Made by a program: the position numbers and the translations under genes | Source: an uncultured Lachnospira sp. | GTDB lineage: Bacteria; Bacillota; Clostridia; Lachnospirales; Lachnospiraceae | Direction: 5' to 3' | Assembly: GCA_934343805.1 (NCBI GenBank) | Contig: CAKRIN010000009.1 | Location: 35,231 to 99,230 of the forward strand | DNA length: 64,000 bases | Part shown: piece by piece, positions 1 through 64,000 of the stretch | Layout of the letters: each line of letters opens with the position of its first letter | How positions within the stretch are numbered: position 1 is the first letter of the stretch | The notes under the pieces: generated by a model | Told to the model about the DNA's origin: nothing | The model's database searches: none | The model's input: the letters and a program-made list of their open reading frames with translations, nothing else

Positions 1-1
1 C

Positions 2-1426
2 CTGTATGAAGTTGCCAAGCTGGCTTATGCAGGAAAGTTTGAAGAAGAAAAGGATGAACTTGCTTATAAAATGTTTCCTGGTCCAAAGGCCAGATTCCGT
101 TGCTGTGTATACAAAGAAAGAGAAATAGCAAGGCAAAGAATCCGTCTTGCTGAAGGCAAATGCCCAACAGAAAGTAATCGTTCAGGAGCTGATAATATTA
201 TTCAGGTAATTGAAGCAGCCTGTGCCGACTGTCCGCTTTCCCATTATATAGTAACCGATAACTGCAGAAAATGTATGATGAAAGCATGCCAGCAGGCATG
301 TAAGTTCGGAGCTGTCAGTATGACAAGAGACAGGGCTTACATAGACCCTGACAAGTGTAAAGAATGTGGAATGTGCGCTAAAGCCTGTCCATACAATGCC
401 ATTGCTGATCTTATAAGGCCTTGCAAGAAAATCTGTCCTGCCAATGCTATCACAATGGACGAGAATGGCATCTGTGAAATAGATGAAAGCAAATGCATCC
501 AGTGTGGCCAGTGCATACATGCCTGTCCATTTGGTGCAATCGGTTCAAAAACTGATATTGTTGATGTAATAAATGCAATTACAACAGGCAAAAAGGTTGT
601 TGCCATGGTAGCTCCTGCAGTAGAAGGACAATTTGGCGACACAATAACTATGAGCAGCATCCGTACAGCTTGCAAGAAATTAGGATTTACAGATATGTAC
701 GAAGTTGGACTTGGCGGAGACCTGACTGCACAGTCAGAAGCTGAAGAATGGCTTGAGGCATCTAATGAAGGCAAAAAGCTGACAACATCCTGCTGTCCTG
801 CATTTGTAAGTCTTATAAAGTCTCAATATCCTGAACTTGCAGACAACATATCAACAACGATTTCACCAATGTTTGCACTGTCAAGACTTCTTAAATCAGA
901 AGATCAGGATGTGATAACTGTATTTATCGGACCATGCATTGCCAAGAAGCATGAAAAGCAGGAATACAAGGGACAGGGCAATGCTGATTATGTACTTACA
1001 ATAGGTGAATTCAGAGCCATGATGAGAGCAAAAGAAGTCATTCTTGAACCTGAGGAAAGCAATGACCAGCAGGCAAGTATATATGGTAAGCGTTTTGGCA
1101 ATGGTGGAGGTGTTACTGCTGCTGTTGCAGAGTGTATGCGTGAAGCAGGTGTAGATCCTGACAAATTCAACGTCGAAAAGTGTTCAGGAGCCGTTGAATG
1201 CAAGAAAGCCCTTACACTCCTCAAAGCTGGTAAACTCCCTGCAGACTTCATTGAAGGCATGATATGTGAAGGAGGATGCGTAGGCGGACCTAGCCGTCAT
1301 ATGAATGGCAAGAACCCTGTTCTTGCTGCCAAAGATCGTGATAAATTGCTCGCCCAGGCAGACGACCGCAATGTATCCGATAACTTAAGCAAATATGATC
1401 TCACAGCATTTTCAATGCATCATTAA
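2..1426 (+). CDS. [FeFe] hydrogenase, 3' part (5' end outside window)
   Basis: The reading frame is open from base 2, so this gene begins upstream of the window; the ATG at 71 is internal. Two ferredoxin-type 4Fe-4S motifs are visible (CKECGMCAKACP and CIQCGQCIHACP), followed by the H-cluster domain with its three signatures: TSCCPAF (L1), GPCIAKKHE (L2) and EGMICEGGCVGG (L3). The family makes or oxidises H2 in the cytoplasm, coupled to ferredoxin. The L1 and L2 variants (TSCCPAF, IGPC) differ from the classical TSCCPGW and MPC motifs of group A and suggest a group B enzyme; that subgroup call is from memory and is an inference. A terminator follows directly. Family confidence is high, subgroup moderate. 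Confidence 0.93.
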   Translation: MYEVAKLAYAGKFEEEKDELAYKMFPGPKARFRCCVYKEREIARQRIRLAEGKCPTESNRSGADNIIQVIEAACADCPLSHYIVTDNCRKCMMKACQQACKFGAVSMTRDRAYIDPDKCKECGMCAKACPYNAIADLIRPCKKICPANAITMDENGICEIDESKCIQCGQCIHACPFGAIGSKTDIVDVINAITTGKKVVAMVAPAVEGQFGDTITMSSIRTACKKLGFTDMYEVGLGGDLTAQSEAEEWLEASNEGKKLTTSCCPAFVSLIKSQYPELADNISTTISPMFALSRLLKSEDQDVITVFIGPCIAKKHEKQEYKGQGNADYVLTIGEFRAMMRAKEVILEPEESNDQQASIYGKRFGNGGGVTAAVAECMREAGVDPDKFNVEKCSGAVECKKALTLLKAGKLPADFIEGMICEGGCVGGPSRHMNGKNPVLAAKDRDKLLAQADDRNVSDNLSKYDLTAFSMHH

Positions 1427-1428
1427 TA

Positions 1429-1495
1429 AAAAAGAACAGTCTGAATTGCAGCTTTGAAGAAATTCTCCAGCTAACGCTCTCAGACTGTTCTTTTT
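1429..1495. terminator. Bidirectional intrinsic terminator with long loop
   Basis: AAAAAGAACAGTCTGA (1429-1444) pairs with TCAGACTGTTCTTTTT (1480-1495), flanked by A and T runs on either side. It lies between the convergent hydrogenase and ABC-transporter genes and can serve both. The loop is about 35 nt, longer than usual. Confidence 0.85.
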
Positions 1496-1498
1496 ATA

Positions 1499-2074
1499 TT
1501 ATAATTCAATTATATTATCTGCAAAATAATCTCTTTCACTGGTATCATGAGTTGTAAGCACCATTGTTTTTCCATTAAGCACTTTTTTCAGATATTTCAT
1601 GACCATCTCTTTGCAATCCTTATCAAGCCCTGTAAATGGTTCATCCATAAGAAACATATCAGCATCAGACATAACAGCCCTTGCAATTGCCACTCTCCGT
1701 TTCATGCCTCCACTTAACTCACTCGCCCTCTTATATATTGCATTGTCTAGTCCAAGCTCTGTCAGACACTCTTCACATTTTCTTCTATCTGCCTTTTTGT
1801 TTGTGCCATGTCTTATCACCAGCATAACATTATCAATAGCAGTCAGATTATCACACAGCCTGTCTTCCTGAAACACATAAGAAACCTTCTGTGATTTTCT
1901 ATCCTCAAATGTACATTTATATTCTTCAAGTCCTGCCAGTATACGAAGCAGTGTTGTCTTTCCACAGCCTGATGCACCAGTAATCACAGTACACTTACCA
2001 TCTTGTATATCAAGATCGTAATTATCAAAAATAATATTATCGCCAAAAGATTTACATAATCCTTCTATTCTCAT
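1499..2074 (-). CDS. ABC transporter ATP-binding protein (SsuB/TauB/ThiZ type)
   Basis: This is the ATPase of an importer for a small organic solute. Walker A (GASGCGKTT), signature LSGGMKRR, Walker B (DMFLMDEPF) and the switch histidine (TTHD) are all present. At 191 aa it is shorter than the usual 240-260 aa and has little after the H-loop, as in compact ThiZ-like ATPases. The chosen start is the ATG at 2074, preceded by GGAGG with a 5-nt spacer; a GTG at 2086 is in frame but has no ribosome site of its own. It overlaps the permease gene by 23 bp, so the two are translationally coupled. The substrate cannot be told from sequence. Confidence 0.9.
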   Translation of the reverse strand: MRIEGLCKSFGDNIIFDNYDLDIQDGKCTVITGASGCGKTTLLRILAGLEEYKCTFEDRKSQKVSYVFQEDRLCDNLTAIDNVMLVIRHGTNKKADRRKCEECLTELGLDNAIYKRASELSGGMKRRVAIARAVMSDADMFLMDEPFTGLDKDCKEMVMKYLKKVLNGKTMVLTTHDTSERDYFADNIIEL

Positions 2075-2840
2075 TAGATCCTCCACCCGGAAGTCTTTTC
2101 AGCACCAATACAACGAGTTTTTCAAACACAATGCTCAAGACTACAATTATAACAGTCCATGCAAACAGATCATCTGTATCCAGATATATCTTAGACATAT
2201 ACAGCATCTGACCTATAGAAGCTGTCGGCAGGCCGATAATTTCTGCTGCAACTCCCGCTTTCCATGCCATTGCACATGACACCTTCCCAGCCGAAACAAT
2301 ATAAGGAGATACCTGTGGCAACACAATGAAGCGTATCCTTTTCCACCAGGAAACCCTGAATACATAAGCCATTTCCTGTAACTCCCTGTTAATTCCAGAT
2401 AGTCCCGTCAGAGTATTCTGATATATAACAGGAAGAACTATAAGAAACGAAATAAAAACAGAAAGATTCTTAGAAGTAAACCATATCAGGCATATAACCA
2501 CAAAGGAAGCCACAGGAACAGCCTTAATAGACATCATCCATGGCCACAACAGATACTCGACCAGTTTAAATCTGTATGCTGCAACAGCAAGAATTATCCC
2601 CGTTGCAAACCCCAACAGAAAGCCTGCAACAATATGATGCATTGTAAACCATATCGTTCCCATAAATCCTGGTTCTTTCCATATAGTAAACAATCTTCTG
2701 ACAACTTCCACAGGAGTAACAATAATAATCTTCTGGTCAATTCTTAAAGCAACCAGCTCCCACACAAGAAGTGCCAGCATCACTGCCAGCACTTTCCATA
2801 TAACATTTGTCACATTATTTTTTTTATTATTCATATTCAT
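2052..2840 (-). CDS. ABC transporter permease (SsuC/TauC/ThiX type)
   Basis: A membrane protein with about six hydrophobic segments and a central BPD_transp_1 region; the stretch AMAWKAGVAAEIIGLP corresponds to the EAA-type loop that docks the ATPase. The start is ATG 2840 or 2834, inside the end of the preceding binding-protein gene, which implies translational coupling. The family imports sulfonates, taurine, nitrate or thiamine precursors. Neighbours are the binding protein upstream and the ATPase downstream, giving a complete three-gene importer. Confidence 0.9.
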   Translation of the reverse strand: MNMNNKKNNVTNVIWKVLAVMLALLVWELVALRIDQKIIIVTPVEVVRRLFTIWKEPGFMGTIWFTMHHIVAGFLLGFATGIILAVAAYRFKLVEYLLWPWMMSIKAVPVASFVVICLIWFTSKNLSVFISFLIVLPVIYQNTLTGLSGINRELQEMAYVFRVSWWKRIRFIVLPQVSPYIVSAGKVSCAMAWKAGVAAEIIGLPTASIGQMLYMSKIYLDTDDLFAWTVIIVVLSIVFEKLVVLVLKRLPGGGSNENRRIM

Positions 2841-3840
2841 AATAGAAATCATCTTCTGGCATACTGCCACCTATAGACTTTGGATTCTGCTCATATAATA
2901 CTTTCAGGAATCCCTGTAACGCAGACTTCATATCATCCCCTGTAAGGCACACAACATGACAGTCAGGAAGTGCCTTTTTAGCAATAGCAGCTGAACCAAC
3001 AACTCCATAATCCGCAATAAGTTCTGATGCTCCGTCAATATCATCAGATATGTATCTGACACTTGCCTGATATTCTTCCATGAATTTCTTAAGCTGCTGT
3101 GGATATTTTTCAGCAAATTCTTTTCTGACTACTATAACACCGGTTACAATCTTTGAATCTGCCCCTGTATTTCCCCAGGCATCATTAAGATCCATAACAA
3201 CTCTTAAATCTTTAACCTGTGCAGACGCTGCTGTAACAAAAGGCTGTGGCAGAACAGCAATTGCTCCATCAGTAGATTTAAGTTTAGAAAGTGCCTCTGT
3301 TGTATCAGAGCACCATACGATAGAAACATCCTTATCAGGATCTATGTTATTCGCATTAAGAATATATCTTATTGTATATTCAGGTACTGCACCCATACCT
3401 GTTGCATATACAGTTTTGCCTTTAAGGTCTGCAATAGAATTAACAGAATTACCTCTTTCCACAAGATTAAGCACACCAAGGACATTAACAGCAAGAACAC
3501 TTACTTTTCCTTCTGTCTTATTGTATATATTAGCTGCAAGATTAGATGGAACAGCCGCAATATCAATATCACCTGTTGCAAGAGGGGTTACAAATGCTGA
3601 TGCATCTGATGCAAAATCCTGAAATTCATATTCATTATCTGTATTACCTGATTCAGCATCACTACGAAGCTTAACCATTCCCATTGCTGTAGGACCAGCC
3701 ATTGCTCCTATTCTTATAACAGTCTTTTCTTCCTGAACCGCATCATTAACAGTTTCTTTCTGTACAGCTGACATTCCACATCCAGATACTCCAAACATAA
3801 GAATAGCTGTAAGAATAATCGAAATTAATCTTTTAAACAT
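2827..3840 (-). CDS. ABC transporter substrate-binding lipoprotein (SsuA/THI5-like)
   Basis: 337 aa. The N-terminus has a lipoprotein signal with lipobox VSGC (Cys about residue 21), so the protein should be anchored on the outer face of the membrane. The body resembles NMT1/SsuA-type binding proteins (for example the region VPSNLAANIYNKTEG). It is the first gene of the importer operon; a TTGTCA-N18-TATAGT promoter sits about 40 bp upstream. I see no thiamine riboswitch in the short leader, so the substrate remains open (aromatic sulfonate, taurine or pyrimidine precursor are family options). Confidence 0.85.
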   Translation of the reverse strand: MFKRLISIILTAILMFGVSGCGMSAVQKETVNDAVQEEKTVIRIGAMAGPTAMGMVKLRSDAESGNTDNEYEFQDFASDASAFVTPLATGDIDIAAVPSNLAANIYNKTEGKVSVLAVNVLGVLNLVERGNSVNSIADLKGKTVYATGMGAVPEYTIRYILNANNIDPDKDVSIVWCSDTTEALSKLKSTDGAIAVLPQPFVTAASAQVKDLRVVMDLNDAWGNTGADSKIVTGVIVVRKEFAEKYPQQLKKFMEEYQASVRYISDDIDGASELIADYGVVGSAAIAKKALPDCHVVCLTGDDMKSALQGFLKVLYEQNPKSIGGSMPEDDFYYEYE

Positions 3841-3877
3841 ATTTTTCTCCTTTTAGTACATTTATTAAGCCTCGTTT

Positions 3878-3907
3878 ACTATACTACAACTATATTGCAA
3901 TTGACAA
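3878..3907 (-). promoter_or_regulatory. Promoter of the ABC importer operon
   Basis: On the minus strand TTGTCA (3902-3907) and TATAGT (3878-3883) are separated by 18 nt, about 35 nt upstream of the binding-protein start. Pattern match only. Confidence 0.5.
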
Positions 3908-3925
3908 CTTATTATCCAATAAAAA

Positions 3926-3993
3926 ACGGAGTCTGAACCGCACCAAAAGCCGGATCTGAAAATCCGACGTATATGGTTTAGTTCAAACTCCGT
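3926..3993 (-). terminator. Intrinsic terminator with branched loop
   Basis: Stem arms at 3926-3938 and 3981-3993 (ACGGAGTCTGAAC against GTTCAAACTCCGT), with a second hairpin CGGAT/ATCCG in the loop (3951-3966). Read leftward it ends in six T residues, so it terminates the HPr-like gene. Confidence 0.75.
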
Positions 3994-4006
3994 CTAATTA
4001 TGTCTG

Positions 4007-4243
4007 TTAATATTCCATAAACTCCTGAATATCTCTTAACACATCCTCTATCTCGCCTTCTCCATCGTTAATAGTAAGCTGTAAAGGCTTACTGATGTCA
4101 AGACTAAATAATCCAACAAGTGACTTTCCATCAACACAGCTGTATCCTGACTCCACATCAAACCCACATGAATACTTACTTATAGTACTCACAAACCTTT
4201 GAACTTTCTCCACAGAATCCAAAAGAATTGTTACTGTCAGCAT
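4007..4243 (-). CDS. HPr-like protein without the active-site histidine (Crh-like)
   Basis: 78 aa when started at ATG 4243, which has GGAGG with a 7-nt spacer; longer in-frame starts lack a site. The fold is recognisable from SKY near residue 21 and from KSLVGLFSL, which matches the KS(I/L)MGxxSL segment around regulatory Ser46 of HPr. The His15 region (HARP in HPr) is missing: the aligned stretch is DSVEKVQRF with a short deletion. A protein that keeps Ser46 but lacks His15 recalls Bacillus Crh, a CcpA co-effector rather than a phosphotransfer protein. That role is inferred. It sits downstream of a diguanylate cyclase whose promoter carries a cre-like palindrome. Confidence 0.7.
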   Translation of the reverse strand: MLTVTILLDSVEKVQRFVSTISKYSCGFDVESGYSCVDGKSLVGLFSLDISKPLQLTINDGEGEIEDVLRDIQEFMEY

Positions 4244-4341
4244 ATTACTTCCTCCGCTTCCTCTATTGTACTTTATTAATAACACGTTTTAATATACACC
4301 ATATGCGCATTAAAAACAACCTGATATACTTTTAAAACTAA

Positions 4342-5481
4342 TTATACAGGAGTCGCCTTAGTCACACCATTCTTTATCCTGCCATATACATTGCCCTTAT
4401 ATACAATGCAATTGCGTCCATTCTTCTTAGCCTGGTATAATGCTGCATCAGCTTCCTCATATAGCCTGTCAAAATCCTTATTATATCCAGGTACAAAGCT
4501 TGCAATTCCAATACTCACAGTCACATACTTTGATACTCCAAGATAAGCCTGTGGAATAGCCTGTTCTTCAAGATTCTTGCGTATCTTGGAAGCAAGTGCA
4601 ACAAGATTGTCATCATCAACATCCTGGACAAATATAATAAATTCTTCTCCCCCGGTTCTTGTAACAACATCCGTGCTTCTCTGTGCTGATGCTTTCAACA
4701 CCCTCGCAACCTGCCTTAAACATTCATCCCCTTTGGGATGTCCGAATTTATCATTATATTTCTTGAAATAATCAATATCAAGCGTCAACACTCCTACTGG
4801 AATTTTATTTCTCTCGCAAAATGCCCATATCGCATTTATACGCGATTCCAGCCCTCTTCTGTTATAAAGCCCCGTTAAGGCATCATGCTCTGAAGTATCC
4901 GTCTTCTTCTTAAGCTTCATTCCCATCTTTTGTCTCTTAACAGCTACATTATGCTGGTATCCAGATAACAGAATAGTCAGAAACTGTACAATGCATACAT
5001 CAATTATACCCCTCATATTAATTCTGAACCCTATCACAAGTGGAAGCATAATAATAGTCTGCCCTGCCACAAAAGCAATTCGTTCAGTTTCTGTAAACAC
5101 CGGAACAAATACAAGATACATGCATACCGAAAAATATAAAAGCTCACTGCCAAAGGCCTCCATATCACATCCCGCTCCAAACATAAGAAATGTGATTGTA
5201 ACAGCATAATACACCAGATATATCGTTCTGTATGTATCAAACTCATCCCTTGCACACTGAAATCTTATAACTGTCATAAAAATAAACTGGACAGCCTCCA
5301 GAATAGCCGTTCCAATCACAAATAAACTTCTAAGAGTATCATTATCCCACCTGCATACCATGGCAGTTGCAAACATAACCGGTAAAACTACTGCCAATAC
5401 AACAGTTGACGTAAATGCCCGCCTCATATTAAGTTCAAGTATATTTCTGTTAAATCTCTCTGTATCTTTCCTATTATTCAT
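4342..5481 (-). CDS. Membrane diguanylate cyclase (GGDEF)
   Basis: 379 aa. About six N-terminal transmembrane helices (residues about 20-185) form a sensor of no recognised type, followed by a GGDEF domain. The active site reads GGEEF and a product-inhibition I-site RSTD lies exactly five residues before it, so the enzyme should make cyclic di-GMP and be feedback-inhibited. The nucleotide-binding phrase DIDYFKKYNDKFGH is intact. ATG 5481 is preferred because GGGGGA lies just upstream; an in-frame TTG at 5493 is less likely. A TTGAAA-N17-TATATT promoter overlapped by GAAAACGTTTTC suggests carbon-catabolite or LacI-family control. Confidence 0.92.
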   Translation of the reverse strand: MNNRKDTERFNRNILELNMRRAFTSTVVLAVVLPVMFATAMVCRWDNDTLRSLFVIGTAILEAVQFIFMTVIRFQCARDEFDTYRTIYLVYYAVTITFLMFGAGCDMEAFGSELLYFSVCMYLVFVPVFTETERIAFVAGQTIIMLPLVIGFRINMRGIIDVCIVQFLTILLSGYQHNVAVKRQKMGMKLKKKTDTSEHDALTGLYNRRGLESRINAIWAFCERNKIPVGVLTLDIDYFKKYNDKFGHPKGDECLRQVARVLKASAQRSTDVVTRTGGEEFIIFVQDVDDDNLVALASKIRKNLEEQAIPQAYLGVSKYVTVSIGIASFVPGYNKDFDRLYEEADAALYQAKKNGRNCIVYKGNVYGRIKNGVTKATPV

Positions 5482-5516
5482 GAAATCCCCCAACTTTGAA
5501 TGAATAATCCCAATTA

Positions 5517-5545
5517 AATATATAATACTACGAAAACGTTTTCAA
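5517..5545 (-). promoter_or_regulatory. Diguanylate cyclase promoter with cre-like operator
   Basis: Minus strand TTGAAA (5540-5545) - 17 nt - TATATT (5517-5522). The 12-bp perfect palindrome GAAAACGTTTTC (5532-5543) overlaps the -35 box; the 14-mer TGAAAACGTTTTCG differs from a canonical cre-type TGAAAACGTTTTCA by one base. Binding at this position would be expected to repress. Confidence 0.6.
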
Positions 5546-5559
5546 AACAACTAAAAAGG

Positions 5560-5597
5560 ACCTGTGAAAAAGGAGTTATAATCCCCTTCTCACAGGT
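5560..5597 (-). terminator. Intrinsic terminator after gltBD
   Basis: ACCTGTGA (5560-5567) pairs with TCACAGGT (5590-5597), with further AAGG/CCTT pairing inside; leftward the stem is followed by CCTTTTT. Confidence 0.75.
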
Positions 5598-5621
5598 TCT
5601 CTTCTGATACTTATTCAACAA

Positions 5622-7106
5622 TTACAGATTAGTATATCCCATAAGGAAATAATCAACTGCTCTCGCACAATCTCTTCCCTGTCTTATAGCCTTGACAACC
5701 AGTGACTGTCCTGTATGCATATCTCCTGCTGTAAATACTCCCGGTACACTTGTTTCATATCCATCTGCTGCTGTCTTTACATTAGTTCTTTCTGTAAGTT
5801 CAACTCCAAATGCATCTGTGACATATTTCTGCGAACCTAAAAATCCTGCAGCAATCAATACAAGTTCACATGGAAGCTCTGCTTCTGTTCCCTCTACAGG
5901 AACCATCATTCTTCTTCCTGTCTTCTCATCAGTCTTGGATTCAAGCTTTACAGTAACAACACTTGTAAGATTACCCTTCTTATCCTTCTTGAATTCCTTA
6001 ACTGTAGTTGTATATATTCTTGGATCATGTCCGAATACTGCAATTGCCTCTTCCTGACCATAATCTGTCTTGCAGACTAAAGGCCACTGTGGCCAAGGAT
6101 TGCTCTCTGCACGCTCGTCTGGTGCTTTTGGCATCATTTCAAGCTGTGTTATAGATTTGCAGCCATGTCTTATACATGTTCCGACGCAGTCATTACCTGT
6201 ATCACCACCACCGATAACAATAACATTTTTATCCTTTGCAGAAATGTATTTGCCATCCTTAAGTCCTGAATCCAGAAGGCTCTTTGTAGTCGCTGTAAGG
6301 AAATCTACTGCAAAATATATTCCATTGGCATCTCTTCCAGGAGCATTGATATCTCTTGGGTTAGCAGCACCGCATGAAAGTACTACAGCATCATAATCTG
6401 CCATAAGCTTCTTAGCCTTAATGTTCTCACCAACATTTGCATTAGTTACGAACTCAATACCTTCTTCCTTCATAATATCAAGCTTTCTGTCAATAATATG
6501 CTTTTCAAGCTTCATATTAGGAATGCCATATCTTAAAAGTCCACCGATACGGTCAGCTCTTTCATATACAGTAACACTGTGTCCTCTCTGATTTAACTGG
6601 TCTGCTACAGCAAGTCCGGCAGGGCCTGAACCTACTACAGCAATTCTTTTCTTAGTTCTTACCTTAGGAGGATTTGCTTTCGCATAACCTTTGGCATACG
6701 CATGTTCAATGATTGCCATTTCATTTTCTTTAGTACATACTGCCTTGCCATTAAGTCCGCATGTACATGCCTTCTCACAGAGTGCAGGACACACACGGCT
6801 TGTAAATTCAGGGAAGTTACTTGTCTTATGTAACCTGTGATATGCCTGTTCCCAGTTTCCTGTGTAAAGAAGATCATTCCATTCCGGAATAAGATTGTTA
6901 AGAGGACATCCGCTAGTCATTCCCTTTATTGTCATACCAGACTGGCAGAATGGCACGCCACAGTCCATGCAGCGTGAACTCTGCTTCCTCTGCTCATCTT
7001 CTGACAGAGGTGTATGAAATTCATTAAAATTCTTTATTCTTTCCTTAGGTGAAACCGCTGTGGCTTCAACTCTTTCATAGTCTAAAAATCCTGTTGGCTT
7101 TCCCAT
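5622..7106 (-). CDS. gltD: Glutamate synthase (NADPH) small subunit
   Basis: 494 aa, the normal length. The N-terminal iron-sulfur region has the CMDCGVPFC cysteines and a second set around CPALCEKAC; an FAD-binding GSGPAG motif and an NADPH-binding GGGDTGND motif follow. It passes electrons from NADPH to the large subunit for reductive transfer of the glutamine amide to 2-oxoglutarate. The start has AAAGGAG with a 6-nt spacer. It lies downstream of gltB with a 161-bp gap that contains a repeat element, and a terminator follows. Confidence 0.97.
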   Translation of the reverse strand: MGKPTGFLDYERVEATAVSPKERIKNFNEFHTPLSEDEQRKQSSRCMDCGVPFCQSGMTIKGMTSGCPLNNLIPEWNDLLYTGNWEQAYHRLHKTSNFPEFTSRVCPALCEKACTCGLNGKAVCTKENEMAIIEHAYAKGYAKANPPKVRTKKRIAVVGSGPAGLAVADQLNQRGHSVTVYERADRIGGLLRYGIPNMKLEKHIIDRKLDIMKEEGIEFVTNANVGENIKAKKLMADYDAVVLSCGAANPRDINAPGRDANGIYFAVDFLTATTKSLLDSGLKDGKYISAKDKNVIVIGGGDTGNDCVGTCIRHGCKSITQLEMMPKAPDERAESNPWPQWPLVCKTDYGQEEAIAVFGHDPRIYTTTVKEFKKDKKGNLTSVVTVKLESKTDEKTGRRMMVPVEGTEAELPCELVLIAAGFLGSQKYVTDAFGVELTERTNVKTAADGYETSVPGVFTAGDMHTGQSLVVKAIRQGRDCARAVDYFLMGYTNL

Positions 7107-7130
7107 GGTTAGCTCCTTTCATGTATGTTA

Positions 7131-7246
7131 TAAACTTGCACTGTCCCTACGGGTGCACTTCCAAAAGCTTCGCTTTTGTCAGTCGCGACTGCGTCGCCTA
7201 TGCAAGATACAGAACAAGTACAGCTGCAGGTAAACCTGCACTGTCC
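7131..7246. repeat. Intergenic hairpin element between two 16-bp direct repeats
   Basis: TAAACTTGCACTGTCC (7131-7146) recurs as TAAACCTGCACTGTCC (7231-7246), 15 of 16 identical and exactly 100 bp apart. Between them are AAAAGCTTCGCTTTT (hairpin), the palindrome CAGTCGCGACTG and, across the right repeat, TGCAGGT/ACCTGCA. The hairpin part resembles 26875-26911 in the speA leader, so this looks like a small dispersed element that may have inserted between gltB and gltD with a target duplication. The mobile origin is inferred. Confidence 0.55.
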
Positions 7247-7267
7247 TTTTTCTACATCTTGCGCACC

Positions 7268-10200
7268 CTACTTGGTAGCCGCATAGAATGCTTCTATCTG
7301 AGCCTGTTCGCTGCTAAGTCCTTTTTCTTCCATCTGTACTATCATGTTAAGCATCTTCTTATAATCATGTGGCATGATTTTCTTGAACTTAGGAAGATAT
7401 TCTCCGAAGTTATCAAGTATTTCCTTGCCCTTCTTAGAATTAGTATAAGCAACATGTTCTGTTATAAGCTGCTTTAACTCAAGGACATCATATTTGTTAG
7501 AAACTGCTTCCATTGAAACGAGCTGCTTATTAACTCTCTTGTAAAGACTTGTGTCTTCATCAAGAACATAAGCAATACCACCGCTCATACCAGCAGCAAA
7601 GTTCTTGCCAGTCTTGCCTAATACTACTACTGTACCACCTGTCATATATTCACAGCCGTGATCACCAGTTCCCTCAACAACTGCTGTTGCACCTGAATTT
7701 CTTACACAGAATCTTTCTCCGGCAACACCATTGATGAACGCCTTACCACTTGTAGCACCATATAATGCAACATTACCGATGATTATATTCTCATCTTCCT
7801 TATAAGTACTTCCTGTTGGTGGATATACAATAAGCTTTCCACCTGAAAGGCCCTTACCAAAGTAATCGTTACTATCACCGACAAGCTCAAGTGTAAGTCC
7901 CTTAGGAATAAATGCGCCAAAGCTCTGTCCGCCTGCGCCATTACATTTTACTGTATATGTATCATCATCAAGCTTATCATCAAATCTTCTTGTAATCTCA
8001 GCACCAAGAAGCGTTCCTAATGTACGGTCTGTATTGGCAACATCGATTTCAAGACTTCTCTTGCTTCCTGTCTCCATGGCAGACTCGAACTTTTTAAGTA
8101 ATATCTTTTCATCAACTGTCTTTTCCAGCTCAAAATCAAATACATTCTTCTTATCATAATGTATCTTTGTCTGCTTAACGTATGGATTATCAAGAATCTG
8201 TGATAAATCAATCTCTGCTGAACGTCCACTCTTGGCAACATTCTTCTGCTCAAGCAGATCTGTTCTTCCTACAAGCTCATCAAGTGTCTTGATACCTAAG
8301 TCAGCCATTATTTCACGAAGCTCCTGTGCAATGAATCTCATGAAATTAACAACATATTCAGGCTTACCTGTGAATCTCTTACGAAGCTCAGGATTCTGTG
8401 TTGCAACACCAACAGGGCATGTATCAAGATTACATACTCTCATCATTACGCAGCCCATAGTTACAAGTGGAGCTGTTGCAAATCCGAATTCCTCTGCACC
8501 AAGCATTGCTGCAATAGCAACATCCCTGCCGCTCATTAACTTACCATCTGTTTCAATAATAACCTTGTTACGAAGTCCGTTCATTGTAAGTGTCTGATGT
8601 GCTTCTGCAAGACCTAACTCCCAAGGAAGTCCGGCATTATGTATAGAGCTTCTTGGAGCTGCACCAGTACCTCCGTCATAACCAGAGATAAGGATTACCT
8701 GTGCACCTGCCTTGGCAACACCAGATGCAACCGTACCAACACCAGCTTCTGAAACAAGCTTAACTGATATTCTTGCATTCTTATTGGCATTCTTAAGGTC
8801 ATATATAAGCTGTGCCAGATCCTCGATTGAATATATATCATGATGTGGTGGTGGTGAAATAAGAGCAACACCCGGAGTTGAAAGACGAGTCTTTGCAATC
8901 CAAGGATATACTTTCTTTCCTGGAAGATGTCCACCCTCACCCGGCTTAGCGCCCTGTGCCATCTTAATCTGAATCTCCTTGGCACTTACAAGGTATCTTG
9001 AAGTAACACCGAATCTACCAGATGCAACCTGCTTGATTGCTGAACATCTGTTAAGACCATCAGGACCAACCTTTAATCTGTCGATATCCTCTCCACCTTC
9101 ACCTGAATTAGACTTACCGTGAAGCATATTCATGGCAATAGCCATAGTCTCATGCGCTTCTCTTGAAATAGAACCATATGACATGGCACCAGTCTTGAAT
9201 CTTCTTACGATAGAATCAACGCTTTCAACCTCATCAATGCTGATTCCCTTCTTAGGGAACTTAATATTCATAAGACCTCTTAAGTTCTTTACGCCCTCTT
9301 CTTTATTAACAAGAGCTGTATATTCCTTAAATGTCTTGTAATCTCCTGTTCTTGTAGCAAGCTGTAACAAATGTATTGTCTGTGGGTTATACAGATGTTC
9401 TTCCTTGCCGCTTCTCATCTTGTGAGCGCCTGAGCTGTCAAGAGTAGTATCTGTAGAAAGTCCAAGCGGATCAAATGCCTTAGAATGAAGTGTTTCAACA
9501 TCTTCCTGAATATCCTTTAATGACACACCTTCAATTCTTGAAACTGTACCCTTAAAGTATTTATCTATAACATCTGAGTTGATACCAATTGCCTCAAATA
9601 TCTTAGCGCCCTGATATGACTGGATTGTTGAAATACCCATCTTGGCAGCAATCTTAACAATACCTGTGATAATTGCCTTATTGTAATCATCAACTGCTGC
9701 ATAATAATCCTTGTCGAGCATATTAAGGTCGATAAGCTCCTGAATACTCTCCTGTGCAAGATATGGATTAATTGCAGAAGCACCATATCCAAGAAGAGTT
9801 GCAAAATGATGGACATCTCTTGGCTCACCACTCTCCAAGATTACAGCCATGCTCGTTCTCTTCTTAGTCTGTACAAGGTACTGCTGTAATGCAGCAACTG
9901 CAAGTAATGAAGGAATAGCAACGTGATTCTCATCGACACCTCTGTCTGAAAGAATGATGATATTGGCACCTTCTCTGTGTGCTCTGTCAACCTCTACAAA
10001 CAAATGATCAATAGCCTTTTCAAGTGAAGTATTCTTATAATAAATAATAGGAATTGTCTCTACCTTAAATCCTTCAACATTCATATTCTTGATTTTAAGA
10101 AGGTCTGTATTAGTAAGGATTGGATCATTAATTCTTAACTGTTTACAGTTCTCAGCCTTTTCTTCAAGAATATTTCCCTCTGTTCCAAGATAAACAGTTG

Positions 10201-11851
10201 TTGATGTAACAACCTTCTCTCTTATAGAATCAATTGGAGGGTTAGTAACCTGTGCAAACAACTGTTTGAAATAATTAAACAGTGGCTGATGCTTATTAGA
10301 AAGTACTGCAAGCGGAGTATCAATACCCATAGCACCTGTCTGCTCTGTGCCATTAAGAGCCATTGGGAGTATTGAAGTCTTGAAGTCCTCATATGTATAA
10401 CCAAATGCTTTCTGAAGTCTTGCTCTTTCTTCTTTAGTGTGTACTGGTACCTTCTTGTTAGGAATCTTCAAATCCTTAAGCTGGATAAGATTGCTGTCAA
10501 GCCATTCACCATAAGGATTCTTAGTTGCATATTCTTCCTTAAGCTTATCATCCTCAATAAGTTCACCCTTAACAGTATCAATAAGAAGCATCTTACCTGG
10601 TCTTAATCTGTCCTTTAACTTAATACGGCTCTCATCTATTGGAAGTGCGCCGACCTCTGAAGAAAGAATAAGATAACCATCATTAGTGATATAATATCTT
10701 GATGGACGCAGACCATTACGGTCAAGTACTGCTCCAAAGTAGTCTCCATCTGTAAATGCGATAGATGCCGGACCATCCCAAGGCTCCATCATTGTTGCAT
10801 AATACTGGTAGAAGTCCTTCTTCTCCTGTGCCATTGCACCATTGTTAATCCAAGGCTCAGGAATTGTAATCATAACAGCAAGTGGAAGCGGCATGCCATT
10901 CATAACAAAGAACTCAAGTGTGTTGTCTAACATTGCTGAATCTGAACCGTTAGTATTAACAACCGGAGTAATCTTTGACATTTCATCTTCAAGATATGGA
11001 GAAGTCATTGTTTCTTCTCTAGCCAGCATTCTGTCGGCGTTACCCTTGATAGTATTAATCTCACCATTATGTACCATGAATCTGTTAGGATGAGCTCTCT
11101 CCCAGCTTGGGTTAGTGTTAGTTGAGAATCTTGAATGAACAAGTGCAATAGCTGACTCATAATCCTGATTCTCAAGATCGCCAAAGAACTGACGAAGCTG
11201 TCCTACAAGGAACATACCTTTGTATACAATCGTTCTGCTTGATAATGAACATACGTAAGTTGTATCCTCTGCTGTCTGCTCAAATACTCGTCTTGCAACA
11301 TAAAGTCTTCTGTCGAACTCTATTCCTTTAGCTGCATTGGCAGGTCTTTTTACAAATCCCTGCATAATATATGGCATACAGTCAACTGCCTTTTTACCAA
11401 GGACATTAGGAAATGTTGGAACATCTCTCCAACCTAAGAACTCAAGTCCTTCCTTCTCAACAATGATTTCGAACATCTTCTTGGCTCTGTTTCTTGCCAG
11501 TTCATCCTGTGGGAAGAAAAACATTCCAACGCCATAATCGCGCTCATCTCCAAGCTCAATTCCTAATGGCTTTACGGCTTTCTTAAAGAATTTGTGTGAT
11601 ATCTGAAGAAGGATACCAACACCATCACCAGTCTTTCCTTCTGCATCTTTACCAGCTCTATGCTCAAGATTTTCTACAATGCTTAAAGCATCAGATACTG
11701 TCTGATGTGTCTTAATTCCGTTAATACTTACAATAGCTCCGATACCACAGGCATCATGCTCAAGTTCAGATCTGTAAAGACCAGGCTGTTTGATTTCATT
11801 TTCCATAAGTCTAATCATCCTTTCGTATATTCTAAAGCTTTGCTTGGGCAT
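7268..11851 (-). CDS. gltB: Glutamate synthase large subunit
   Basis: 1527 aa, typical for bacterial GltB. The short propeptide ends before Cys35 in EHDACGIG, the N-terminal nucleophile of the class II glutaminase domain. The central and FMN-binding domains follow, with the 3Fe-4S cysteines in CVMMRVCNLDTCPVG, and the C-terminal beta-helix (GXXGXXXG-like repeats) is complete. The enzyme makes two glutamates from glutamine and 2-oxoglutarate. The start at 11851 has AAAGGAG with a 6-nt spacer; later in-frame ATGs are less well placed. It is transcribed with gltD from a probable promoter near 12042-12070. Confidence 0.97.
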   Translation of the reverse strand: MPKQSFRIYERMIRLMENEIKQPGLYRSELEHDACGIGAIVSINGIKTHQTVSDALSIVENLEHRAGKDAEGKTGDGVGILLQISHKFFKKAVKPLGIELGDERDYGVGMFFFPQDELARNRAKKMFEIIVEKEGLEFLGWRDVPTFPNVLGKKAVDCMPYIMQGFVKRPANAAKGIEFDRRLYVARRVFEQTAEDTTYVCSLSSRTIVYKGMFLVGQLRQFFGDLENQDYESAIALVHSRFSTNTNPSWERAHPNRFMVHNGEINTIKGNADRMLAREETMTSPYLEDEMSKITPVVNTNGSDSAMLDNTLEFFVMNGMPLPLAVMITIPEPWINNGAMAQEKKDFYQYYATMMEPWDGPASIAFTDGDYFGAVLDRNGLRPSRYYITNDGYLILSSEVGALPIDESRIKLKDRLRPGKMLLIDTVKGELIEDDKLKEEYATKNPYGEWLDSNLIQLKDLKIPNKKVPVHTKEERARLQKAFGYTYEDFKTSILPMALNGTEQTGAMGIDTPLAVLSNKHQPLFNYFKQLFAQVTNPPIDSIREKVVTSTTVYLGTEGNILEEKAENCKQLRINDPILTNTDLLKIKNMNVEGFKVETIPIIYYKNTSLEKAIDHLFVEVDRAHREGANIIILSDRGVDENHVAIPSLLAVAALQQYLVQTKKRTSMAVILESGEPRDVHHFATLLGYGASAINPYLAQESIQELIDLNMLDKDYYAAVDDYNKAIITGIVKIAAKMGISTIQSYQGAKIFEAIGINSDVIDKYFKGTVSRIEGVSLKDIQEDVETLHSKAFDPLGLSTDTTLDSSGAHKMRSGKEEHLYNPQTIHLLQLATRTGDYKTFKEYTALVNKEEGVKNLRGLMNIKFPKKGISIDEVESVDSIVRRFKTGAMSYGSISREAHETMAIAMNMLHGKSNSGEGGEDIDRLKVGPDGLNRCSAIKQVASGRFGVTSRYLVSAKEIQIKMAQGAKPGEGGHLPGKKVYPWIAKTRLSTPGVALISPPPHHDIYSIEDLAQLIYDLKNANKNARISVKLVSEAGVGTVASGVAKAGAQVILISGYDGGTGAAPRSSIHNAGLPWELGLAEAHQTLTMNGLRNKVIIETDGKLMSGRDVAIAAMLGAEEFGFATAPLVTMGCVMMRVCNLDTCPVGVATQNPELRKRFTGKPEYVVNFMRFIAQELREIMADLGIKTLDELVGRTDLLEQKNVAKSGRSAEIDLSQILDNPYVKQTKIHYDKKNVFDFELEKTVDEKILLKKFESAMETGSKRSLEIDVANTDRTLGTLLGAEITRRFDDKLDDDTYTVKCNGAGGQSFGAFIPKGLTLELVGDSNDYFGKGLSGGKLIVYPPTGSTYKEDENIIIGNVALYGATSGKAFINGVAGERFCVRNSGATAVVEGTGDHGCEYMTGGTVVVLGKTGKNFAAGMSGGIAYVLDEDTSLYKRVNKQLVSMEAVSNKYDVLELKQLITEHVAYTNSKKGKEILDNFGEYLPKFKKIMPHDYKKMLNMIVQMEEKGLSSEQAQIEAFYAATK

Positions 11852-12041
11852 AATATACTCCTTTTAGGCCATCTTGTAAATCTTTTTTTGTTGCTATTGT
11901 CTGACTATTTGAATGTTTCGTATTCAGCGCTTTATTGTCAGTCTATTTATGATTTTGTGTATGTATTGTGTTATTATTGCAGTCTTTTTTGTTTAAATAT
12001 TATGTTTATGCATTTCTTTTCATTTCAAAAAATGCTCCTGT

Positions 12042-12070
12042 ATTATACAATTGTGTCTGAATTGTGTCTG
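12042..12070 (-). promoter_or_regulatory. Candidate gltB promoter with tandem 11-bp repeat
   Basis: Minus strand CAGACA (12065-12070) - 17 nt - TATAAT (12042-12047). An exact tandem repeat AATTGTGTCTG occupies 12049-12059 and 12060-12070, covering the spacer and the weak -35 box, a usual place for an activator. The leader would be about 185 nt; nothing else was recognised in it. Confidence 0.45.
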
Positions 12071-12104
12071 TTTTTGATGTAAAATTATAAAAGAAATAAA
12101 AAAA

Positions 12105-12152
12105 TAAAGTGATAAAACCTTATATAATAAATCATAAGGTTTTATCACTTTA
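12105..12152. terminator. Strong 19-bp intrinsic terminator
   Basis: TAAAGTGATAAAACCTTAT (12105-12123) pairs perfectly with 12134-12152 around a 10-nt loop, with A/T runs on both sides. It follows the lipid kinase gene. Confidence 0.85.
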
Positions 12153-12171
12153 TAATATTAATCGCATTTAT

Positions 12172-13083
12172 CTAATTATTATCCAGTGTTCCTCCTATAA
12201 TAAAATCAACAGCCTTTTCTCTGACAGAAAATTCTATATTCGTATGTTCTCCACCAAACTCTCCATCTAGTGTCCATGAGACAGGCTGTGGAGATTCAAA
12301 TCTCACAGCTTTGGTTTTCCATGTACATACCCAGTCACATTTACTAAGATCTTTAGTTATAAAAGCATTAACCAGTGACTGTACAGCAATAGGATTATTA
12401 AGTTCCCTGATAAGAGTTACCTCAAACAGACCATCCTGCAAATCAACATCATTACCAGTAAGATTCTTTATTCCTCCTACCGAATCAGTATTACTGATCA
12501 TTCCATACACAAAGTTTCCTTCAATATTAATCTCATCCGAAAACACACGCATATACTGTGGCTTAATCGTAGACAGGCTCTTAACAGCCTCTATTACATA
12601 CGCCTGATGTCCAAGCACATTCTTAAGATTCTGAGGTGTTCCATAAGAAACTCTTGTAAATGCTCCAAATGCTGCAACATAATTAAATGAACGTTCTCCA
12701 TTAACCATGCCGACATCGCATGGATAAAGTCTGCCCTTAGCTATATTAACAGCAGCTTTTACCATATTCCGTGGAATTCCAAGGCTGGCAGCAAAATCAT
12801 TAGTAGTTCCGCTTGGTATATATCCTATCGGCGGCTTGTCGCCTTTATACTTAAGTATTGCTGCAACTGTCTCATTAAGAGTACCATCTCCACCACTGCA
12901 TGTTATAACATCATACCTGCCTTCGCTATCCAAAATGTGCTGATAGCCATCAAGCGGTGCCTTGGTAGGATATACTGTAATCTCATATCCAACCTTGGAA
13001 AATACCTGTATTATCTTCATCAGCTGATTCTTAATCTGAGCCTTACCAGAATTAGGATTAAAAACAAATAGCATCTTTTTCAT
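12172..13083 (-). CDS. Diacylglycerol kinase family lipid kinase (YegS/DgkB/BmrU type)
   Basis: 303 aa from ATG 13083, which has AGG five nucleotides upstream and lies two bases after the stop of the preceding gene. Motifs of the DAGK catalytic domain are visible: FNPNSGKA near the start, the nucleotide-binding CSGGDGTLNE, and GYIPSGTTNDFA. The family phosphorylates diacylglycerol or related lipids at the membrane. Its close spacing with the beta-CASP gene implies co-transcription. The exact lipid substrate is not known. Confidence 0.9.
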   Translation of the reverse strand: MKKMLFVFNPNSGKAQIKNQLMKIIQVFSKVGYEITVYPTKAPLDGYQHILDSEGRYDVITCSGGDGTLNETVAAILKYKGDKPPIGYIPSGTTNDFAASLGIPRNMVKAAVNIAKGRLYPCDVGMVNGERSFNYVAAFGAFTRVSYGTPQNLKNVLGHQAYVIEAVKSLSTIKPQYMRVFSDEINIEGNFVYGMISNTDSVGGIKNLTGNDVDLQDGLFEVTLIRELNNPIAVQSLVNAFITKDLSKCDWVCTWKTKAVRFESPQPVSWTLDGEFGGEHTNIEFSVREKAVDFIIGGTLDNN

Positions 13084-13085
13084 AA

Positions 13086-14699
13086 TTACCTGTCCCATTT
13101 ATCACATAAAGCATTAATCTGGTCTGTAAACTTAGCCAGATCTTTGTTAGTACCGCCATCATTATGCATAATGACTGTCATTAAACGTTTTCCGGCAGCA
13201 ACAAGTCTGTCAAATACAGTCTTATTACGCTGCGTTGTTGTAGTTCTTCTTGATTTCTTATCCTTAATACCTTCAGAAATAACCCTGTCTGCAACTAAGT
13301 CATAACTTCCGCCGGTATATGGTGCCATTGCGTCATAACCATATTCTTCCTTAAGGCACTCTGTAAACTCATCGCATACGCTGTCCTCACCATGTACTAC
13401 AAAAACTTTCTTAGGTTTCTTTTCAAATGCATTAATCCAGCAAAGAAGTCCATCCTTATCCGCATGACCGCTTGAGCCCTTAAGCTGCACTATCTCTGCC
13501 TTTATCTGTATCGGTTCACCAAAAAGTTTAATCTCTTGTGCACCATCAACTATTATACGACCCGTTGTTCCAACAGCCTGATATCCAACAAATACAATTG
13601 TGCTTTCCGGTCTCCATAAATTGTGCTTGAGGTGATGTCTTATTCTTCCTGCTTCACACATACCTGATGAAGAAATAATAACCTTAGGATTAGGATCAAA
13701 GTTAATCTGCTTAGACTCATCACCAGTAGTTGCATACTTAAGTCCCGGAAATGTAAGCGGATTAATGCCCTTTCTTACAAGTTCAACTGCCTCATCATCA
13801 AAGCAGCTGTCAACATTCTTAATAAATATATTAGTTGCTTCAATTGCAAGCGGACTATCCATATATACATCAAAATCCCTGCCAACAAGATTATCTTCCT
13901 TAATCTTTCTTATAATATAAAGAAGCTCCTGCGTTCTTCCAACGGCAAATGAGGGAATAACTACATTACCTCCTCTTGCAAATGTTCTTTTGAATATGTC
14001 AGTCAGATCTTCAACATAATTAGGTGTTCCATCATGTCTTCTGTTGCCATAAGTTGACTCCATAACTACATAATCTGCCTCTGTAACATGCTTTGGTGAT
14101 TTAATTATAGGTTTATTAATATTACCTATATCACCAGAAAAGACTATCTTCTCAGTTATATCTCCATTATCAGTCTTCTCAGTAGCCCACACTTCAATAC
14201 TTGCTGAGCCAAGCAGATGTCCTACATCCGTAAATCTTATCTTAATTCCTTCAGCAATATCATATACCTTATCATACTCGCAGCCAACGAATTGCTTACA
14301 TACATTAACTGCCGCATCCATATCATACAATGGAACAAATTCCTTAAGCTTTCCACCTGATCTGGCAGCCTTTCGGTTTCTCCATTCAGCTTCAAACATC
14401 TGGATATGTGCGCTGTCTCTTAACATTATCTCACATAACTGTGCTGTGGCTGATGTTGAATACACCTGTCCCCTGAACCCATTAACATACATAAGAGGAA
14501 TAAGACCTGAATGGTCAATATGTGCATGTGTCAGCAATATACAGTCCACATCTGATGCTGCAACTGGCAGTTCCTGATTCTCATACACATCATTGCCCTG
14601 TTCCATACCGCAGTCTACAAGAATGTTAAGACCTGCCGCCTGTAAGAAATGACAACTTCCTGTTACCTCATGATCCGCGCCTAAAAATGTTAGTTTCAT
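13086..14699 (-). CDS. Beta-CASP metallo-beta-lactamase-fold RNase (YsH1/CPSF-like)
   Basis: 537 aa from ATG 14699, with GAGG six nucleotides upstream. The metal-binding HAHIDH motif, the downstream DVGHLLGSA and FSGDIGN motifs and the beta-CASP segments ending in SSSGMCEAGR and SGHAD mark a KH-less CPSF-like exo/endonuclease or related hydrolase. Members of this group process RNA in the cytoplasm. About 100 C-terminal residues are rich in basic amino acids and end in a helical segment. The specific substrate cannot be told. Confidence 0.88.
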   Translation of the reverse strand: MKLTFLGADHEVTGSCHFLQAAGLNILVDCGMEQGNDVYENQELPVAASDVDCILLTHAHIDHSGLIPLMYVNGFRGQVYSTSATAQLCEIMLRDSAHIQMFEAEWRNRKAARSGGKLKEFVPLYDMDAAVNVCKQFVGCEYDKVYDIAEGIKIRFTDVGHLLGSASIEVWATEKTDNGDITEKIVFSGDIGNINKPIIKSPKHVTEADYVVMESTYGNRRHDGTPNYVEDLTDIFKRTFARGGNVVIPSFAVGRTQELLYIIRKIKEDNLVGRDFDVYMDSPLAIEATNIFIKNVDSCFDDEAVELVRKGINPLTFPGLKYATTGDESKQINFDPNPKVIISSSGMCEAGRIRHHLKHNLWRPESTIVFVGYQAVGTTGRIIVDGAQEIKLFGEPIQIKAEIVQLKGSSGHADKDGLLCWINAFEKKPKKVFVVHGEDSVCDEFTECLKEEYGYDAMAPYTGGSYDLVADRVISEGIKDKKSRRTTTTQRNKTVFDRLVAAGKRLMTVIMHNDGGTNKDLAKFTDQINALCDKWDR

Positions 14700-14829
14700 A
14701 ATATGCCTCATTTCCGCGTCAACGCTATTTTTTCACGATATTTCTGATGTAATTGTAACATTTTCACATGTGAAATTGAATATGTCTTTGATAAAATTTT
14801 AATTAATTTTAAATGCCATTTTAAAATAC

Positions 14830-15058
14830 GATTTCATCCTCTTACAGCTGACAGTGTGCAGCCATCCTCTCATAATAGCTGCACCTAGCTGGAGTAAAAG
14901 CCACTATCTGTATAGTTTATTACATGTGAGAAAATCAACGCGCTTCGCTTGAACGCGATTTTCTCACATGATCTTTTACAGACAGCGGCTTTAACTCCAG
15001 CACGGTTCGCTATAAATCACGGATGACTGCACACTGTCAGCTGTAAGAGGACGAAATC
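14830..15058. repeat. 229-bp nested imperfect palindrome
   Basis: The ends GATTTCATCCTCTTACAGCT and AGCTGTAAGAGGACGAAATC pair; the pairing continues through CTGACAGTGTGCAG / CTGCACACTGTCAG, GGAGTAAAAGCC / GGCTTTAACTCC (14891-14902, 14987-14998) and an inner stem at 14923-14970 (CATGTGAGAAAATC... / GATTTTCTCACATG) capped by CGCGCTTCGCTTGAACGCG. It fills the space between two minus-strand genes and contains no reading frame. It could be a MITE-like element or a large RNA hairpin. Confidence 0.8.
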
Positions 15059-15088
15059 TCACTTTAATCTCCATCCCAAATAAACAAA

Positions 15089-16519
15089 TTAATTTTCTGT
15101 ATATTCAATATCTGTAAATGTAACATCTGCATTTCTTGCAACAAAAAATCCTGCGTATACATGCTTTGGATCTATGGCTGTCAGTTTAAAATCAAATCCA
15201 CCTGTCAGGAACTCTCCATCGCCTAATTTTACAGCATATCCATCCGGATTAGACTTTATACAGACTTCAACTGTATCTCCAGGCTTAAGTTCTTTTCCTG
15301 TCACTGTTCCCTGCATAAGCTCACTGTTCTTTCTTGCAAAACAGCTCCATGCCTGCTCTTTATAAGTAAGGTTAAGCGGTGCTGCAGCCACATAATCCCC
15401 AAGTACATCAGGCATTTTCTTATCAATATACATGTCGTCTCTTACCATAAGTCCGAATGACACCTGATTATTATAGAAATAGTCATTAATTGTCATCTTC
15501 GCCTTAATGGTAAAATTCACATTTACAGGAATTTTCTTATAGTACATTGCTATTCCGTCTGTAACAGCAGCTATCTTACCGTCATCATTCTTAACTGCAA
15601 TGTGCAATCCTTGCGGAACCTCCTCAAGCACATAATTATCACACTCTGATGGCAATGAAGTAACATCACCGAATACTGTGCCTTTGAATCCATATGCATC
15701 TTTAAAGTTCTTGCTGTCAGCAAGCTCATCACTGAATACAACCGGCTTGTATGAAGCATTTTTCTCAAGATATCTGTTCTTATCCGGAAGTGGTTCATCT
15801 GCCCTTATATTAACTATATTCTCTGAAAGTCCTGATATTCCAGCCTTTTCAAGCTCCTGCATAACAAGAAAAGCATTAACCCTGCCGCCCCATATATTAG
15901 TGTGTGTATTGTCAACACTTACTTCTTTATTAGATGGCCATGCGTGAAGATAAATTGTCTCTTCTGGTCCTAATTCATCATATAAAGCCTTTGTCTTTTC
16001 AGTCATATCAACACAGACAAGTCCAAGTTCCTTAGCAAGGTCACGCACTGCCTGTGGATAGTCGCCACCCTTAAACTGTGCTGCATCATCAGTTATATGA
16101 AGTTCCTGTCTTGTCCATTCTCCTGTTGCTGTCCTTCTGACAATAGGTGTACACAGTATCGGTGTACATGAAACATCAAGTGCCGGCTTAATATAATTAT
16201 CATATAATGATGCTGCAAATGTGCCTTCTGTATCCTTCCCGCCTATCGGGCTTGTATATCTTCCTGCCTCTGTTTTCTCATCATTATGTCCGAATCCGAT
16301 TATAAGAAAATCTCCTGCTTTCATGCCAGCAAGAAGTTCCTTATAATTCTCTTCCTTAGTAAAGCTTAAACTGCTTCTTCCTGAAAGTGCAAGATTATTA
16401 ACCTGCACCTTACTGTTAAGATAACAGTTAAGCTTTGTTCCATATCCATATCTTGGATAATAGTATTTGTCGTTAAAAGAACTTAATGTTGAATCGCCAA
16501 CAACCCATAATGTACTCAT
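15089..16519 (-). CDS. SGNH/GDSL hydrolase, rhamnogalacturonan acetylesterase-like (CE12)
   Basis: 476 aa without a signal peptide, so probably cytoplasmic. Block I GDST puts the nucleophile at Ser10, block III is GHND near residue 79, and DNTH supplies Asp203 and His206. The first 230 residues resemble the RhgT/CE12 family that removes acetyl groups from pectin fragments; the C-terminal 240 residues look like a beta-sandwich accessory domain that I cannot name. A cytoplasmic enzyme would act on imported oligosaccharides. The neighbouring palindromic element separates it from the downstream gene. Confidence 0.85.
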   Translation of the reverse strand: MSTLWVVGDSTLSSFNDKYYYPRYGYGTKLNCYLNSKVQVNNLALSGRSSLSFTKEENYKELLAGMKAGDFLIIGFGHNDEKTEAGRYTSPIGGKDTEGTFAASLYDNYIKPALDVSCTPILCTPIVRRTATGEWTRQELHITDDAAQFKGGDYPQAVRDLAKELGLVCVDMTEKTKALYDELGPEETIYLHAWPSNKEVSVDNTHTNIWGGRVNAFLVMQELEKAGISGLSENIVNIRADEPLPDKNRYLEKNASYKPVVFSDELADSKNFKDAYGFKGTVFGDVTSLPSECDNYVLEEVPQGLHIAVKNDDGKIAAVTDGIAMYYKKIPVNVNFTIKAKMTINDYFYNNQVSFGLMVRDDMYIDKKMPDVLGDYVAAAPLNLTYKEQAWSCFARKNSELMQGTVTGKELKPGDTVEVCIKSNPDGYAVKLGDGEFLTGGFDFKLTAIDPKHVYAGFFVARNADVTFTDIEYTEN

Positions 16520-16544
16520 CGTATATCACCTCATTTTCAGCTGA

Positions 16545-19154
16545 TTAATATGTCTTATTAAGGTAGTTTTCACGGAGATGTTCCTCCATTGCAGCTATCT
16601 CTTTCTCAAACTCCCTGGCAGATATAAGCAGACATCCCTGCCCTCTTATAATAACCTGCTCCACTCCGTCTGATGTCGCCACTGTCACATTATATTTCTT
16701 TCCATTCTCATGTGCAAATTTTTCGATATAATGGTCAGCAGTTTCCGCTGTCTTCGTAAATACAACATGAATATTATGAAAATCAATAAACTCCTCATCA
16801 TGTCCGGGAACTCTGTATGCGTCAAATACTGCAATCAGTTCACAACCCTTCATCGCCTGATAATTGCACAATATATCAAGCAGCCTGCCCCTTGCACTGT
16901 CAAGATTGATCTGTGCAAGTTCTGAAAGCTCCTTAAACGCATGTATTATATTATATCCGTCAACAAGAAGAAAGCTTTTCTTTGCCGGATTGTATTCAGG
17001 CGCTTTCGGAGGGTTTTTAACATTGGCATTACCGCCTGTAACATATCTTCCAACTGCCGAGTCAGCTTTTCTTTTCGATAACTTTCTTCTCTCGTTATCT
17101 CCTCTGCTGTTAGAAAAATATGTTTCATTCAAGATTCTGTCTACCTCGTCTGTTCCAATCCACTCATCAGACACTGTTCTTGAAGCCTGCTTTGCAGTCA
17201 GCTTAACCTCCCTGTCAGACTGTCCTCCGGCAACCCCAGAATCCGTCACGGCTATCTCGACATGTGCATGTTCTCTTACTTCATTCCACGGCACAACATA
17301 TCCTGAACCGCCTGCACAGAATACTGAATCTACCGGATTTCTTGTATCACGTTCAGGTTCATAGCCAAATTTTTCAATAACCTCTTCTGTATTATGGCAT
17401 GGTCTGTAACCTGCCATCTTAAGTGCAAGCCTTCCTGTTCCCTTTGTGTAGGCATTGACCTCTGCCTGATAGTTGCCAATCACTGAAACCGGGCCTTCGC
17501 CTGTGATAACGACATTGTCACCATCAGCCTCCTGCATGTTAAATGCTGCTCCCATTCTCTCAAAATCGGTCATTGCCCTGCCGACATAATCACGCTTTAC
17601 CTCAAGTGAAAATGCATAGAATGGTTCTAATAGTACTGATTCTGCCTGCATAAGTCCCTGCCTTACAGCTCTGTAGGTTGCCTGCCTGAAATCTCCACCT
17701 TCAGTATGCTTCGGGTGCGCCCTTCCTGCAACAAGCGTAATCTTCATATCCGTCAGTTCAGAACCTGTAAGCACTCCTCTATGCATTTTTTCACACAAAT
17801 GTGTATACACAAGCCTCTGCCAGTTCTTATCAAGTATATCCTCACTACAGTGACATTCGTATCTCATGCCGCTTCCCGGCTCACCCGGTTCAAGCAGCAG
17901 ATGAACCTCTGCGTAATGTCTTAACGGCTCGAAATGACCGATTCCATATGCCTTATTCTTAATTGTCTCTTTATATACAATACTTCCTTCTCCAAATGTT
18001 ACATCTACACCAAATCTTGTCTTGATAATATTAGTAAGTACCTCGATAAGCACCGGACCCATTACACTCACATGAATTTCTTTGAAATTCTCATCCCATT
18101 CAACATGAAGTTCAGGTTCTTCCTCCTCAAGTGTACGAAGCTTTGAAAGAAGTGCCACCGGATCTGCTCCTGCCGGAAGGTTAAGCTTGTAATTAAGTAC
18201 CGGCTCAAGCACAGGTATATTATCCTCTCCGCCTGCTCCAATAAACTGACCTGCCTTAGTTTCTGATAATCCTGTCACAGCACACACTGTTCCGGCAACT
18301 GCTTCATTAATGCTTGTAAACTTATCCCCAGCATAGACTCTTATCTGATTGACCTTTTCATTACCAATAAGCATTTTTGATTTTAGAGAACCACCGCACA
18401 CCTTAAGATGTGTCAGTCTTTCCCCTCTGTCATCTCTTGTTATCTTATACACCTTTGCTGAGAAGTCTTCTCCATAATCAGGACAGCTTACATATGTATC
18501 AATTCCTTTTATAAGCTCCTCAATTCCGTTCATTCTGAGTGCTGATCCGAAATATACAGGAAACATTTTTCTATCCATAATCATGCGGCTCATAAGGGCA
18601 TCATCTACATTTGCAGATTCAAGGAACTGCTCAAGCGCCTCTTCTTGGCACATTGCCACTTCTTCATAATCTATATTATTAAAGTCCACGCATGACTCTG
18701 ACAGCCTGTTCTTTAGCTGTTCCATGATTCTTGCCCTGTCAGTTCCCTGCTGGTCCATCTTATTGACAAATATAAATACCGGAATTCCAAGTCTTTTAAG
18801 CAGACTCCACAATGTCTCAGTATGCCCCTGCACTCCGTCCATTCCGCTTATAACAAGAACTGCTGCATCAAGCACCCACAGCGTTCTCTCTGTCTCCGCT
18901 GAGAAATCAACATGTCCCGGTGTGTCAAGCAGTGTATACGAACTTCCGTTATAATTATAGGCTGCCTGCTTAGAAAATATGGTAATTCCTCTCGCTCTCT
19001 CCATATCCCCTGTATCAAGAAATGTATCCTGATTATCAACTCTTCCAAGCTTTCTTATACTTCCCGCACTATATAGTATCGCCTCTGACAGCGTAGTTTT
19101 CCCCGCATCAACATGCGCCAGCATGCCTATTGTAACTGGATTCTTATGTGACAT
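16545..19154 (-). CDS. TetM/EF-G-like ribosomal GTPase fused to a YacP/Rae1-type NYN nuclease domain
   Basis: 869 aa from ATG 19154 (GGAGG four nucleotides upstream; an in-frame TTG at 19175 overlaps the ribosome site). Residues about 5-280 form the GTPase with AHVDAGKTT, RGITI, DTPGH and NKMD; EF-G domains II-V follow to about 690, as in Tet(M)-type ribosomal protection proteins (about 640 aa). After a lysine/arginine-rich linker, residues about 725-869 form a NYN domain beginning LLVDGYNIIHAF, with candidate metal-binding acids D732, D778, D807 and D829. YacP/Rae1 is an endonuclease that cuts mRNA in the ribosomal A site. The fusion suggests a factor that enters the A site and cleaves mRNA there; this is inferred. 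Tetracycline resistance is not implied. Confidence 0.88.
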   Translation of the reverse strand: MSHKNPVTIGMLAHVDAGKTTLSEAILYSAGSIRKLGRVDNQDTFLDTGDMERARGITIFSKQAAYNYNGSSYTLLDTPGHVDFSAETERTLWVLDAAVLVISGMDGVQGHTETLWSLLKRLGIPVFIFVNKMDQQGTDRARIMEQLKNRLSESCVDFNNIDYEEVAMCQEEALEQFLESANVDDALMSRMIMDRKMFPVYFGSALRMNGIEELIKGIDTYVSCPDYGEDFSAKVYKITRDDRGERLTHLKVCGGSLKSKMLIGNEKVNQIRVYAGDKFTSINEAVAGTVCAVTGLSETKAGQFIGAGGEDNIPVLEPVLNYKLNLPAGADPVALLSKLRTLEEEEPELHVEWDENFKEIHVSVMGPVLIEVLTNIIKTRFGVDVTFGEGSIVYKETIKNKAYGIGHFEPLRHYAEVHLLLEPGEPGSGMRYECHCSEDILDKNWQRLVYTHLCEKMHRGVLTGSELTDMKITLVAGRAHPKHTEGGDFRQATYRAVRQGLMQAESVLLEPFYAFSLEVKRDYVGRAMTDFERMGAAFNMQEADGDNVVITGEGPVSVIGNYQAEVNAYTKGTGRLALKMAGYRPCHNTEEVIEKFGYEPERDTRNPVDSVFCAGGSGYVVPWNEVREHAHVEIAVTDSGVAGGQSDREVKLTAKQASRTVSDEWIGTDEVDRILNETYFSNSRGDNERRKLSKRKADSAVGRYVTGGNANVKNPPKAPEYNPAKKSFLLVDGYNIIHAFKELSELAQINLDSARGRLLDILCNYQAMKGCELIAVFDAYRVPGHDEEFIDFHNIHVVFTKTAETADHYIEKFAHENGKKYNVTVATSDGVEQVIIRGQGCLLISAREFEKEIAAMEEHLRENYLNKTY

Positions 19155-19198
19155 AGTTCCTCCTTCCTTAAGCAAACGTAAAAATCCCTCTCTACGAA

Positions 19199-19227
19199 AT
19201 TATACATGCTAGTATAATAACTTTCAA
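19199..19227 (-). promoter_or_regulatory. Promoter of the GTPase-NYN gene
   Basis: TTGAAA (19222-19227) - 17 nt - TATAAT (19199-19204) on the minus strand, giving a leader of about 35 nt. It lies inside the divergent Rpn remnant. Confidence 0.75.
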
Positions 19228-19813
19228 TTCTCCTGAAGAGTTTCTGTCTGGAATCGACAAATCTGACCGCTTTCACCCTATTATCACTCTTGTTTTATAC
19301 TATGGTGATTCATTATGGGATGGACCATCATGCCTCTCCGACATGATGGTTTCCATACCTGATAATATCAAAGCCTACTTCTCTGATTATAAGTTAAATC
19401 TTGTCCAGATACTTGATTCTGATAAATACACATTTTATAATGATGATGTCAGAGATGTGTTTAATATTATAAGAAACATTTATAATGATGATTTTGAATC
19501 AATATATCGTGAATATGAATCCCGTAATGTAGATATTGATGTAATGGAGCTGATATGCAGCATAACATCAGTTCCAAAGCTTTTGGATTTATGTACAGAT
19601 AATGAACGAGGAGGGACTGTCAACATGTGTGAAGCAATGAAACGATTTCAGGCTGAATGTGAAAGCAAAGGAATGAAAGAAGGTATCAATTCCGAAAAAG
19701 TCAACTCTATCATCTCCATGCTCGAATTCGGTATAACCAAAGAACAGATATTAACCAAGTACACTAAAGAAGACTTAGAAAGAGCAGAAGCTGCTATCGC
19801 TAATAAGAACTAA
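19205..19813 (+). pseudogene. Rpn-family nuclease/putative transposase, 5'-truncated remnant
   Basis: The frame is open from before 19205 and reads PEEFLSGIDKSDRFHPIITL and then LVLYYGDSLWDGP before the first ATG at 19340-19343. These are conserved middle blocks of Rpn (recombination-promoting nuclease) proteins. The C-terminal EGINSEKVNSIISMLEFGIT...ILTKY region is also family-like. The N-terminal PD-(D/E)XK catalytic part is missing and is replaced by the promoter region of the divergent GTPase gene. No upstream start or ribosome site remains, so I treat it as a non-functional fragment. A terminator follows. Confidence 0.75.
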
Positions 19814-19832
19814 CACCATATTAATAATACTA

Positions 19833-19881
19833 AAGCCAGTTAATCTAACTTTGAGGGCACCCCATTAAGATTAACTGGCTT
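19833..19881. terminator. Bidirectional terminator
   Basis: AAGCCAGTTAATCT (19833-19846) pairs with AGATTAACTGGCTT (19868-19881). It serves the plus-strand remnant and the end of the polyamine operon. Confidence 0.85.
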
Positions 19882-19884
19882 ATT

Positions 19885-20757
19885 TTATCTGATACTTTTA
19901 TAGATTTCTGGTCTTCTGTCACGGAACAGTCCCCAGCTTATGCGCATGTCTGTATCAGCGTCAATGTCTGTTTCTCCATATACAATCTCTTCCTTGTCTC
20001 TTGAAGCCTGCATCACTATCTCGCCTGTTGCATCAGTTACAAATGAAGAGCCATAGAATACAAGTGATGACTCCTGATGTCCGTTGGCTTCCGATGGTGT
20101 AACCTTCTCCTCCCCGATACGATTGGCGGCTACAACAGGAACTATATTGCACGCTGAATGTCCCTGCATGCATCTTCTCCAGTGTGGCATGCTGTCAACC
20201 TCAAGGATAGGTTCCGAGCCAATCGCAGTAGGATAGAAAAGGATTTCTGCTCCCTGTACTGCCATTCCTCTGGCTGTCTCAGGAAACCACTGGTCCCAGC
20301 ATATTCCCACACCTATCTTTGCATATTTTGTGTTCCACACCTTAAAACCTGTATCCCCTGGTGTGAAATAGAACTTTTCCTGATAATAATGGTCGTCAGG
20401 AATATGTGTTTTTCTGTATGTTCCAAGAACACTTCCATCTGCGTCGATAACCGCAATTGTATTATAGAACACATTTATATCTCTTTCATAAAAGCTTATT
20501 GGAAGCACAACCTGTAGCTCGGCTGCCACCTTCTGAAAATGCTTCACCGCCGGATTCTCATCAACAGGTGTTGCAAATGCGTAATAATCATAATTTCTCT
20601 CCTGACAGAAATACTGTCTTTCAAAAAGCTCAGGAAGCAGTATTATCTGTGCACCATTAGCTGCCGCTTCACGAACCATCTTATCAGCCTTTGCAATATT
20701 CTCTTCTACTGATTTCGAACACTGCATCTGTATGCCTGCATATTTTACATTTCTCAC
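19885..20757 (-). CDS. aguB: N-carbamoylputrescine amidase
   Basis: 290 aa, the normal length for this nitrilase-superfamily enzyme. The catalytic Glu-Lys-Cys set is visible as LPELFE, YRKTHIPDD and GVGICWDQWFPE. It hydrolyses N-carbamoylputrescine to putrescine, CO2 and ammonia in the cytoplasm. It is the last gene of the operon and starts one base after the stop of aguA, whose product makes its substrate. Confidence 0.95.
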   Translation of the reverse strand: MRNVKYAGIQMQCSKSVEENIAKADKMVREAAANGAQIILLPELFERQYFCQERNYDYYAFATPVDENPAVKHFQKVAAELQVVLPISFYERDINVFYNTIAVIDADGSVLGTYRKTHIPDDHYYQEKFYFTPGDTGFKVWNTKYAKIGVGICWDQWFPETARGMAVQGAEILFYPTAIGSEPILEVDSMPHWRRCMQGHSACNIVPVVAANRIGEEKVTPSEANGHQESSLVFYGSSFVTDATGEIVMQASRDKEEIVYGETDIDADTDMRISWGLFRDRRPEIYKSIR

Positions 20758-20758
20758 A

Positions 20759-21880
20759 CTATTTTACCTCCGGTATCTGTTGTGTAATACAGTGGATATT
20801 ACCTCCACCAACTATTATGTCTCTCGCATATATCCCGACTATCTTTCTGTCTGGGAATGCCTCTTTAAGCACATTTATTGCTAGGCTGTCCGCCTCATCA
20901 TGAAACTGCGGCACTATTACTGAATCATTGGCAATATAGAAATTAACATAAGACGCTGCAAGACGCTCTCCTGCCTCTCTCATGTCCTCGCCTTCCTCAA
21001 ATTCAAAGCCTGCCAGTTCTTCCTCGGTTATGCACACCGGCTTCTTAGGAATAAGCATTTTTCTTACTTTAAAATGTCTTCCTTTGGCGTCAGTTACATT
21101 TTCAAGGACAGACAGGCAAGCCTTGCTCATCTCATACTGCGGGTCGTTCTCATCATCCGTCCACGCAAGCACAACTTCACCGGGTGCTGTAAATGCACAT
21201 ACATTATCCACATGCTCGTTAGTCTCGTCATTATATATTCCACATGGAAGCCAGATTATTTTGCTCACATTGCAGTACCGCTTTAACTTATCCTCAATCT
21301 GTGCCTTAGTAAGCTCAGGATTTCTTCCCTTGCTCAACAGGCAGCTTTCAGTAACAAGCATTGTTCCTTCGCCATCTGTATGAATTGAACCGCCTTCCAG
21401 AACAAATGGTGCTGCATTATATCCCTGACAACCAAGATAAGACATAAACTTTCCGGCTACAAGATTGTCCTTTTCCCAGTCCGCATAAAGTCCGTCATAT
21501 GTTCCGCCCCACGCATTAAATTCCCAGTTAATCCCCCGTAAATCTCTTGCTTCATATGGTGTATCCACATTTCCACTCACAACAAATGTCGGTCCGGTGT
21601 CTCTTGCCCATGCATCATCCGTATCCATGACTACAAGCCTGACCGATTTTGGGAGCATCTTCGCTGCTTCTTCTTTTCCGCCCTCTGATACAATCATGTA
21701 CACCTTCTCGCTCTCACTGATTACAGACGCTATCTGTGCAAATGCTTTCTTAGCCGCCTTTGCTCCATATATCCACGATCCTGGTCTTTCCGGCCATATC
21801 ATAATGCAGCCCTGATGTCTTTCAAATTCAGCAGGCATGCGGAATCCGTCTGCTGCCGGAGTGCTGTTTATATAATCCAT
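20759..21880 (-). CDS. aguA: Agmatine deiminase
   Basis: 373 aa. The family signature near the N-terminus ([18 protein letters not shown]), the [12 protein letters not shown] segment, the glycine-rich [14 protein letters not shown] and the C-terminal [13 protein letters not shown] with the nucleophilic cysteine are all intact. It converts agmatine to N-carbamoylputrescine and ammonia. It is coupled to nspC upstream (two bases between stop and start) and aguB downstream. Confidence 0.96.
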
Positions 21881-21882
21881 AT

Positions 21883-23112
21883 CTATAATCTCCCTTTGAA
21901 ATCTTCATAGCCAAAATGCTTCCACACCCTACATTTCCCATCACAATCCATAATTGCAATATCCGGCAGTGGAATTCCGTTAAATGTATTGTTCTTAACC
22001 ATCGAATATATAGCCATATCTTCAAATACAAGTCTGTCCCCGACATTGATCTCCCTGCCAAATTCATAATCACCTATGATATCTCCTGCAAGGCATGTAT
22101 AAGATGACAGTCTGTATCTGTATCTTCCCTTCTTCGCCGGTTTCCATATACCTTCTTTTACATCCATATCAAAATCAATCTCTATGTCCTTATCAATTCC
22201 ATACTCATCTTCTATGTCCGATATTTTCAATCCATCACGAAGCGGTGGTGTATATGGCATCTCCAGTACATCAGGCATATGGCACGCTGCAGAGGCGTCA
22301 AGTATAAGCGTTGTTATTCCATTTTCAACTTTATCAAGAACTGTCGTTACGAGATATCCTGCATTAAGTGCAACAGCCTCCCCCGGTTCAACATACACCT
22401 GTACATCATATTCCTTTTGCACATGAGTGATACATTTTTCAAGAGTTTTAATGTCGTAATCTTCACGGGTTATATGGTGTCCGCCGCCAAAATTAACCCA
22501 CTTCATATCTTTCATAAGAAAGCCAAATTTCTCTTCAACAACCTTTAATGTTGCCTCTAAGTCATCTGAATTCTGTTCGCACAGTGTGTGAAAATGTATT
22601 CCTTCCATACCTGATAACACATCAGGTTCTTCCTTAAGTGCAGCTTTCAGGTTCTTAAGTGTAACCCCGAGTCTGCTGCCCGGTGCGCATGGGTCATATA
22701 TTGCATGGTCACCCTGTGTTGAGAACTCAGGATTAATGCGCAGTCCAAAGCTTACCCCTGCCTCAATACATCTGACTTTATGTTTCTTTAACTGCGAAAC
22801 TGAGTTAAAGACAACATGGTCACATATATTTACAAGCTCGTCCATATCTTCATCAGTAAATGCGGGTGCAAATACATGATTTTCTTTTCCCATGCACTCA
22901 GCACCAAGTCTGGCTTCATATATTCCACTCGCCGTTGTTCCACTTATATACTTTCCAATAAGCGGATATTCTGCATATGCTGAAAATGCTTTCTGCGCAA
23001 GCAGTATATGGCAGCCCGTGTCCTCTTCCACTTTATGAAGTATCTCAAGATTATGGATAAGCATTTTCTCATCAATTACATATGCCGGTGTCTTTAACTC
23101 ATCAAATCTCAT
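21883..23112 (-). CDS. nspC: Carboxynorspermidine/carboxyspermidine decarboxylase
   Basis: 409 aa, PLP fold III (alanine-racemase type). The PLP lysine lies in [10 protein letters not shown] near residue 42, and the glycine-rich phosphate loop is [10 protein letters not shown]; the second-subunit cysteine region around FHTLCEQN and the [10 protein letters not shown] segment fit CANSDC. The enzyme decarboxylates carboxyspermidine to spermidine (or the nor form). It follows its partner dehydrogenase with a 55-bp gap and is part of the polyamine operon. Confidence 0.95.
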
Positions 23113-23167
23113 AATTAACCTCTCTTCTTAATTCAACAAATCTTTCTGCTGCAATTGTTTCTGTTCA

Positions 23168-24427
23168 TTAGTCGACCAAAACAGGATTTTCATCGACAAC
23201 CCATGGAAGACCATACTTATTAAGTGCCTCCATGTATGGATCAGGATCAAATTCATCTGTTGTGAATACACCCGGCTTGTTCCAGAGTCCCTTGGCAACA
23301 AGCATTGTACCAATCATCGCAGGTACACCTGTTGTATATGAAATAGCCTGTGAGCCAACCTCGCGGTAACATTCCTGATGGTCACACACATTGTAAATAT
23401 ATATCTTCTTCTCCTTACCATCCTTGATACCTGTGAAGATACAGCCGATATTAGTCTTACCTACTGTTCTTGGACCAAGTGAAGCTGGATCTGGAAGAAG
23501 CGCCTTTAAGAACTGGATTGGAACAATTTCCTGTCCGTTGAATTCAACCGGGTCAGTTCTTAACATACCAACATTTTCAAGGCATTTCATATGTGTAAGA
23601 TAACTCTGTCCAAATGTCATGAAGAAACGGATTCTCTTAACATGTGGAATATTAGCAGCAAGTGCCTCGATCTCTTCATGATGAAGCAGGTACATGTCTT
23701 TCATTCCAACGCCTTTAAAATCATACTCTCTCTTTATTGACATAGGTGGTATCTCAACCCAGTGTCCGTCCTCCCAGTATGATCCAGGTGCTGATACCTC
23801 ACGAAGATTAATTTCTGGGTTAAAGTTAGTTGCAAACGGATATCCGTGATCACCGCCATTGCAGTCTAATATATCAATTGTATGTATCTCATCAAAATAA
23901 TGCTTCTGTGCATAAGCAGTGAATACGCTTGTTACACCCGGATCAAATCCTGTTCCTAAAAGTGCTGTGATTCCAGCTTCTTTATATTTTTCTCTGTAAG
24001 CCCACTGCCATGAATAGTCAAAATATGCTGTAAATCCGAGGCGTTTGCATCTCTCCTCGTACACCTTTCTCCACTCAGGATTGTCTGTATCTTCACACTC
24101 ATAATTAGCAGTATCCACATAAGGAACTTTGCATGCAAGGCAGGCGTCCATAATAGTAAGATCCTGATATGGAAGTGCCACATTAAGAACTACATCCGGT
24201 TTGAATTCATTAATAAGCGCGATAACCTCATCTGTGTTGTCAGCATCAACCTTTGCTGTTGTGATGTTAGTGCTTGTCTTGTCCTTTAATTCTTCTGCTA
24301 ATTTGTCACATTTGCTCACTGTTCTGCTCGCTATGCACAGGTCTGAAAATACCTCGCTTACCTGACATATCTTGTGAATTGCTACTGAAGCAACTCCTCC
24401 GCAACCAATTACTAATACTCTGCTCAT
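23168..24427 (-). CDS. Carboxynorspermidine/carboxyspermidine dehydrogenase (saccharopine dehydrogenase family)
   Basis: 419 aa. A Rossmann NAD(P)-binding start (VLVIGCGGVASVAIHKI) and the conserved FDYSWQWAYREKYK and GTGFDPGVTSVFTAY segments identify the CASDH group rather than lysine-metabolic saccharopine dehydrogenase. It condenses putrescine with aspartate beta-semialdehyde and reduces the imine to carboxyspermidine. The start overlaps the stop of speE by four bases (ATGA). Its amino-acid donor is also the substrate of the homoserine dehydrogenase encoded at 61.5-62.8 kb. Confidence 0.95.
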   Translation of the reverse strand: MSRVLVIGCGGVASVAIHKICQVSEVFSDLCIASRTVSKCDKLAEELKDKTSTNITTAKVDADNTDEVIALINEFKPDVVLNVALPYQDLTIMDACLACKVPYVDTANYECEDTDNPEWRKVYEERCKRLGFTAYFDYSWQWAYREKYKEAGITALLGTGFDPGVTSVFTAYAQKHYFDEIHTIDILDCNGGDHGYPFATNFNPEINLREVSAPGSYWEDGHWVEIPPMSIKREYDFKGVGMKDMYLLHHEEIEALAANIPHVKRIRFFMTFGQSYLTHMKCLENVGMLRTDPVEFNGQEIVPIQFLKALLPDPASLGPRTVGKTNIGCIFTGIKDGKEKKIYIYNVCDHQECYREVGSQAISYTTGVPAMIGTMLVAKGLWNKPGVFTTDEFDPDPYMEALNKYGLPWVVDENPVLVD

Positions 24428-25281
24428 CTTTCTTCCTCCTGTTCTAATAATTCTTCAACATACTTTGGCAGCATAAATGCGCCTGTATGAAGATTAGTTG
24501 TATAATATTCTGTATGTATATTTCTTCGTTTCCACTCCGCCGGCTTGAAATCCTTAAGCGGATGATATTTCTTCGACGCAAATCCAAACAGCCAGTATCC
24601 TGACGGACTTGTTGGTATATGTGCCTGATACACGCGGCTTATTGGAAATGTGTGGAACACCTTCCTGTGCATGCTTCTGCATGCATCCTCATCCTCATCA
24701 TAGAAAGGACTTCCATGCTGGTACACAAGTATTCCGTCCTCTTTAAGTGCCTTATAACAGTTTCCGTAGAATTCTCTTGTAAACAACCCCTCACTCGCAC
24801 CAAACGGATCTGTTGCGTCGTTAATTATAAGGTCATACATATCCTGCTTAGAACGCAGGAACCTTAATGCATCTGAATTATAAATGTGTACTCTCTCATC
24901 TTCTAATCCTGCTGCCGTCTCAGGAAAATACTCCCTGCACACATCAACAAACATGTTGTCCTGTTCCACTATGTCAATATTTTCTATATTGTCATACTGT
25001 AACAGTTCCTTCGATACTCCTCCGTCACCACCACCGATTATCAATACATTTTTAACATCAGGGTGGACTGACATTGGCACATGCACTACCATCTCGTTGT
25101 AGATGAAGCAGTCCTGTTCTGAAAATATAACACTTCCGTTAAGTGTCAGGAATTTTCCAAACTCTGGTGACTGGAACACATCTATCCTCTGATAGTCGCT
25201 CTCGCCAGAAAATAGTTGTTTTTCAACCCTGATATCAAACTTCACATGTGGTGAATGAAGTTCTGAAAACCAAAATTCCAT
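24424..25281 (-). CDS. speE: Spermidine synthase-type aminopropyltransferase
   Basis: 285 aa, the usual length. The conserved GGGDGGVSKELLQYDNIE motif and the following DIVEQDNMFVDVCREYFP bind the decarboxylated S-adenosylmethionine donor; INDATDPFGASEGLFTREFY carries the catalytic Asp region. It transfers aminopropyl to putrescine or a related diamine. No S-adenosylmethionine decarboxylase (speD) is present in the window, so the donor must come from elsewhere or the enzyme has another role. It lies 47 bp after speA. Confidence 0.93.
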   Translation of the reverse strand: MEFWFSELHSPHVKFDIRVEKQLFSGESDYQRIDVFQSPEFGKFLTLNGSVIFSEQDCFIYNEMVVHVPMSVHPDVKNVLIIGGGDGGVSKELLQYDNIENIDIVEQDNMFVDVCREYFPETAAGLEDERVHIYNSDALRFLRSKQDMYDLIINDATDPFGASEGLFTREFYGNCYKALKEDGILVYQHGSPFYDEDEDACRSMHRKVFHTFPISRVYQAHIPTSPSGYWLFGFASKKYHPLKDFKPAEWKRRNIHTEYYTTNLHTGAFMLPKYVEELLEQEEER

Positions 25282-25328
25282 AGAAACTTTCTCCCTTCTA
25301 TATTTAACCGATTAAACAAATCAGACAT

Positions 25329-26783
25329 TTATATTCTCAATACGTTAAGTGTCTGCAATGTTGAATCCTCCATTCCCTGCATTGAACAGCCCTTCTCAAC
25401 TGAATACTGAATATAGTCAATTATTTCATCTGTGATTTCTTCTCCCGGCGCAAGTATTGGAATTCCCGGCGGATATGCCATTACGAATTCTCCCGATATA
25501 TGTCCTGCTGCCTCACGGATTGGAACTCTTACCTTATTGGCATAGAAGGCTTCCTGTGGTGAAGCAAGCACCTTTGGAAGAAGCATTTGTCTGTCTACTT
25601 CAAAGCGTTTTTCTTCTCTTGAATACAGACGGCTGATTTCTGCCAGCGCTCCGACAAGTCTTTCTATATCCTGTATTCTGTCGCCGATTGATATGTACGC
25701 CATTATATTTCCAATATCACCGAATTCTATCTGGATATCATACTCATCTCTTAAGATGTCATACACTTCAATTCCATCAAGACCGATATCTCTAGTATAT
25801 ACGCAGAGCTTGGTAACATCATAATCATAGACTGTTCCACCATTAATCAGTTCTTTTCCATATGCATAGTAACCGCCTACCATATTAATCTCATCTCTTG
25901 CATACTGCGCCCACTCGCTCACCTTTGCAAATGACTGTCTGCCGCGCAGGGCAAGATTTCTTCTTGATATATCAAGGCTTGTCATAAGAAGATATGACGC
26001 GCTCGTTGTCTGCGTAATATTAATAATTGTCTGTACATAATCTGCGTTCATGCCATTATTGGTAAGCAGTATTGAACTCTGTGTAAGCGAACCGCCTGAC
26101 TTATGCATTGATATTGCCGCAAGGTCTGCTCCTGCCTTCATTGAATTCATAGGCAGGTTATCACCAAAATACAGATGTGTTCCATGCGCCTCATCAGCAA
26201 GTACCTTAAGTCCATATGCATGTGCTATATCACATATTCCCTTGATGTCCGAACATATTCCATAGTATGTAGGATTGTTTACTAAAACAGCCACCGCATT
26301 CGGGTGCTCCTGTATTGTCTTTTCGACCTGCTGCACAGTAACTCCAAGCACTATCCCAAGCTTTGCATTAATCTCCGTATTAAGATAAACAGGAATTGCA
26401 CCACACAGAATCAATGCATTAATTACGCTTTTATGCACATTTCTTGGAACGATAATCTCATCTCCAGCCTTACATACAGACAACACCATGTTCTGCACTG
26501 CCTGCGTAGTTCCTCCTACCATAAAAAATGCGTGTTCAGCCCCAAATGCTTCTGCTGTAAGCTCCTCTGCCTCCTTAATAACAGAAACAGGGTGGCACAG
26601 GTTATCAAGCGGCTTCATCGAATTGACATCAATTCCAACACATCTTTCTCCGAGTAAATCTACCAGCTCAGGATTGCCCCTTCCCCTCTTATGTCCCGGA
26701 ACATCAAACGGAACAATTCTTTTCTTCCTGAATTTCTCAATTGCTTCGTAAAGCGGCGCACTCGCCTGTCTTTTTAAGTCCAT
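25329..26783 (-). CDS. speA: Arginine decarboxylase (Orn/Lys/Arg decarboxylase, fold type I)
   Basis: 484 aa, the short Firmicute form. The N-terminal PFDVPGHKRG, the DEAHGTH motif (Asp198) and the PLP lysine in SMHKSGGSLTQSS (Lys228) are present, with a typical C-terminal Orn_DC_C domain. Specificity for arginine is inferred from the operon, whose aguA and aguB consume agmatine; lysine or ornithine cannot be excluded from sequence. GGGGGA lies close upstream of the start. It is the first gene of the six-gene polyamine operon. Confidence 0.92.
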   Translation of the reverse strand: MDLKRQASAPLYEAIEKFRKKRIVPFDVPGHKRGRGNPELVDLLGERCVGIDVNSMKPLDNLCHPVSVIKEAEELTAEAFGAEHAFFMVGGTTQAVQNMVLSVCKAGDEIIVPRNVHKSVINALILCGAIPVYLNTEINAKLGIVLGVTVQQVEKTIQEHPNAVAVLVNNPTYYGICSDIKGICDIAHAYGLKVLADEAHGTHLYFGDNLPMNSMKAGADLAAISMHKSGGSLTQSSILLTNNGMNADYVQTIINITQTTSASYLLMTSLDISRRNLALRGRQSFAKVSEWAQYARDEINMVGGYYAYGKELINGGTVYDYDVTKLCVYTRDIGLDGIEVYDILRDEYDIQIEFGDIGNIMAYISIGDRIQDIERLVGALAEISRLYSREEKRFEVDRQMLLPKVLASPQEAFYANKVRVPIREAAGHISGEFVMAYPPGIPILAPGEEITDEIIDYIQYSVEKGCSMQGMEDSTLQTLNVLRI

Positions 26784-26794
26784 AATCTCCCCCT

Positions 26795-26987
26795 GTTCTC
26801 ATCGCTGCCTGTACTTCTATTTCCATCACTACATGCACTTCTATTCTCATCGCTGCTCGCGCTCCCAGCTTTATTCCAGAGCTTCGCTCTGTCATTGTCG
26901 CGGCGCTCCTCGAATATCCGTGAAGAAATTCCAATTCATGCAAGCATGATTGTAATTTTTCACTTCTATTCTCATCGCTGCTCGCGC
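26795..26987 (-). repeat. speA leader: degenerate tandem repeats and a dispersed hairpin
   Basis: On the minus strand a unit GCGATGAGAATAGAAGTG occurs at about 26960-26980 and 26835-26855, with diverged tandem copies down to the speA ribosome site (GTGATGGAAATAGAAGTACA, GCGATGAGAACAG). Between them lies AGAGCGAAGCTCT (26878-26890), part of an element also seen at 7162-7200. Several in-frame and out-of-frame ATGs are created. I could not place a convincing promoter in this stretch. Confidence 0.5.
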
Positions 26988-27313
26988 AAAAAAGGCGTGA
27001 TTAATTTTAAATCAATCACGCCTGTATAATCATATTCTATCTTCTTTTTGATTACTGTATATTGACAAATACAGAAAATCTGACCTTTCAGAGTTTATCC
27101 AAGTAAGTCACTGTTACCGCTCTTATTGACCGTTTCACAAGATGATATGCTCTCTCGCATGATAATTTAAAAATCAACTTATAAAATTTGAGCTTCTAAC
27201 TCAATCAATAATGTGTGCCCTCGTCACACTCGGCAACCGACCCGCCCGTCCGCAAGGCTTAACATGTAATCATGTGGTCTGTATTTGTGATATCTTTTTA
27301 TATCCAAAATACC
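26986..27313 (-). ncRNA. Structured non-coding RNA, raiA-motif-like
   Basis: A stand-alone transcription unit of about 325 nt: promoter TTGACA-N17-TATATT just before, intrinsic terminator at its end. The 5' segment ACAAATACAGA (27278-27288) can pair perfectly with TCTGTATTTGT (27065-27075), closing a 224-nt core. Inside are hairpins CATGATTACATG, GTGTG/CACAC around ACGAGGG, and ATGC/GCAT around GAGAGA, with a GC-rich block (CTTGCGGACGGGCGGGTC) unlike the surrounding AT-rich DNA. No reading frame fits. The layout and core length recall the raiA-motif RNA of Clostridia, but that name is from memory and unverified. A cis-acting leader of speA is the alternative, but the terminator would then have to be read through. 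Confidence 0.6.
26993..27023 (-). terminator. Intrinsic terminator of the structured RNA
   Basis: AGGCGTGATT (26993-27002) pairs with AATCACGCCT (27014-27023); leftward it ends in CCTTTTTT. Confidence 0.8.
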
Positions 27314-27318
27314 CTTAA

Positions 27319-27347
27319 AATATAATATAACTGTCTACCGGTGTCAA
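27319..27347 (-). promoter_or_regulatory. Promoter of the structured RNA
   Basis: Perfect TTGACA (27342-27347) - 17 nt - TATATT (27319-27324); transcription should start near 27313 (GGG). Confidence 0.7.
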
Positions 27348-27383
27348 TAACATTTGTTATATTTATTCCATTTTTTACTGAAT

Positions 27384-28125
27384 CAATCTCTTTTTCCTTT
27401 TTTTACGCCTTCGTGCGCCTTCCTAGATCTTGCCACTTCCGCACTTCTTAATTTCATGCGCAAAAGGCATACTAATCCAATCTCGTTCCCCTTTTTAGTA
27501 CGTCTTCCCAGCTCTCGACACTTCCGCATTTCTTAATTTTCGCGCAAAAGGCGTACTTATCCAATCTATTTTCCCTTTTTAGTACGCCTTTCCAACTCTC
27601 AACTCAGCCTCACCTCTCAATTCCTTGCGCCAAATACATACTTATCTAATCTATTTTTCCTTTTTCGTACGCCTTACTAGCTCTCAACTCATCCGCACTT
27701 CTTAATTTCATGCGCAAAAGACGTACTTATCCAATCTATTTTCCCTTTTTAGTACGCCTTTCCAGCTCTTGCCTCAACTACACTTCTTAATTCCCTGCGC
27801 AAAAGGCGTACTTATCCAATCTATTTTCCCTTTTTAGTACGCCTTCCCAGCTCTCGACACTTCCGCACCTCTTAATTTTCTATGCAAAAGGCGTACTTAT
27901 CCAATCTCTTTTCTCTTTTTAGTACGCCTTTCCAACTCTCGACACATCCGCACTTCTTAATTTCATGCGCAAAAGACGTACTAATCCAATCTCTTTTCTC
28001 TTTTTAGTACGCTTTAGTGTGCCTTCCCAGCTCTTACCACTTCCGCACTTCTTAATTTCATGCGCAAAAGGCGTACTAATCCAATCTCTTTTCTCTTTTT
28101 AGTACGCTTTAGTGCGCCTTCCCTG
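27384..28125. repeat. Tandem array of an 85-bp hairpin unit (about eight copies)
   Basis: Copies of GCGCAAAAGGCGTACT begin at about 27458, 27542, 27627, 27712, 27797, 27882, 27967 and 28062; the spacing is 84-85 bp, with the last interval 95 because of an added TAGTGTGCCT. Each unit reads AAGGCGTACT, about 23-25 nt rich in T and C, AGTACGCCTT, then a conserved 30-nt linker (CAGCTCTCGACACTTCCGCA). The two 10-mers form a stem. The third copy (27627) is the most decayed. As 85 is not a multiple of three and frames are broken, it is not coding. It lies between the type VII island and the polyamine operon. Confidence 0.85.
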
Positions 28126-28218
28126 ATCCTTTAATCTATAATTCTTCCATTGAAGCAATGCTTAACACTGCTGATAATACTGATGGTACCCTGCATCTTA
28201 TTCACAAGAACTTTTCAC

Positions 28219-28272
28219 ACAAACTATCCACACAAACTATCCACACAAACTATCCACACAAACTATCCACAT
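28219..28272. repeat. Four 13-bp tandem repeats carrying DnaA-box-like nonamers
   Basis: The unit ACACAAACTATCC is repeated four times. Each junction gives CTATCCACA (28224-28232, 28237-28245, 28250-28258, 28263-28271), one base away from the DnaA box TTATCCACA. All four have the same orientation and a 13-bp period. Confidence 0.75.
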
Positions 28273-28288
28273 AGCCTTTTCAAATATA

Positions 28289-29362
28289 TCACTTATCTTT
28301 TAATTTGCTGCTATACACCTTCCGTGCTACCGCAAATGCTTCCTCCGGAATCCCCATTTCTCGATACATTTCTTTCCAGTCTTCTGTAAGTTGTCCTTTT
28401 AATTCAAGCTGTGTTTTCCTGTTGATATCTGAAAATACACCAAACCATTTACGGATATCAGGATTGCTTTTGTAAAAGCTGCTGCCCTCACGCTGTATCT
28501 GCATGTCCATAACTGCTGTTATCTGTAACATAAGATGCAGTTCACCAGTTACATCAGACGCCTCCATGAGAACATCAGGTCTTTTGTTGTAAAAGTCCAT
28601 AAAGTACTGCATAGCACCCTTTGTATCCTCTCTTGCAAGAAAAGATGATAAAACCGCTTTCAGCTCTCTTGTTTCGGCTTTTTCGCCGACCATTCCGACC
28701 TTACATTCCTTAACCTTAAGATTGTTCACTCTTACCCACACAAGCAATAAGAATTCAGATATAAAGCCAAACACACGCCTGTGATATGAATCCTTATCAG
28801 TCTCCATATCAATGCGCTTCTGAACCTCAAAGAATATCGTAAACAGCCATTCTGCATATTTATCAAAAAGCTCTTTAGAAGTAACTACCATGTTTCCAAA
28901 ATAAGTCTCATTACTATTAACAAGTTGTATAAATGTATCATAATATTCAGGATATAACTCCTTAATGACTTCTCCTGTCATGTCAAGTGCAGCTACATTA
29001 TGATTAGCAGCAAATCCATAATGATACGAATTATTAAGAACAACTCTCTTGGTTGTCACAAGATCGTACTCCTTAAAAATCTGCTCATACTGCATTTCAT
29101 TCATAATATGCTCGTTCTCATCAATAAGAAATCTTCTGTAATGGCATGTCCCAACATAATTAATATCATGCACATTTTTCCATATCCAGTATAATCCTGT
29201 GAGTTCGCTGTAATAACCATTAAGAGCAGATATATTATCCCCTGTATCATCCCGAAGATATCCAAGTGAAGAATTGAGGGCTGTTCCCACCTGAAGCGGA
29301 ACATACATGTCATCATCTGTTTTATTAAATTCTTTGTGAGTCAGTGTATATATCTTAATATT
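28289..29362 (-). CDS. DUF4422-type glycosyltransferase-like protein
   Basis: 357 aa from ATG 29362, which has AAGGAG with a 7-nt spacer. The N-terminal block IKIYTLTHKEF, then YVPLQVGTALN, LNGYYSELTGLYWIWKN and VGTCHYRRFL match the DUF4422 family, found in capsule and exopolysaccharide clusters and thought to transfer sugars. The C-terminal 100 residues are helical and not recognised. Placed as the last gene of the type VII island, it might glycosylate a surface protein; that is speculation. Confidence 0.78.
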   Translation of the reverse strand, partial: NIKIYTLTHKEFNKTDDDMYVPLQVGTALNSSLGYLRDDTGDNISALNGYYSELTGLYWIWKNVHDINYVGTCHYRRFLIDENEHIMNEMQYEQIFKEYDLVTTKRVVLNNSYHYGFAANHNVAALDMTGEVIKELYPEYYDTFIQLVNSNETYFGNMVVTSKELFDKYAEWLFTIFFEVQKRIDMETDKDSYHRRVFGFISEFLLLVWVRVNNLKVKECKVGMVGEKAETRELKAVLSSFLAREDTKGAMQYFMDFYNKRPDVLMEASDVTGELHLMLQITAVMDMQIQREGSSFYKSNPDIRKWFGVFSDINRKTQLELKGQLTEDWKEMYREMGIPEEAFAVARKVYSSKLKDK

Positions 29363-29408
29363 CATTAATCTACTCCTTATTAAGGTCACATAAAGCACTA
29401 TTTCTTAC

Positions 29409-29819
29409 TTAAATCCGTTCATCCGTACTTTTTAATGTTATTTCATCTACTATATCAAATATTCTGGTAACATTTCTATTGTTTTCCTGTAAAATTTCAG
29501 TTACATTGTCATTAGATATTATAGCATCTGAAGACAGTATGCTTGTCTCTGATGATAATTCATCTGTTGTTAATTCATCCGTTGCTAATTCGTCTGTTGT
29601 AACATCAAAGTCCGCATATGAAAATGAATTGCTATTATGATTATCATTTTCAAGCGCTTTTTTCTGTCTTTCTTTCATAGCTTTTCTGGCGTTCATTCCA
29701 GTTAGATTTCCTATTACTCTGTCTATTCTGAATATGAAAAAAAGAATAACCGCAGCCACAAAAAATACTATAGCTAATATGAATCCTATCATAGATATTA
29801 TTCCATATACTCCAGCCAT
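29409..29819 (-). CDS. Small single-pass membrane protein of the type VII island
   Basis: 136 aa from ATG 29819 (GGAGGAGA upstream, inside the end of the kinase gene). One long hydrophobic segment near residues 4-30 is followed by a basic cytoplasmic stretch (ARKAMKERQKK) and an acidic Thr/Ser-rich tail with the tandem motif TDELATDELTTDEL. The threonine-rich acidic repeats next to a Ser/Thr kinase gene make it a possible phosphorylation target; this is inference. No family recognised. Confidence 0.7.
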   Translation of the reverse strand: MAGVYGIISMIGFILAIVFFVAAVILFFIFRIDRVIGNLTGMNARKAMKERQKKALENDNHNSNSFSYADFDVTTDELATDELTTDELSSETSILSSDAIISNDNVTEILQENNRNVTRIFDIVDEITLKSTDERI

Positions 29820-29820
29820 A

Positions 29821-31554
29821 TTAATTTCTCTCCTCCACATTCTTATATACTGTATCAACATTTTTCATATATGTATCCCGGTTATTAACTATATTATTAA
29901 ATATATTTATAGTTACATCACGTGTTATTGTGTTGCCAATTTCATTGGTTTTATCATATATATTTGTCATAACATCTGTAACCTCATTCTTATTAATTCC
30001 AATTGATGCCATACTCTTTAACTGACCCTGCATAAGATTTAATAAAGACTGATATACAGTAAGCTTAATATATGCCTTATCTGAACTATCATATTCATCA
30101 AGATTATCTATGCATTCTTTTAGTGTAATCAATAATGATTCGTATTCCTCATATGTAGGTTCCTTAACATTATTTGAACTGACTACATAGTTCTTGTAAA
30201 AAGAACATAATGCATAATAACTTTTAGCAATCTCATATTTGTTGAACTTCCCTGCAAGCTGATCATTAGATACTATACTTGCGAAGAAGGGTTCTGCCTT
30301 AAGCGCTCTTACCCTTAAAGAGTCTCCCTCCGTATCTGACGCCGTATACCACAGAAGGTACATAGTTCCAATCTTGTAATTAAGCTCTGCAAAATCAGTT
30401 CCATCAGCATCGTATTTACCTTTGTTGTTTCCACTAAAAGCCGAATTATATAATGACATAAATTCCATACTTTCAGCCTCTCCAAACTGTCCATTGGCAT
30501 CATACGCATCAAGAATTTTTATGTATGCATCAGTCTTATATGGATATAAATTAATTGCAGTCTTATATGTTTCAATCTTTTCATCATATGAAGTCGCTGT
30601 ACTTACGGATATTTTCTTATCATAATCTTTATCATTCTCATTCACTTTTAAAGCATTAAAAGTTATTCCAACCGCAAGTGATACCAATGCTACAGCTGCA
30701 ACGCCAGAAAATATTTTTAACTTTCTTTTTAACTTTCCTTTGTATTCATCATCAACTTCATTGTAATGTTCCAATGCATACATAAGTTCATCACAACTCT
30801 GATATCTCTCGTCAGGATTAGACTTCGTACATTTTTCAATAATATACTCTAATCCGGCAGATAATGATGGATTCCATGTTCTTATAGGATACATCTCATA
30901 TGGTTCTTCTGCTGGATTCTGTCCTGTAACAAGATGATATAATGTTGCTCCCAGACAATATATATCAGTTCTTGCATCCGTCTGACCTCTTCCTCCAAAC
31001 TGTTCCGGTGCAGCATATCCTCTTGTTCCAAGATTAATCGTATCTGAAAGATTTTTCTGCTTATATTCCCTTGCTATACCAAAATCAATTACTTTAAGAT
31101 TTCCCTCTGGCTTTAACATAACATTTGCCGGTTTCATATCTCGATATATAATAGGCGGATTCTGTTTATGAAGATATCCTAATGCATCACACAGCTGCTT
31201 TGCCCACTCAATCACACGTTCCTGTGGCTGAGCACCATTCTTCTGAAGAATCTTATCCAGAGACTCCCCTTCTATATAATCCATAACGACATATATTTTA
31301 TCCGAATTATCTATAATATCTACTATTCGAGGCAATGCCGGATGATCAAGCCTCTTCATAAGATTAGCCTCTACCAGAAGACTCTGCACCACTACTTCAT
31401 TATTGGCATCATTAGCAATTTTAGTAATCTCTTTAATTGCCCACTGTTTATTAAGGTGTTTATCCATTGCAAGATATACAACAGACATTCCACCTCTGCC
31501 AATTTCCATGAGAACTTCATACTTATTATCGATTAACTCTCCTCTTTGTGCCAT
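29821..31554 (-). CDS. Membrane Ser/Thr protein kinase (PknB/Hanks type)
   Basis: 577 aa. The kinase domain (about 10-270) has the glycine loop GRGGMSVVYLA, the lysine in AIKEI, catalytic YRDMKPANVM, VIDFGIA and YAAPEQF, so it should be active. A transmembrane helix lies at about 283-303, and the 270-residue extracellular part shows no PASTA repeats; it looks helical and possibly TPR-like. AGGAG precedes the start by six nucleotides. It is paired with the PP2C phosphatase just upstream and the FHA proteins of the same operon, so it probably controls the secretion system. Confidence 0.93.
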   Translation of the reverse strand: MAQRGELIDNKYEVLMEIGRGGMSVVYLAMDKHLNKQWAIKEITKIANDANNEVVVQSLLVEANLMKRLDHPALPRIVDIIDNSDKIYVVMDYIEGESLDKILQKNGAQPQERVIEWAKQLCDALGYLHKQNPPIIYRDMKPANVMLKPEGNLKVIDFGIAREYKQKNLSDTINLGTRGYAAPEQFGGRGQTDARTDIYCLGATLYHLVTGQNPAEEPYEMYPIRTWNPSLSAGLEYIIEKCTKSNPDERYQSCDELMYALEHYNEVDDEYKGKLKRKLKIFSGVAAVALVSLAVGITFNALKVNENDKDYDKKISVSTATSYDEKIETYKTAINLYPYKTDAYIKILDAYDANGQFGEAESMEFMSLYNSAFSGNNKGKYDADGTDFAELNYKIGTMYLLWYTASDTEGDSLRVRALKAEPFFASIVSNDQLAGKFNKYEIAKSYYALCSFYKNYVVSSNNVKEPTYEEYESLLITLKECIDNLDEYDSSDKAYIKLTVYQSLLNLMQGQLKSMASIGINKNEVTDVMTNIYDKTNEIGNTITRDVTINIFNNIVNNRDTYMKNVDTVYKNVEERN

Positions 31555-31563
31555 GCCTTTCTC

Positions 31564-32334
31564 CTAAACCGCTTTAATAACTAAAGCTGTAATATTATCT
31601 TTCTCGTGTCTTTGTATGTTAAGCTGGATAAGTCTTTCAATGTGTTCCTGTATCTGTTCCTTATCAACATATCCATCTGGTCTTAATTCATTAAACATAT
31701 CCATCTTAGTAATTTCATGCCTGAATCCATCACAGCATAACATCAATGCCTCTCCTGACCTTAATGTTCCCTCATAATAATCAGGAACAACCTTAGTAGT
31801 AGCACCTATACACTGAAGCAGAACATTCCTTCTTGGATCATGTTCTGCCTCTTCTTCTGTCAGCCTTCCCTGCTTCACTTCCCTTGCCACTAATGACTGA
31901 TCTATAGTAACCTGTTCCACTGATGAAGAGGAAATGCTATACATTCTTGAATCTCCAACATTGACAGCATAATACTTATCACCATATATCAGCACTGCAA
32001 TCAACGTTGTACCCAATTGTGTATAATTATTCTTGCCATATTGAAAAAGAATGTCGTTCTGATATTGAATAAGATTATTCCATGAGCTATATACATCCGA
32101 TGGTTTGAAATCATCTGTAATCATAGTTGGCAATATATTCTCAAACCATTCCGAATATGCACTGACTACATTAGCACTTGCTAATTCTCCTTTTTCAAGT
32201 CCTCCCATTCCATCACATAGTACTGCTAATGCAATCTGTCCTTTGTCCGTCTGTGCTATACGGCATACCACACTGTCCTGATTAGTATCTTTGCTTATAC
32301 CTACATTAGTTCCCGCACCTATAATATACTTCAT
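31564..32334 (-). CDS. PP2C-family Ser/Thr protein phosphatase
   Basis: 256 aa from ATG 32334; an earlier in-frame GTG overlaps the upstream gene. Metal-binding motifs are intact: SKDTNQDS, LCDGMGG, VNVGDSR and HEKDNITALV near the end. It would reverse phosphorylation by the neighbouring kinase in the cytoplasm. Spacing to the kinase gene is nine bases. Confidence 0.93.
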   Translation of the reverse strand: MKYIIGAGTNVGISKDTNQDSVVCRIAQTDKGQIALAVLCDGMGGLEKGELASANVVSAYSEWFENILPTMITDDFKPSDVYSSWNNLIQYQNDILFQYGKNNYTQLGTTLIAVLIYGDKYYAVNVGDSRMYSISSSSVEQVTIDQSLVAREVKQGRLTEEEAEHDPRRNVLLQCIGATTKVVPDYYEGTLRSGEALMLCCDGFRHEITKMDMFNELRPDGYVDKEQIQEHIERLIQLNIQRHEKDNITALVIKAV

Positions 32335-32341
32335 ACCTTTA

Positions 32342-32692
32342 TTACCTCTTCGTGCCACAATATGGGCAGACTGTTAATCCCATTCCATACTGATTGCCAC
32401 AATTCTTGCAAAACACAACACCTGTATTACTTCCTGCATTAGCATCCCTGTCATGATTTCCAATCGAAACATTCTTTCCTAAAGTATTGATTGATACATT
32501 TTGCTTTTTTAACTTAATCATGTTAAGTATAGAAATAACTAATGCGGCAATCGCAATAACAGCAACAACAGCCAAAAGAATTATTTCTATAGTACTCATT
32601 GAAAAAGAACTCCCTGAACCACCTGATGAGGCAGAAGCTGACTCAAATGAGTAATCATATTCTATCTGTGCACCAATTATATTAAATAACAT
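32342..32692 (-). CDS. Small membrane protein with C-terminal zinc ribbon
   Basis: 116 aa from ATG 32692, with GGAGG eight nucleotides upstream. A Ser/Gly-rich stretch precedes a transmembrane helix (about 38-62), and the tail carries a zinc ribbon CKNCGNQYGMGLTVCPYCG. The same ribbon type occurs in the FHA protein upstream. Role unknown; it may be an assembly partner in the type VII island. Confidence 0.75.
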   Translation of the reverse strand: MLFNIIGAQIEYDYSFESASASSGGSGSSFSMSTIEIILLAVVAVIAIAALVISILNMIKLKKQNVSINTLGKNVSIGNHDRDANAGSNTGVVFCKNCGNQYGMGLTVCPYCGTKR

Positions 32693-32706
32693 ATATTTTT
32701 CCTCCA

Positions 32707-33888
32707 TCATTTACATTCAAATATAAATTCTTCATCTGATAATCTTATAATATCACCATCCGTAATTTTATATGGTTTACCAGCTTCCAGTCTTACATCA
32801 TTAACAAATGTGCCATTAGTTGATGACATATCCTCAATGCAGAATTCATTACCATCATTCGCAAAAAAAGCATGCGTCCTGCTTACAGTATTATTATTCA
32901 TAATTGCATAATTAACTTTAGAAACCTCTTTACCAACTATGAACTTTGGAAGATTCAGCAATATCTTCTCATTGTTCTTTCTTCTTATAAGAACCGCTTT
33001 CTTTTCTGGCTCTGGAGGTGTCAGTATAACCGTTGCATCTGACCCTGTTACGGCTCCCAGAAATGTTGTTCCACCTGTCATTCCAACTTTCTGATTTTGT
33101 TCCTGCTTTCTTTCAGATCCAAATGCAGCATTATTTCTTTCATAAAGCTTTTCAGATACAGCCTTTATAGGATTATACTCATTAGACACTGTCTCTCCTA
33201 ATCTGCATCCACAAGATTGACAATATATTGCCTCAGCCACATTAACAAATCCACAATTAGGACATATATTATTATCTGTTTTCTCAACATTAGTCTGATT
33301 CTTGCTATCATCAGATTTTAAAGACTCATCATTTCCTGCCATTCTATGTACAAACATCTCAAAATCATACACCGAAAAATTAATATTATTATTAAAATAA
33401 GCTATGAATTCATTCACATAATCAAGACTTTCACCATTATTAAACACTATTGTGTATGGCATTTTCATAAAATAATCTTTCATATTGACATGATTGTCAT
33501 AATTCATAATTGGAATATATAAGAAGAGAAGCTGCTTGTCCATCTGATTAGGCGTATAATATATCTTATCAAAATCCAATAACAAATTCTTCTGATACAT
33601 GACCTTATCCTGAAGATTCTTCATAAGTTCGATTATTTCAAGAAGCATATCTATAAACTGTCTTTTATTCATAACGCCCTTAAAGCGTTCCTTTAAAGAA
33701 TAGCATCCTGTAGTATTAAATGAGATCATCTTAGCACTATCATCATAATTAACCGGCATAAGCTGGGGTATCGCCCTCTGATTAATTATCTGCACTTCCC
33801 TAAAATTAACCTGCTGTCCTTTCAATAATTTAACATTAATACTCTGACATCCTTTTTTAGTTTTTATTTGTATCTTGTTATCCTTCAT
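32707..33888 (-). CDS. DUF6382-FHA protein with central zinc ribbon
   Basis: 393 aa. Residues about 10-185 match the DUF6382 type (SLKERFKGVMNKRQFIDMLL; YQKNLLLDFDKIYYT), which resembles the pseudokinase-like front of EssB/YukC in layout only. A zinc ribbon CPNCGFVNVAEAIYCQSCG lies near 210-230, and the C-terminal FHA domain has NNNTVSRTHAFF and STNGTFVND, the phosphothreonine-binding residues. It should read phosphorylated partners, for example those of the kinase downstream. It may take the place of the missing EssB; that is inference. Confidence 0.82.
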   Translation of the reverse strand: MKDNKIQIKTKKGCQSINVKLLKGQQVNFREVQIINQRAIPQLMPVNYDDSAKMISFNTTGCYSLKERFKGVMNKRQFIDMLLEIIELMKNLQDKVMYQKNLLLDFDKIYYTPNQMDKQLLFLYIPIMNYDNHVNMKDYFMKMPYTIVFNNGESLDYVNEFIAYFNNNINFSVYDFEMFVHRMAGNDESLKSDDSKNQTNVEKTDNNICPNCGFVNVAEAIYCQSCGCRLGETVSNEYNPIKAVSEKLYERNNAAFGSERKQEQNQKVGMTGGTTFLGAVTGSDATVILTPPEPEKKAVLIRRKNNEKILLNLPKFIVGKEVSKVNYAIMNNNTVSRTHAFFANDGNEFCIEDMSSTNGTFVNDVRLEAGKPYKITDGDIIRLSDEEFIFECK

Positions 33889-33907
33889 CTCTTCTTATTC
33901 CTATTCC

Positions 33908-34186
33908 TTATAATTGTGAAGCTTTTCTTGAGAGTTCTTTTTCAATTGATGTGTATTTATCCATAGACTCATCTACAAATACATATAAATCCCTTAATTC
34001 CTGCACTGCCTTTATCACACTATTATTAGTTTTAGATAAATTATATCCAATGTCTTTTGCATTAAGTACATCTGCTTCCAGTTGACACAAAGCTTCGCTT
34101 ATATCTGCCTGAATAGCAGTCACATCCCTTACGATATAATACAGCGCATCATTATCCTGCTTTATATTGCTTATATCTACTTTCAT
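33908..34186 (-). CDS. Small helical protein, type VII island
   Basis: 92 aa, almost entirely predicted helix, with no cysteine-rich or membrane segment. Its start overlaps the stop of the gene before it by four bases. It has the size and helical character of WXG100-like proteins or their chaperones but no W-X-G turn, so I leave the family open. Confidence 0.65.
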   Translation of the reverse strand: MKVDISNIKQDNDALYYIVRDVTAIQADISEALCQLEADVLNAKDIGYNLSKTNNSVIKAVQELRDLYVFVDESMDKYTSIEKELSRKASQL

Positions 34187-34476
34187 AGTATATCTGTCTC
34201 CTCCATCTGGGATATATCATCGTCATCTTCTTCGTCTTCAAGATATTCATCAATTGCATCAGAGATATCTGAATTAACATTCCTGATACATTCAATATCC
34301 TTCTTTATCCTTGCAGAAATTGCATCTATACAATTATTAATATCTGCCACTTCATCCGAATCCCAGTCTTTGTTTATTTCATCCCTATACAGACCAATCC
34401 GCCATCTTATATTCTCTAACCTGTCTGCACAGTTATTAAGCTTTTCTCTTTGAGCATTAGTTGCATCTACATTCAT
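34183..34476 (-). CDS. Small helical protein with WXG-like centre
   Basis: 97 aa; two long helices around NKDWDSDEV, which sits where WXG100 proteins have their turn, followed by a very acidic tail (DEYLEDEEDDDD). It may be a diverged WXG100 substrate or partner. AAGGAG is seven nucleotides upstream of the start; the 20 bases around this start are the same as those at the DUF4422 gene. Confidence 0.65.
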   Translation of the reverse strand: MNVDATNAQREKLNNCADRLENIRWRIGLYRDEINKDWDSDEVADINNCIDAISARIKKDIECIRNVNSDISDAIDEYLEDEEDDDDISQMEETDIL

Positions 34477-34527
34477 TAATCTACTCCTTATTAAATTGCA
34501 ATAACTATCAGTTCAATTATCTATGCA

Positions 34528-35409
34528 TTATGAAATAATAGTATTAGGATTAATTAAAATTATGAAAATGAAAATACAAGCTGCAACAACCATTATTCCG
34601 GTCCAAAAACCTCTCATTTTTTTATTCTTTAAAATTATATTGTTGTTATTTCCGTTTTGTATCATATAATCCCACCTAGGATTAACATAAACCCTAACAT
34701 CAGATCCTATAGGATATTTTCTCTGTATTCTTCCATTCTCGACTACTTTTTGTACAGGCCATGTAACAACCTTTCCATTATTAATATATGAAACATACAT
34801 TACAAGTGCAATCTTTACTCCTTTAGATGTAAAATACTGGTTCCATCTATAATCTGCCACCTTCGCTGTTATAAGATTTTCTTTTCTGCATATTCTAAAA
34901 TTATTAATCAGTGACCTCATTCCAAAAAATATACCCGAAAAAACCACTCCCACAATAAAAAACGCTTTAACCATTACTTGAACTGATATATTCAATTGTT
35001 CCCTGAATACAAGACCCACTCCAATAAGCAGTAAAATCACGCCATAAATAAATGCCATATACGACAATATACCTGGTCTCTTAGTATATCCTACTGATTT
35101 ATAACTATTATTAGTCTTTTTAAACCTATATAGCCCCCCTTCCTGATAAAAGTTCTGATTCGTTTCAAATGTATCTGCACATCCATTTCTCCCTACCAGT
35201 GTATATCTGTAGAATTCCTGCTCTATTCCCAAAGCTTCAATGGAGTCTGGTTCTTCTATTTCTTCTTTCTTTATTATTGTATATTCTTCATATTCTTTTT
35301 TCTTTAGCCTTTTTACATCTTTTATATATGGAATCATCGATATCATCGACATTACTATGACAAAAATCCCAAAAACAAACGCACCTGCAATTATTCCTGT
35401 TAAATCCAT
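34528..35409 (-). CDS. DUF3592-like membrane protein, copy A
   Basis: 293 aa from ATG 35409 with GGAGGAG immediately upstream. Transmembrane segments lie at about 5-25, 115-135, 145-170 and 270-290, with a soluble domain between the first and second and another before the last, ending QNGNNNNIILKNKKMRG. It is a paralogue of the proteins encoded at 36588-37481 and 37532-38419. The bases just before the start match the 3' end of the lipoprotein gene at 38431, a trace of duplication. Function unknown. Confidence 0.78.
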   Translation of the reverse strand: MDLTGIIAGAFVFGIFVIVMSMISMIPYIKDVKRLKKKEYEEYTIIKKEEIEEPDSIEALGIEQEFYRYTLVGRNGCADTFETNQNFYQEGGLYRFKKTNNSYKSVGYTKRPGILSYMAFIYGVILLLIGVGLVFREQLNISVQVMVKAFFIVGVVFSGIFFGMRSLINNFRICRKENLITAKVADYRWNQYFTSKGVKIALVMYVSYINNGKVVTWPVQKVVENGRIQRKYPIGSDVRVYVNPRWDYMIQNGNNNNIILKNKKMRGFWTGIMVVAACIFIFIILINPNTIIS

Positions 35410-35454
35410 TTCTCCTCCTCTAATTCCATACACCTTTATATTTGTTTATCTTGC

Positions 35455-35952
35455 TCAATCAAAAAAATTATGTTCTAATACATATTTAAACTGTGAACCA
35501 GGATATACAACAACATAAAACAAATCTCCTACCTGAACATTGTTATACATACGTTCATCCATGTTAGTATGTTTCTGTACGCCATCCAGATGGTACGAAA
35601 TCATATATACCTCTTTCTGTCTGCTATTCAGACTACCTGAATCCCCTATGTCTGTGCTGTAATCATAACTTAAGGTCTTGCCCTCACATACAACCTCATA
35701 AAGTTTACACTTACCCCTTATCTTTATCTTACTAAAAAAAGCAGCACAAAGAATCAACGCTAAACCCAGTCCACTAGTTATTCCCTCTCTTATATCATTC
35801 CTGACATATCCCACTATGACAGGTATAATAAAGCATATAAATACGATGCCAATGTATATTGCAATTGTTTTGCTTAAATACCAATTGATTTTTCTACGCA
35901 TCTGTTGGGTCATTAGCACTTCATGATTGATTGAATTGTAATTTGTCTCCAT
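35455..35952 (-). CDS. Membrane protein with two helices, type VII island
   Basis: 165 aa; two hydrophobic segments at about 27-50 and 58-75 and a soluble C-terminal domain (YDYSTDIGDSGSL to the end) that recalls the DUF3592-like neighbours. GGAG lies five to six nucleotides before the start. Its start lies 40 bp inside the end of the chimeric gene upstream. Function unknown. Confidence 0.68.
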   Translation of the reverse strand: METNYNSINHEVLMTQQMRRKINWYLSKTIAIYIGIVFICFIIPVIVGYVRNDIREGITSGLGLALILCAAFFSKIKIRGKCKLYEVVCEGKTLSYDYSTDIGDSGSLNSRQKEVYMISYHLDGVQKHTNMDERMYNNVQVGDLFYVVVYPGSQFKYVLEHNFFD

Positions 35953-36572
35953 CTTATCTCCTCTTTACGAGTTATTAAATCAAAACATTCATTGTTAGTT
36001 GATATTGTTACATCTGAATTATATGCTGCAACATTACCCTGATTATCTGAATTATCACTGTCTGTTACATTTCCAGCCTCTGTGACATTGCTATTTTCTC
36101 CTAAAATTTTAGGTACTGGTTCTGATGGTTTTACTGGTTCTGATGTACTGTTATTACCATTGTTGCTATTACTGTTTCCCCCATTATCTGATGATTCATT
36201 GCCTGATGCATTATTACTATCTGTATTCTCTGATTGCACGTTGTCTGGCTTTTCTTCTACTGTATCATCATTGTCTGCCGCTACTTCTTTTACATTTTCT
36301 TTCTCTTCTGTGTTATCTTCCTTACTCTCGTCTGTTACTTCTGTTGATATCTCCGTTACTGACTGGGTTGTCTGGGTTGTCTGGTTATTCTTATCTGTTT
36401 CTTTACTATGACCGCTCGTCTCTTCACTTGCTACCGCTGTCTCTTTTCCTGTGTGATTACTTCCTATTATTACTACGGTTGTTATTCCTCCGGCTATTAC
36501 GATCACAGCTCCCGCTATTACTCCTATGCATAACGCTTTTTTCTCTGTCCATAGTTTAAGTAATTTTTTCAT
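35913..36572 (-). CDS. Chimeric surface-protein remnant (front of one gene joined to tail of another)
   Basis: 219 aa. Residues 1-150 are nearly those of the protein at 45971-46870 (MKKLLKLWTEKKALCIG start, one transmembrane helix, Thr/Ser/Asn/Glu-rich stalk). After that it switches to NSDNQGNVAAYNSDVTISTN, the tail of the 1692-residue protein. DNA at 35992-36075 matches 41000-41083 with one mismatch, and 35965-35992 matches 40828-40856, with the intervening 143 bp missing. That deletion removes the C-terminal membrane helix and shifts the frame, so the last 26 residues are novel. It may still be expressed, but the protein is probably not functional. Confidence 0.7.
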   Translation of the reverse strand: MKKLLKLWTEKKALCIGVIAGAVIVIAGGITTVVIIGSNHTGKETAVASEETSGHSKETDKNNQTTQTTQSVTEISTEVTDESKEDNTEEKENVKEVAADNDDTVEEKPDNVQSENTDSNNASGNESSDNGGNSNSNNGNNSTSEPVKPSEPVPKILGENSNVTEAGNVTDSDNSDNQGNVAAYNSDVTISTNNECFDLITRKEEIRWRQITIQSIMKC

Positions 36573-36587
36573 CTTCTCCTCTCCAAT

Positions 36588-37481
36588 TCACACGCCTTTG
36601 TATACAAATAATATTATTAATGTAATTGCAATGGCTGCTGTCATAAGAAATATTCCTAACAGATATCCCCTAAATCTGCGATTTTTAAGAATTATATTAT
36701 TATTAGTTCCATTCTGTACTGCATAATCTCCATCTGGGTTAATGTATACCTGTATGTCTGAATTAACTGGATATTTCTTTTTAATAAGTCCATTCTCTGC
36801 AACTTTCTGCACTGGTTCTGTATACATTCTCCCGTCTTTTACATATGAAATATATAACACTAATACATGTTCTATTGCCTCTTCCGAATTTGAAGATTGT
36901 GAATAATAATCTTTCCATTCATAGGATGCAACCTTGGCTGTAACAAGATTTTTCTTCTGACATGTCTTGCAATTATCAATAAATGACATTAATCCCGCAA
37001 TAAATGCTGGGAACGCCACGCATGACATAGTGCATATTTTAACCAATATAACATCTGATATATTCAGATGTTTTCTCAAAAGTGTAATTACACCCAAACC
37101 TGTAACAACAATTCCTATGAATAACACCACATATGGCAATACTCCTGGATGTCCCATTCTGCCCACAGTTTCATATTCATTTCCAACTTTTTTTAACTTA
37201 TATATATTGCCTTCTTTGTAAAAGTTCCAGATACTTTCAAAATAAACCTGCTGTCCTTGTTCATCTTCCAGGGTATATCCATAATATGTATCTTCTCGCC
37301 CCATAATATCCATATGTTCTGGGGCTTTAACCTGTTATTTTCTTATAACCTTGTACACCTTATAATTTTTCTTTCTAACATCATGTTTATCTTTTATATA
37401 AGGTGAAAATAATAGCAAAGCACATAAAATTATAGTTATTCCAAATGCTAATTCCATAAATATTATTCCAGTTAAATCCAT
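36588..37481 (-). pseudogene. DUF3592-like membrane protein, copy B, interrupted by a stop codon
   Basis: A full-length paralogue frame runs from ATG 37481 (GGGGAG upstream, MDLTGIIF start) but codon 49 is TAA (37335-37337), where copy C has a Glu/Gln-containing KKEQV. The rest is intact from an internal ATG at 37313, giving a possible 241-aa product without the first membrane helix. I see no good ribosome site for that internal start, though the stop is only 22 bases before it and reinitiation is possible. Several stretches are identical to copy C (GREDTYYGYTLEDEQGQQ). Confidence 0.75.
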
Positions 37482-37531
37482 TTTCTTCTCCCCTAGTCAC
37501 CCCATATACGCAATAACTATCTGTTCAATTA

Positions 37532-38419
37532 TCAATGTATAGTCACTCTCAAAATCACTATTGTTATTATGATTGCGAATAGCAGAAAAAATAGTCCCAC
37601 AAAATAACCTCTAAACCTTCTGTTTTTAAGGATTATATTATTATTAGTTCCATTCTGTACTGCATAATCTCCATCCGGATTGATATATACTTTTATATCT
37701 GAGCCAACAGGATATTTTCTTTTAATCAATCCATTCTCTGCAACTTTCTGCACCGGTTCTGTGTGCATTACACCATCTTTCATGTAAGAGATATATAAAA
37801 CCAAAACATGTTCTATTGCCTCTTCCGAATTTGAAGATTGTGAATAATAATCCATCCATCTATAAGAATCAACCTTTGCTATAACAAGATTCTTTTTCTG
37901 ACACGTCTTGTAATTATCAATAATCATCACTGATGTTCCTACATATGCCGGTACTAAAGCTAATATCATAAATACCTTCACAATAAATTGATTAGGAATA
38001 TTCCATGATTCTCTAAATATCAATACAATTCCTATTAAAACAAGCATCCCTCCATAAAACATAGCTAAATAAGATAAAATTCCCGGATTTCCCATATTTC
38101 CTACTGTACTATACTCATTTCCATCCTTCTTCATCTTATATACTTTACCTTCTTTGTAAAAATCCCAGATACTTTCAAAATAAACCTGCTGTCCTTGTTC
38201 ATCTTCCAGGGTATATCCATAATATGTATCTTCTCGCCCCTTTATCTCCATATAATCTGGTGCTTTAACCTGCTCTTTTTTCACAACTTTATATACTTTA
38301 TAATTTTTCTTTCTCACATCACTTCTGTCTTTAATATATGGCAAAAAAGATAAAAATCCCATAAAAAGCACGCCTATTCCAAAAAAGAAAGCCGCAAATA
38401 TTATTCCAGTTAAATCCAT
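37532..38419 (-). CDS. DUF3592-like membrane protein, copy C
   Basis: 295 aa with the same layout as copies A and B: an N-terminal membrane helix, a soluble domain (KGREDTYYGYTLEDEQGQQ), two central helices, a second soluble domain and a last helix after NGTNNNIILKNRRFRG. It follows the lipoprotein gene with an 11-bp gap. High identity to copy B suggests a recent duplication. Function unknown; the position points to a part in the type VII system or its surface proteins. Confidence 0.78.
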   Translation of the reverse strand: MDLTGIIFAAFFFGIGVLFMGFLSFLPYIKDRSDVRKKNYKVYKVVKKEQVKAPDYMEIKGREDTYYGYTLEDEQGQQVYFESIWDFYKEGKVYKMKKDGNEYSTVGNMGNPGILSYLAMFYGGMLVLIGIVLIFRESWNIPNQFIVKVFMILALVPAYVGTSVMIIDNYKTCQKKNLVIAKVDSYRWMDYYSQSSNSEEAIEHVLVLYISYMKDGVMHTEPVQKVAENGLIKRKYPVGSDIKVYINPDGDYAVQNGTNNNIILKNRRFRGYFVGLFFLLFAIIITIVILRVTIH

Positions 38420-38430
38420 TTTTTACTCCT

Positions 38431-40800
38431 CTAATTCCATACACCTTTATATATATAATCTTTAGTTACTGATATAGTACAATCTGATTTGTATTTTCCA
38501 TCTTTTGTTTTAGCAGTAACAACACACGTTCCCTCTGCTTTCGCATTAACAGTACCTGATGAATTAACTGTTGCTATCTGTTCATCCGAAGATGACCATT
38601 CAACATCAGATGCACTGTATCCATCCGGAATCTGTGTAACTGATAAGACTTTTGACTCATCAAGAGCTATGTTAACAAAATAATCAGAAAGATCCATTGA
38701 ACCGCTTGCCGATGTACTCGATGGCTGTTCAACTTCTATATCAATTCTATCCTGACTATGTGCCCATTCTTTAAGCACAATCTCTTTTGAAGGAACAAGC
38801 TCTAATCCATCTCCAACCTTTCTTTTTCCTTTTATTCCTAACTTAGCTGCCATATTATTTCCATATCCATACGAAAGTACCAACTCCATTTTCAATCCAT
38901 AACTAAGTTTCATGCGCCATATATTATCAATAACAAATTGTTGCGCTGTCTCATCAACTGTTGGTTCAACATCCCATTCAATCTGATAACCTATATTAAA
39001 TACAAAATCTAATTCTCCTCCAATATCAATCACTCTAACTCCTAAAATTGCAAATTCAAAGTCTAATTTTCCACCAATAGTTATTGTTCCAGCAACATTA
39101 AAATCTATTCCCTTATTAATTGATTGAAATCCTGTCTTTTTAACTTTTAACCCCTGCGTTTGAAATGTAATTGAATCCCCTACTGTCGCTTTTATTTCAA
39201 TAGTTCCATCTACTCCATATACAAATAATATTTTCATATCTACCACTAATCCAAAAGGACAAACAAATGGAACTGAAGCCACCCCAACTTCTCCTGTATA
39301 CGAACCATTCACTTTTACTGATATCGTCCTGTCATAGTACACATTCATCTTAATATTCTTATTACCTACAACATGCCAATCAATATCGCTTATCAGCTTT
39401 ATGTCATCTAACGACAATGTTCCTGTTATACTTGCACTGCCTTTACTTTGATTATATTTTGAAAATATCATCTTTTTTAATTTTTCATCATCATTAGATT
39501 CCGTCTTGAGTTTTAGCTTCCTCAACTTATCCGTTTCGGTCTTTATATCATCTTTTTTAATTTTTCCATTCTTATATTTATCAAAAACCTCATAATAACC
39601 TTTGGTTTTTTCTCCAAAAATATTCTTCTCTACCTTCTTTTTTTCTTCTTTATCAGAATTTCCTTTTGTTACTTCCTGGCTATACTCATTTTTGTTATCT
39701 TTGACACCTCCAGACAGCTTAGTTGTTCCATCCGCATTTTTTTTAACACCACAATCTATAGTTACTCCATCTACTTCTCCTATTTGTGAAAACGACTTTG
39801 CTCCTGTTCCAAAATCATAAGACACCTTAAACTTAAGTGATTTTTTGTTTGTTGAAGATTCTTTCGTCAATTCATTATCAGCCTCAACATGATTTTCTAT
39901 AAAGCCTGCTTTATTCTGCCCATCATCAATATAGGAAGTCTGCGAATTATCATCTGAATCGATAAGCGTTACACCTTCATAACATTCAATTGCCTCTGGC
40001 ACCATCTCCATTTCCTGATGTATGTCTATATCAGAGTATATCTCCTCAATCTGTGGTTCTGTTGTTTCAACGGAATATGTACCATCTTCATTTCTGGTAA
40101 CTGATACAACTTTTCTTGCTACTCCTGATGCATACACACCTTCTCCGCTTGTTATAAATACATCTCCTGGCTTTAACTCTGAGCCTTTTTCTGCTGACAT
40201 CACATAATTATCTCCATCATGTGATACTACTGACGCTGGATCTGATCTGTAATCCGTAACTCCATCACTTAGTTTAGTCTCATTTGTATTTTCTCCTGAA
40301 TCTGTGAGATATACTTTTAAAGCGTTTTCCGCAGCATTATATGCTTCATCATATGTAACCGGACTATTAAGTACTTTCTTTTCATATGTTATTCCAGAAA
40401 ATATATTACTGATACCCGCTGCAAATATTATATTTTCATTTTCGTTGCCATTTACATCATATTGGCTATAATCAAGCTCTGATGCTAACACTGCCGTTGT
40501 TGCAACGAATCCCTTTGTCGCTGGTTTCTCTGGGTTAAATGCATCTGTATCCTGTGACAGCAATCCCCATTCATATGCAGTCTGTACATACGCAAATAAC
40601 TCATTATCTGCATCTATATCAGCATAATATGGTTCATCACTGTCATATTCATTTAAGCCAAATTCCTTTCCAAGCATTGTAATCCAGTCGCCTCTGGTTA
40701 CCTGGAATTCTTCACTTGTTTTCTTTTTCCCACTGCAGCCTGTAAATAATGATGTAATCATGCATATCATCATTAATATAGACATAATCCGTTTTTTCAT
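38431..40800 (-). CDS. Lipoprotein with SLH-like front and C-terminal BIG2 domain
   Basis: 789 aa. A lipoprotein signal ends at FTGC (Cys about 22). Residues about 33-110 (VTRGDWITMLGKEFGLN...FNPEKPATKGFVA) look like an S-layer-homology repeat. The middle is a large beta-rich region without a known family. The C-terminal 80 residues are a bacterial Ig-like BIG2 domain (VEWSSSDEQIATVNSSGTV). It should be anchored on the outer membrane face and reach into the wall. Its last codons are duplicated before copy A of the DUF3592-like genes. Confidence 0.8.
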   Translation of the reverse strand: MKKRIMSILMMICMITSLFTGCSGKKKTSEEFQVTRGDWITMLGKEFGLNEYDSDEPYYADIDADNELFAYVQTAYEWGLLSQDTDAFNPEKPATKGFVATTAVLASELDYSQYDVNGNENENIIFAAGISNIFSGITYEKKVLNSPVTYDEAYNAAENALKVYLTDSGENTNETKLSDGVTDYRSDPASVVSHDGDNYVMSAEKGSELKPGDVFITSGEGVYASGVARKVVSVTRNEDGTYSVETTEPQIEEIYSDIDIHQEMEMVPEAIECYEGVTLIDSDDNSQTSYIDDGQNKAGFIENHVEADNELTKESSTNKKSLKFKVSYDFGTGAKSFSQIGEVDGVTIDCGVKKNADGTTKLSGGVKDNKNEYSQEVTKGNSDKEEKKKVEKNIFGEKTKGYYEVFDKYKNGKIKKDDIKTETDKLRKLKLKTESNDDEKLKKMIFSKYNQSKGSASITGTLSLDDIKLISDIDWHVVGNKNIKMNVYYDRTISVKVNGSYTGEVGVASVPFVCPFGLVVDMKILFVYGVDGTIEIKATVGDSITFQTQGLKVKKTGFQSINKGIDFNVAGTITIGGKLDFEFAILGVRVIDIGGELDFVFNIGYQIEWDVEPTVDETAQQFVIDNIWRMKLSYGLKMELVLSYGYGNNMAAKLGIKGKRKVGDGLELVPSKEIVLKEWAHSQDRIDIEVEQPSSTSASGSMDLSDYFVNIALDESKVLSVTQIPDGYSASDVEWSSSDEQIATVNSSGTVNAKAEGTCVVTAKTKDGKYKSDCTISVTKDYIYKGVWN

Positions 40801-40852
40801 ATTTTTCTCCCTGATATTATTTCCTTTACGAGTTATTAAATCAAAACATTCA

Positions 40853-43800
40853 TTATTTCATTGCTTTCAGTACTGCTTTGGCAAGAAGTTTCTTTCGTCT
40901 TAACAATATTGCAAATGTTCCTGCTCCACCTGCTACTACAACTCCTCCGCCTGTTACTGCATAGAACAAAGGCTTATTATTGAATAAACGTACAAAAAAG
41001 TTAGTTGATATTGTTACATCTGAATTATATGCTGCAACATTACCCTGATTATCTGAATTACCACTGTCTGTTACATTTCCAGCAAGATCTTCTATATGGA
41101 ATCTTATATTCTTATATGTTCCCTCTCCTAATTCAAACGTTCCTGTATAATTAATATTATCATCTAATTCATCAACTTCACTTATTACATCATTTCCGTT
41201 ATACACAACTACCTTTGCAATTCCTATAGCATCAAATACGTTATAAGTTACTGTCTGTTTATTACTGTTAATTGATGATTTATCAAGTCCTGTTACAGAA
41301 ACCAGTGTTGGTGCTGTACTGTCTACGCTGAACTTAATCATCATCTCATCATAATTGATATTTTCTGATATATTATTCTCTCCATCTGTTGAAGAAACTA
41401 CTATCTCATATACTCCGTCCAGTGCGAAATTAGATGCTTTGATCGTATAACTATAACTGTTCCATTCAGAATCTGCATTGAGCATTTCCTTATTCACTGT
41501 ATCTGGTGCAGTATATTCAATATCTGTTATTGGATATCCATCTCTTGTGATTCGCACTGAAGCAGAATTATCTTCAATAACATCAGAATTGTATTCTGTT
41601 ATAACAAGATCCCTGTCAATACTTTTAACATATGCTTTCCTTATGTAATCATCTAACGCATTATCAAATGTATACACTGAGCCGAATCTGTTCACAACGA
41701 ATGTATATGCCTCCGGATGTGTATTGCCTGCCTTATCAGCGGACTCAACTACCAGCGTATAGACACCATCATTTTCCTGCTTTCTCTCGAATTCCTCAAT
41801 TGCTACTGTTACCCCTTTATCCGATGTTGAGACAGTCTGTGCAAATCTGTCAGTTACATCTACTGATCCTGTAGGTGTAGCAGTCGTTCTTCCATTAAGT
41901 GTTATTCCTCTTTTATATAATCTTACTGAATACGAATCAAAATACTCATCTGTTATAGCTACTACCGGATTAATATTCTTGTTCTTGGCATGTATTCCGG
42001 ATATAACTACTTCTGGTACAGTATTATCAACTGTGAATGTATATATCTGTTCTGCTGCTGTATTACCAGCCCTGTCCACTGCATTGACTGCAACTGTGTA
42101 TGTTCCATCTTCCGAAAATACATAATCCCTTGTTGAGGACTTTTCCGTTCCTGTAAATTCTTCAAGCTGTACATTACTTATTGTTCCGCTATTATCTCTT
42201 GTTGCTGTTATACTTACTGAATTGTCACTATAATTAGATTCTGTTACATTAAGTGTCATAGTAACCGGATCAGAATAATATGTATCAGATGTCACTCCTG
42301 TTACATTGATTACCGGAGCAATCTTATCTATTGTAAAGCTGGTTGTCCTTGTATTACTTATGTTGCCTGCATTATCAACTGAACTTACACTGACTGTGTA
42401 TATTCCATCCTCAGTAAATCTGTATGTCTTATCCAATGTATTATCTGACGAATCATATGTTATATCATTGTGTGCAGTTTCCCCATCCAGTGTTCTCTCA
42501 ACCGATACTGTTGTATGATTGCCGCTTTCATTAAATGGTGCTTCAGACACTGTGAATGATATATCAACATCTGATGAATATGCTGCTCCTTCAGCCGGAC
42601 CTGTTATTTCCGATACAACCGGAGCTGTCATATCAATATAAAATGTTTTTTCAGACGAAGCCTCATTACCGGCATTATCTGTTGTTACCACTTTTATCGT
42701 ATATGCCCCGTTCTGATTAACAAGCTCACCAATCATGGCTTCATCAATGTTGACTGTATATAACTTTTCTTTAATTATTCCCGCAATGTTATCATCACCT
42801 GTATATCTCTTTCCATTAACAGTTACCTCAACAGATCGTATACCGGATGATACCCCTGTCTCTGTAACCGCAACATTGCATGTTATTCCTGCGTTATACC
42901 ACTCATCATTATCTGCAGGTCTTGTTGCACTTATATCAACCACTGAAACATTCTGTTCTGTTACTATATAACTGCTCTTATATACAGATTGTGCCTTATT
43001 AATATCACTAAGCTTAACATTTTCATTAGTATTGCCGACATTATCTATAAGATTAAACGATACATTTCCTTCTGTTCCCACTGGAATAGTGAATGTAGCT
43101 TTTCCTGACTTCACATCTGCATCAGATAATTTTGAATCTCCTACATATAATACTGCCTTGGCTGCCCCTGATCCTTCATCAGTAACGCCTATTGTGACTG
43201 TAATACTGTCAGAATAAAAATTACCTGATTCATTGTTGACACCTTTATTATTTGCCGCAGATATTGATACAGATGCTGCCTCAGGTGCTTTATTATCAAT
43301 ATATATTGTTCTTGTAACCTTCTTCGTATAGCCGGAATTATCTGTCACGGCTACTTCAATCTCACATTTTCCTGATGCACTGTAGGCTGCTGTATTCCAA
43401 TTAATTGTAAATGCTTCTTTCATTCTTGATGGATTATCTTCATCAATCAAAAATTCCCTGCTGCATTTGTCATCTTTAATCTCAGTTCCGTTAATCTTTG
43501 TAACAACCGAACTGATTCCTGACACGTCATTCTTAACTGTACAGTTGAAATCAACATCCTTGTCTGCATATATGATATTTCCTTTAGAATATGTATTAAC
43601 ACCGGATGTATTAAATTCAATATTACTTATATCAGTGTTACTTCCATCAGCAGCCTCCTGTACGAAGTCGCCAATTACATACTCTGTATATCTTCCAGAC
43701 TTCTCATACACCCTGATTTCAAGATTGCCTGATGAAGTCACGGCATCCTTAGGGATTGAGAGCATTACTGTATGGCTATTGCCATTAGAACTTTTTTCTG

Positions 43801-45898
43801 TTGCAGTCACACTATCAACCTTAACGCCCTCATTATATAGTTCTACTCCATCATAAAAGTTATCAGCACACTCTACTGTTACTGACCAGTCTCCATATGC
43901 TGTTGCAAACTTATTGTCAGCATTAACTTTTATATTCCCTCCGAAGCTTACATTGGTTATCGTTGGAGCTTCCAGGTCTACTCCGAAGTAGACTCGATGC
44001 TTTTGCTTTATATTTTCCTTTGAAATAATATATACTAGATGCTCTTTATCACTCTTACACTCTTTCAAATAATTAATCTGTAATGTTTCTTTACCCTCCT
44101 CCCATAATAACTTTGAAAATTTATATTTATCACTATATATATACAGACTATCTCTTGTTGTCCATTTTTTTCCATCCCTACTTATGTATTCATCAAAAGG
44201 AGATTTAGCTTCCTCCTCTGTTGGATTAGATGGATCCTTTACTTCAAGCTTTGAATATTTTATATCAGGATCTTCAGATTTATTTTCACCCTTGATCTTA
44301 AATATAAATGATGTTTCTGCTACTGAATATATGCCATTATCCCATGACACTTTAATTGTGTATTCTTTATTTCTTTCAATTTCATCTGTATCAGATATGT
44401 TGCCAGTGTCTCTATTAATCGTGAGTGTACTATCAGAACATGTATATTGTGGCTTAAGATTATTCTCATCTGAATCCTTCAATAAACCTTCATATCTGAT
44501 ATCCCAGCATTTATCTATTGTGTTGTCTGATTTAATCTTTTCTTCAGATATTTCACATGTATTCGTTGTATTATTAATTGTTTCTCCATTATATGAGATT
44601 ATAGCTTCAGCTTTTACCGGCAATACATTAATCGTACAATTCATGTCTGATTCGATCTCATAGTTAGCATTATCTATTGTAAACTTTAGATTTGCTGTTC
44701 CCACTCCTTTTATGGTCACTACTCCATCATCAACTTTCAGCACATTTTCATTATCACTGCTAACTTTTACTTTCTGTTTATCATCTGGCTCATATTCATA
44801 TGTAAACTTTAATGTATTATTATAATAATCTCCATAAGATAAATTAATCGTATCACCTGATTTGACATTTACTTTTTCATCCGTTTTGTCAGATTCATAA
44901 CTGACAGTTAATTTCAACTGTTTTCGGTTCACACTAAAATCAAATTGTGTTTTTCCACCGCTTTCTGTTTCTGCATTTACTGTTGTCTGTATATCTGCCC
45001 GTGACCATGAAAGGACATTCTTATTCAATGAGAAGCCATCTGTACTATCTATAGTATATTTGATTTCTTCATCTGAATATCCTTTATTAACTAATTCATC
45101 AAGGTTAACCTCATTATATTTTTTATTCTGACTATCTCCGTCCCATTCTTGCTCATACTTTTCTTTACTTGTAAGTACATTCCTTATATGTAACGTGTAT
45201 CTCGTTTCCTCATAAAACGGATCATCTGTTTTAACTATAATTGTAGCATCTCCTACTTTTGTATATTTTATAACTCCTGAATTCACAGTTGCTCCGCATG
45301 TATTATCCTGTGCATTGTCAATCTCATAATATACTTCGGCTTTATTGTTGCTTACCCCTAGCGGTGTAACCCTGCTATTATCTTTATTGTAGTCTGCTGT
45401 ATATACTCCATCTTTATAGTTCTCATTATCATTTAATGTAAGTTTCTCAGCTTCTATCCCTACAGTATATTCATTATTATTTTTTTCATATACAGTTTTC
45501 CCTTTAAATCCATTATATTCAGCCTGTATATACAAAGAAGATGTTTTGGACACCTTCGCCTGCAAAATGTATGTTTTACCTTCATCATTATATTGAAATT
45601 TTACTTCAGTAATTATTGTATCATTAGTATCACTGACAAATGTTAAATCAGCCCCTCCTGTCAAATTCCCTTCTGTATCTTTATATGGAATTATTGAAGT
45701 TCCCTCAGGATCTAACACCTTAACTTTAACTGTGATGCTTTCTTCTCCAGCATATACAAAGATATTGTATACAGGTATTGATACTACTAATAATATTAAT
45801 ACGCATATTACCGCTGCCACCCTGCTTAGTATATTTTTCATATTGTCGCCTATGCATAGTGCTTTTTTCTCTACCCCTAATTCAATTAATTTTTTCAT
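40853..45898 (-). CDS. Giant Ig-like-repeat surface protein with C-terminal membrane anchor
   Basis: About 1680 aa from ATG 45898 (GAGG upstream); an alternative ATG at 45841 would place a clean signal peptide (MKNILSRVAAVICVLILLVV) at the very start. The extra front MKKLIELGVEKKALCIG matches the start of the gene just upstream, a sign of recombination. The body holds many bacterial Ig-like repeats of about 90-110 residues, with recurring (F)TVDN/IDK.AP.V phrases and (D)NAGN motifs. One membrane helix (GGGVVVAGGAGTFAILL) and a basic tail close it; no LPXTG. A cell-surface adhesin or wall-spanning stalk is likely. Confidence 0.85.
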   Translation of the reverse strand: MKKLIELGVEKKALCIGDNMKNILSRVAAVICVLILLVVSIPVYNIFVYAGEESITVKVKVLDPEGTSIIPYKDTEGNLTGGADLTFVSDTNDTIITEVKFQYNDEGKTYILQAKVSKTSSLYIQAEYNGFKGKTVYEKNNNEYTVGIEAEKLTLNDNENYKDGVYTADYNKDNSRVTPLGVSNNKAEVYYEIDNAQDNTCGATVNSGVIKYTKVGDATIIVKTDDPFYEETRYTLHIRNVLTSKEKYEQEWDGDSQNKKYNEVNLDELVNKGYSDEEIKYTIDSTDGFSLNKNVLSWSRADIQTTVNAETESGGKTQFDFSVNRKQLKLTVSYESDKTDEKVNVKSGDTINLSYGDYYNNTLKFTYEYEPDDKQKVKVSSDNENVLKVDDGVVTIKGVGTANLKFTIDNANYEIESDMNCTINVLPVKAEAIISYNGETINNTTNTCEISEEKIKSDNTIDKCWDIRYEGLLKDSDENNLKPQYTCSDSTLTINRDTGNISDTDEIERNKEYTIKVSWDNGIYSVAETSFIFKIKGENKSEDPDIKYSKLEVKDPSNPTEEEAKSPFDEYISRDGKKWTTRDSLYIYSDKYKFSKLLWEEGKETLQINYLKECKSDKEHLVYIISKENIKQKHRVYFGVDLEAPTITNVSFGGNIKVNADNKFATAYGDWSVTVECADNFYDGVELYNEGVKVDSVTATEKSSNGNSHTVMLSIPKDAVTSSGNLEIRVYEKSGRYTEYVIGDFVQEAADGSNTDISNIEFNTSGVNTYSKGNIIYADKDVDFNCTVKNDVSGISSVVTKINGTEIKDDKCSREFLIDEDNPSRMKEAFTINWNTAAYSASGKCEIEVAVTDNSGYTKKVTRTIYIDNKAPEAASVSISAANNKGVNNESGNFYSDSITVTIGVTDEGSGAAKAVLYVGDSKLSDADVKSGKATFTIPVGTEGNVSFNLIDNVGNTNENVKLSDINKAQSVYKSSYIVTEQNVSVVDISATRPADNDEWYNAGITCNVAVTETGVSSGIRSVEVTVNGKRYTGDDNIAGIIKEKLYTVNIDEAMIGELVNQNGAYTIKVVTTDNAGNEASSEKTFYIDMTAPVVSEITGPAEGAAYSSDVDISFTVSEAPFNESGNHTTVSVERTLDGETAHNDITYDSSDNTLDKTYRFTEDGIYTVSVSSVDNAGNISNTRTTSFTIDKIAPVINVTGVTSDTYYSDPVTMTLNVTESNYSDNSVSITATRDNSGTISNVQLEEFTGTEKSSTRDYVFSEDGTYTVAVNAVDRAGNTAAEQIYTFTVDNTVPEVVISGIHAKNKNINPVVAITDEYFDSYSVRLYKRGITLNGRTTATPTGSVDVTDRFAQTVSTSDKGVTVAIEEFERKQENDGVYTLVVESADKAGNTHPEAYTFVVNRFGSVYTFDNALDDYIRKAYVKSIDRDLVITEYNSDVIEDNSASVRITRDGYPITDIEYTAPDTVNKEMLNADSEWNSYSYTIKASNFALDGVYEIVVSSTDGENNISENINYDEMMIKFSVDSTAPTLVSVTGLDKSSINSNKQTVTYNVFDAIGIAKVVVYNGNDVISEVDELDDNINYTGTFELGEGTYKNIRFHIEDLAGNVTDSGNSDNQGNVAAYNSDVTISTNFFVRLFNNKPLFYAVTGGGVVVAGGAGTFAILLRRKKLLAKAVLKAMK

Positions 45899-45970
45899 CT
45901 TACGCCTCATTCTTCTAGATACTGGTTTCATATTACAAATACCATCAACATCTATATTAAATTCATTCTT

Positions 45971-46870
45971 TTATTTAACAAAAAGATAATTATAACTTCC
46001 CACAACTATCATATTTAAAATTTCATTAGGATTAAACACATAAACAATGTACACAATTTCATTTTCATTTAAGCTATAATTTCCATATTTATACACTCTA
46101 CATAATTTCCCGCCTTCTTCAAATTCTTGATAAAAGTTTCCATATAACTGCACTACGTCATTAACTGTAGAAACATTAAATTTTATTCCATCCATAAACG
46201 CTGATGAGTCACAATTATATGAAGATAATGATGGTACTGTAGTTGTATTGTCACTATTGGGTATTTCTTGCGTTGTTTTAGGCAATACATAATCACCACT
46301 ATTTGTATGTGCAATTAGCTCATCCAATATCACTCCATCTTTTCCATGAATTACCACAGGTGCCTGTGTTACTGGTTCTTCTGGCTTTACTGGTTCTGCT
46401 GGTTTTACTGGTTCTGGTGTACTGTTATTGCCATTGTTGCTATTACTGTTTCCCCCATTATCTGATGATTCATTACCTGATGCATTATTACTGTCTGTAT
46501 TCTCTGATTGCACGTTGTCTGACTTATCTGTTCCTGTATTGTCATTATCTGCTGCTACTTCTTTTACATTTTCTTTCTCTTCTGTGTTATCTTCCTTACT
46601 CTCGTCTGTCACTTCTTCTGTGGCACTTTCTGTTACTTCTGTTGATATCTCCGTTACTGACTGGGTTGTCTGGTTATTCTTTTTATTCTTATCTGTTTCT
46701 TTACTATGACCGCTTGTCTCTTCACTTGCTACCGCTGTCTCTTTTCCCGCGTGATTACTTCCTATGATTACTGCGGTCGTTACTCCCCCGGCTATTACTA
46801 TCACAACTCCCGCTATTACTCCTATGCATAACGCTTTTTTCTCTGCCCATAATTCAATTAATTTCTTCAT
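45971..46870 (-). CDS. Single-pass surface protein with low-complexity stalk
   Basis: 299 aa. A short basic front, one membrane helix (CIGVIAGVVIVIAGGVTTAV) and a Ser/Thr/Asn/Glu-rich stalk with NNGNNSTPEPVKPAEPVKPEEPV, then a C-terminal folded domain of about 115 residues that I do not recognise (GKDGVILDELIAHTNSGDY onward). The membrane helix followed by an extracellular stalk fits a type II membrane protein. Its front half recurs in the chimeric gene at 35913-36572. It lies just downstream of a WXG100 gene. Confidence 0.75.
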   Translation of the reverse strand: MKKLIELWAEKKALCIGVIAGVVIVIAGGVTTAVIIGSNHAGKETAVASEETSGHSKETDKNKKNNQTTQSVTEISTEVTESATEEVTDESKEDNTEEKENVKEVAADNDNTGTDKSDNVQSENTDSNNASGNESSDNGGNSNSNNGNNSTPEPVKPAEPVKPEEPVTQAPVVIHGKDGVILDELIAHTNSGDYVLPKTTQEIPNSDNTTTVPSLSSYNCDSSAFMDGIKFNVSTVNDVVQLYGNFYQEFEEGGKLCRVYKYGNYSLNENEIVYIVYVFNPNEILNMIVVGSYNYLFVK

Positions 46871-46915
46871 CTTCCTACCTCATCCTTTTATTTCTCTTTA
46901 TGATTAACTTTATGA

Positions 46916-47242
46916 TTAATATGTGGCATCTGTTTTCAGTCTCTGTTTTGCCTCACCTTTTACTGTTGTCTGTACTCCTCTGTAAGCAGCGGCTGTTTTT
47001 TTTAGATAAGTCGCATACTGTTTCATGAGATTATACATATATGTCAAATCATCCTCGAAAGCCTTTACCTGATCCAAAAATGCCTTATTATCAATTCCTT
47101 CCCACTGTTTGAATTTGGTAAGCTTTTCAATTTCCTTGTATAATTTTTCATAATCACTCTTATACTCATCTGCTAATCCATTAACCTTTGTTGACACCGC
47201 TTCAAGTCTTTCTGGTGTTACAACTATTTTTCCTACTGCCAT
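46916..47242 (-). CDS. WXG100 family protein 1
   Basis: 108 aa from ATG 47242, with GGAGG seven nucleotides upstream. Two helices flank the turn QWEGIDNKAF, with the family W-X-G. These small proteins are exported as dimers by the EssC ATPase. The C-terminal tail is basic (KGEAKQRLKTDATY). It is separated from WXG100 protein 2 by a strong hairpin. Confidence 0.9.
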   Translation of the reverse strand: MAVGKIVVTPERLEAVSTKVNGLADEYKSDYEKLYKEIEKLTKFKQWEGIDNKAFLDQVKAFEDDLTYMYNLMKQYATYLKKTAAAYRGVQTTVKGEAKQRLKTDATY

Positions 47243-47320
47243 ACTATTCCCTCCATCTGTCATCCTGTTTCTATATGAACAACCTGCTGTGAGGCTGTTA
47301 TTTTCTTAATTTATAATCAC

Positions 47321-47350
47321 GCCATAAACCGGCTTTCACCGGTTCATGGC
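47321..47350 (-). promoter_or_regulatory. mRNA hairpin between WXG100 genes, not a terminator
   Basis: GCCATAAACCGG (47321-47332) pairs with CCGGTTCATGGC (47339-47350) around a 6-nt loop. Neither side has a T run, so it is more likely to stabilise or mark processing of the transcript and set the ratio of WXG100 proteins. Confidence 0.6.
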
Positions 47351-47371
47351 CAATAACTATCTCACCGCTTT

Positions 47372-47668
47372 TTATTCAAATGCGCCAAGATTATTAGTTA
47401 ATGTACTCTCTGTTGATTCATACTTATTAGCTGTATCATCTAGGAACTTTGCATATTCCTCTATAATCTGCTGATACTCGTCAAAACGAGTCTGCAGATT
47501 AGTGATTTTAGATCTGATCTCTACTGAAGCGTCTGATGTCCAATCAGCTTCAAGTTTTTTGATCTCTGACTGAATTTCAGCTAACTTAGTAGTAAGGTCG
47601 GCATTTAATCCCCTTATTTCTGAGGCTTTTGTTCGCACCTCGGCAAATGTAATATTAATATCTGCCAT
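47372..47668 (-). CDS. WXG100 family protein 2 (W-T-S turn)
   Basis: 98 aa, two long helices; the turn is DWTSDASVEIRS, with Ser in place of the glycine of W-X-G, a known variant. Size and context fit an EsxA-like secreted protein. It lies 14 bp after WXG100 protein 3. Confidence 0.88.
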   Translation of the reverse strand: MADINITFAEVRTKASEIRGLNADLTTKLAEIQSEIKKLEADWTSDASVEIRSKITNLQTRFDEYQQIIEEYAKFLDDTANKYESTESTLTNNLGAFE

Positions 47669-47682
47669 TTTTTCTTTCCCTC

Positions 47683-47994
47683 CTATCTGTCAATTCTAAG
47701 ACTCTTAGCATTTGCTGCAATTTCATTCTGTGTATCCTCATACTTTGCTGCTGTAGCAGATAAATATGAAGCATACTCATCCATTAATGACTTCATATAC
47801 TCAAAATCATTTCTGAAGCCTTCAATTCTTTCTGTGTAAACTTTGTTGTCTGCTCCATCCCATGCGCTCTTTAACTCATCAATTTTGTTATACAGCTGCT
47901 TATAACTTGATTCATAATCTGAAGCCTTTGAAGATACATTCTTTGATGTATTTCTAAGTCTATCAAAGCTTACTTTGATCATACCTAATGCCAT
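47683..47994 (-). CDS. WXG100 family protein 3
   Basis: 103 aa; the turn is AWDGADNKVYTERI, a clear W-X-G, between two helices. It resembles WXG100 protein 1 more than protein 2 (shared ..LY..I..L...W.G.DNK pattern), so 1 and 3 may be paralogues and 2 their partner. It follows the esaB-like gene by 26 bp. Confidence 0.9.
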   Translation of the reverse strand: MALGMIKVSFDRLRNTSKNVSSKASDYESSYKQLYNKIDELKSAWDGADNKVYTERIEGFRNDFEYMKSLMDEYASYLSATAAKYEDTQNEIAANAKSLRIDR

Positions 47995-48020
47995 GATATT
48001 TCTCCTTTCTTTAGTTTAAT

Positions 48021-48275
48021 CTATATTAACATCAGCTTCGTTCCGTTGGTTATTCCAGCAGAATAGACTGATATGTTAATATTTAAGATAGTTCCTGTAT
48101 CTCTGAAACACAGGATTGTGTCATCTGATGCCGTAAATGTTCCATCTGACATATCTGTAATCATCCTTGCTATCGTTTTGATTACATCTCCAATTGAACT
48201 CATTAACGGAATTCTTACATCATATTGTTTTCCTGAAGCCGGAACATATATGTCCACTAATACTTTATCTTCCAT
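48021..48275 (-). CDS. esaB: EsaB/YukD ubiquitin-like protein of the type VII system
   Basis: 84 aa with a ubiquitin-like fold pattern: VLVDIYVPASGKQYDVRIP, one helix (SSIGDVIKTIARMIT) and a C-terminal strand ending NGTKLMLI, as in YukD. It is a cytoplasmic component or regulator of the WXG100 exporter and lies 17 bp after essC. The symbol is given by family and context. Confidence 0.85.
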   Translation of the reverse strand: MEDKVLVDIYVPASGKQYDVRIPLMSSIGDVIKTIARMITDMSDGTFTASDDTILCFRDTGTILNINISVYSAGITNGTKLMLI

Positions 48276-48292
48276 AGTCTGCTCCTATAGTT

Positions 48293-51200
48293 TTATATTG
48301 TTTCATCTTCTACTACCTTAGTTACTGACTGGATTGCTTTCATAAGACTGTAATTACCTTTCGCCACATCAAGACTCTGCCATTCCTCAATGCCCTTATA
48401 TAATTCTGTCGGAGTTCTGTTAAGCTTTAATGTATACTGATCGGTAAATCCATTTCCAAGCCATATACCATCTGTAATAATAAAATGCTTCTTATACCAT
48501 GGTGTCATGCTTATCTTTGATATATTAGTAAGCGGTTCACTTATTATGTAATGGACATTGTACTCTTTCTCAGTTTTTTCAAGCAGTAATGAGAGTTTCT
48601 CTTTCCCATCAGGTGTAAGCTTTTCCATCAGATCTGCTATTGAATTAATGATGTATACTTTATGTCTGTATGAACTATTATCTCTTGTTTTCTTATATTC
48701 ATTATTTCTTGTTACAAGCAGATTAAACATTTCAACTACAGTTTTTTCATAATCCGAATTAATATATGTGTATTGTCTGTTCTGGTCATCTTCATAATTA
48801 TCATTTGTATCAATGACACATACATCTGCCTCTTTGTTCATGCTGATAATCTCTGCTAATGCCTGTGCTGTACAGATTACATCTTCATATACCTGTCCAA
48901 GTATTAATGAAAGACATCTGTTCTGGAAGTCATGCCTTACTATTTCAAGACTGCTCTTGTCTATACCAACAGGAACCTTTGCCAACGTAAATTCTGTATC
49001 AGCAAGAAATTCTGCATCAACCTTTGCTGGCATTATTGGTATTTTTCTGGCAGCATGCTCTTTATTCTCCTCCTTAAGCCTGATACACATATCCATAATT
49101 CTGTCCTGAATTACATCTTCTTTGTCTACAAATGCTGTCTGGAATTCATATACTTCATCTTTCTTTATTAAGCCTCTTCCTTTAGCCGATGATGGATATG
49201 TTCCATGTGTTGTTCCAAGGAGTGTTACATAATCCATCTGATCATTAAGCTGTAATGGATATATCTGTTTAATATTCTGTAAGATTCTGAACTTAATTGC
49301 ATTAGTTGCAGAAGCTGTAATGACGAAATATATTCCGTATTTGGTGCACTCTCTCGTACAATATCCAACTGTATCTTCAAGTGCTTCGTAATTCTCAGCA
49401 AAACCAGAATAATTATGTATAACAACTAATATGTTAGGCAGACTCTCGCTGCTTCTCTTGCAATAACTCTCATAATCTCCACCATATTCTGAGAACAACT
49501 TCTTTCTGAATGATATCTCTTTCTTTATCATCTTAAACAAATTAATGACACGCTCTGTATCGCCTGATAATATTACATCACCGACCTGTGGCGCCTTTTC
49601 AAACATTTTTAATGTCTCTGCTCCGCAATCTATAATGTATGCATTAAGTGTTCTGGCTGTATGATGGAGCAGTAAATCATACATCATTGTTGTTATAAAT
49701 GATGTTTTTCCTCCGCCCGAAGATGCATATACCGCTGCATTGCCTTCTGATGATAATGGTATTCTTACTGCAAGCTGTCTCTGGTTGAACGGATCGTCCA
49801 GTTCGCCAATTAATGGTTCAAGGACATATTCATCAGAATATGTTACGTTGTATTTATTTCTTATATCATCAACCTTTATGAACTTAGGAATTTCCTTCAT
49901 CCACAATGGTCTTACACTTATTGATTCTTTTTCTGCAATATCAGACAGATACTTAACAATCGCAACTATCTGTTTTGATGTTGATTTTGGCTTCTGCACT
50001 TTCTTTGCCGGACTTGACGATAATACATGTCCTATTCTATCTATTATCTCTACATTATCATCCACTGTATCTTTAACTATATCCGTAGGCAAATAAGGTG
50101 CTCCACACCATGCTGACTGTCCCATATCAAAATATTCATTGAATCCGACCTGCAGATAAAAACGTCCCGTATTAGATATTTCTGCTGCATCCGGGCGTTT
50201 AATCATGTCGTTACTATCTGCTTTATCCTGAACCTTAAGGCATACTCTGAAACGCGAATTACTCCATATCTGGTCATCCACCACTCCATTAGGTTTCTGT
50301 GTTGCCAGAATAAGATGTACTCCCAGACTTCGTCCTATTCTGGCTGCACTTGTAAGCTGTTCCATGAATTCTGGCTGCTGTGTTTTTAATTCAGCAAATT
50401 CATCTGATATTATAAACAGATGTGGTACCGGCTCTTTCACAATTCCCTGCCTGTATAATTTCTGATACTTGTATATATCTATCGTTCCCTCGTTAGATAC
50501 CTTTCTTGCTTCATTAAATACAGCCTGTCTTCTCCTGAGCTCACTCTGTATTGATATAAGCGAGCGCTTGACTGCTGCACCATCCAGGTTAGTTATTGTA
50601 CCGGCAAGATGTGGTAATTTGATTCCTTTTTCTGCATCCTCAAACGCACCTGCAAGTCCGCCACCCTTATAATCAATAAGGATAAATGCGACCTCATCCG
50701 GATGGTAATTAACAGCCATTGATAATATATATGTTATAATAAACTCACTTTTTCCTGATCCTGTCATTCCAGCTACAAGTCCATGTGGTCCCTGAAATTT
50801 CTCATGAAGATCCAGCATGAAAAGATCTCCAGTTGTATTAACACCTACCGGAGCCTGAAGGCTTAATGTAGGATCATTATTTTTCCATCTTTCAAATGGA
50901 TTAAGATGTTCTATTTTTCCAACATTAAACATGCTCAGAAAATCAAGCATATCAGGCAGTGTATATAAGTTCTTAGAAAGATCAAGTGTTGTATTGAGCA
51001 TCTTCTTTGCAAGTATGTCATATTGATTTCTTACACTCTCATTCTTCTGGAATTCTATTATTTCTCCAGAAAGATCATTTTTGTTATATAATCTTGCCTT
51101 ACCATTATTAAGTTCCACAACCATTGATGTTTCTTTAGGAAGTTCGCTGATCTTGCTGCTTATATATAACAGACTAAATCCAGCATTATGGTCTGAATTC

Positions 51201-52879
51201 AATATTTTATTGATAAGCTCACATTTGTTAGCTGTTTTAGTGGAATTCATAATAATAAGGTAATATGGAGAGAATTCCGGAGCCTTGCTTGTATTATTTA
51301 CAATTGCATTTCTCTCATCATATTCTTTATCTAATGTTGCAATTATTTCTTTAAAGTCATTAACTGATTCTAATACATATCTTTTCTTTCTTTCGTTATC
51401 CCAGCAATGTGGAAGCCACTTAAGAAACTCCCAGTCTGTATCTGCCTGTTCATCCCCTACATAGACTATTTTGAGTTCATCATAACTATGTAATGCAGAA
51501 AGCTGGATAATGCAGTCTTTGGTATATTGCTGAATTTCCTGACTGTTATCCCCGACCAGACCCACTATGTTATTATCTTTAAGTGAAACTGTTACTGGCA
51601 CATTTCTAAGTACTATTGGAGCAGCTGCTAACGCAAGCATGTCATCCCAAAGATTATCCTCTGTCAAGGTAAACTTCTTTTTCTGGTAATCTATATCAAT
51701 GTCAGCTTTCAGGTTTCCCATACCAACCTTAAGCTTAAGAAAGTCATCATGTGATATCATTCTTTCCCAGAGCTTAGGACTGCCACTCATTATTCTGTTT
51801 TCGCACTCTTCAAGTGATATGCCATTTTCATTAAGGATTTCTGACTGCTTTGCACATTCTTTTACTATGTCGTCATTAATACTGCTCAGATATTCTCTGT
51901 ACTTTTCCTGACGCATACGTTCTTCATTGAGAATTTTCTTATCATTAAGTTTTCTCGTAAGAATAGGCCATAAAATCATTCCAAGCAGCATAAAGAATGA
52001 CATAGCTATTGTTGGTATAGCTGTCATTATTGATCTGCCCGAACTTACTGTATTAATTATTGTAAACACAGCCATTGAAACAGAACCCAATCCCATAGTT
52101 ACAGAAGGTCCCAGAACCATTGCCATTGGAACATCTTCTTTTACCTGCGATTGCGGTGGAGAATCAATAGATATTTTGATATTAGATAAGTCTCTTTTAA
52201 ATCTTGGAGATCTGTAAAAATATTTCTTAACAGGAACAACCAGTTCTCCTTTTTCCTGTGATTCCTGCTTAATATATGGAACAAGTATTGATGTGTTCAC
52301 TTTCACATTTCCATCAGGATTATTAACAGCTACAAAACCATTACCTGCTATTATCTTCAAGCCAAGAATAAATATAACATCTCCTGGTCTGAGCATCTGT
52401 TTATCTGCTCTGTATCCATTAACATAAGTTCCATTAGTACTCTGATTATCGCATATTGTCCAGTTCTTTCCATCAAATTCAAGAACCGCATGCTGTGCAG
52501 ATGTGTACGCATTATTGTATGTTATATCACAATTCTCACGTCCAATTGTAACTGATGCCTTTCCTAGTGTTACATACTTATAGTATTCTTCTCTGTCCTT
52601 TGTTGTTTCTTCAACAAAAAGAAGTACTTTATCATTTTCTCCTTTAATCTGCACATTATAAAACGAGTCTGGATTAAGGTATACTATATCATCATTGTGT
52701 GATTTTACTGAAGCGAGTTGTGTATTCTTAAGGAGCCATCCTCCTTCTGATGCTTCTATAGACAGTAACTTTCTTGATGCACCTGCTGCATCAACATCTG
52801 TTACCCAATATACTCCATTAATAGTTTGTGGAAGCACAAGTTCAAATATCCTTGCACTCTTGACCAATGATACATGCAT
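48293..52879 (-). CDS. essC: Type VII secretion ATPase EssC/YukBA (FHA, FtsK/SpoIIIE)
   Basis: 1528 aa, the normal length. An N-terminal FHA domain (about 100-180, TIGRENCDITYNN, STNGTYVNGYR) is followed by two membrane helices (about 255-310) and three FtsK/SpoIIIE ATPase domains. Walker A of the first is MTGSGKSE near residue 705 and of the second SSGGGKTS near 1054; the third (about 1290-1528) has no clear P-loop. It energises export of WXG100 substrates through the membrane. GGGAGGGG lies upstream of the start. It is the first gene of the island, read from a TTGAAA-N17-TACTAT promoter. Confidence 0.95.
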   Translation of the reverse strand: MHVSLVKSARIFELVLPQTINGVYWVTDVDAAGASRKLLSIEASEGGWLLKNTQLASVKSHNDDIVYLNPDSFYNVQIKGENDKVLLFVEETTKDREEYYKYVTLGKASVTIGRENCDITYNNAYTSAQHAVLEFDGKNWTICDNQSTNGTYVNGYRADKQMLRPGDVIFILGLKIIAGNGFVAVNNPDGNVKVNTSILVPYIKQESQEKGELVVPVKKYFYRSPRFKRDLSNIKISIDSPPQSQVKEDVPMAMVLGPSVTMGLGSVSMAVFTIINTVSSGRSIMTAIPTIAMSFFMLLGMILWPILTRKLNDKKILNEERMRQEKYREYLSSINDDIVKECAKQSEILNENGISLEECENRIMSGSPKLWERMISHDDFLKLKVGMGNLKADIDIDYQKKKFTLTEDNLWDDMLALAAAPIVLRNVPVTVSLKDNNIVGLVGDNSQEIQQYTKDCIIQLSALHSYDELKIVYVGDEQADTDWEFLKWLPHCWDNERKKRYVLESVNDFKEIIATLDKEYDERNAIVNNTSKAPEFSPYYLIIMNSTKTANKCELINKILNSDHNAGFSLLYISSKISELPKETSMVVELNNGKARLYNKNDLSGEIIEFQKNESVRNQYDILAKKMLNTTLDLSKNLYTLPDMLDFLSMFNVGKIEHLNPFERWKNNDPTLSLQAPVGVNTTGDLFMLDLHEKFQGPHGLVAGMTGSGKSEFIITYILSMAVNYHPDEVAFILIDYKGGGLAGAFEDAEKGIKLPHLAGTITNLDGAAVKRSLISIQSELRRRQAVFNEARKVSNEGTIDIYKYQKLYRQGIVKEPVPHLFIISDEFAELKTQQPEFMEQLTSAARIGRSLGVHLILATQKPNGVVDDQIWSNSRFRVCLKVQDKADSNDMIKRPDAAEISNTGRFYLQVGFNEYFDMGQSAWCGAPYLPTDIVKDTVDDNVEIIDRIGHVLSSSPAKKVQKPKSTSKQIVAIVKYLSDIAEKESISVRPLWMKEIPKFIKVDDIRNKYNVTYSDEYVLEPLIGELDDPFNQRQLAVRIPLSSEGNAAVYASSGGGKTSFITTMMYDLLLHHTARTLNAYIIDCGAETLKMFEKAPQVGDVILSGDTERVINLFKMIKKEISFRKKLFSEYGGDYESYCKRSSESLPNILVVIHNYSGFAENYEALEDTVGYCTRECTKYGIYFVITASATNAIKFRILQNIKQIYPLQLNDQMDYVTLLGTTHGTYPSSAKGRGLIKKDEVYEFQTAFVDKEDVIQDRIMDMCIRLKEENKEHAARKIPIMPAKVDAEFLADTEFTLAKVPVGIDKSSLEIVRHDFQNRCLSLILGQVYEDVICTAQALAEIISMNKEADVCVIDTNDNYEDDQNRQYTYINSDYEKTVVEMFNLLVTRNNEYKKTRDNSSYRHKVYIINSIADLMEKLTPDGKEKLSLLLEKTEKEYNVHYIISEPLTNISKISMTPWYKKHFIITDGIWLGNGFTDQYTLKLNRTPTELYKGIEEWQSLDVAKGNYSLMKAIQSVTKVVEDETI

Positions 52880-52946
52880 ATTAATTTTCCCCTCCCGTTC
52901 AATGTGTAAACAACTTATTTTGAAGTCATTCTAAACACACAGACAA

Positions 52947-52975
52947 ATAGTATCATTGTTCGACATTTTTTTCAA
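52947..52975 (-). promoter_or_regulatory. Candidate promoter of the type VII operon
   Basis: Minus strand TTGAAA (52970-52975) - 17 nt - TACTAT (52947-52952), about 70 bp before essC. The -10 matches four of six bases. Confidence 0.45.
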
Positions 52976-52998
52976 GAGAAAAGACTAAAAAAATAAAA

Positions 52999-53037
52999 GA
53001 AAAGGCACAAGCTGCAAAATACAGCCTGCGCCTTTTC
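52999..53037 (-). terminator. Terminator of the NAD operon
   Basis: GAAAAGGC (52999-53006) pairs with GCCTTTTC (53030-53037) with further CAxGCTG/CAGCxTG pairing; leftward it runs into TTTTATTTTTTT. Confidence 0.85.
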
Positions 53038-53074
53038 CGTTATTAATTATTATTCCGTCTTGACTAAGATATCA

Positions 53075-53617
53075 TTATTTATTCCAAAAGTCAACAGGTT
53101 CATACTCTTTTAATTTTGCAAGGAATCCAAGCCTTCCAAGTTCCTCTTGAATAATGTCCAGAGTCTGCTCGTCATCCGCAACTATCGTATGATAATGATA
53201 TCCTGATGTTACATTTTTCAACAAACTACTCTTACCGCTTGCTATCTCTTCAAGGTACTTCTTAATATCCCGCCTTGAATGTATGTTCATGTCAGCTCTT
53301 ATAACACCATATACTTTATGATATACGAAAACATCCCTTATCCAGCCTCCCATATCTACTATTGCTCCAAGTTCTGTCTCCACCTCATCATCTTCATGAA
53401 TCACCTTAAATATACGGCTATATTCCTTCTTATCATTGATTACATAGCCACGATTAGTAGAAAATATGTCTATATCTTTAGCCCTGATCAGTGCAATGTC
53501 CTGAACTATCACCTGTCTGCTGACATCTAATATCTGTGCCAATTGTGTTCCTGGAACAGGACTTGACGAATGTTTTAATATATCAATTATCTGTTTTCTT
53601 CTTTCATCACCATTCAT
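53075..53617 (-). CDS. niaR: NAD biosynthesis repressor (3H domain)
   Basis: 180 aa. An N-terminal helix-turn-helix (VPGTQLAQILDVSRQVIVQDI) is followed by the 3H domain with conserved histidines in VYHKVYG, NIHSRRD and SGYHYHTIV. NiaR represses NAD synthesis and niacin salvage genes in Firmicutes when niacin is available. As the last gene of the nad operon it is probably under its own control. Operator candidates lie upstream of nadA. Confidence 0.92.
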   Translation of the reverse strand: MNGDERRKQIIDILKHSSSPVPGTQLAQILDVSRQVIVQDIALIRAKDIDIFSTNRGYVINDKKEYSRIFKVIHEDDEVETELGAIVDMGGWIRDVFVYHKVYGVIRADMNIHSRRDIKKYLEEIASGKSSLLKNVTSGYHYHTIVADDEQTLDIIQEELGRLGFLAKLKEYEPVDFWNK

Positions 53618-53661
53618 GACTACCTCTCCTCTATTAATGCAGTCTCTGCAGATATCCTTTT

Positions 53662-54522
53662 CTATTCTTCTACAGGATGAAGATTCTTTAATGAAATATC
53701 CATTATTGGCGCTGAATGTGTTAATGCACCACTTGATACAAAGTCTACACCAAGATCTGTCAGTTTGGCAATATTTTCTTTGGTTACATTACCCGATACT
53801 TCGACTAATGCCTTTCCGTTGATTATTTCCATGGCTTCTTTCATATCTTCATGGCTCATATTATCAAGCATAATTATGTCTGCTCCGGCTTCTACAGCTT
53901 CCCTTACCATTGCAAGATTCTCAACTTCCACCTCTATCTTTCTTACAAATGGTGCATATTCCTTTGCCATTGTGACTGCCTGACGTACTCCTCCTGCTGC
54001 TCCTATATGATTATCTTTAAGAAGTACTCCGTCCGTAAGATTATATCTGTGATTGTTACCGCCACCAATTCTTACTGCATATTTTTCAAATATACGATTG
54101 TTAGGCGATGTCTTTCTTGTATCAAGAAGCTTTGTCTTAGTTCCTGTAAGCAGTTTCGCAACTCCATTAGTATATGTTGCAATTCCACTCATTCTCTGAA
54201 GATAATTAAGTGCTGTTCTCTCTCCACACAGAAGCACTCTGATATCTCCTCTTACGACTGCCATTTTCTGTCCTTTTTTAACCTCATCCCCGTCTTTTGC
54301 ATAAAATGTAATCTCAGTATCTTCATCAAGCAGTTCAAATGTCCTTGCAAACACCTGCAGACCACATATTATTCCATCCTGCTTGCATATAAGTTCTACC
54401 TCACCAAGCTTTGGTTCTGGCATAACACTGTTAGTCGAAACATCTTCACTTGTAATGTCCTCTTTAAGCGCTCCAAGAATAAGTGGGTCTACATTTAACT
54501 TTAAAGTAACTTTATCAAACAT
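53662..54522 (-). CDS. nadC: Nicotinate-nucleotide diphosphorylase (carboxylating)
   Basis: 286 aa, normal length. Signatures include GEVELICKQDGIICGL, CGERTALNYLQRMSGIAT, LDTRKTSPNNR and RIGGGNNHRYNLTDGVLLKDNH. It converts quinolinate and PRPP to nicotinate mononucleotide. It lies between nadB and niaR in the operon. Confidence 0.97.
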   Translation of the reverse strand: MFDKVTLKLNVDPLILGALKEDITSEDVSTNSVMPEPKLGEVELICKQDGIICGLQVFARTFELLDEDTEITFYAKDGDEVKKGQKMAVVRGDIRVLLCGERTALNYLQRMSGIATYTNGVAKLLTGTKTKLLDTRKTSPNNRIFEKYAVRIGGGNNHRYNLTDGVLLKDNHIGAAGGVRQAVTMAKEYAPFVRKIEVEVENLAMVREAVEAGADIIMLDNMSHEDMKEAMEIINGKALVEVSGNVTKENIAKLTDLGVDFVSSGALTHSAPIMDISLKNLHPVEE

Positions 54523-54548
54523 ATCATTTCTCCATTTCTATATTAATA

Positions 54549-55886
54549 TTATGCATAATTCTTTTTCTGGCTCTCTTCATAGGCTTTATCTGCCTCTTCA
54601 ATCTTTTTATTGACTAATTCTGCATATTCTCCGTCAATTTTTGACTCATCTGCATATTTTTCTGCATCAAATGTATTAAAGTACGCAAGTTCTTCCTGTG
54701 TCGGTTCTGTCACTGCATTTTCAGTTATATCAAGTGCTGCCCTCTTGGCAAATACAAGGCTTTCAAGAAGCGAATTGCTTGCAAGCCTGTTTCTTCCATG
54801 AACCCCGTTGCACGCAGTCTCTCCTACCGCATACAGATTATCCATTGTTGTTCTGCTCTCATGGTCTACCTTGATTCCTCCCATGAAATAATGCTGTGCA
54901 GGAACAACCGGAATACATTCCTTAAATGGATCATATCCCTTATCAAGACAATGCTGCACTATATTAGGAAAATGCGTCTTTAATTCCTCTTCTGGAATTG
55001 TCCTTAAGTCTTCCCATACAAAATCTGTATTATCCTTTGCCATCTGCTTTCTAATCTCTTCTGTAAGCAGGTCTCTTGGAAGCAGCTCATTAACAAATCT
55101 GTTACCATTCTTATCATAAAGCTTTGCGCCCTCGCCTCTTACTGATTCAGATATAAGAAAGCTTCTGTCCTCCTCTTTATCAGAGTAAAATGTTGTTGGG
55201 TGAATCTGGACATAATTGATATCTTTTAATTCTACACCATGTTTTATTGCAATGGCTATTGCATCACCTGTAAGATGTCTGAAATTAGTTGAATGTCTGT
55301 ATAGCCCTCCAATTCCACCTGTGGCAAGCACAACATCTGAAGTCTCTACCTTCACAAGTTTTCCATCTTCAGTTCTTATAACTGCGCCAAGACATCTGTT
55401 ATCCCTGCTTATTATATCAAGCAGTCTTGTGTATTCCATAATCGTCACATTAGGAAGTGTTCTCACCTTCTCTAACAGATGGCTTGTTATCTCTTTGCCT
55501 GTTACATCTTTGTGAAATATTATTCTGTTAGATGAGTGTGCTCCTTCTCTTGTATATGCAAGACTTCCATCAGCTTCTCTTGCAAATCTTGCACCACATG
55601 CAACAAGATCTTTTACAACCTCTGCTGATGAACGGATCATTATTTCAACGGACTTCTTATCATTTTCATAATGACCGGCCTTCATTGTATCTTCAAAATA
55701 ACTGTCATAATCTTCTTCACATTTTAACATGCACATACCGCCCTGTGCGAGAAATGAATCACTGCTCTCACAATCAGACTTGGTTATCATAAGTATGTTC
55801 TTATCAGCAGGCAGATTCATTGCCATATAAAGGCCTGAACAACCACATCCGGCTATCAGCACATCTGTTTTAATTGTTTTATTCAT
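54549..55886 (-). CDS. nadB: L-aspartate oxidase
   Basis: 445 aa from ATG 55886, with GGAGG six nucleotides upstream. The FAD-binding start (TDVLIAGCGCSGLYMAMNLP), HSSNRIIFHKDVTGKEI, the VLATGGIGGLYRHSTN strand and the HYFMGGIKVD and GRNRLASNSLLESLVF motifs are all present. It oxidises aspartate to iminoaspartate for NadA. In anaerobes fumarate can serve as the acceptor. It is slightly shorter than the E. coli enzyme at the C-terminus. Confidence 0.96.
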   Translation of the reverse strand: MNKTIKTDVLIAGCGCSGLYMAMNLPADKNILMITKSDCESSDSFLAQGGMCMLKCEEDYDSYFEDTMKAGHYENDKKSVEIMIRSSAEVVKDLVACGARFAREADGSLAYTREGAHSSNRIIFHKDVTGKEITSHLLEKVRTLPNVTIMEYTRLLDIISRDNRCLGAVIRTEDGKLVKVETSDVVLATGGIGGLYRHSTNFRHLTGDAIAIAIKHGVELKDINYVQIHPTTFYSDKEEDRSFLISESVRGEGAKLYDKNGNRFVNELLPRDLLTEEIRKQMAKDNTDFVWEDLRTIPEEELKTHFPNIVQHCLDKGYDPFKECIPVVPAQHYFMGGIKVDHESRTTMDNLYAVGETACNGVHGRNRLASNSLLESLVFAKRAALDITENAVTEPTQEELAYFNTFDAEKYADESKIDGEYAELVNKKIEEADKAYEESQKKNYA

Positions 55887-55927
55887 GGGATACCTCCATT
55901 CTTTCTGCTCCATATCAGATATCTGTC

Positions 55928-56833
55928 TTACTTAGCAAGTTCCAACATTCTTGTAAGCGGCTTCATTGCTTTCTGTGCAACTTCTTCATCAACAAATACT
56001 TCGTTGTTTTCCTGCTCAAGCACATCAAGTACTTTATCCAGAGTTACCATCTTCATGTTGACGCATACCTGATCTGGCTTTAATGTGTACAGTTTCTTTC
56101 CCGGAGCTTTCTTTCTTATCTCTCCAAATACACCATCTACTGTTGCTATTATAAATTCTTCATTATCTGTATCTACTACATAATCGATAATTCCTGATGT
56201 ACTTCCTATGTAATCAGCATATTTAAGCACTTCCTCTGTACATTCTGGATGTGCTGCAAGCTTTGCCTGTGGATACTTCTTCTTAGTCTCAATAACCATA
56301 TCCTCTGTTATTGCAACATGTCTTGGGCAGAAGCCTTTATTAAGAATCACATTTTTCTCTGGAACCTGCTTAGCAACGAATCTTCCAAGATTCTGGTCAG
56401 GAATAAAGAATATATTCTTATTAGGAAGATTCTTTACTATCTTTACTGCATTGGATGATGTTACACATACGTCTGAATATGTCTTTAATTCTGCTGTTGA
56501 ATTAATGTAACAGACTACAGCCAGGTCGTCATACTGCTCTCTCATCTTAAGAATCTCTTCCTTTGTTGCCATATGTGCCATCGGGCAGTCAGCTCCCGGC
56601 TCTGGCATAAGGACTTTCTTTTCCGGATTAAGAATCTTGGCACTCTCTCCCATGAATTCAACACCTGCGAACACTATAATATCCTGATCTACCTTCGTAG
56701 CTACTTTACTAAGATAAAATGAATCTCCAACATAATCTGCCACTTCCTGAACATCCTCATCTACATAATAATGTGCAAGAATAACTGCATTTTTTTCTTT
56801 TTTTAATTTTAAAATATCGCTTGTTACTGACAT
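55928..56833 (-). CDS. nadA: Quinolinate synthase
   Basis: 301 aa, the short type without a C-terminal CXXCXXC. The three ligands of the 4Fe-4S cluster are Cys83 (GADC), Cys169 (KGFC) and Cys257 (DQVC). It condenses iminoaspartate and dihydroxyacetone phosphate to quinolinate. First gene of nadA-nadB-nadC-niaR, with a promoter and repeated TTTACAT sites upstream. Confidence 0.97.
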   Translation of the reverse strand: MSVTSDILKLKKEKNAVILAHYYVDEDVQEVADYVGDSFYLSKVATKVDQDIIVFAGVEFMGESAKILNPEKKVLMPEPGADCPMAHMATKEEILKMREQYDDLAVVCYINSTAELKTYSDVCVTSSNAVKIVKNLPNKNIFFIPDQNLGRFVAKQVPEKNVILNKGFCPRHVAITEDMVIETKKKYPQAKLAAHPECTEEVLKYADYIGSTSGIIDYVVDTDNEEFIIATVDGVFGEIRKKAPGKKLYTLKPDQVCVNMKMVTLDKVLDVLEQENNEVFVDEEVAQKAMKPLTRMLELAK

Positions 56834-56855
56834 ATTACTTCTCCAATCGTTGTTG

Positions 56856-56965
56856 TTTACATATGCTTGACTTGTGTTTTACATACATTGCGTTAGAGTA
56901 TACCACGAATGTTTACATGTGACAAGACAGTTGTAATATTTTCTGTACACCTAGTGTAAAGATCA
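56856..56965 (-). promoter_or_regulatory. nadA: nadA promoter and candidate NiaR sites
   Basis: Minus strand TTGTCA (56920-56925) - 17 nt - TATACT (56897-56902). TTTACAT occurs at 56856-56862, 56878-56884 and 56912-56918, the last inside the promoter spacer, and TACACCTAGTGTA (an interrupted palindrome) lies near 56946-56958. These are plausible repressor sites; I do not match them to a verified NiaR consensus. Confidence 0.5.
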
Positions 56966-56999
56966 TGTCTGATACATATTTCCGATGAGTGCAAAAAAG

Positions 57000-57036
57000 C
57001 CCCGGAGAAATCATTTCTTCACTGATTTCTCCGGGG
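57000..57036 (-). terminator. Terminator of the metal-efflux operon
   Basis: CCCCGGAGAAATCA (57000-57013) pairs perfectly with TGATTTCTCCGGGG (57023-57036); leftward it ends in CTTTTTT. The 160 bases between it and the ArsR gene contain no convincing gene. Confidence 0.9.
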
Positions 57037-57199
57037 ACTTCTCATTATAATTTTGTATCCTGACTGTCACATTTTGCCTACTAATATTACATTTTAATAT
57101 ATTTAGCAGGTTTTGCAGCTTTCGTAACTAATATCATGCGTTATCCATGCAGCAAGTCGGACAATCAATAACTTTCTGAAGCTTCAATCATATCAAGAC

Positions 57200-57559
57200 T
57201 TACAAATCTTCCTCAATATGTTCTCTTCCCTGCGCAATTATGCTTCGTACATGATCGTCTGCAAGTGAATAGAATATTGATTTACCTTCTCTTCTGTTCT
57301 TTACTAACTTATTCTGCTTTAATATCCTTAGCTGATGAGATATTGCTGACTGTGTCATATTGAGAGCCTGCGCTAAGTCACATACGCACACTTCTGCCTC
57401 AAATAATACATACAATATTCTTATTCTTGTTGAATCACCGAATACCTTGAATAATTCAGCAAGGTCGTATAATTCGTTCTCATCTGGCATTGTTTCATTC
57501 ACTATCTTTAATAATTCCTCGTGTACTTCTACTGACTCACAGCATTCACAATCTGCCAT
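57200..57559 (-). CDS. ArsR/SmtB-family metal-responsive repressor (CadC/CzrA-like)
   Basis: 119 aa. Winged-helix core with VFGDSTRIRILYVL, the metal-site segment EVCVCDLAQALNM and the recognition helix TQSAISHQLRILK. An N-terminal CECC and the C-V-C of the alpha-3 helix suggest a CadC-type thiolate site for Cd, Pb or Zn; a C-terminal DDHVRSIIAQGREHIEE can provide a second (alpha-5) site. It probably represses its own operon through the palindrome at 59784-59805. Confidence 0.92.
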   Translation of the reverse strand: MADCECCESVEVHEELLKIVNETMPDENELYDLAELFKVFGDSTRIRILYVLFEAEVCVCDLAQALNMTQSAISHQLRILKQNKLVKNRREGKSIFYSLADDHVRSIIAQGREHIEEDL

Positions 57560-57575
57560 TATATTACCTCTTTCT

Positions 57576-59471
57576 TTATAAGTTCTTTACAAACAATGCT
57601 CTTATTGCGTTGATTACAGCTATTACCATTACTCCTACATCTGCGAATATTGCTACCCACATGTTGGCTATACCTAATGCACCAAGCACTAAGCATATAA
57701 GCTTTACACCTATTGCAAAATAAATGTTCTCGTAAACAATTCTCAAGCATTTTCTTGATATCTTTATTGCCTTAGATATCTTTAACGGATCATCGTCCAT
57801 TAATACTATATCAGCAGCTTCTATAGCAGCATCACTTCCTAATGCGCCCATTGCTATTCCAATATCTGCTCTTGAAAGTACAGGGGCATCATTAATACCA
57901 TCACCCACAAATGCAAGCTTTTCTTTCGATTTCTTCTGGGCTAGTAATTCTTCAACCTTGGAAACCTTATCTGCTGGAAGTAATTCACTGAATACAGCAT
58001 CTATATCAAGTTCCTTTGCGACAGCATCTGCTACATTCTTAGCGTCACCCGTAAGCATTACTGTCTTATGAACTCCTGCTTTCTTAAGTTCTTCTATAGC
58101 CTGCTTTGCATGAGGCTTTAACAGGTCTGATATAAGTATAAGTCCTGAATATACTCCGTCAACTGCCACATGAACCTGAGTTCCGACCTCGTTACATTCT
58201 GCATATTCAATACCAAGTCTTCTCATAAGCTTTCTGTTACCTGCTGCCACTTCATGTCCTGACACATTAGCTTTAACACCTTCGCCGCTGACTTCCTCGA
58301 CATCAGTAACCAGTGTCTTGTCAATCTCACTTCCATAGGCCTTCTGCAGACTCTTGCTTATAGGATGTGTTGAATAGCTTTCCGCAAATGCAGCATATTT
58401 AATAAGTTCGTCCTGGTCAATAGTATTATTGTATACACCACTGACCTCAAATACTCCCTGTGTCATAGTTCCTGTCTTATCAAATACAACTACATCAGTC
58501 TCTGCAAGAGCTTCAAGATAACTTGAACCCTTTACAAGAATGCCCTGATTACTAGCGCCACCGATTCCGGCAAAAAAACTAAGCGGAATACTGATGACAA
58601 GTGCACAAGGGCAGCTTATTACTAAAAATGTAAGTGCTCTGTATATCCACACTCCCCACTGAGGAGATATTCCAAGGAATATCATGCTTACAAGCGGTGG
58701 GATTATAGCAAGTGCCAGTGCACCATAACAGACTGCTGGTGTATATATCTTGGCAAATTTACTAATGAAATTCTCTGAACGTGACTTCTTGGAACTTGCG
58801 TTCTCAACAAGATCAAGTATCTTGGATACTGTAGACTCGCCAAATTCCTTAGTTGTGCGGATCTTAAGCACACCTGACATATTAATACAACCGCTTATTA
58901 CCTCATCACCAGCCTTTGCCTGTCTAGGAAGGCTTTCACCTGTAAGTGCGCTTGTATTAAGTGTTGTACTACCCTCTTCAATAATACCATCAATAGGAAC
59001 TTTCTCTCCTGGCTGAACAACAATAATTGTGCCAACCTCGACCTCATCAGGATCCACCTGCTCAAGCTTACCATCTACCTCAATGTTAGCATAATCAGGT
59101 CTGATATCCATAAGCTCGCTTATGTTCTTACGGCTCTTTCCAACTGCAATATTCTGGAACAGCTCACCAATCTGGTAAAAGAGCATAACCGCAATAGCTT
59201 CAGTAAAATCGCCATCATCCACAAGTGCAATTATAATCGCACCGACAGTTGCAACTGCCATAAGAAAATTCTCATCAAATACCTGCTTGTTAAGAATTCC
59301 CTTAACCGCTTTTCTTAAAATGTCATATCCAATAACAACATATGGAACCATGTACATTATAAAAAGAATAACTGTAGGAATATCAACAAATGCGCTTAAA
59401 ATCTTGAAGCCAATCATAAGAACAGCAGCAATAATGATTCTTATAAGCATCTTTTTCTGCTTTTTATTCAT
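57576..59471 (-). CDS. Heavy-metal P1B-type ATPase (CadA/ZntA-like)
   Basis: 631 aa. The transmembrane metal motif is SCPCALVIS, the phosphorylation site DKTGTMTQ and the hinge GDGINDAPVL. Typical TGES is present. There is no N-terminal HMA domain; a separate 72-aa HMA protein encoded just upstream probably takes that role. It exports Zn, Cd or Pb across the membrane; the ArsR gene downstream with CadC-like cysteines supports this. Order HMA-ATPase-regulator implies one operon. Confidence 0.94.
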   Translation of the reverse strand: MNKKQKKMLIRIIIAAVLMIGFKILSAFVDIPTVILFIMYMVPYVVIGYDILRKAVKGILNKQVFDENFLMAVATVGAIIIALVDDGDFTEAIAVMLFYQIGELFQNIAVGKSRKNISELMDIRPDYANIEVDGKLEQVDPDEVEVGTIIVVQPGEKVPIDGIIEEGSTTLNTSALTGESLPRQAKAGDEVISGCINMSGVLKIRTTKEFGESTVSKILDLVENASSKKSRSENFISKFAKIYTPAVCYGALALAIIPPLVSMIFLGISPQWGVWIYRALTFLVISCPCALVISIPLSFFAGIGGASNQGILVKGSSYLEALAETDVVVFDKTGTMTQGVFEVSGVYNNTIDQDELIKYAAFAESYSTHPISKSLQKAYGSEIDKTLVTDVEEVSGEGVKANVSGHEVAAGNRKLMRRLGIEYAECNEVGTQVHVAVDGVYSGLILISDLLKPHAKQAIEELKKAGVHKTVMLTGDAKNVADAVAKELDIDAVFSELLPADKVSKVEELLAQKKSKEKLAFVGDGINDAPVLSRADIGIAMGALGSDAAIEAADIVLMDDDPLKISKAIKISRKCLRIVYENIYFAIGVKLICLVLGALGIANMWVAIFADVGVMVIAVINAIRALFVKNL

Positions 59472-59511
59472 ATTCTACTCCAATCTGCCGGAATAATCTC
59501 ACAGCTTTAGA

Positions 59512-59730
59512 TTACAGATATATCTCGCAATCATCTTCTACTTTCTTACAGTTCTTAAGTACATCCTGCATAACAGCCTTAGGATCCTGTCCGTCCTCAA
59601 ACTCAACAATCATCTTAAGTGCCATGAAATTAACAGTAGCGTCCTTAACTCCTGCTGTATTCTTAGCAGCATCTTCCATCTTATTAGCGCAGTTAGCACA
59701 ATCAACATCAATCTTATAAGTCTTCTTCAT
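59512..59730 (-). CDS. Heavy-metal-associated (HMA) domain protein
   Basis: 72 aa from ATG 59730, with AAAGGAG and a 6-nt spacer. The motif DCANCANKMEDA supplies a CXXC metal site in the usual first loop of the ferredoxin-like fold. The acidic tail (EDGQD, EDDCEIYL) with a further cysteine is somewhat unusual. It acts as a small metal chaperone or detached N-domain for the ATPase. Confidence 0.9.
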   Translation of the reverse strand: MKKTYKIDVDCANCANKMEDAAKNTAGVKDATVNFMALKMIVEFEDGQDPKAVMQDVLKNCKKVEDDCEIYL

Positions 59731-59783
59731 AATAATCTCCTTTAAATAAAATAGATTCATTGATTAATCGAAACTCTTTCATA

Positions 59784-59838
59784 TGAACATTCATTCATAT
59801 GTTCAATGTCATTATAACACCTATAAAACTTCTGTCAA
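59784..59838 (-). promoter_or_regulatory. Promoter and ArsR-type operator of the metal-efflux operon
   Basis: Consensus TTGACA (59833-59838) - 16 nt - TATAAT (59811-59816) on the minus strand. Just downstream lies TGAACAT-N8-ATGTTCA (59784-59805), an inverted repeat of the length bound by ArsR/SmtB dimers. The -35 box lies within the last codons of the upstream SGNH gene. Confidence 0.8.
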
Positions 59839-60447
59839 CAAAAAATCACTATATTTTTCTGCAAATATTCTATGTCCTTCTTCATCAAGATGCTGTCTGT
59901 CAATCTCGCTTGGCACAGCAACACTGGCTGCATCAAAATAATAAAATCCGTTCTCTTTTGCCACCTTCTTATATTCCCTTGCTAGCTGCTTTGAAACATT
60001 CTCCGAACTTTCATTAAATTCAGGATCAAATCCGTCATCACCAACACCTTTCCCAAGGAGTATCGGAGAAACTATTACAATCTTTGCCTGTTCTCCGGCT
60101 GTCTCTTTAGCCTTTCTTGCAACTGCTTCCATCCCCTTTGCTATTGCTGCAGCATCAGCATGAAATTCCGTCTTGCAGTCATTCGTTCCAAGCATGATAG
60201 ATACAACATCTACAGGTTTATGCGATTCTACAACCACCCCGATAAGGTCAATGCCTTTTCTCGCATCTCTTACAGCATCTGGAAATATCGTTGTTCTTCC
60301 GCACAATCCTTCTTCAATAACATTATATTCACTTCCAAGTATTTTAGATATTCTTCCTGTCCATCTCACATCAAAATCATATCTTCCTGACTTATCAGGC
60401 TTATATCCGTAAGTATTAGAATCTCCAAAAAACAAAATATTTCTCAT
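59821..60447 (-). CDS. SGNH/GDSL hydrolase (small esterase)
   Basis: 208 aa from ATG 60447, with GGAGG eight nucleotides upstream. Block I FFGDSNTYGY puts the nucleophile at Ser10, block III is LGTNDCK and the C-terminal Asp-His pair lies in DRQHLDEEGH. No signal peptide, so cytoplasmic. It resembles arylesterase/acylhydrolase-type SGNH enzymes; the substrate is not known. A promoter with an inverted repeat lies upstream. Confidence 0.88.
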   Translation of the reverse strand: MRNILFFGDSNTYGYKPDKSGRYDFDVRWTGRISKILGSEYNVIEEGLCGRTTIFPDAVRDARKGIDLIGVVVESHKPVDVVSIMLGTNDCKTEFHADAAAIAKGMEAVARKAKETAGEQAKIVIVSPILLGKGVGDDGFDPEFNESSENVSKQLAREYKKVAKENGFYYFDAASVAVPSEIDRQHLDEEGHRIFAEKYSDFLLTEVL

Positions 60448-60486
60448 CACCATATCCTCCCATATAATATCTATCATTTTCTATAT

Positions 60487-60537
60487 CATACTTGTTTGGT
60501 ATGTTTATATGTTATTACTCATAAGAGGATTTGTCAA
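60487..60537 (-). promoter_or_regulatory. Promoter and operator-like palindrome of the SGNH gene
   Basis: Minus strand TTGACA (60532-60537) - 17 nt - TAACAT (60509-60514). CATAC-N7-GTATG (60487-60503) covers the expected start of transcription, a place for a repressor. Confidence 0.5.
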
Positions 60538-60553
60538 CAATATTTTTACAAGC

Positions 60554-60606
60554 TGTGTGGGTGTCAGGACTGCCATATACACCCCTGTGCTCTTACAGCC
60601 CACACA
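60554..60606. repeat. Long-stem hairpin beside the palindromic element
   Basis: TGTGTGGG (60554-60561) pairs with CCCACACA (60599-60606). It lies next to, but outside, the 229-bp palindrome that follows. Confidence 0.5.
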
Positions 60607-60611
60607 CATAT

Positions 60612-60840
60612 AGCAGTAGGTTGTGTCAGGTACAGACTAACTACAAACTATGCGCATAATAAAAGCATTGAGCATGTATATAGTCTAGTGTACACGCGTC
60701 CATGGACGGACGCGTGAGCTGCCACGCACACGGATGTGCGTTGGCGGCGTAACGGACACATAAACCAATTACATTGCTCAATGCTTATTATTATGCAGCT
60801 TAGTTTGTCCGGAAGTCTTACCTAACACAACCCTACTGCT
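60612..60840. repeat. Second 229-bp imperfect palindrome
   Basis: AGCAGTAGGTTGTGTCAGGT at the left end pairs with ACCTAACACAACCCTACTGCT-type sequence at the right end, and CATAATAAAAGCATTGAGCA with TGCTCAATGCTTATTATTATG. Inner hairpins include ACGCGTCC/GGACGCGT (60694-60715) and CGCACA/TGTGCG. The right end covers the last codons of the RNase H gene. Same length as the element at 14830-15058 but no clear sequence similarity. Confidence 0.75.
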
Positions 60841-61448
60841 CTCTTTGCCAACCTGTCAGCCTCTTCATTACCTTCAACTCCTGAATGGCCTCTGACCTTC
60901 ACAAATCTAATGGTAATCTTTTCTTTTACCGACTGGATATAATTATAATATTCTATAGTTCCTTTTTTGTTTCTCTTCCATTCTCCTGCTGCCCATGCCT
61001 TGATACCTGCATAATCGTAGAATACAGAAACATCTTTAAGCCCTAATTCTGTTGCCTTTTGTATTGCAGCCATGCTTCCAAGAATCTCTCCCGCAACATT
61101 ACGCATAGATGCCATCTCTTTGTCGCTGCCATTACCTGACAGTTCGTATCTTACGCCATCATGCATAAGAAAACCGCCGTATCCATATACTCCGGTTGCA
61201 ATATTAAAAGATCCATCGACAAATGCATAATCATCATCAGGCATTACATCTTCCATATTGCCATTCCCGTTTTTTCCATTAATTTCCTGTACAGCCTCCT
61301 GCCCCATATAGGCCTTCGCCTCTTCCATGGATGTAAAGCTCTTATACTCAGCTGCCGGAAAACCATGTACATTCTTCTTACACTCATCCCATGTCTGGTA
61401 TATCCCGGGAACTTTTCCTACTCGCACAGCATAATATTTCTTAGCCAT
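60822..61448 (-). CDS. rnhA: Ribonuclease H1 with N-terminal viroplasmin domain
   Basis: 208 aa. Residues 1-50 (KYYAVRVGKVPGIYQTWDEC...FTSMEEAKAYM) form the hybrid-binding viroplasmin domain; residues about 70-208 form RNase H with catalytic Asp in FVDGSFN, Glu in AGEILGSMAAI, Asp in FYDYAGI and the last acid in GNEEADRLAK. It cleaves RNA in RNA-DNA hybrids. Its last six codons (AVGLC and stop) are part of the palindromic element, so the C-terminus may have been altered by its insertion. Confidence 0.95.
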   Translation of the reverse strand: MAKKYYAVRVGKVPGIYQTWDECKKNVHGFPAAEYKSFTSMEEAKAYMGQEAVQEINGKNGNGNMEDVMPDDDYAFVDGSFNIATGVYGYGGFLMHDGVRYELSGNGSDKEMASMRNVAGEILGSMAAIQKATELGLKDVSVFYDYAGIKAWAAGEWKRNKKGTIEYYNYIQSVKEKITIRFVKVRGHSGVEGNEEADRLAKRAVGLC

Positions 61449-61482
61449 ATATTCCTCACCTATTCACACATTTAATATGCAG

Positions 61483-62763
61483 TTAATATACTCTTATCAC
61501 ACCTGCAATTTCTTTAACCACTGAAAGTCCGTCAAAAACTGTCATTGCATCATTAAAATTCTTTTCTGCAACGTCATCTGTGATAATAACAAGTTCTGCC
61601 ACTCCATCCTTACGGCTCTTCTGGACTACCTGTGCAATACTTACATCATTATTTCCAAGTACACTTGCAATATTTGCAAGAACTCCCTGTTTGTCTAATG
61701 CTTCTATTCTTAAGAAGAATTTGCTCTTAGTTTCAGATATATCCTTAACATTAAGCTTTTTATAACATGAGCAGCCAATCTTGCCACATGAGCCATGAAC
61801 AATATTACGGCAGACATCAATTATATCTCCCATAACAGCAGAAGCTGTTGGCATCTGTCCTGCACCTCTTCCCATAAACATAGTATCATCACTAGCATCT
61901 CCACGAACAAATACTGCATTAAATGAATCTCTTACTGTAGCAAGCGGATGATTCTCATCTATAAGCATAGGGTGAACCTTAACTTCAATTCCATCTTCTG
62001 TATTTCTTGCAAGACCGAGAAGCTTGATAACATAGCCGAATTCCTTGGCATATTTGATATCTTCTGCAGTAATCTTAGTGATACCCTCTGTATATACCTG
62101 GTTAAATGTTACCCTTGAATTAAATGCAATTGATGACATAATAGCCATCTTTCGTCCTGCATCATATCCTTCAACATCTGCTGTTGGATCTGCTTCTGCA
62201 TAACCTAGTTCTGTAGCCTTGGCAAGAGCATCCTTGTAATTCATTCCTGACTCTGTCATCTTGGTAAGGATATAATTAGTTGTTCCGTTAACAATACCAA
62301 TAATCTCTGTGATATTGTTACCTGCCATGCTCTGCTTTAATGGTCTTATTATAGGTATAGCACCTGCAACTGCCGCTTCAAACTGAAGATCAGCATGCAT
62401 TCTGTCTGCTGTTCCCATAATTTCCTCTCCGCACTCCGCAAGAAGATCCTTATTAGCTGTTACGACCTGCTTTCCAGCATTAAGAGCCTCCAGTATATAT
62501 TGTCTTGCTGGTTCAATACCACCCATAAGTTCTATGACAATCTCTATTTCTTTATCTTCTATGATATCTTTCCAGTTGTCTGTAAGTAATTGTCTGTCTA
62601 TTGGATCTCTGTCTTTAGCAAGATTTCTCACAAGAACCTTCTTAATTACAAGTTCTGCTCCCGTTTTACTAACAACATCTTCTTTCATACTCTGGCATAA
62701 CTTATATACTCCGGTTCCAACTGTTCCTGCTCCTAATATTGCTGCGTAGATCTTTCTGCTCAT
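61483..62763 (-). CDS. hom: Homoserine dehydrogenase
   Basis: 426 aa from ATG 62763. NAD(P)-binding GAGTVGTGVYKL, the conserved ANKDLLAECGEEI, GIVNGTTNYILTKM and AEADPTADVEGYDAGRKMAI motifs are clear. A C-terminal ACT domain (about 355-426) suggests feedback control by threonine. It reduces aspartate beta-semialdehyde to homoserine. The ribosome site (AGAGAAAG) is weak; an in-frame ATG at 62781 is less likely. Confidence 0.96.
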   Translation of the reverse strand: MSRKIYAAILGAGTVGTGVYKLCQSMKEDVVSKTGAELVIKKVLVRNLAKDRDPIDRQLLTDNWKDIIEDKEIEIVIELMGGIEPARQYILEALNAGKQVVTANKDLLAECGEEIMGTADRMHADLQFEAAVAGAIPIIRPLKQSMAGNNITEIIGIVNGTTNYILTKMTESGMNYKDALAKATELGYAEADPTADVEGYDAGRKMAIMSSIAFNSRVTFNQVYTEGITKITAEDIKYAKEFGYVIKLLGLARNTEDGIEVKVHPMLIDENHPLATVRDSFNAVFVRGDASDDTMFMGRGAGQMPTASAVMGDIIDVCRNIVHGSCGKIGCSCYKKLNVKDISETKSKFFLRIEALDKQGVLANIASVLGNNDVSIAQVVQKSRKDGVAELVIITDDVAEKNFNDAMTVFDGLSVVKEIAGVIRVY

Positions 62764-62790
62764 TACTTTCTCTGCCCTCATTTCTGTATA

Positions 62791-63396
62791 TTATTTCATA
62801 TCAACCGCATCCATCTGGTCTTTTATGTTGGATATTGCCTTTCCCGCTTTCTTTGTTACTGAAACAATTCTCATAAGAGATATAAAATCCCATAATCCTT
62901 CTACCATAAGTGCAATTCCAATAAATACTGTAAGTGCTGTTGTTGTAGAAAATGGATTTAACAGCGCTATCACGCCAATAACAACCATAACTACAGCACC
63001 TATCAGCTCAATCCACCATTTGTCTGACTGAAGATGATAGAAATCAACTGCATACTGTAACTTAAGTATTCCATCAACAATAATTATTATAGCAAGTGCT
63101 GTTCCGAGGAACACCCCTATAACCTGAGGTTTGATTACAAAAAACATTCCAAATGCCAAAAGCGTAACTCCCTGGACAAGTCCATATGATCCAAGTACTT
63201 CATTACCTGCAATCCTGAAATAATTAATTAATCTGAGCACTCCCCATACACATAGTGCAACTCCAATTGCCTTGCATATTATTTCCTGTGATGCTGCCGG
63301 AAATATTACCAGAAACAGTCCTAACACAAATAATGCAACGGCTACTATTATTATTTCCAGTTTTATTGTTTTCAACTTCTTATAAATACCATTCAT
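62791..63396 (-). CDS. DUF308/HdeD-family membrane protein
   Basis: 201 aa from ATG 63396 with AGGAG nine nucleotides upstream. Six hydrophobic segments in three pairs, with repeated GVxxLxxPxxxxxxL-type phrases, fit DUF308 (HdeD-like). The C-terminal tail is cytoplasmic and charged. Function unknown; it lies nine or so codons upstream of hom, probably in one transcript. Confidence 0.85.
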   Translation of the reverse strand: MNGIYKKLKTIKLEIIIVAVALFVLGLFLVIFPAASQEIICKAIGVALCVWGVLRLINYFRIAGNEVLGSYGLVQGVTLLAFGMFFVIKPQVIGVFLGTALAIIIIVDGILKLQYAVDFYHLQSDKWWIELIGAVVMVVIGVIALLNPFSTTTALTVFIGIALMVEGLWDFISLMRIVSVTKKAGKAISNIKDQMDAVDMK

Positions 63397-63440
63397 AATT
63401 TCCATCTCCTTACATTTTTGGGTTTCTTCATTATACACAA

Positions 63441-63500
63441 AAAAGAACACCACTTCAAGATATGCATATTATATGCTCTTATCTGTCGGTGATGTTCTTT
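63441..63500. terminator. Terminator with long loop
   Basis: AAAAGAACACCAC (63441-63453) pairs with GGTGATGTTCTTT (63488-63500) with one bulge; it ends the membrane-protein gene to the right. Confidence 0.7.
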
Positions 63501-63538
63501 ATTATTAATTATTCAATCATTAAATTCTGCTTATCAGA

Positions 63539-64000
63539 TTACTCTGCTCTTGACATAGCCTGATCGTAATCTCTTGTACCAACCCAGATTTCCTTAGTAT
63601 ATGGGCACTTCTTCTGTTCAATTGAACGCTTGATAATAACTGAAATGCAGATTACATTCGCTACTAATGCAAGCATTGCAACAACACCCTGTGCTGTCGG
63701 ATTAGCTGTTATGCCAAAGCTTGCGATTGCATCTCCTGCACTCGCTCCTGTGTTGTGGCATGTAATAGCCGCATTGTAAAGATCAAGTGCCTTAACTCCA
63801 GCCTTAGTTGCTCCACCATACAATGAAGGTAATACACTGAATGTATTGCTAAGCTGGAATAATGGGAATACCTGTGCAAACATACACCATGTAGCAAGTG
63901 TCATTGCTCTGTTCTGAATCCAGCCACCCTTGTTCCATAATGCATTAGCAAATGTAGGAGCAAGAAGAAGAGCAACACCACAGTACCATGTATGTGTTGG
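63539..64000 (-). CDS. Polytopic membrane protein, C-terminal part (5' end outside window)
   Basis: The frame is open to the window edge; residues before the internal ATG at 63904 read PTHTWYCGVALLLAPTFANA, then LWNKGGWIQNRAM. At least three hydrophobic segments are visible, ending in a short charged tail (KRSIEQKKCPYTKEIWVG). I think it belongs to the DUF5692 group of Lachnospiraceae membrane proteins, but this is from memory and uncertain. Function unknown. Confidence 0.75.
   Translation of the reverse strand, partial: PTHTWYCGVALLLAPTFANALWNKGGWIQNRAMTLATWCMFAQVFPLFQLSNTFSVLPSLYGGATKAGVKALDLYNAAITCHNTGASAGDAIASFGITANPTAQGVVAMLALVANVICISVIIKRSIEQKKCPYTKEIWVGTRDYDQAMSRAE

What the first reader, a model, noticed from the sequence alone, without database searches (positions are those of the whole stretch)
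26986..27347. Stand-alone structured RNA with its own promoter and terminator upstream of speA
A near-consensus promoter (TTGACA-N17-TATATT) and an intrinsic terminator bracket about 325 nt without a gene. An 11-bp perfect pairing between 27278-27288 and 27065-27075 closes a 224-nt core with several hairpins and a GC-rich block in AT-rich surroundings. The design fits a large non-coding RNA; I suspect the raiA motif, but could also be a new class or a regulator of the polyamine operon.
Basis: partly seen in the sequence, partly recalled or inferred. Interest (0 to 1): 0.8.

Follow-up and report, generated by a model that had tools for sequence, protein, structure and literature searches.

The report
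Polyamine-gene leader RNA, likely riboswitch
The structure found upstream of speA is the window's copy of a large, very conserved RNA that in many Firmicutes sits just ahead of genes that make or import polyamines and looks like a switch that ends their transcription early, probably when a polyamine such as spermidine is plentiful.

Summary
In detail: promoter, 11-bp closing helix, GC-rich block and terminator are present on the minus strand. It is not raiA (RF03072: no hit). It matches RF02440, "SpF59_sRNA (ldcC RNA)", a 54-nt model of pneumococcal sRNA F59/srn235/Spd_sr49, listed in one paper at 327 nt. That model covers only a peripheral domain. All 115 with enough flank have a polyamine gene downstream: speA/ldc 57, carboxynorspermidine synthase 29, speD 22, potA 7. 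Eight loci tested lack the RF02440 domain, and Rfam matches nothing at their core.

A terminator of -12 kcal/mol or better precedes the gene in 136 of 144 loci (16 of 288 shuffles). Its 5' arm pairs with the segment ending in the invariant CUUG better than with the rest of the leader: a conserved antiterminator. Best reading: a cis-acting, transcription-attenuating candidate riboswitch, ligand probably spermidine. Ligand binding is inferred, not shown. In the window itself the canonical antiterminator is weak. Ten searches of open papers found no description of it as a polyamine switch.

The parts
27342..27347 (-). -35 box TTGACA
   Evidence: consensus match only
27319..27324 (-). -10 box TATATT; start of transcription inferred near 27312
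   Evidence: start site inferred
26993..27313 (-). leader RNA, about 320 nt, from inferred start to terminator
27278..27288 (-). 5' arm of the 11-bp closing helix ACAAATACAGA
   Evidence: in most homologues P1 uses other sequences
27230..27280 (-). peripheral domain = Rfam RF02440 SpF59_sRNA (ldcC RNA), GACC...CGGACGGGCGGGTC...TGCCGA
   Evidence: 47.9 bits, gathering 37.2
27079..27236 (-). conserved core, covariance model R1
   Evidence: 117.8 bits, the only match in the window at E up to 1; the window was one of the 86 training rows
27205..27211 (-). P2 5' strand TTATTGA, pairs with 27129-27123
   Evidence: all seven pairs kept in at least 84 of 86; invariant, so untested by covariation
27123..27129 (-). 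P2 3' strand TCAATAA
27188..27204 (-). P3 hairpin TTGAGTTAGAAGCTCAA
27178..27181 (-). P4 5' strand UAAG
   Evidence: pairs with CUUG in 86 of 86
27161..27175 (-). P5 hairpin GATTTTTAAATTATC
   Evidence: G-C to A-U exchange at one pair, the strongest covariation
27138..27141 (-). P4 3' strand CUUG, part of the segment that pairs with terminator 5' arms in homologues
27065..27075 (-). 3' arm of the 11-bp closing helix TCTGTATTTGT
26993..27023 (-). intrinsic terminator AGGCGTGATTGATTTAAAATTAATCACGCCT + T run
   Evidence: -17.8 kcal/mol
25329..26783 (-). speA: Orn/Lys/Arg decarboxylase (substrate arginine inferred from the operon)
   Evidence: PF01276; NCBIfam matches below cut-off
24424..25281 (-). 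speE: polyamine aminopropyltransferase
   Evidence: TIGR00417, NF002010 over cut-off
23168..24427 (-). carboxynorspermidine synthase-like (CANSDH)
   Evidence: NF043000, 420 bits, below its cut-off of 800; Sacchrp_dh
21883..23112 (-). nspC: carboxynorspermidine decarboxylase
   Evidence: TIGR01047 over cut-off
20759..21880 (-). aguA: agmatine deiminase
   Evidence: TIGR03380 over cut-off
19885..20757 (-). aguB: N-carbamoylputrescine amidase
   Evidence: TIGR03381 over cut-off

Best explanation
The RNA is the 5' leader of the polyamine operon speA-speE-CANSDH-nspC-aguA-aguB and a member of a widespread Bacillota family. Shown: the family is co-oriented with and just upstream of polyamine synthesis or uptake genes; a terminator lies between RNA and gene; in most members the terminator's 5' arm can pair with the core segment ending in CUUG. 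Inferred: when the core folds with P4 (UAAG with CUUG) held by a ligand, the terminator forms and transcription stops, giving the discrete ~320-nt RNA; without ligand the CUUG segment captures the terminator's 5' arm and RNA polymerase reads on into the operon. Inferred ligand: spermidine, the common end product of the linked genes. In other words an OFF riboswitch for polyamines. In the window's own lineage the antiterminator seems to be re-registered or weak.
For: Gene link found without gene information: 115 of 115 scan loci with enough flank, plus 30 of 30 RF02440-derived loci including the window; 22 of 22 genomes hit by R1, four of them remote minimal members upstream of speD (for L156 the context is that of the same place L016). 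Terminator at or below -12 kcal/mol in 136 of 144 against 16 of 288 dinucleotide shuffles. CUUG segment with terminator 5' arm: mean -12.3 against -5.1 kcal/mol for other leader windows, best window in 95 of 141, top 5% in 111 of 141; native -12.1 against -9.3 (sd 0.21) when arms are swapped among 117 distinct loci, 0 of 5000 as low. Structure: 90.1% of cells paired against 85.1% in shuffles, covariation score 0.171 against 0.098, slid controls at most 0.055. Window operon covers arginine to spermidine. Precedent for the logic: SAM-I variant spermidine riboswitches upstream of ldcC, speB, speE, speD, acting by termination (PMC10853860, passages and introduction).
Against: No ligand or transcript was measured. 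In the window the CUUG segment pairs with the terminator arm at only -4.0 kcal/mol and 62% of other windows do as well; the best partners there are the RF02440 domain (-12.7) and the P5/P6 stretch (-11.7). Two of six loci outside the scan set lack the pairing (L160, L169) and only L161 has it as best window. Covariation is modest: 1 pair significant among all pairs, 5 of 34 proposed; P2 and P4 hardly vary and cannot be tested. In the window genus only 12 of 22 genomes match R1. Pneumococcal relatives are listed as an sRNA, and one survey lists a lung phenotype, which a trans role could also explain.
Confidence: 0.7

Rival explanations
1. A trans-acting structured RNA, like raiA/ModT, that merely lies beside polyamine genes; the terminator simply ends it.
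For: Own promoter and terminator; pneumococcal homologue catalogued as sRNA F59/srn235/Spd_sr49; very high sequence conservation.
Against: 115 of 115 co-oriented polyamine genes downstream and terminator-core pairing that changes together point to cis control. The raiA RNA is described as often far from and sometimes opposite to the next ORF (PMC11477304 passage).
Confidence: 0.12
2. A cis attenuator read by a protein or by a ribosome on a leader peptide rather than by a small molecule.
For: Attenuation anatomy is the same. A potABCD leader attenuator is mentioned for Pasteurellaceae (PMC8744998 passage).
Against: A TTG-started frame across P3 breaks in L021 and L052 (read by eye; not tested systematically). 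A core of about 100 nt with unpaired invariant letters, found across three classes of Bacillota with different neighbours, suits an aptamer more than a protein site.
Confidence: 0.1
3. The same cis switch, but the ligand is a precursor or another polyamine (putrescine, cadaverine, agmatine, decarboxylated SAM).
For: speA/ldc is the commonest gene (75 of 145), and its direct products are agmatine or cadaverine.
Against: speD, CANSDH and potA members share spermidine as the common product or cargo; decarboxylated SAM is not made by the CANSDH route (pathway knowledge recalled).
Confidence: 0.3

Closest known systems
RF02440 SpF59_sRNA (ldcC RNA); pneumococcal F59/srn235/SN20/Spd_sr49
   Same: The window scores 47.9 bits against a gathering score of 37.2. 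The pneumococcal RNA is listed at 869478-869804, 327 nt (PMC12323649 passage), and lies between SP0915 and SP0916 (PMC3395615 passage).
   Different: Rfam models 54 nt, a peripheral domain missing from eight tested loci that keep the core, and types it as an sRNA gene. The pneumococcal sequence itself was not fetched here.
Spermidine riboswitch, SAM-I variant (Salvail et al. 2023, PMC10853860)
   Same: Linked to polyamine genes including ldcC; OFF switch through a terminator (passages).
   Different: Different RNA: no SAM-family match in the window stretch.
raiA motif / ModT (RF03072)
   Same: About 200-nt structured RNA in Bacillota with its own promoter.
   Different: No match to the model; described as trans-acting and not tied to polyamine genes (PMC11706538 and PMC11477304 passages).
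speF motif
   Same: Leader RNA of a polyamine gene.
   Different: Described from alphaproteobacteria upstream of speF (PMC11477304 passage); no Rfam match here.

Membership tests
RF02440 SpF59_sRNA | score over the Rfam gathering threshold | tested here: met
   47.9 against 37.2 bits, whole model 1-54
RF02440 SpF59_sRNA | acts as a trans sRNA | not testable with these tools
   catalogue listing only
raiA (RF03072) | match to the family model | tested here: not met
   no match at gathering or E up to 10; model rings in 14 of 149 other Bacillota genomes
SAM-I variant spermidine riboswitch | SAM-I aptamer architecture | tested here: not met
   no SAM family among matches up to E 10 in 26700-27700; the 13 published variants were not compared directly
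Riboswitch (general kind) | conserved structured RNA in the leader of functionally coherent genes | tested here: met
Riboswitch (general kind) | expression platform: terminator with a mutually exclusive antiterminator | tested here: met
   family level. For the window itself inconclusive: -4.0 kcal/mol, other candidates
Riboswitch (general kind) | selective binding of a ligand that changes expression | not testable with these tools
   needs an experiment
Riboswitch (general kind) | covariation supporting the fold | tested here: inconclusive
   5 of 34 proposed pairs significant, 1 in the all-pairs test; 2 in an earlier full-length test; P2 and P4 nearly invariant

The most novel reading that the evidence does not exclude
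A new, widespread and unusually large class of polyamine (probably spermidine) riboswitch of Bacillota, found in Bacilli, Clostridia and Negativicutes, controlling both spermidine routes (speD and carboxyspermidine) and uptake (potA), of which only a 54-nt edge has been catalogued, as a pneumococcal sRNA.
Probability: 0.62. Interest if true: 0.88.

Novelty: new variant of a known kind. Interest (0 to 1): 0.8.

Why it matters
Polyamines coat RNA in every cell, and RNA sensors for them were long sought; the one published bacterial class is described as rare (PMC10853860). A common, highly conserved leader RNA on the polyamine genes of gut commensals, soil bacilli and probably streptococci would make polyamine sensing by RNA directly testable, would turn a catalogued 'sRNA' (F59/srn235) into a prematurely terminated leader, and would offer a large new fold for structural work.

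Tried and rejected
raiA: rejected (with positive control). Clostridiales-1 RNA match at 26979-26867 minus: 30.1 bits against a gathering score of 48, not used. Other sub-threshold Rfam matches (plant miRNAs, K10_TLS and so on) taken as chance. Phage origin: pattern CTTGTNAAACGGTCAATAA gave 0 matches in viral contigs. Leader peptide: rejected by eye only. First terminator finder tested only even hairpin lengths and missed the window's terminator; replaced. First alignment held loci in the wrong orientation; redone. An ungrouped covariation test on the full-length alignment gave only 2 pairs at E below 0.05. P1 as a common helix: supported on average (-10.5 against -8.9 kcal/mol swapped, sd 0.18, 68 distinct of 111 testable), but several automatic pairings, the window's among them, were not the expected helix.

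Rows dropped before counts: 4 of 119 scan loci whose contigs end too soon; L013 of 145 because its CUUG search failed; 3 of 144 without a terminator of -9 kcal/mol or better; 19 of 105 representatives left out by hand to shorten the alignment call A1. L007 and L136 look like the same locus and were both counted.

Literature: ten searches, open PMC papers only. PMC10853860 was seen as abstract, passages and introduction; PMC11706538, PMC4387999, PMC3395615, PMC12323649, PMC7196914, PMC12826042, PMC11477304 and PMC8744998 as passages; the rest as listings. Subscription papers were not searchable, so prior description elsewhere cannot be excluded; Rfam's own label 'ldcC RNA' shows that the gene link was noticed for the fragment.

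Full report
What is there. The stretch carries, on the minus strand, a promoter with 11 of 12 consensus matches, an exact 11-bp helix closing 224 nt, and a 14-bp terminator with a T run. The 328-nt strand folds with z -4.4. Downstream and co-oriented lie six genes: an Orn/Lys/Arg decarboxylase (speA), speE, a carboxynorspermidine synthase-like gene, nspC, aguA and aguB. speE, nspC, aguA and aguB pass NCBIfam cut-offs; the synthase does not (420 of 800 bits), and speA is named from Pfam. Together they can take arginine to spermidine (pathway knowledge, with arginine as substrate inferred).

Rfam. The window has two matches at gathering: TwoAYGGAY at 60642-60809 and RF02440 SpF59_sRNA (ldcC RNA) at 27280-27230 minus, 47.9 bits. 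raiA is absent although its model works on other genomes (14 of 149). RF02440 comes from pneumococcal sRNA F59. Papers list that RNA as F59/srn235/SN20/Spd_sr49, 82 nt in one table between SP0915 and SP0916 (PMC3395615 passage) and 869478-869804, 327 nt, in another (PMC12323649 passage), close to the window's ~320 nt. A review table lists 'Lung' for it (PMC4387999 passage). That SP0916 is the lysine decarboxylase gene is recalled.

The family is larger than its Rfam model. RF02440 rings in 13 of 61 relatives and 16 of 398 Bacillota genomes. The sequences show conservation far outside the 54 nt. Titles shown for 80 of them include Paenibacillus, Bacillus, Heyndrickxia, Blautia, Faecalibacterium, Acetobacterium, Acidaminococcus and Phascolarctobacterium. 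Eight loci without a recognisable RF02440 domain (L040, L048, L068, L080, L104, L124, L140, L148) had no Rfam match at the core at E up to 0.1. A covariance model of the core (R1, 86 sequences) found 22 of 398 genomes, among them all 16 found by RF02440, and 13 of 41 relatives, 12 of the 22 in the window's genus.

Gene link. In the scan set a polyamine gene is found downstream on the same strand in 115 of 115 loci with enough sequence: speA/ldc 57, CANSDH 29, speD 22, potA 7; the 30 RF02440-derived loci including the window give 18, 7 and 5. Distances from core to gene are about 190 to 630 nt. In L088 a P-II gene lies between RNA and potA. The reference proteins for this test came from the same set, but the scan itself used no protein. 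Three of the seven potA proteins were checked and pass TIGR01187. In the R1 set the link holds in 22 of 22 (with L156 taken from L016). Four of these are remote members, E 3e-6 to 5e-5, that lack the P2/P3 part but keep CUUGUGAA...AAUAAGAGUAGUAAAAG...GACUCUG or a close variant, all upstream of speD.

Structure (labels P1-P7 are mine). P2 UUAUUGA/UCAAUAA encloses P3, P4 (UAAG/CUUG), P5 and P6; P7 GAGU/ACUC crosses P1 as a pseudoknot in most members. Pairs form in 90.1% of cells against 85.1% in shuffles; the covariation score is 0.171 against 0.098, and at most 0.055 when partners are slid. A home-made R-scape-like test gives 1 significant pair among all pairs (P5, G-C to A-U) and 5 of 34 among proposed pairs; an earlier full-length test gave 2. 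P2 and P4 are almost invariant, so they have no covariation test. In the window the 11-bp helix stands in for P1 at a different place.

Expression platform. Between core and gene a terminator of -12 kcal/mol or better occurs in 136 of 144 loci, against 16 of 288 shuffled regions. Its 5' arm pairs with the 19 nt ending in CUUGU at -12.3 kcal/mol on average, against -5.1 for other windows of the same leader; that window is the best in 95 of 141 and in the top 5% in 111 of 141. Examples are L113 (GCAGACUUG with CAAGUCUGC), L074 (UCAAAACUUG with CAAGUUUUGA) and L096 (CAUCACUUG with CAGGUGAUG). Swapping arms among 117 distinct loci costs 2.8 kcal/mol on average (sd 0.21), and none of 5000 permutations reaches the native value. 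The arm and the core segment therefore change together. The same CUUG pairs with UAAG in the core (86 of 86), so core fold and antiterminator exclude each other.

Against. The window's own CUUG-arm pairing is only -4.0 kcal/mol and not special. Its relatives L008, L010, L011 and L079 share a possible pairing of the arm with the P5/P6 stretch (-10 to -12 kcal/mol), but other windows pair as well or better in some of them. Of six further loci one (L161) has the CUUG segment as best window, three rank within about the top tenth, and two (L160, L169) do not pair. Ten of 22 genomes of the genus show no copy, some of them incomplete.

Reading. A cis-acting OFF switch by transcription attenuation, ligand probably spermidine. 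The general logic has a precedent in rare SAM-I variants upstream of ldcC, speB, speE and speD (PMC10853860). The present RNA is different and larger. Steps shown: gene link, terminator, exclusive pairing. Steps inferred: ligand, direction of the response, and use of the switch in the window's own copy. Ten literature searches of open papers returned no description of this RNA as a polyamine switch.

Noticed in passing
window 27416-28123: Tandem array of about eight 85-nt units, each with a hairpin AAAAGGCGTACT...AGTACGCCTT; its arms resemble the GGCGT arm of the speA-leader terminator.
   Followed up: partly
window 28216-28271: 13-nt repeat CACACAAACTATC, 4.3 copies, 100% matches.
   Followed up: no
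window 26867-26979, minus: Sub-threshold Clostridiales-1 RNA match (30.1 bits, gathering 48) between the terminator and speA.
   Followed up: no
window 60642-60809, plus: TwoAYGGAY RNA over gathering score, 66.1 bits.
   Followed up: no
L167-L170: Minimal members of the family upstream of speD that lack the P2/P3 part; may define the smallest core.
   Followed up: partly
L088: A P-II nitrogen regulator gene lies between the leader RNA and potA.
   Followed up: no
L035, L038, L044 and others: A further 5' hairpin TTGGAAAG...CTTTCCAA directly after a TATGAT-like -10 box, seen by eye in the alignment.
   Followed up: no
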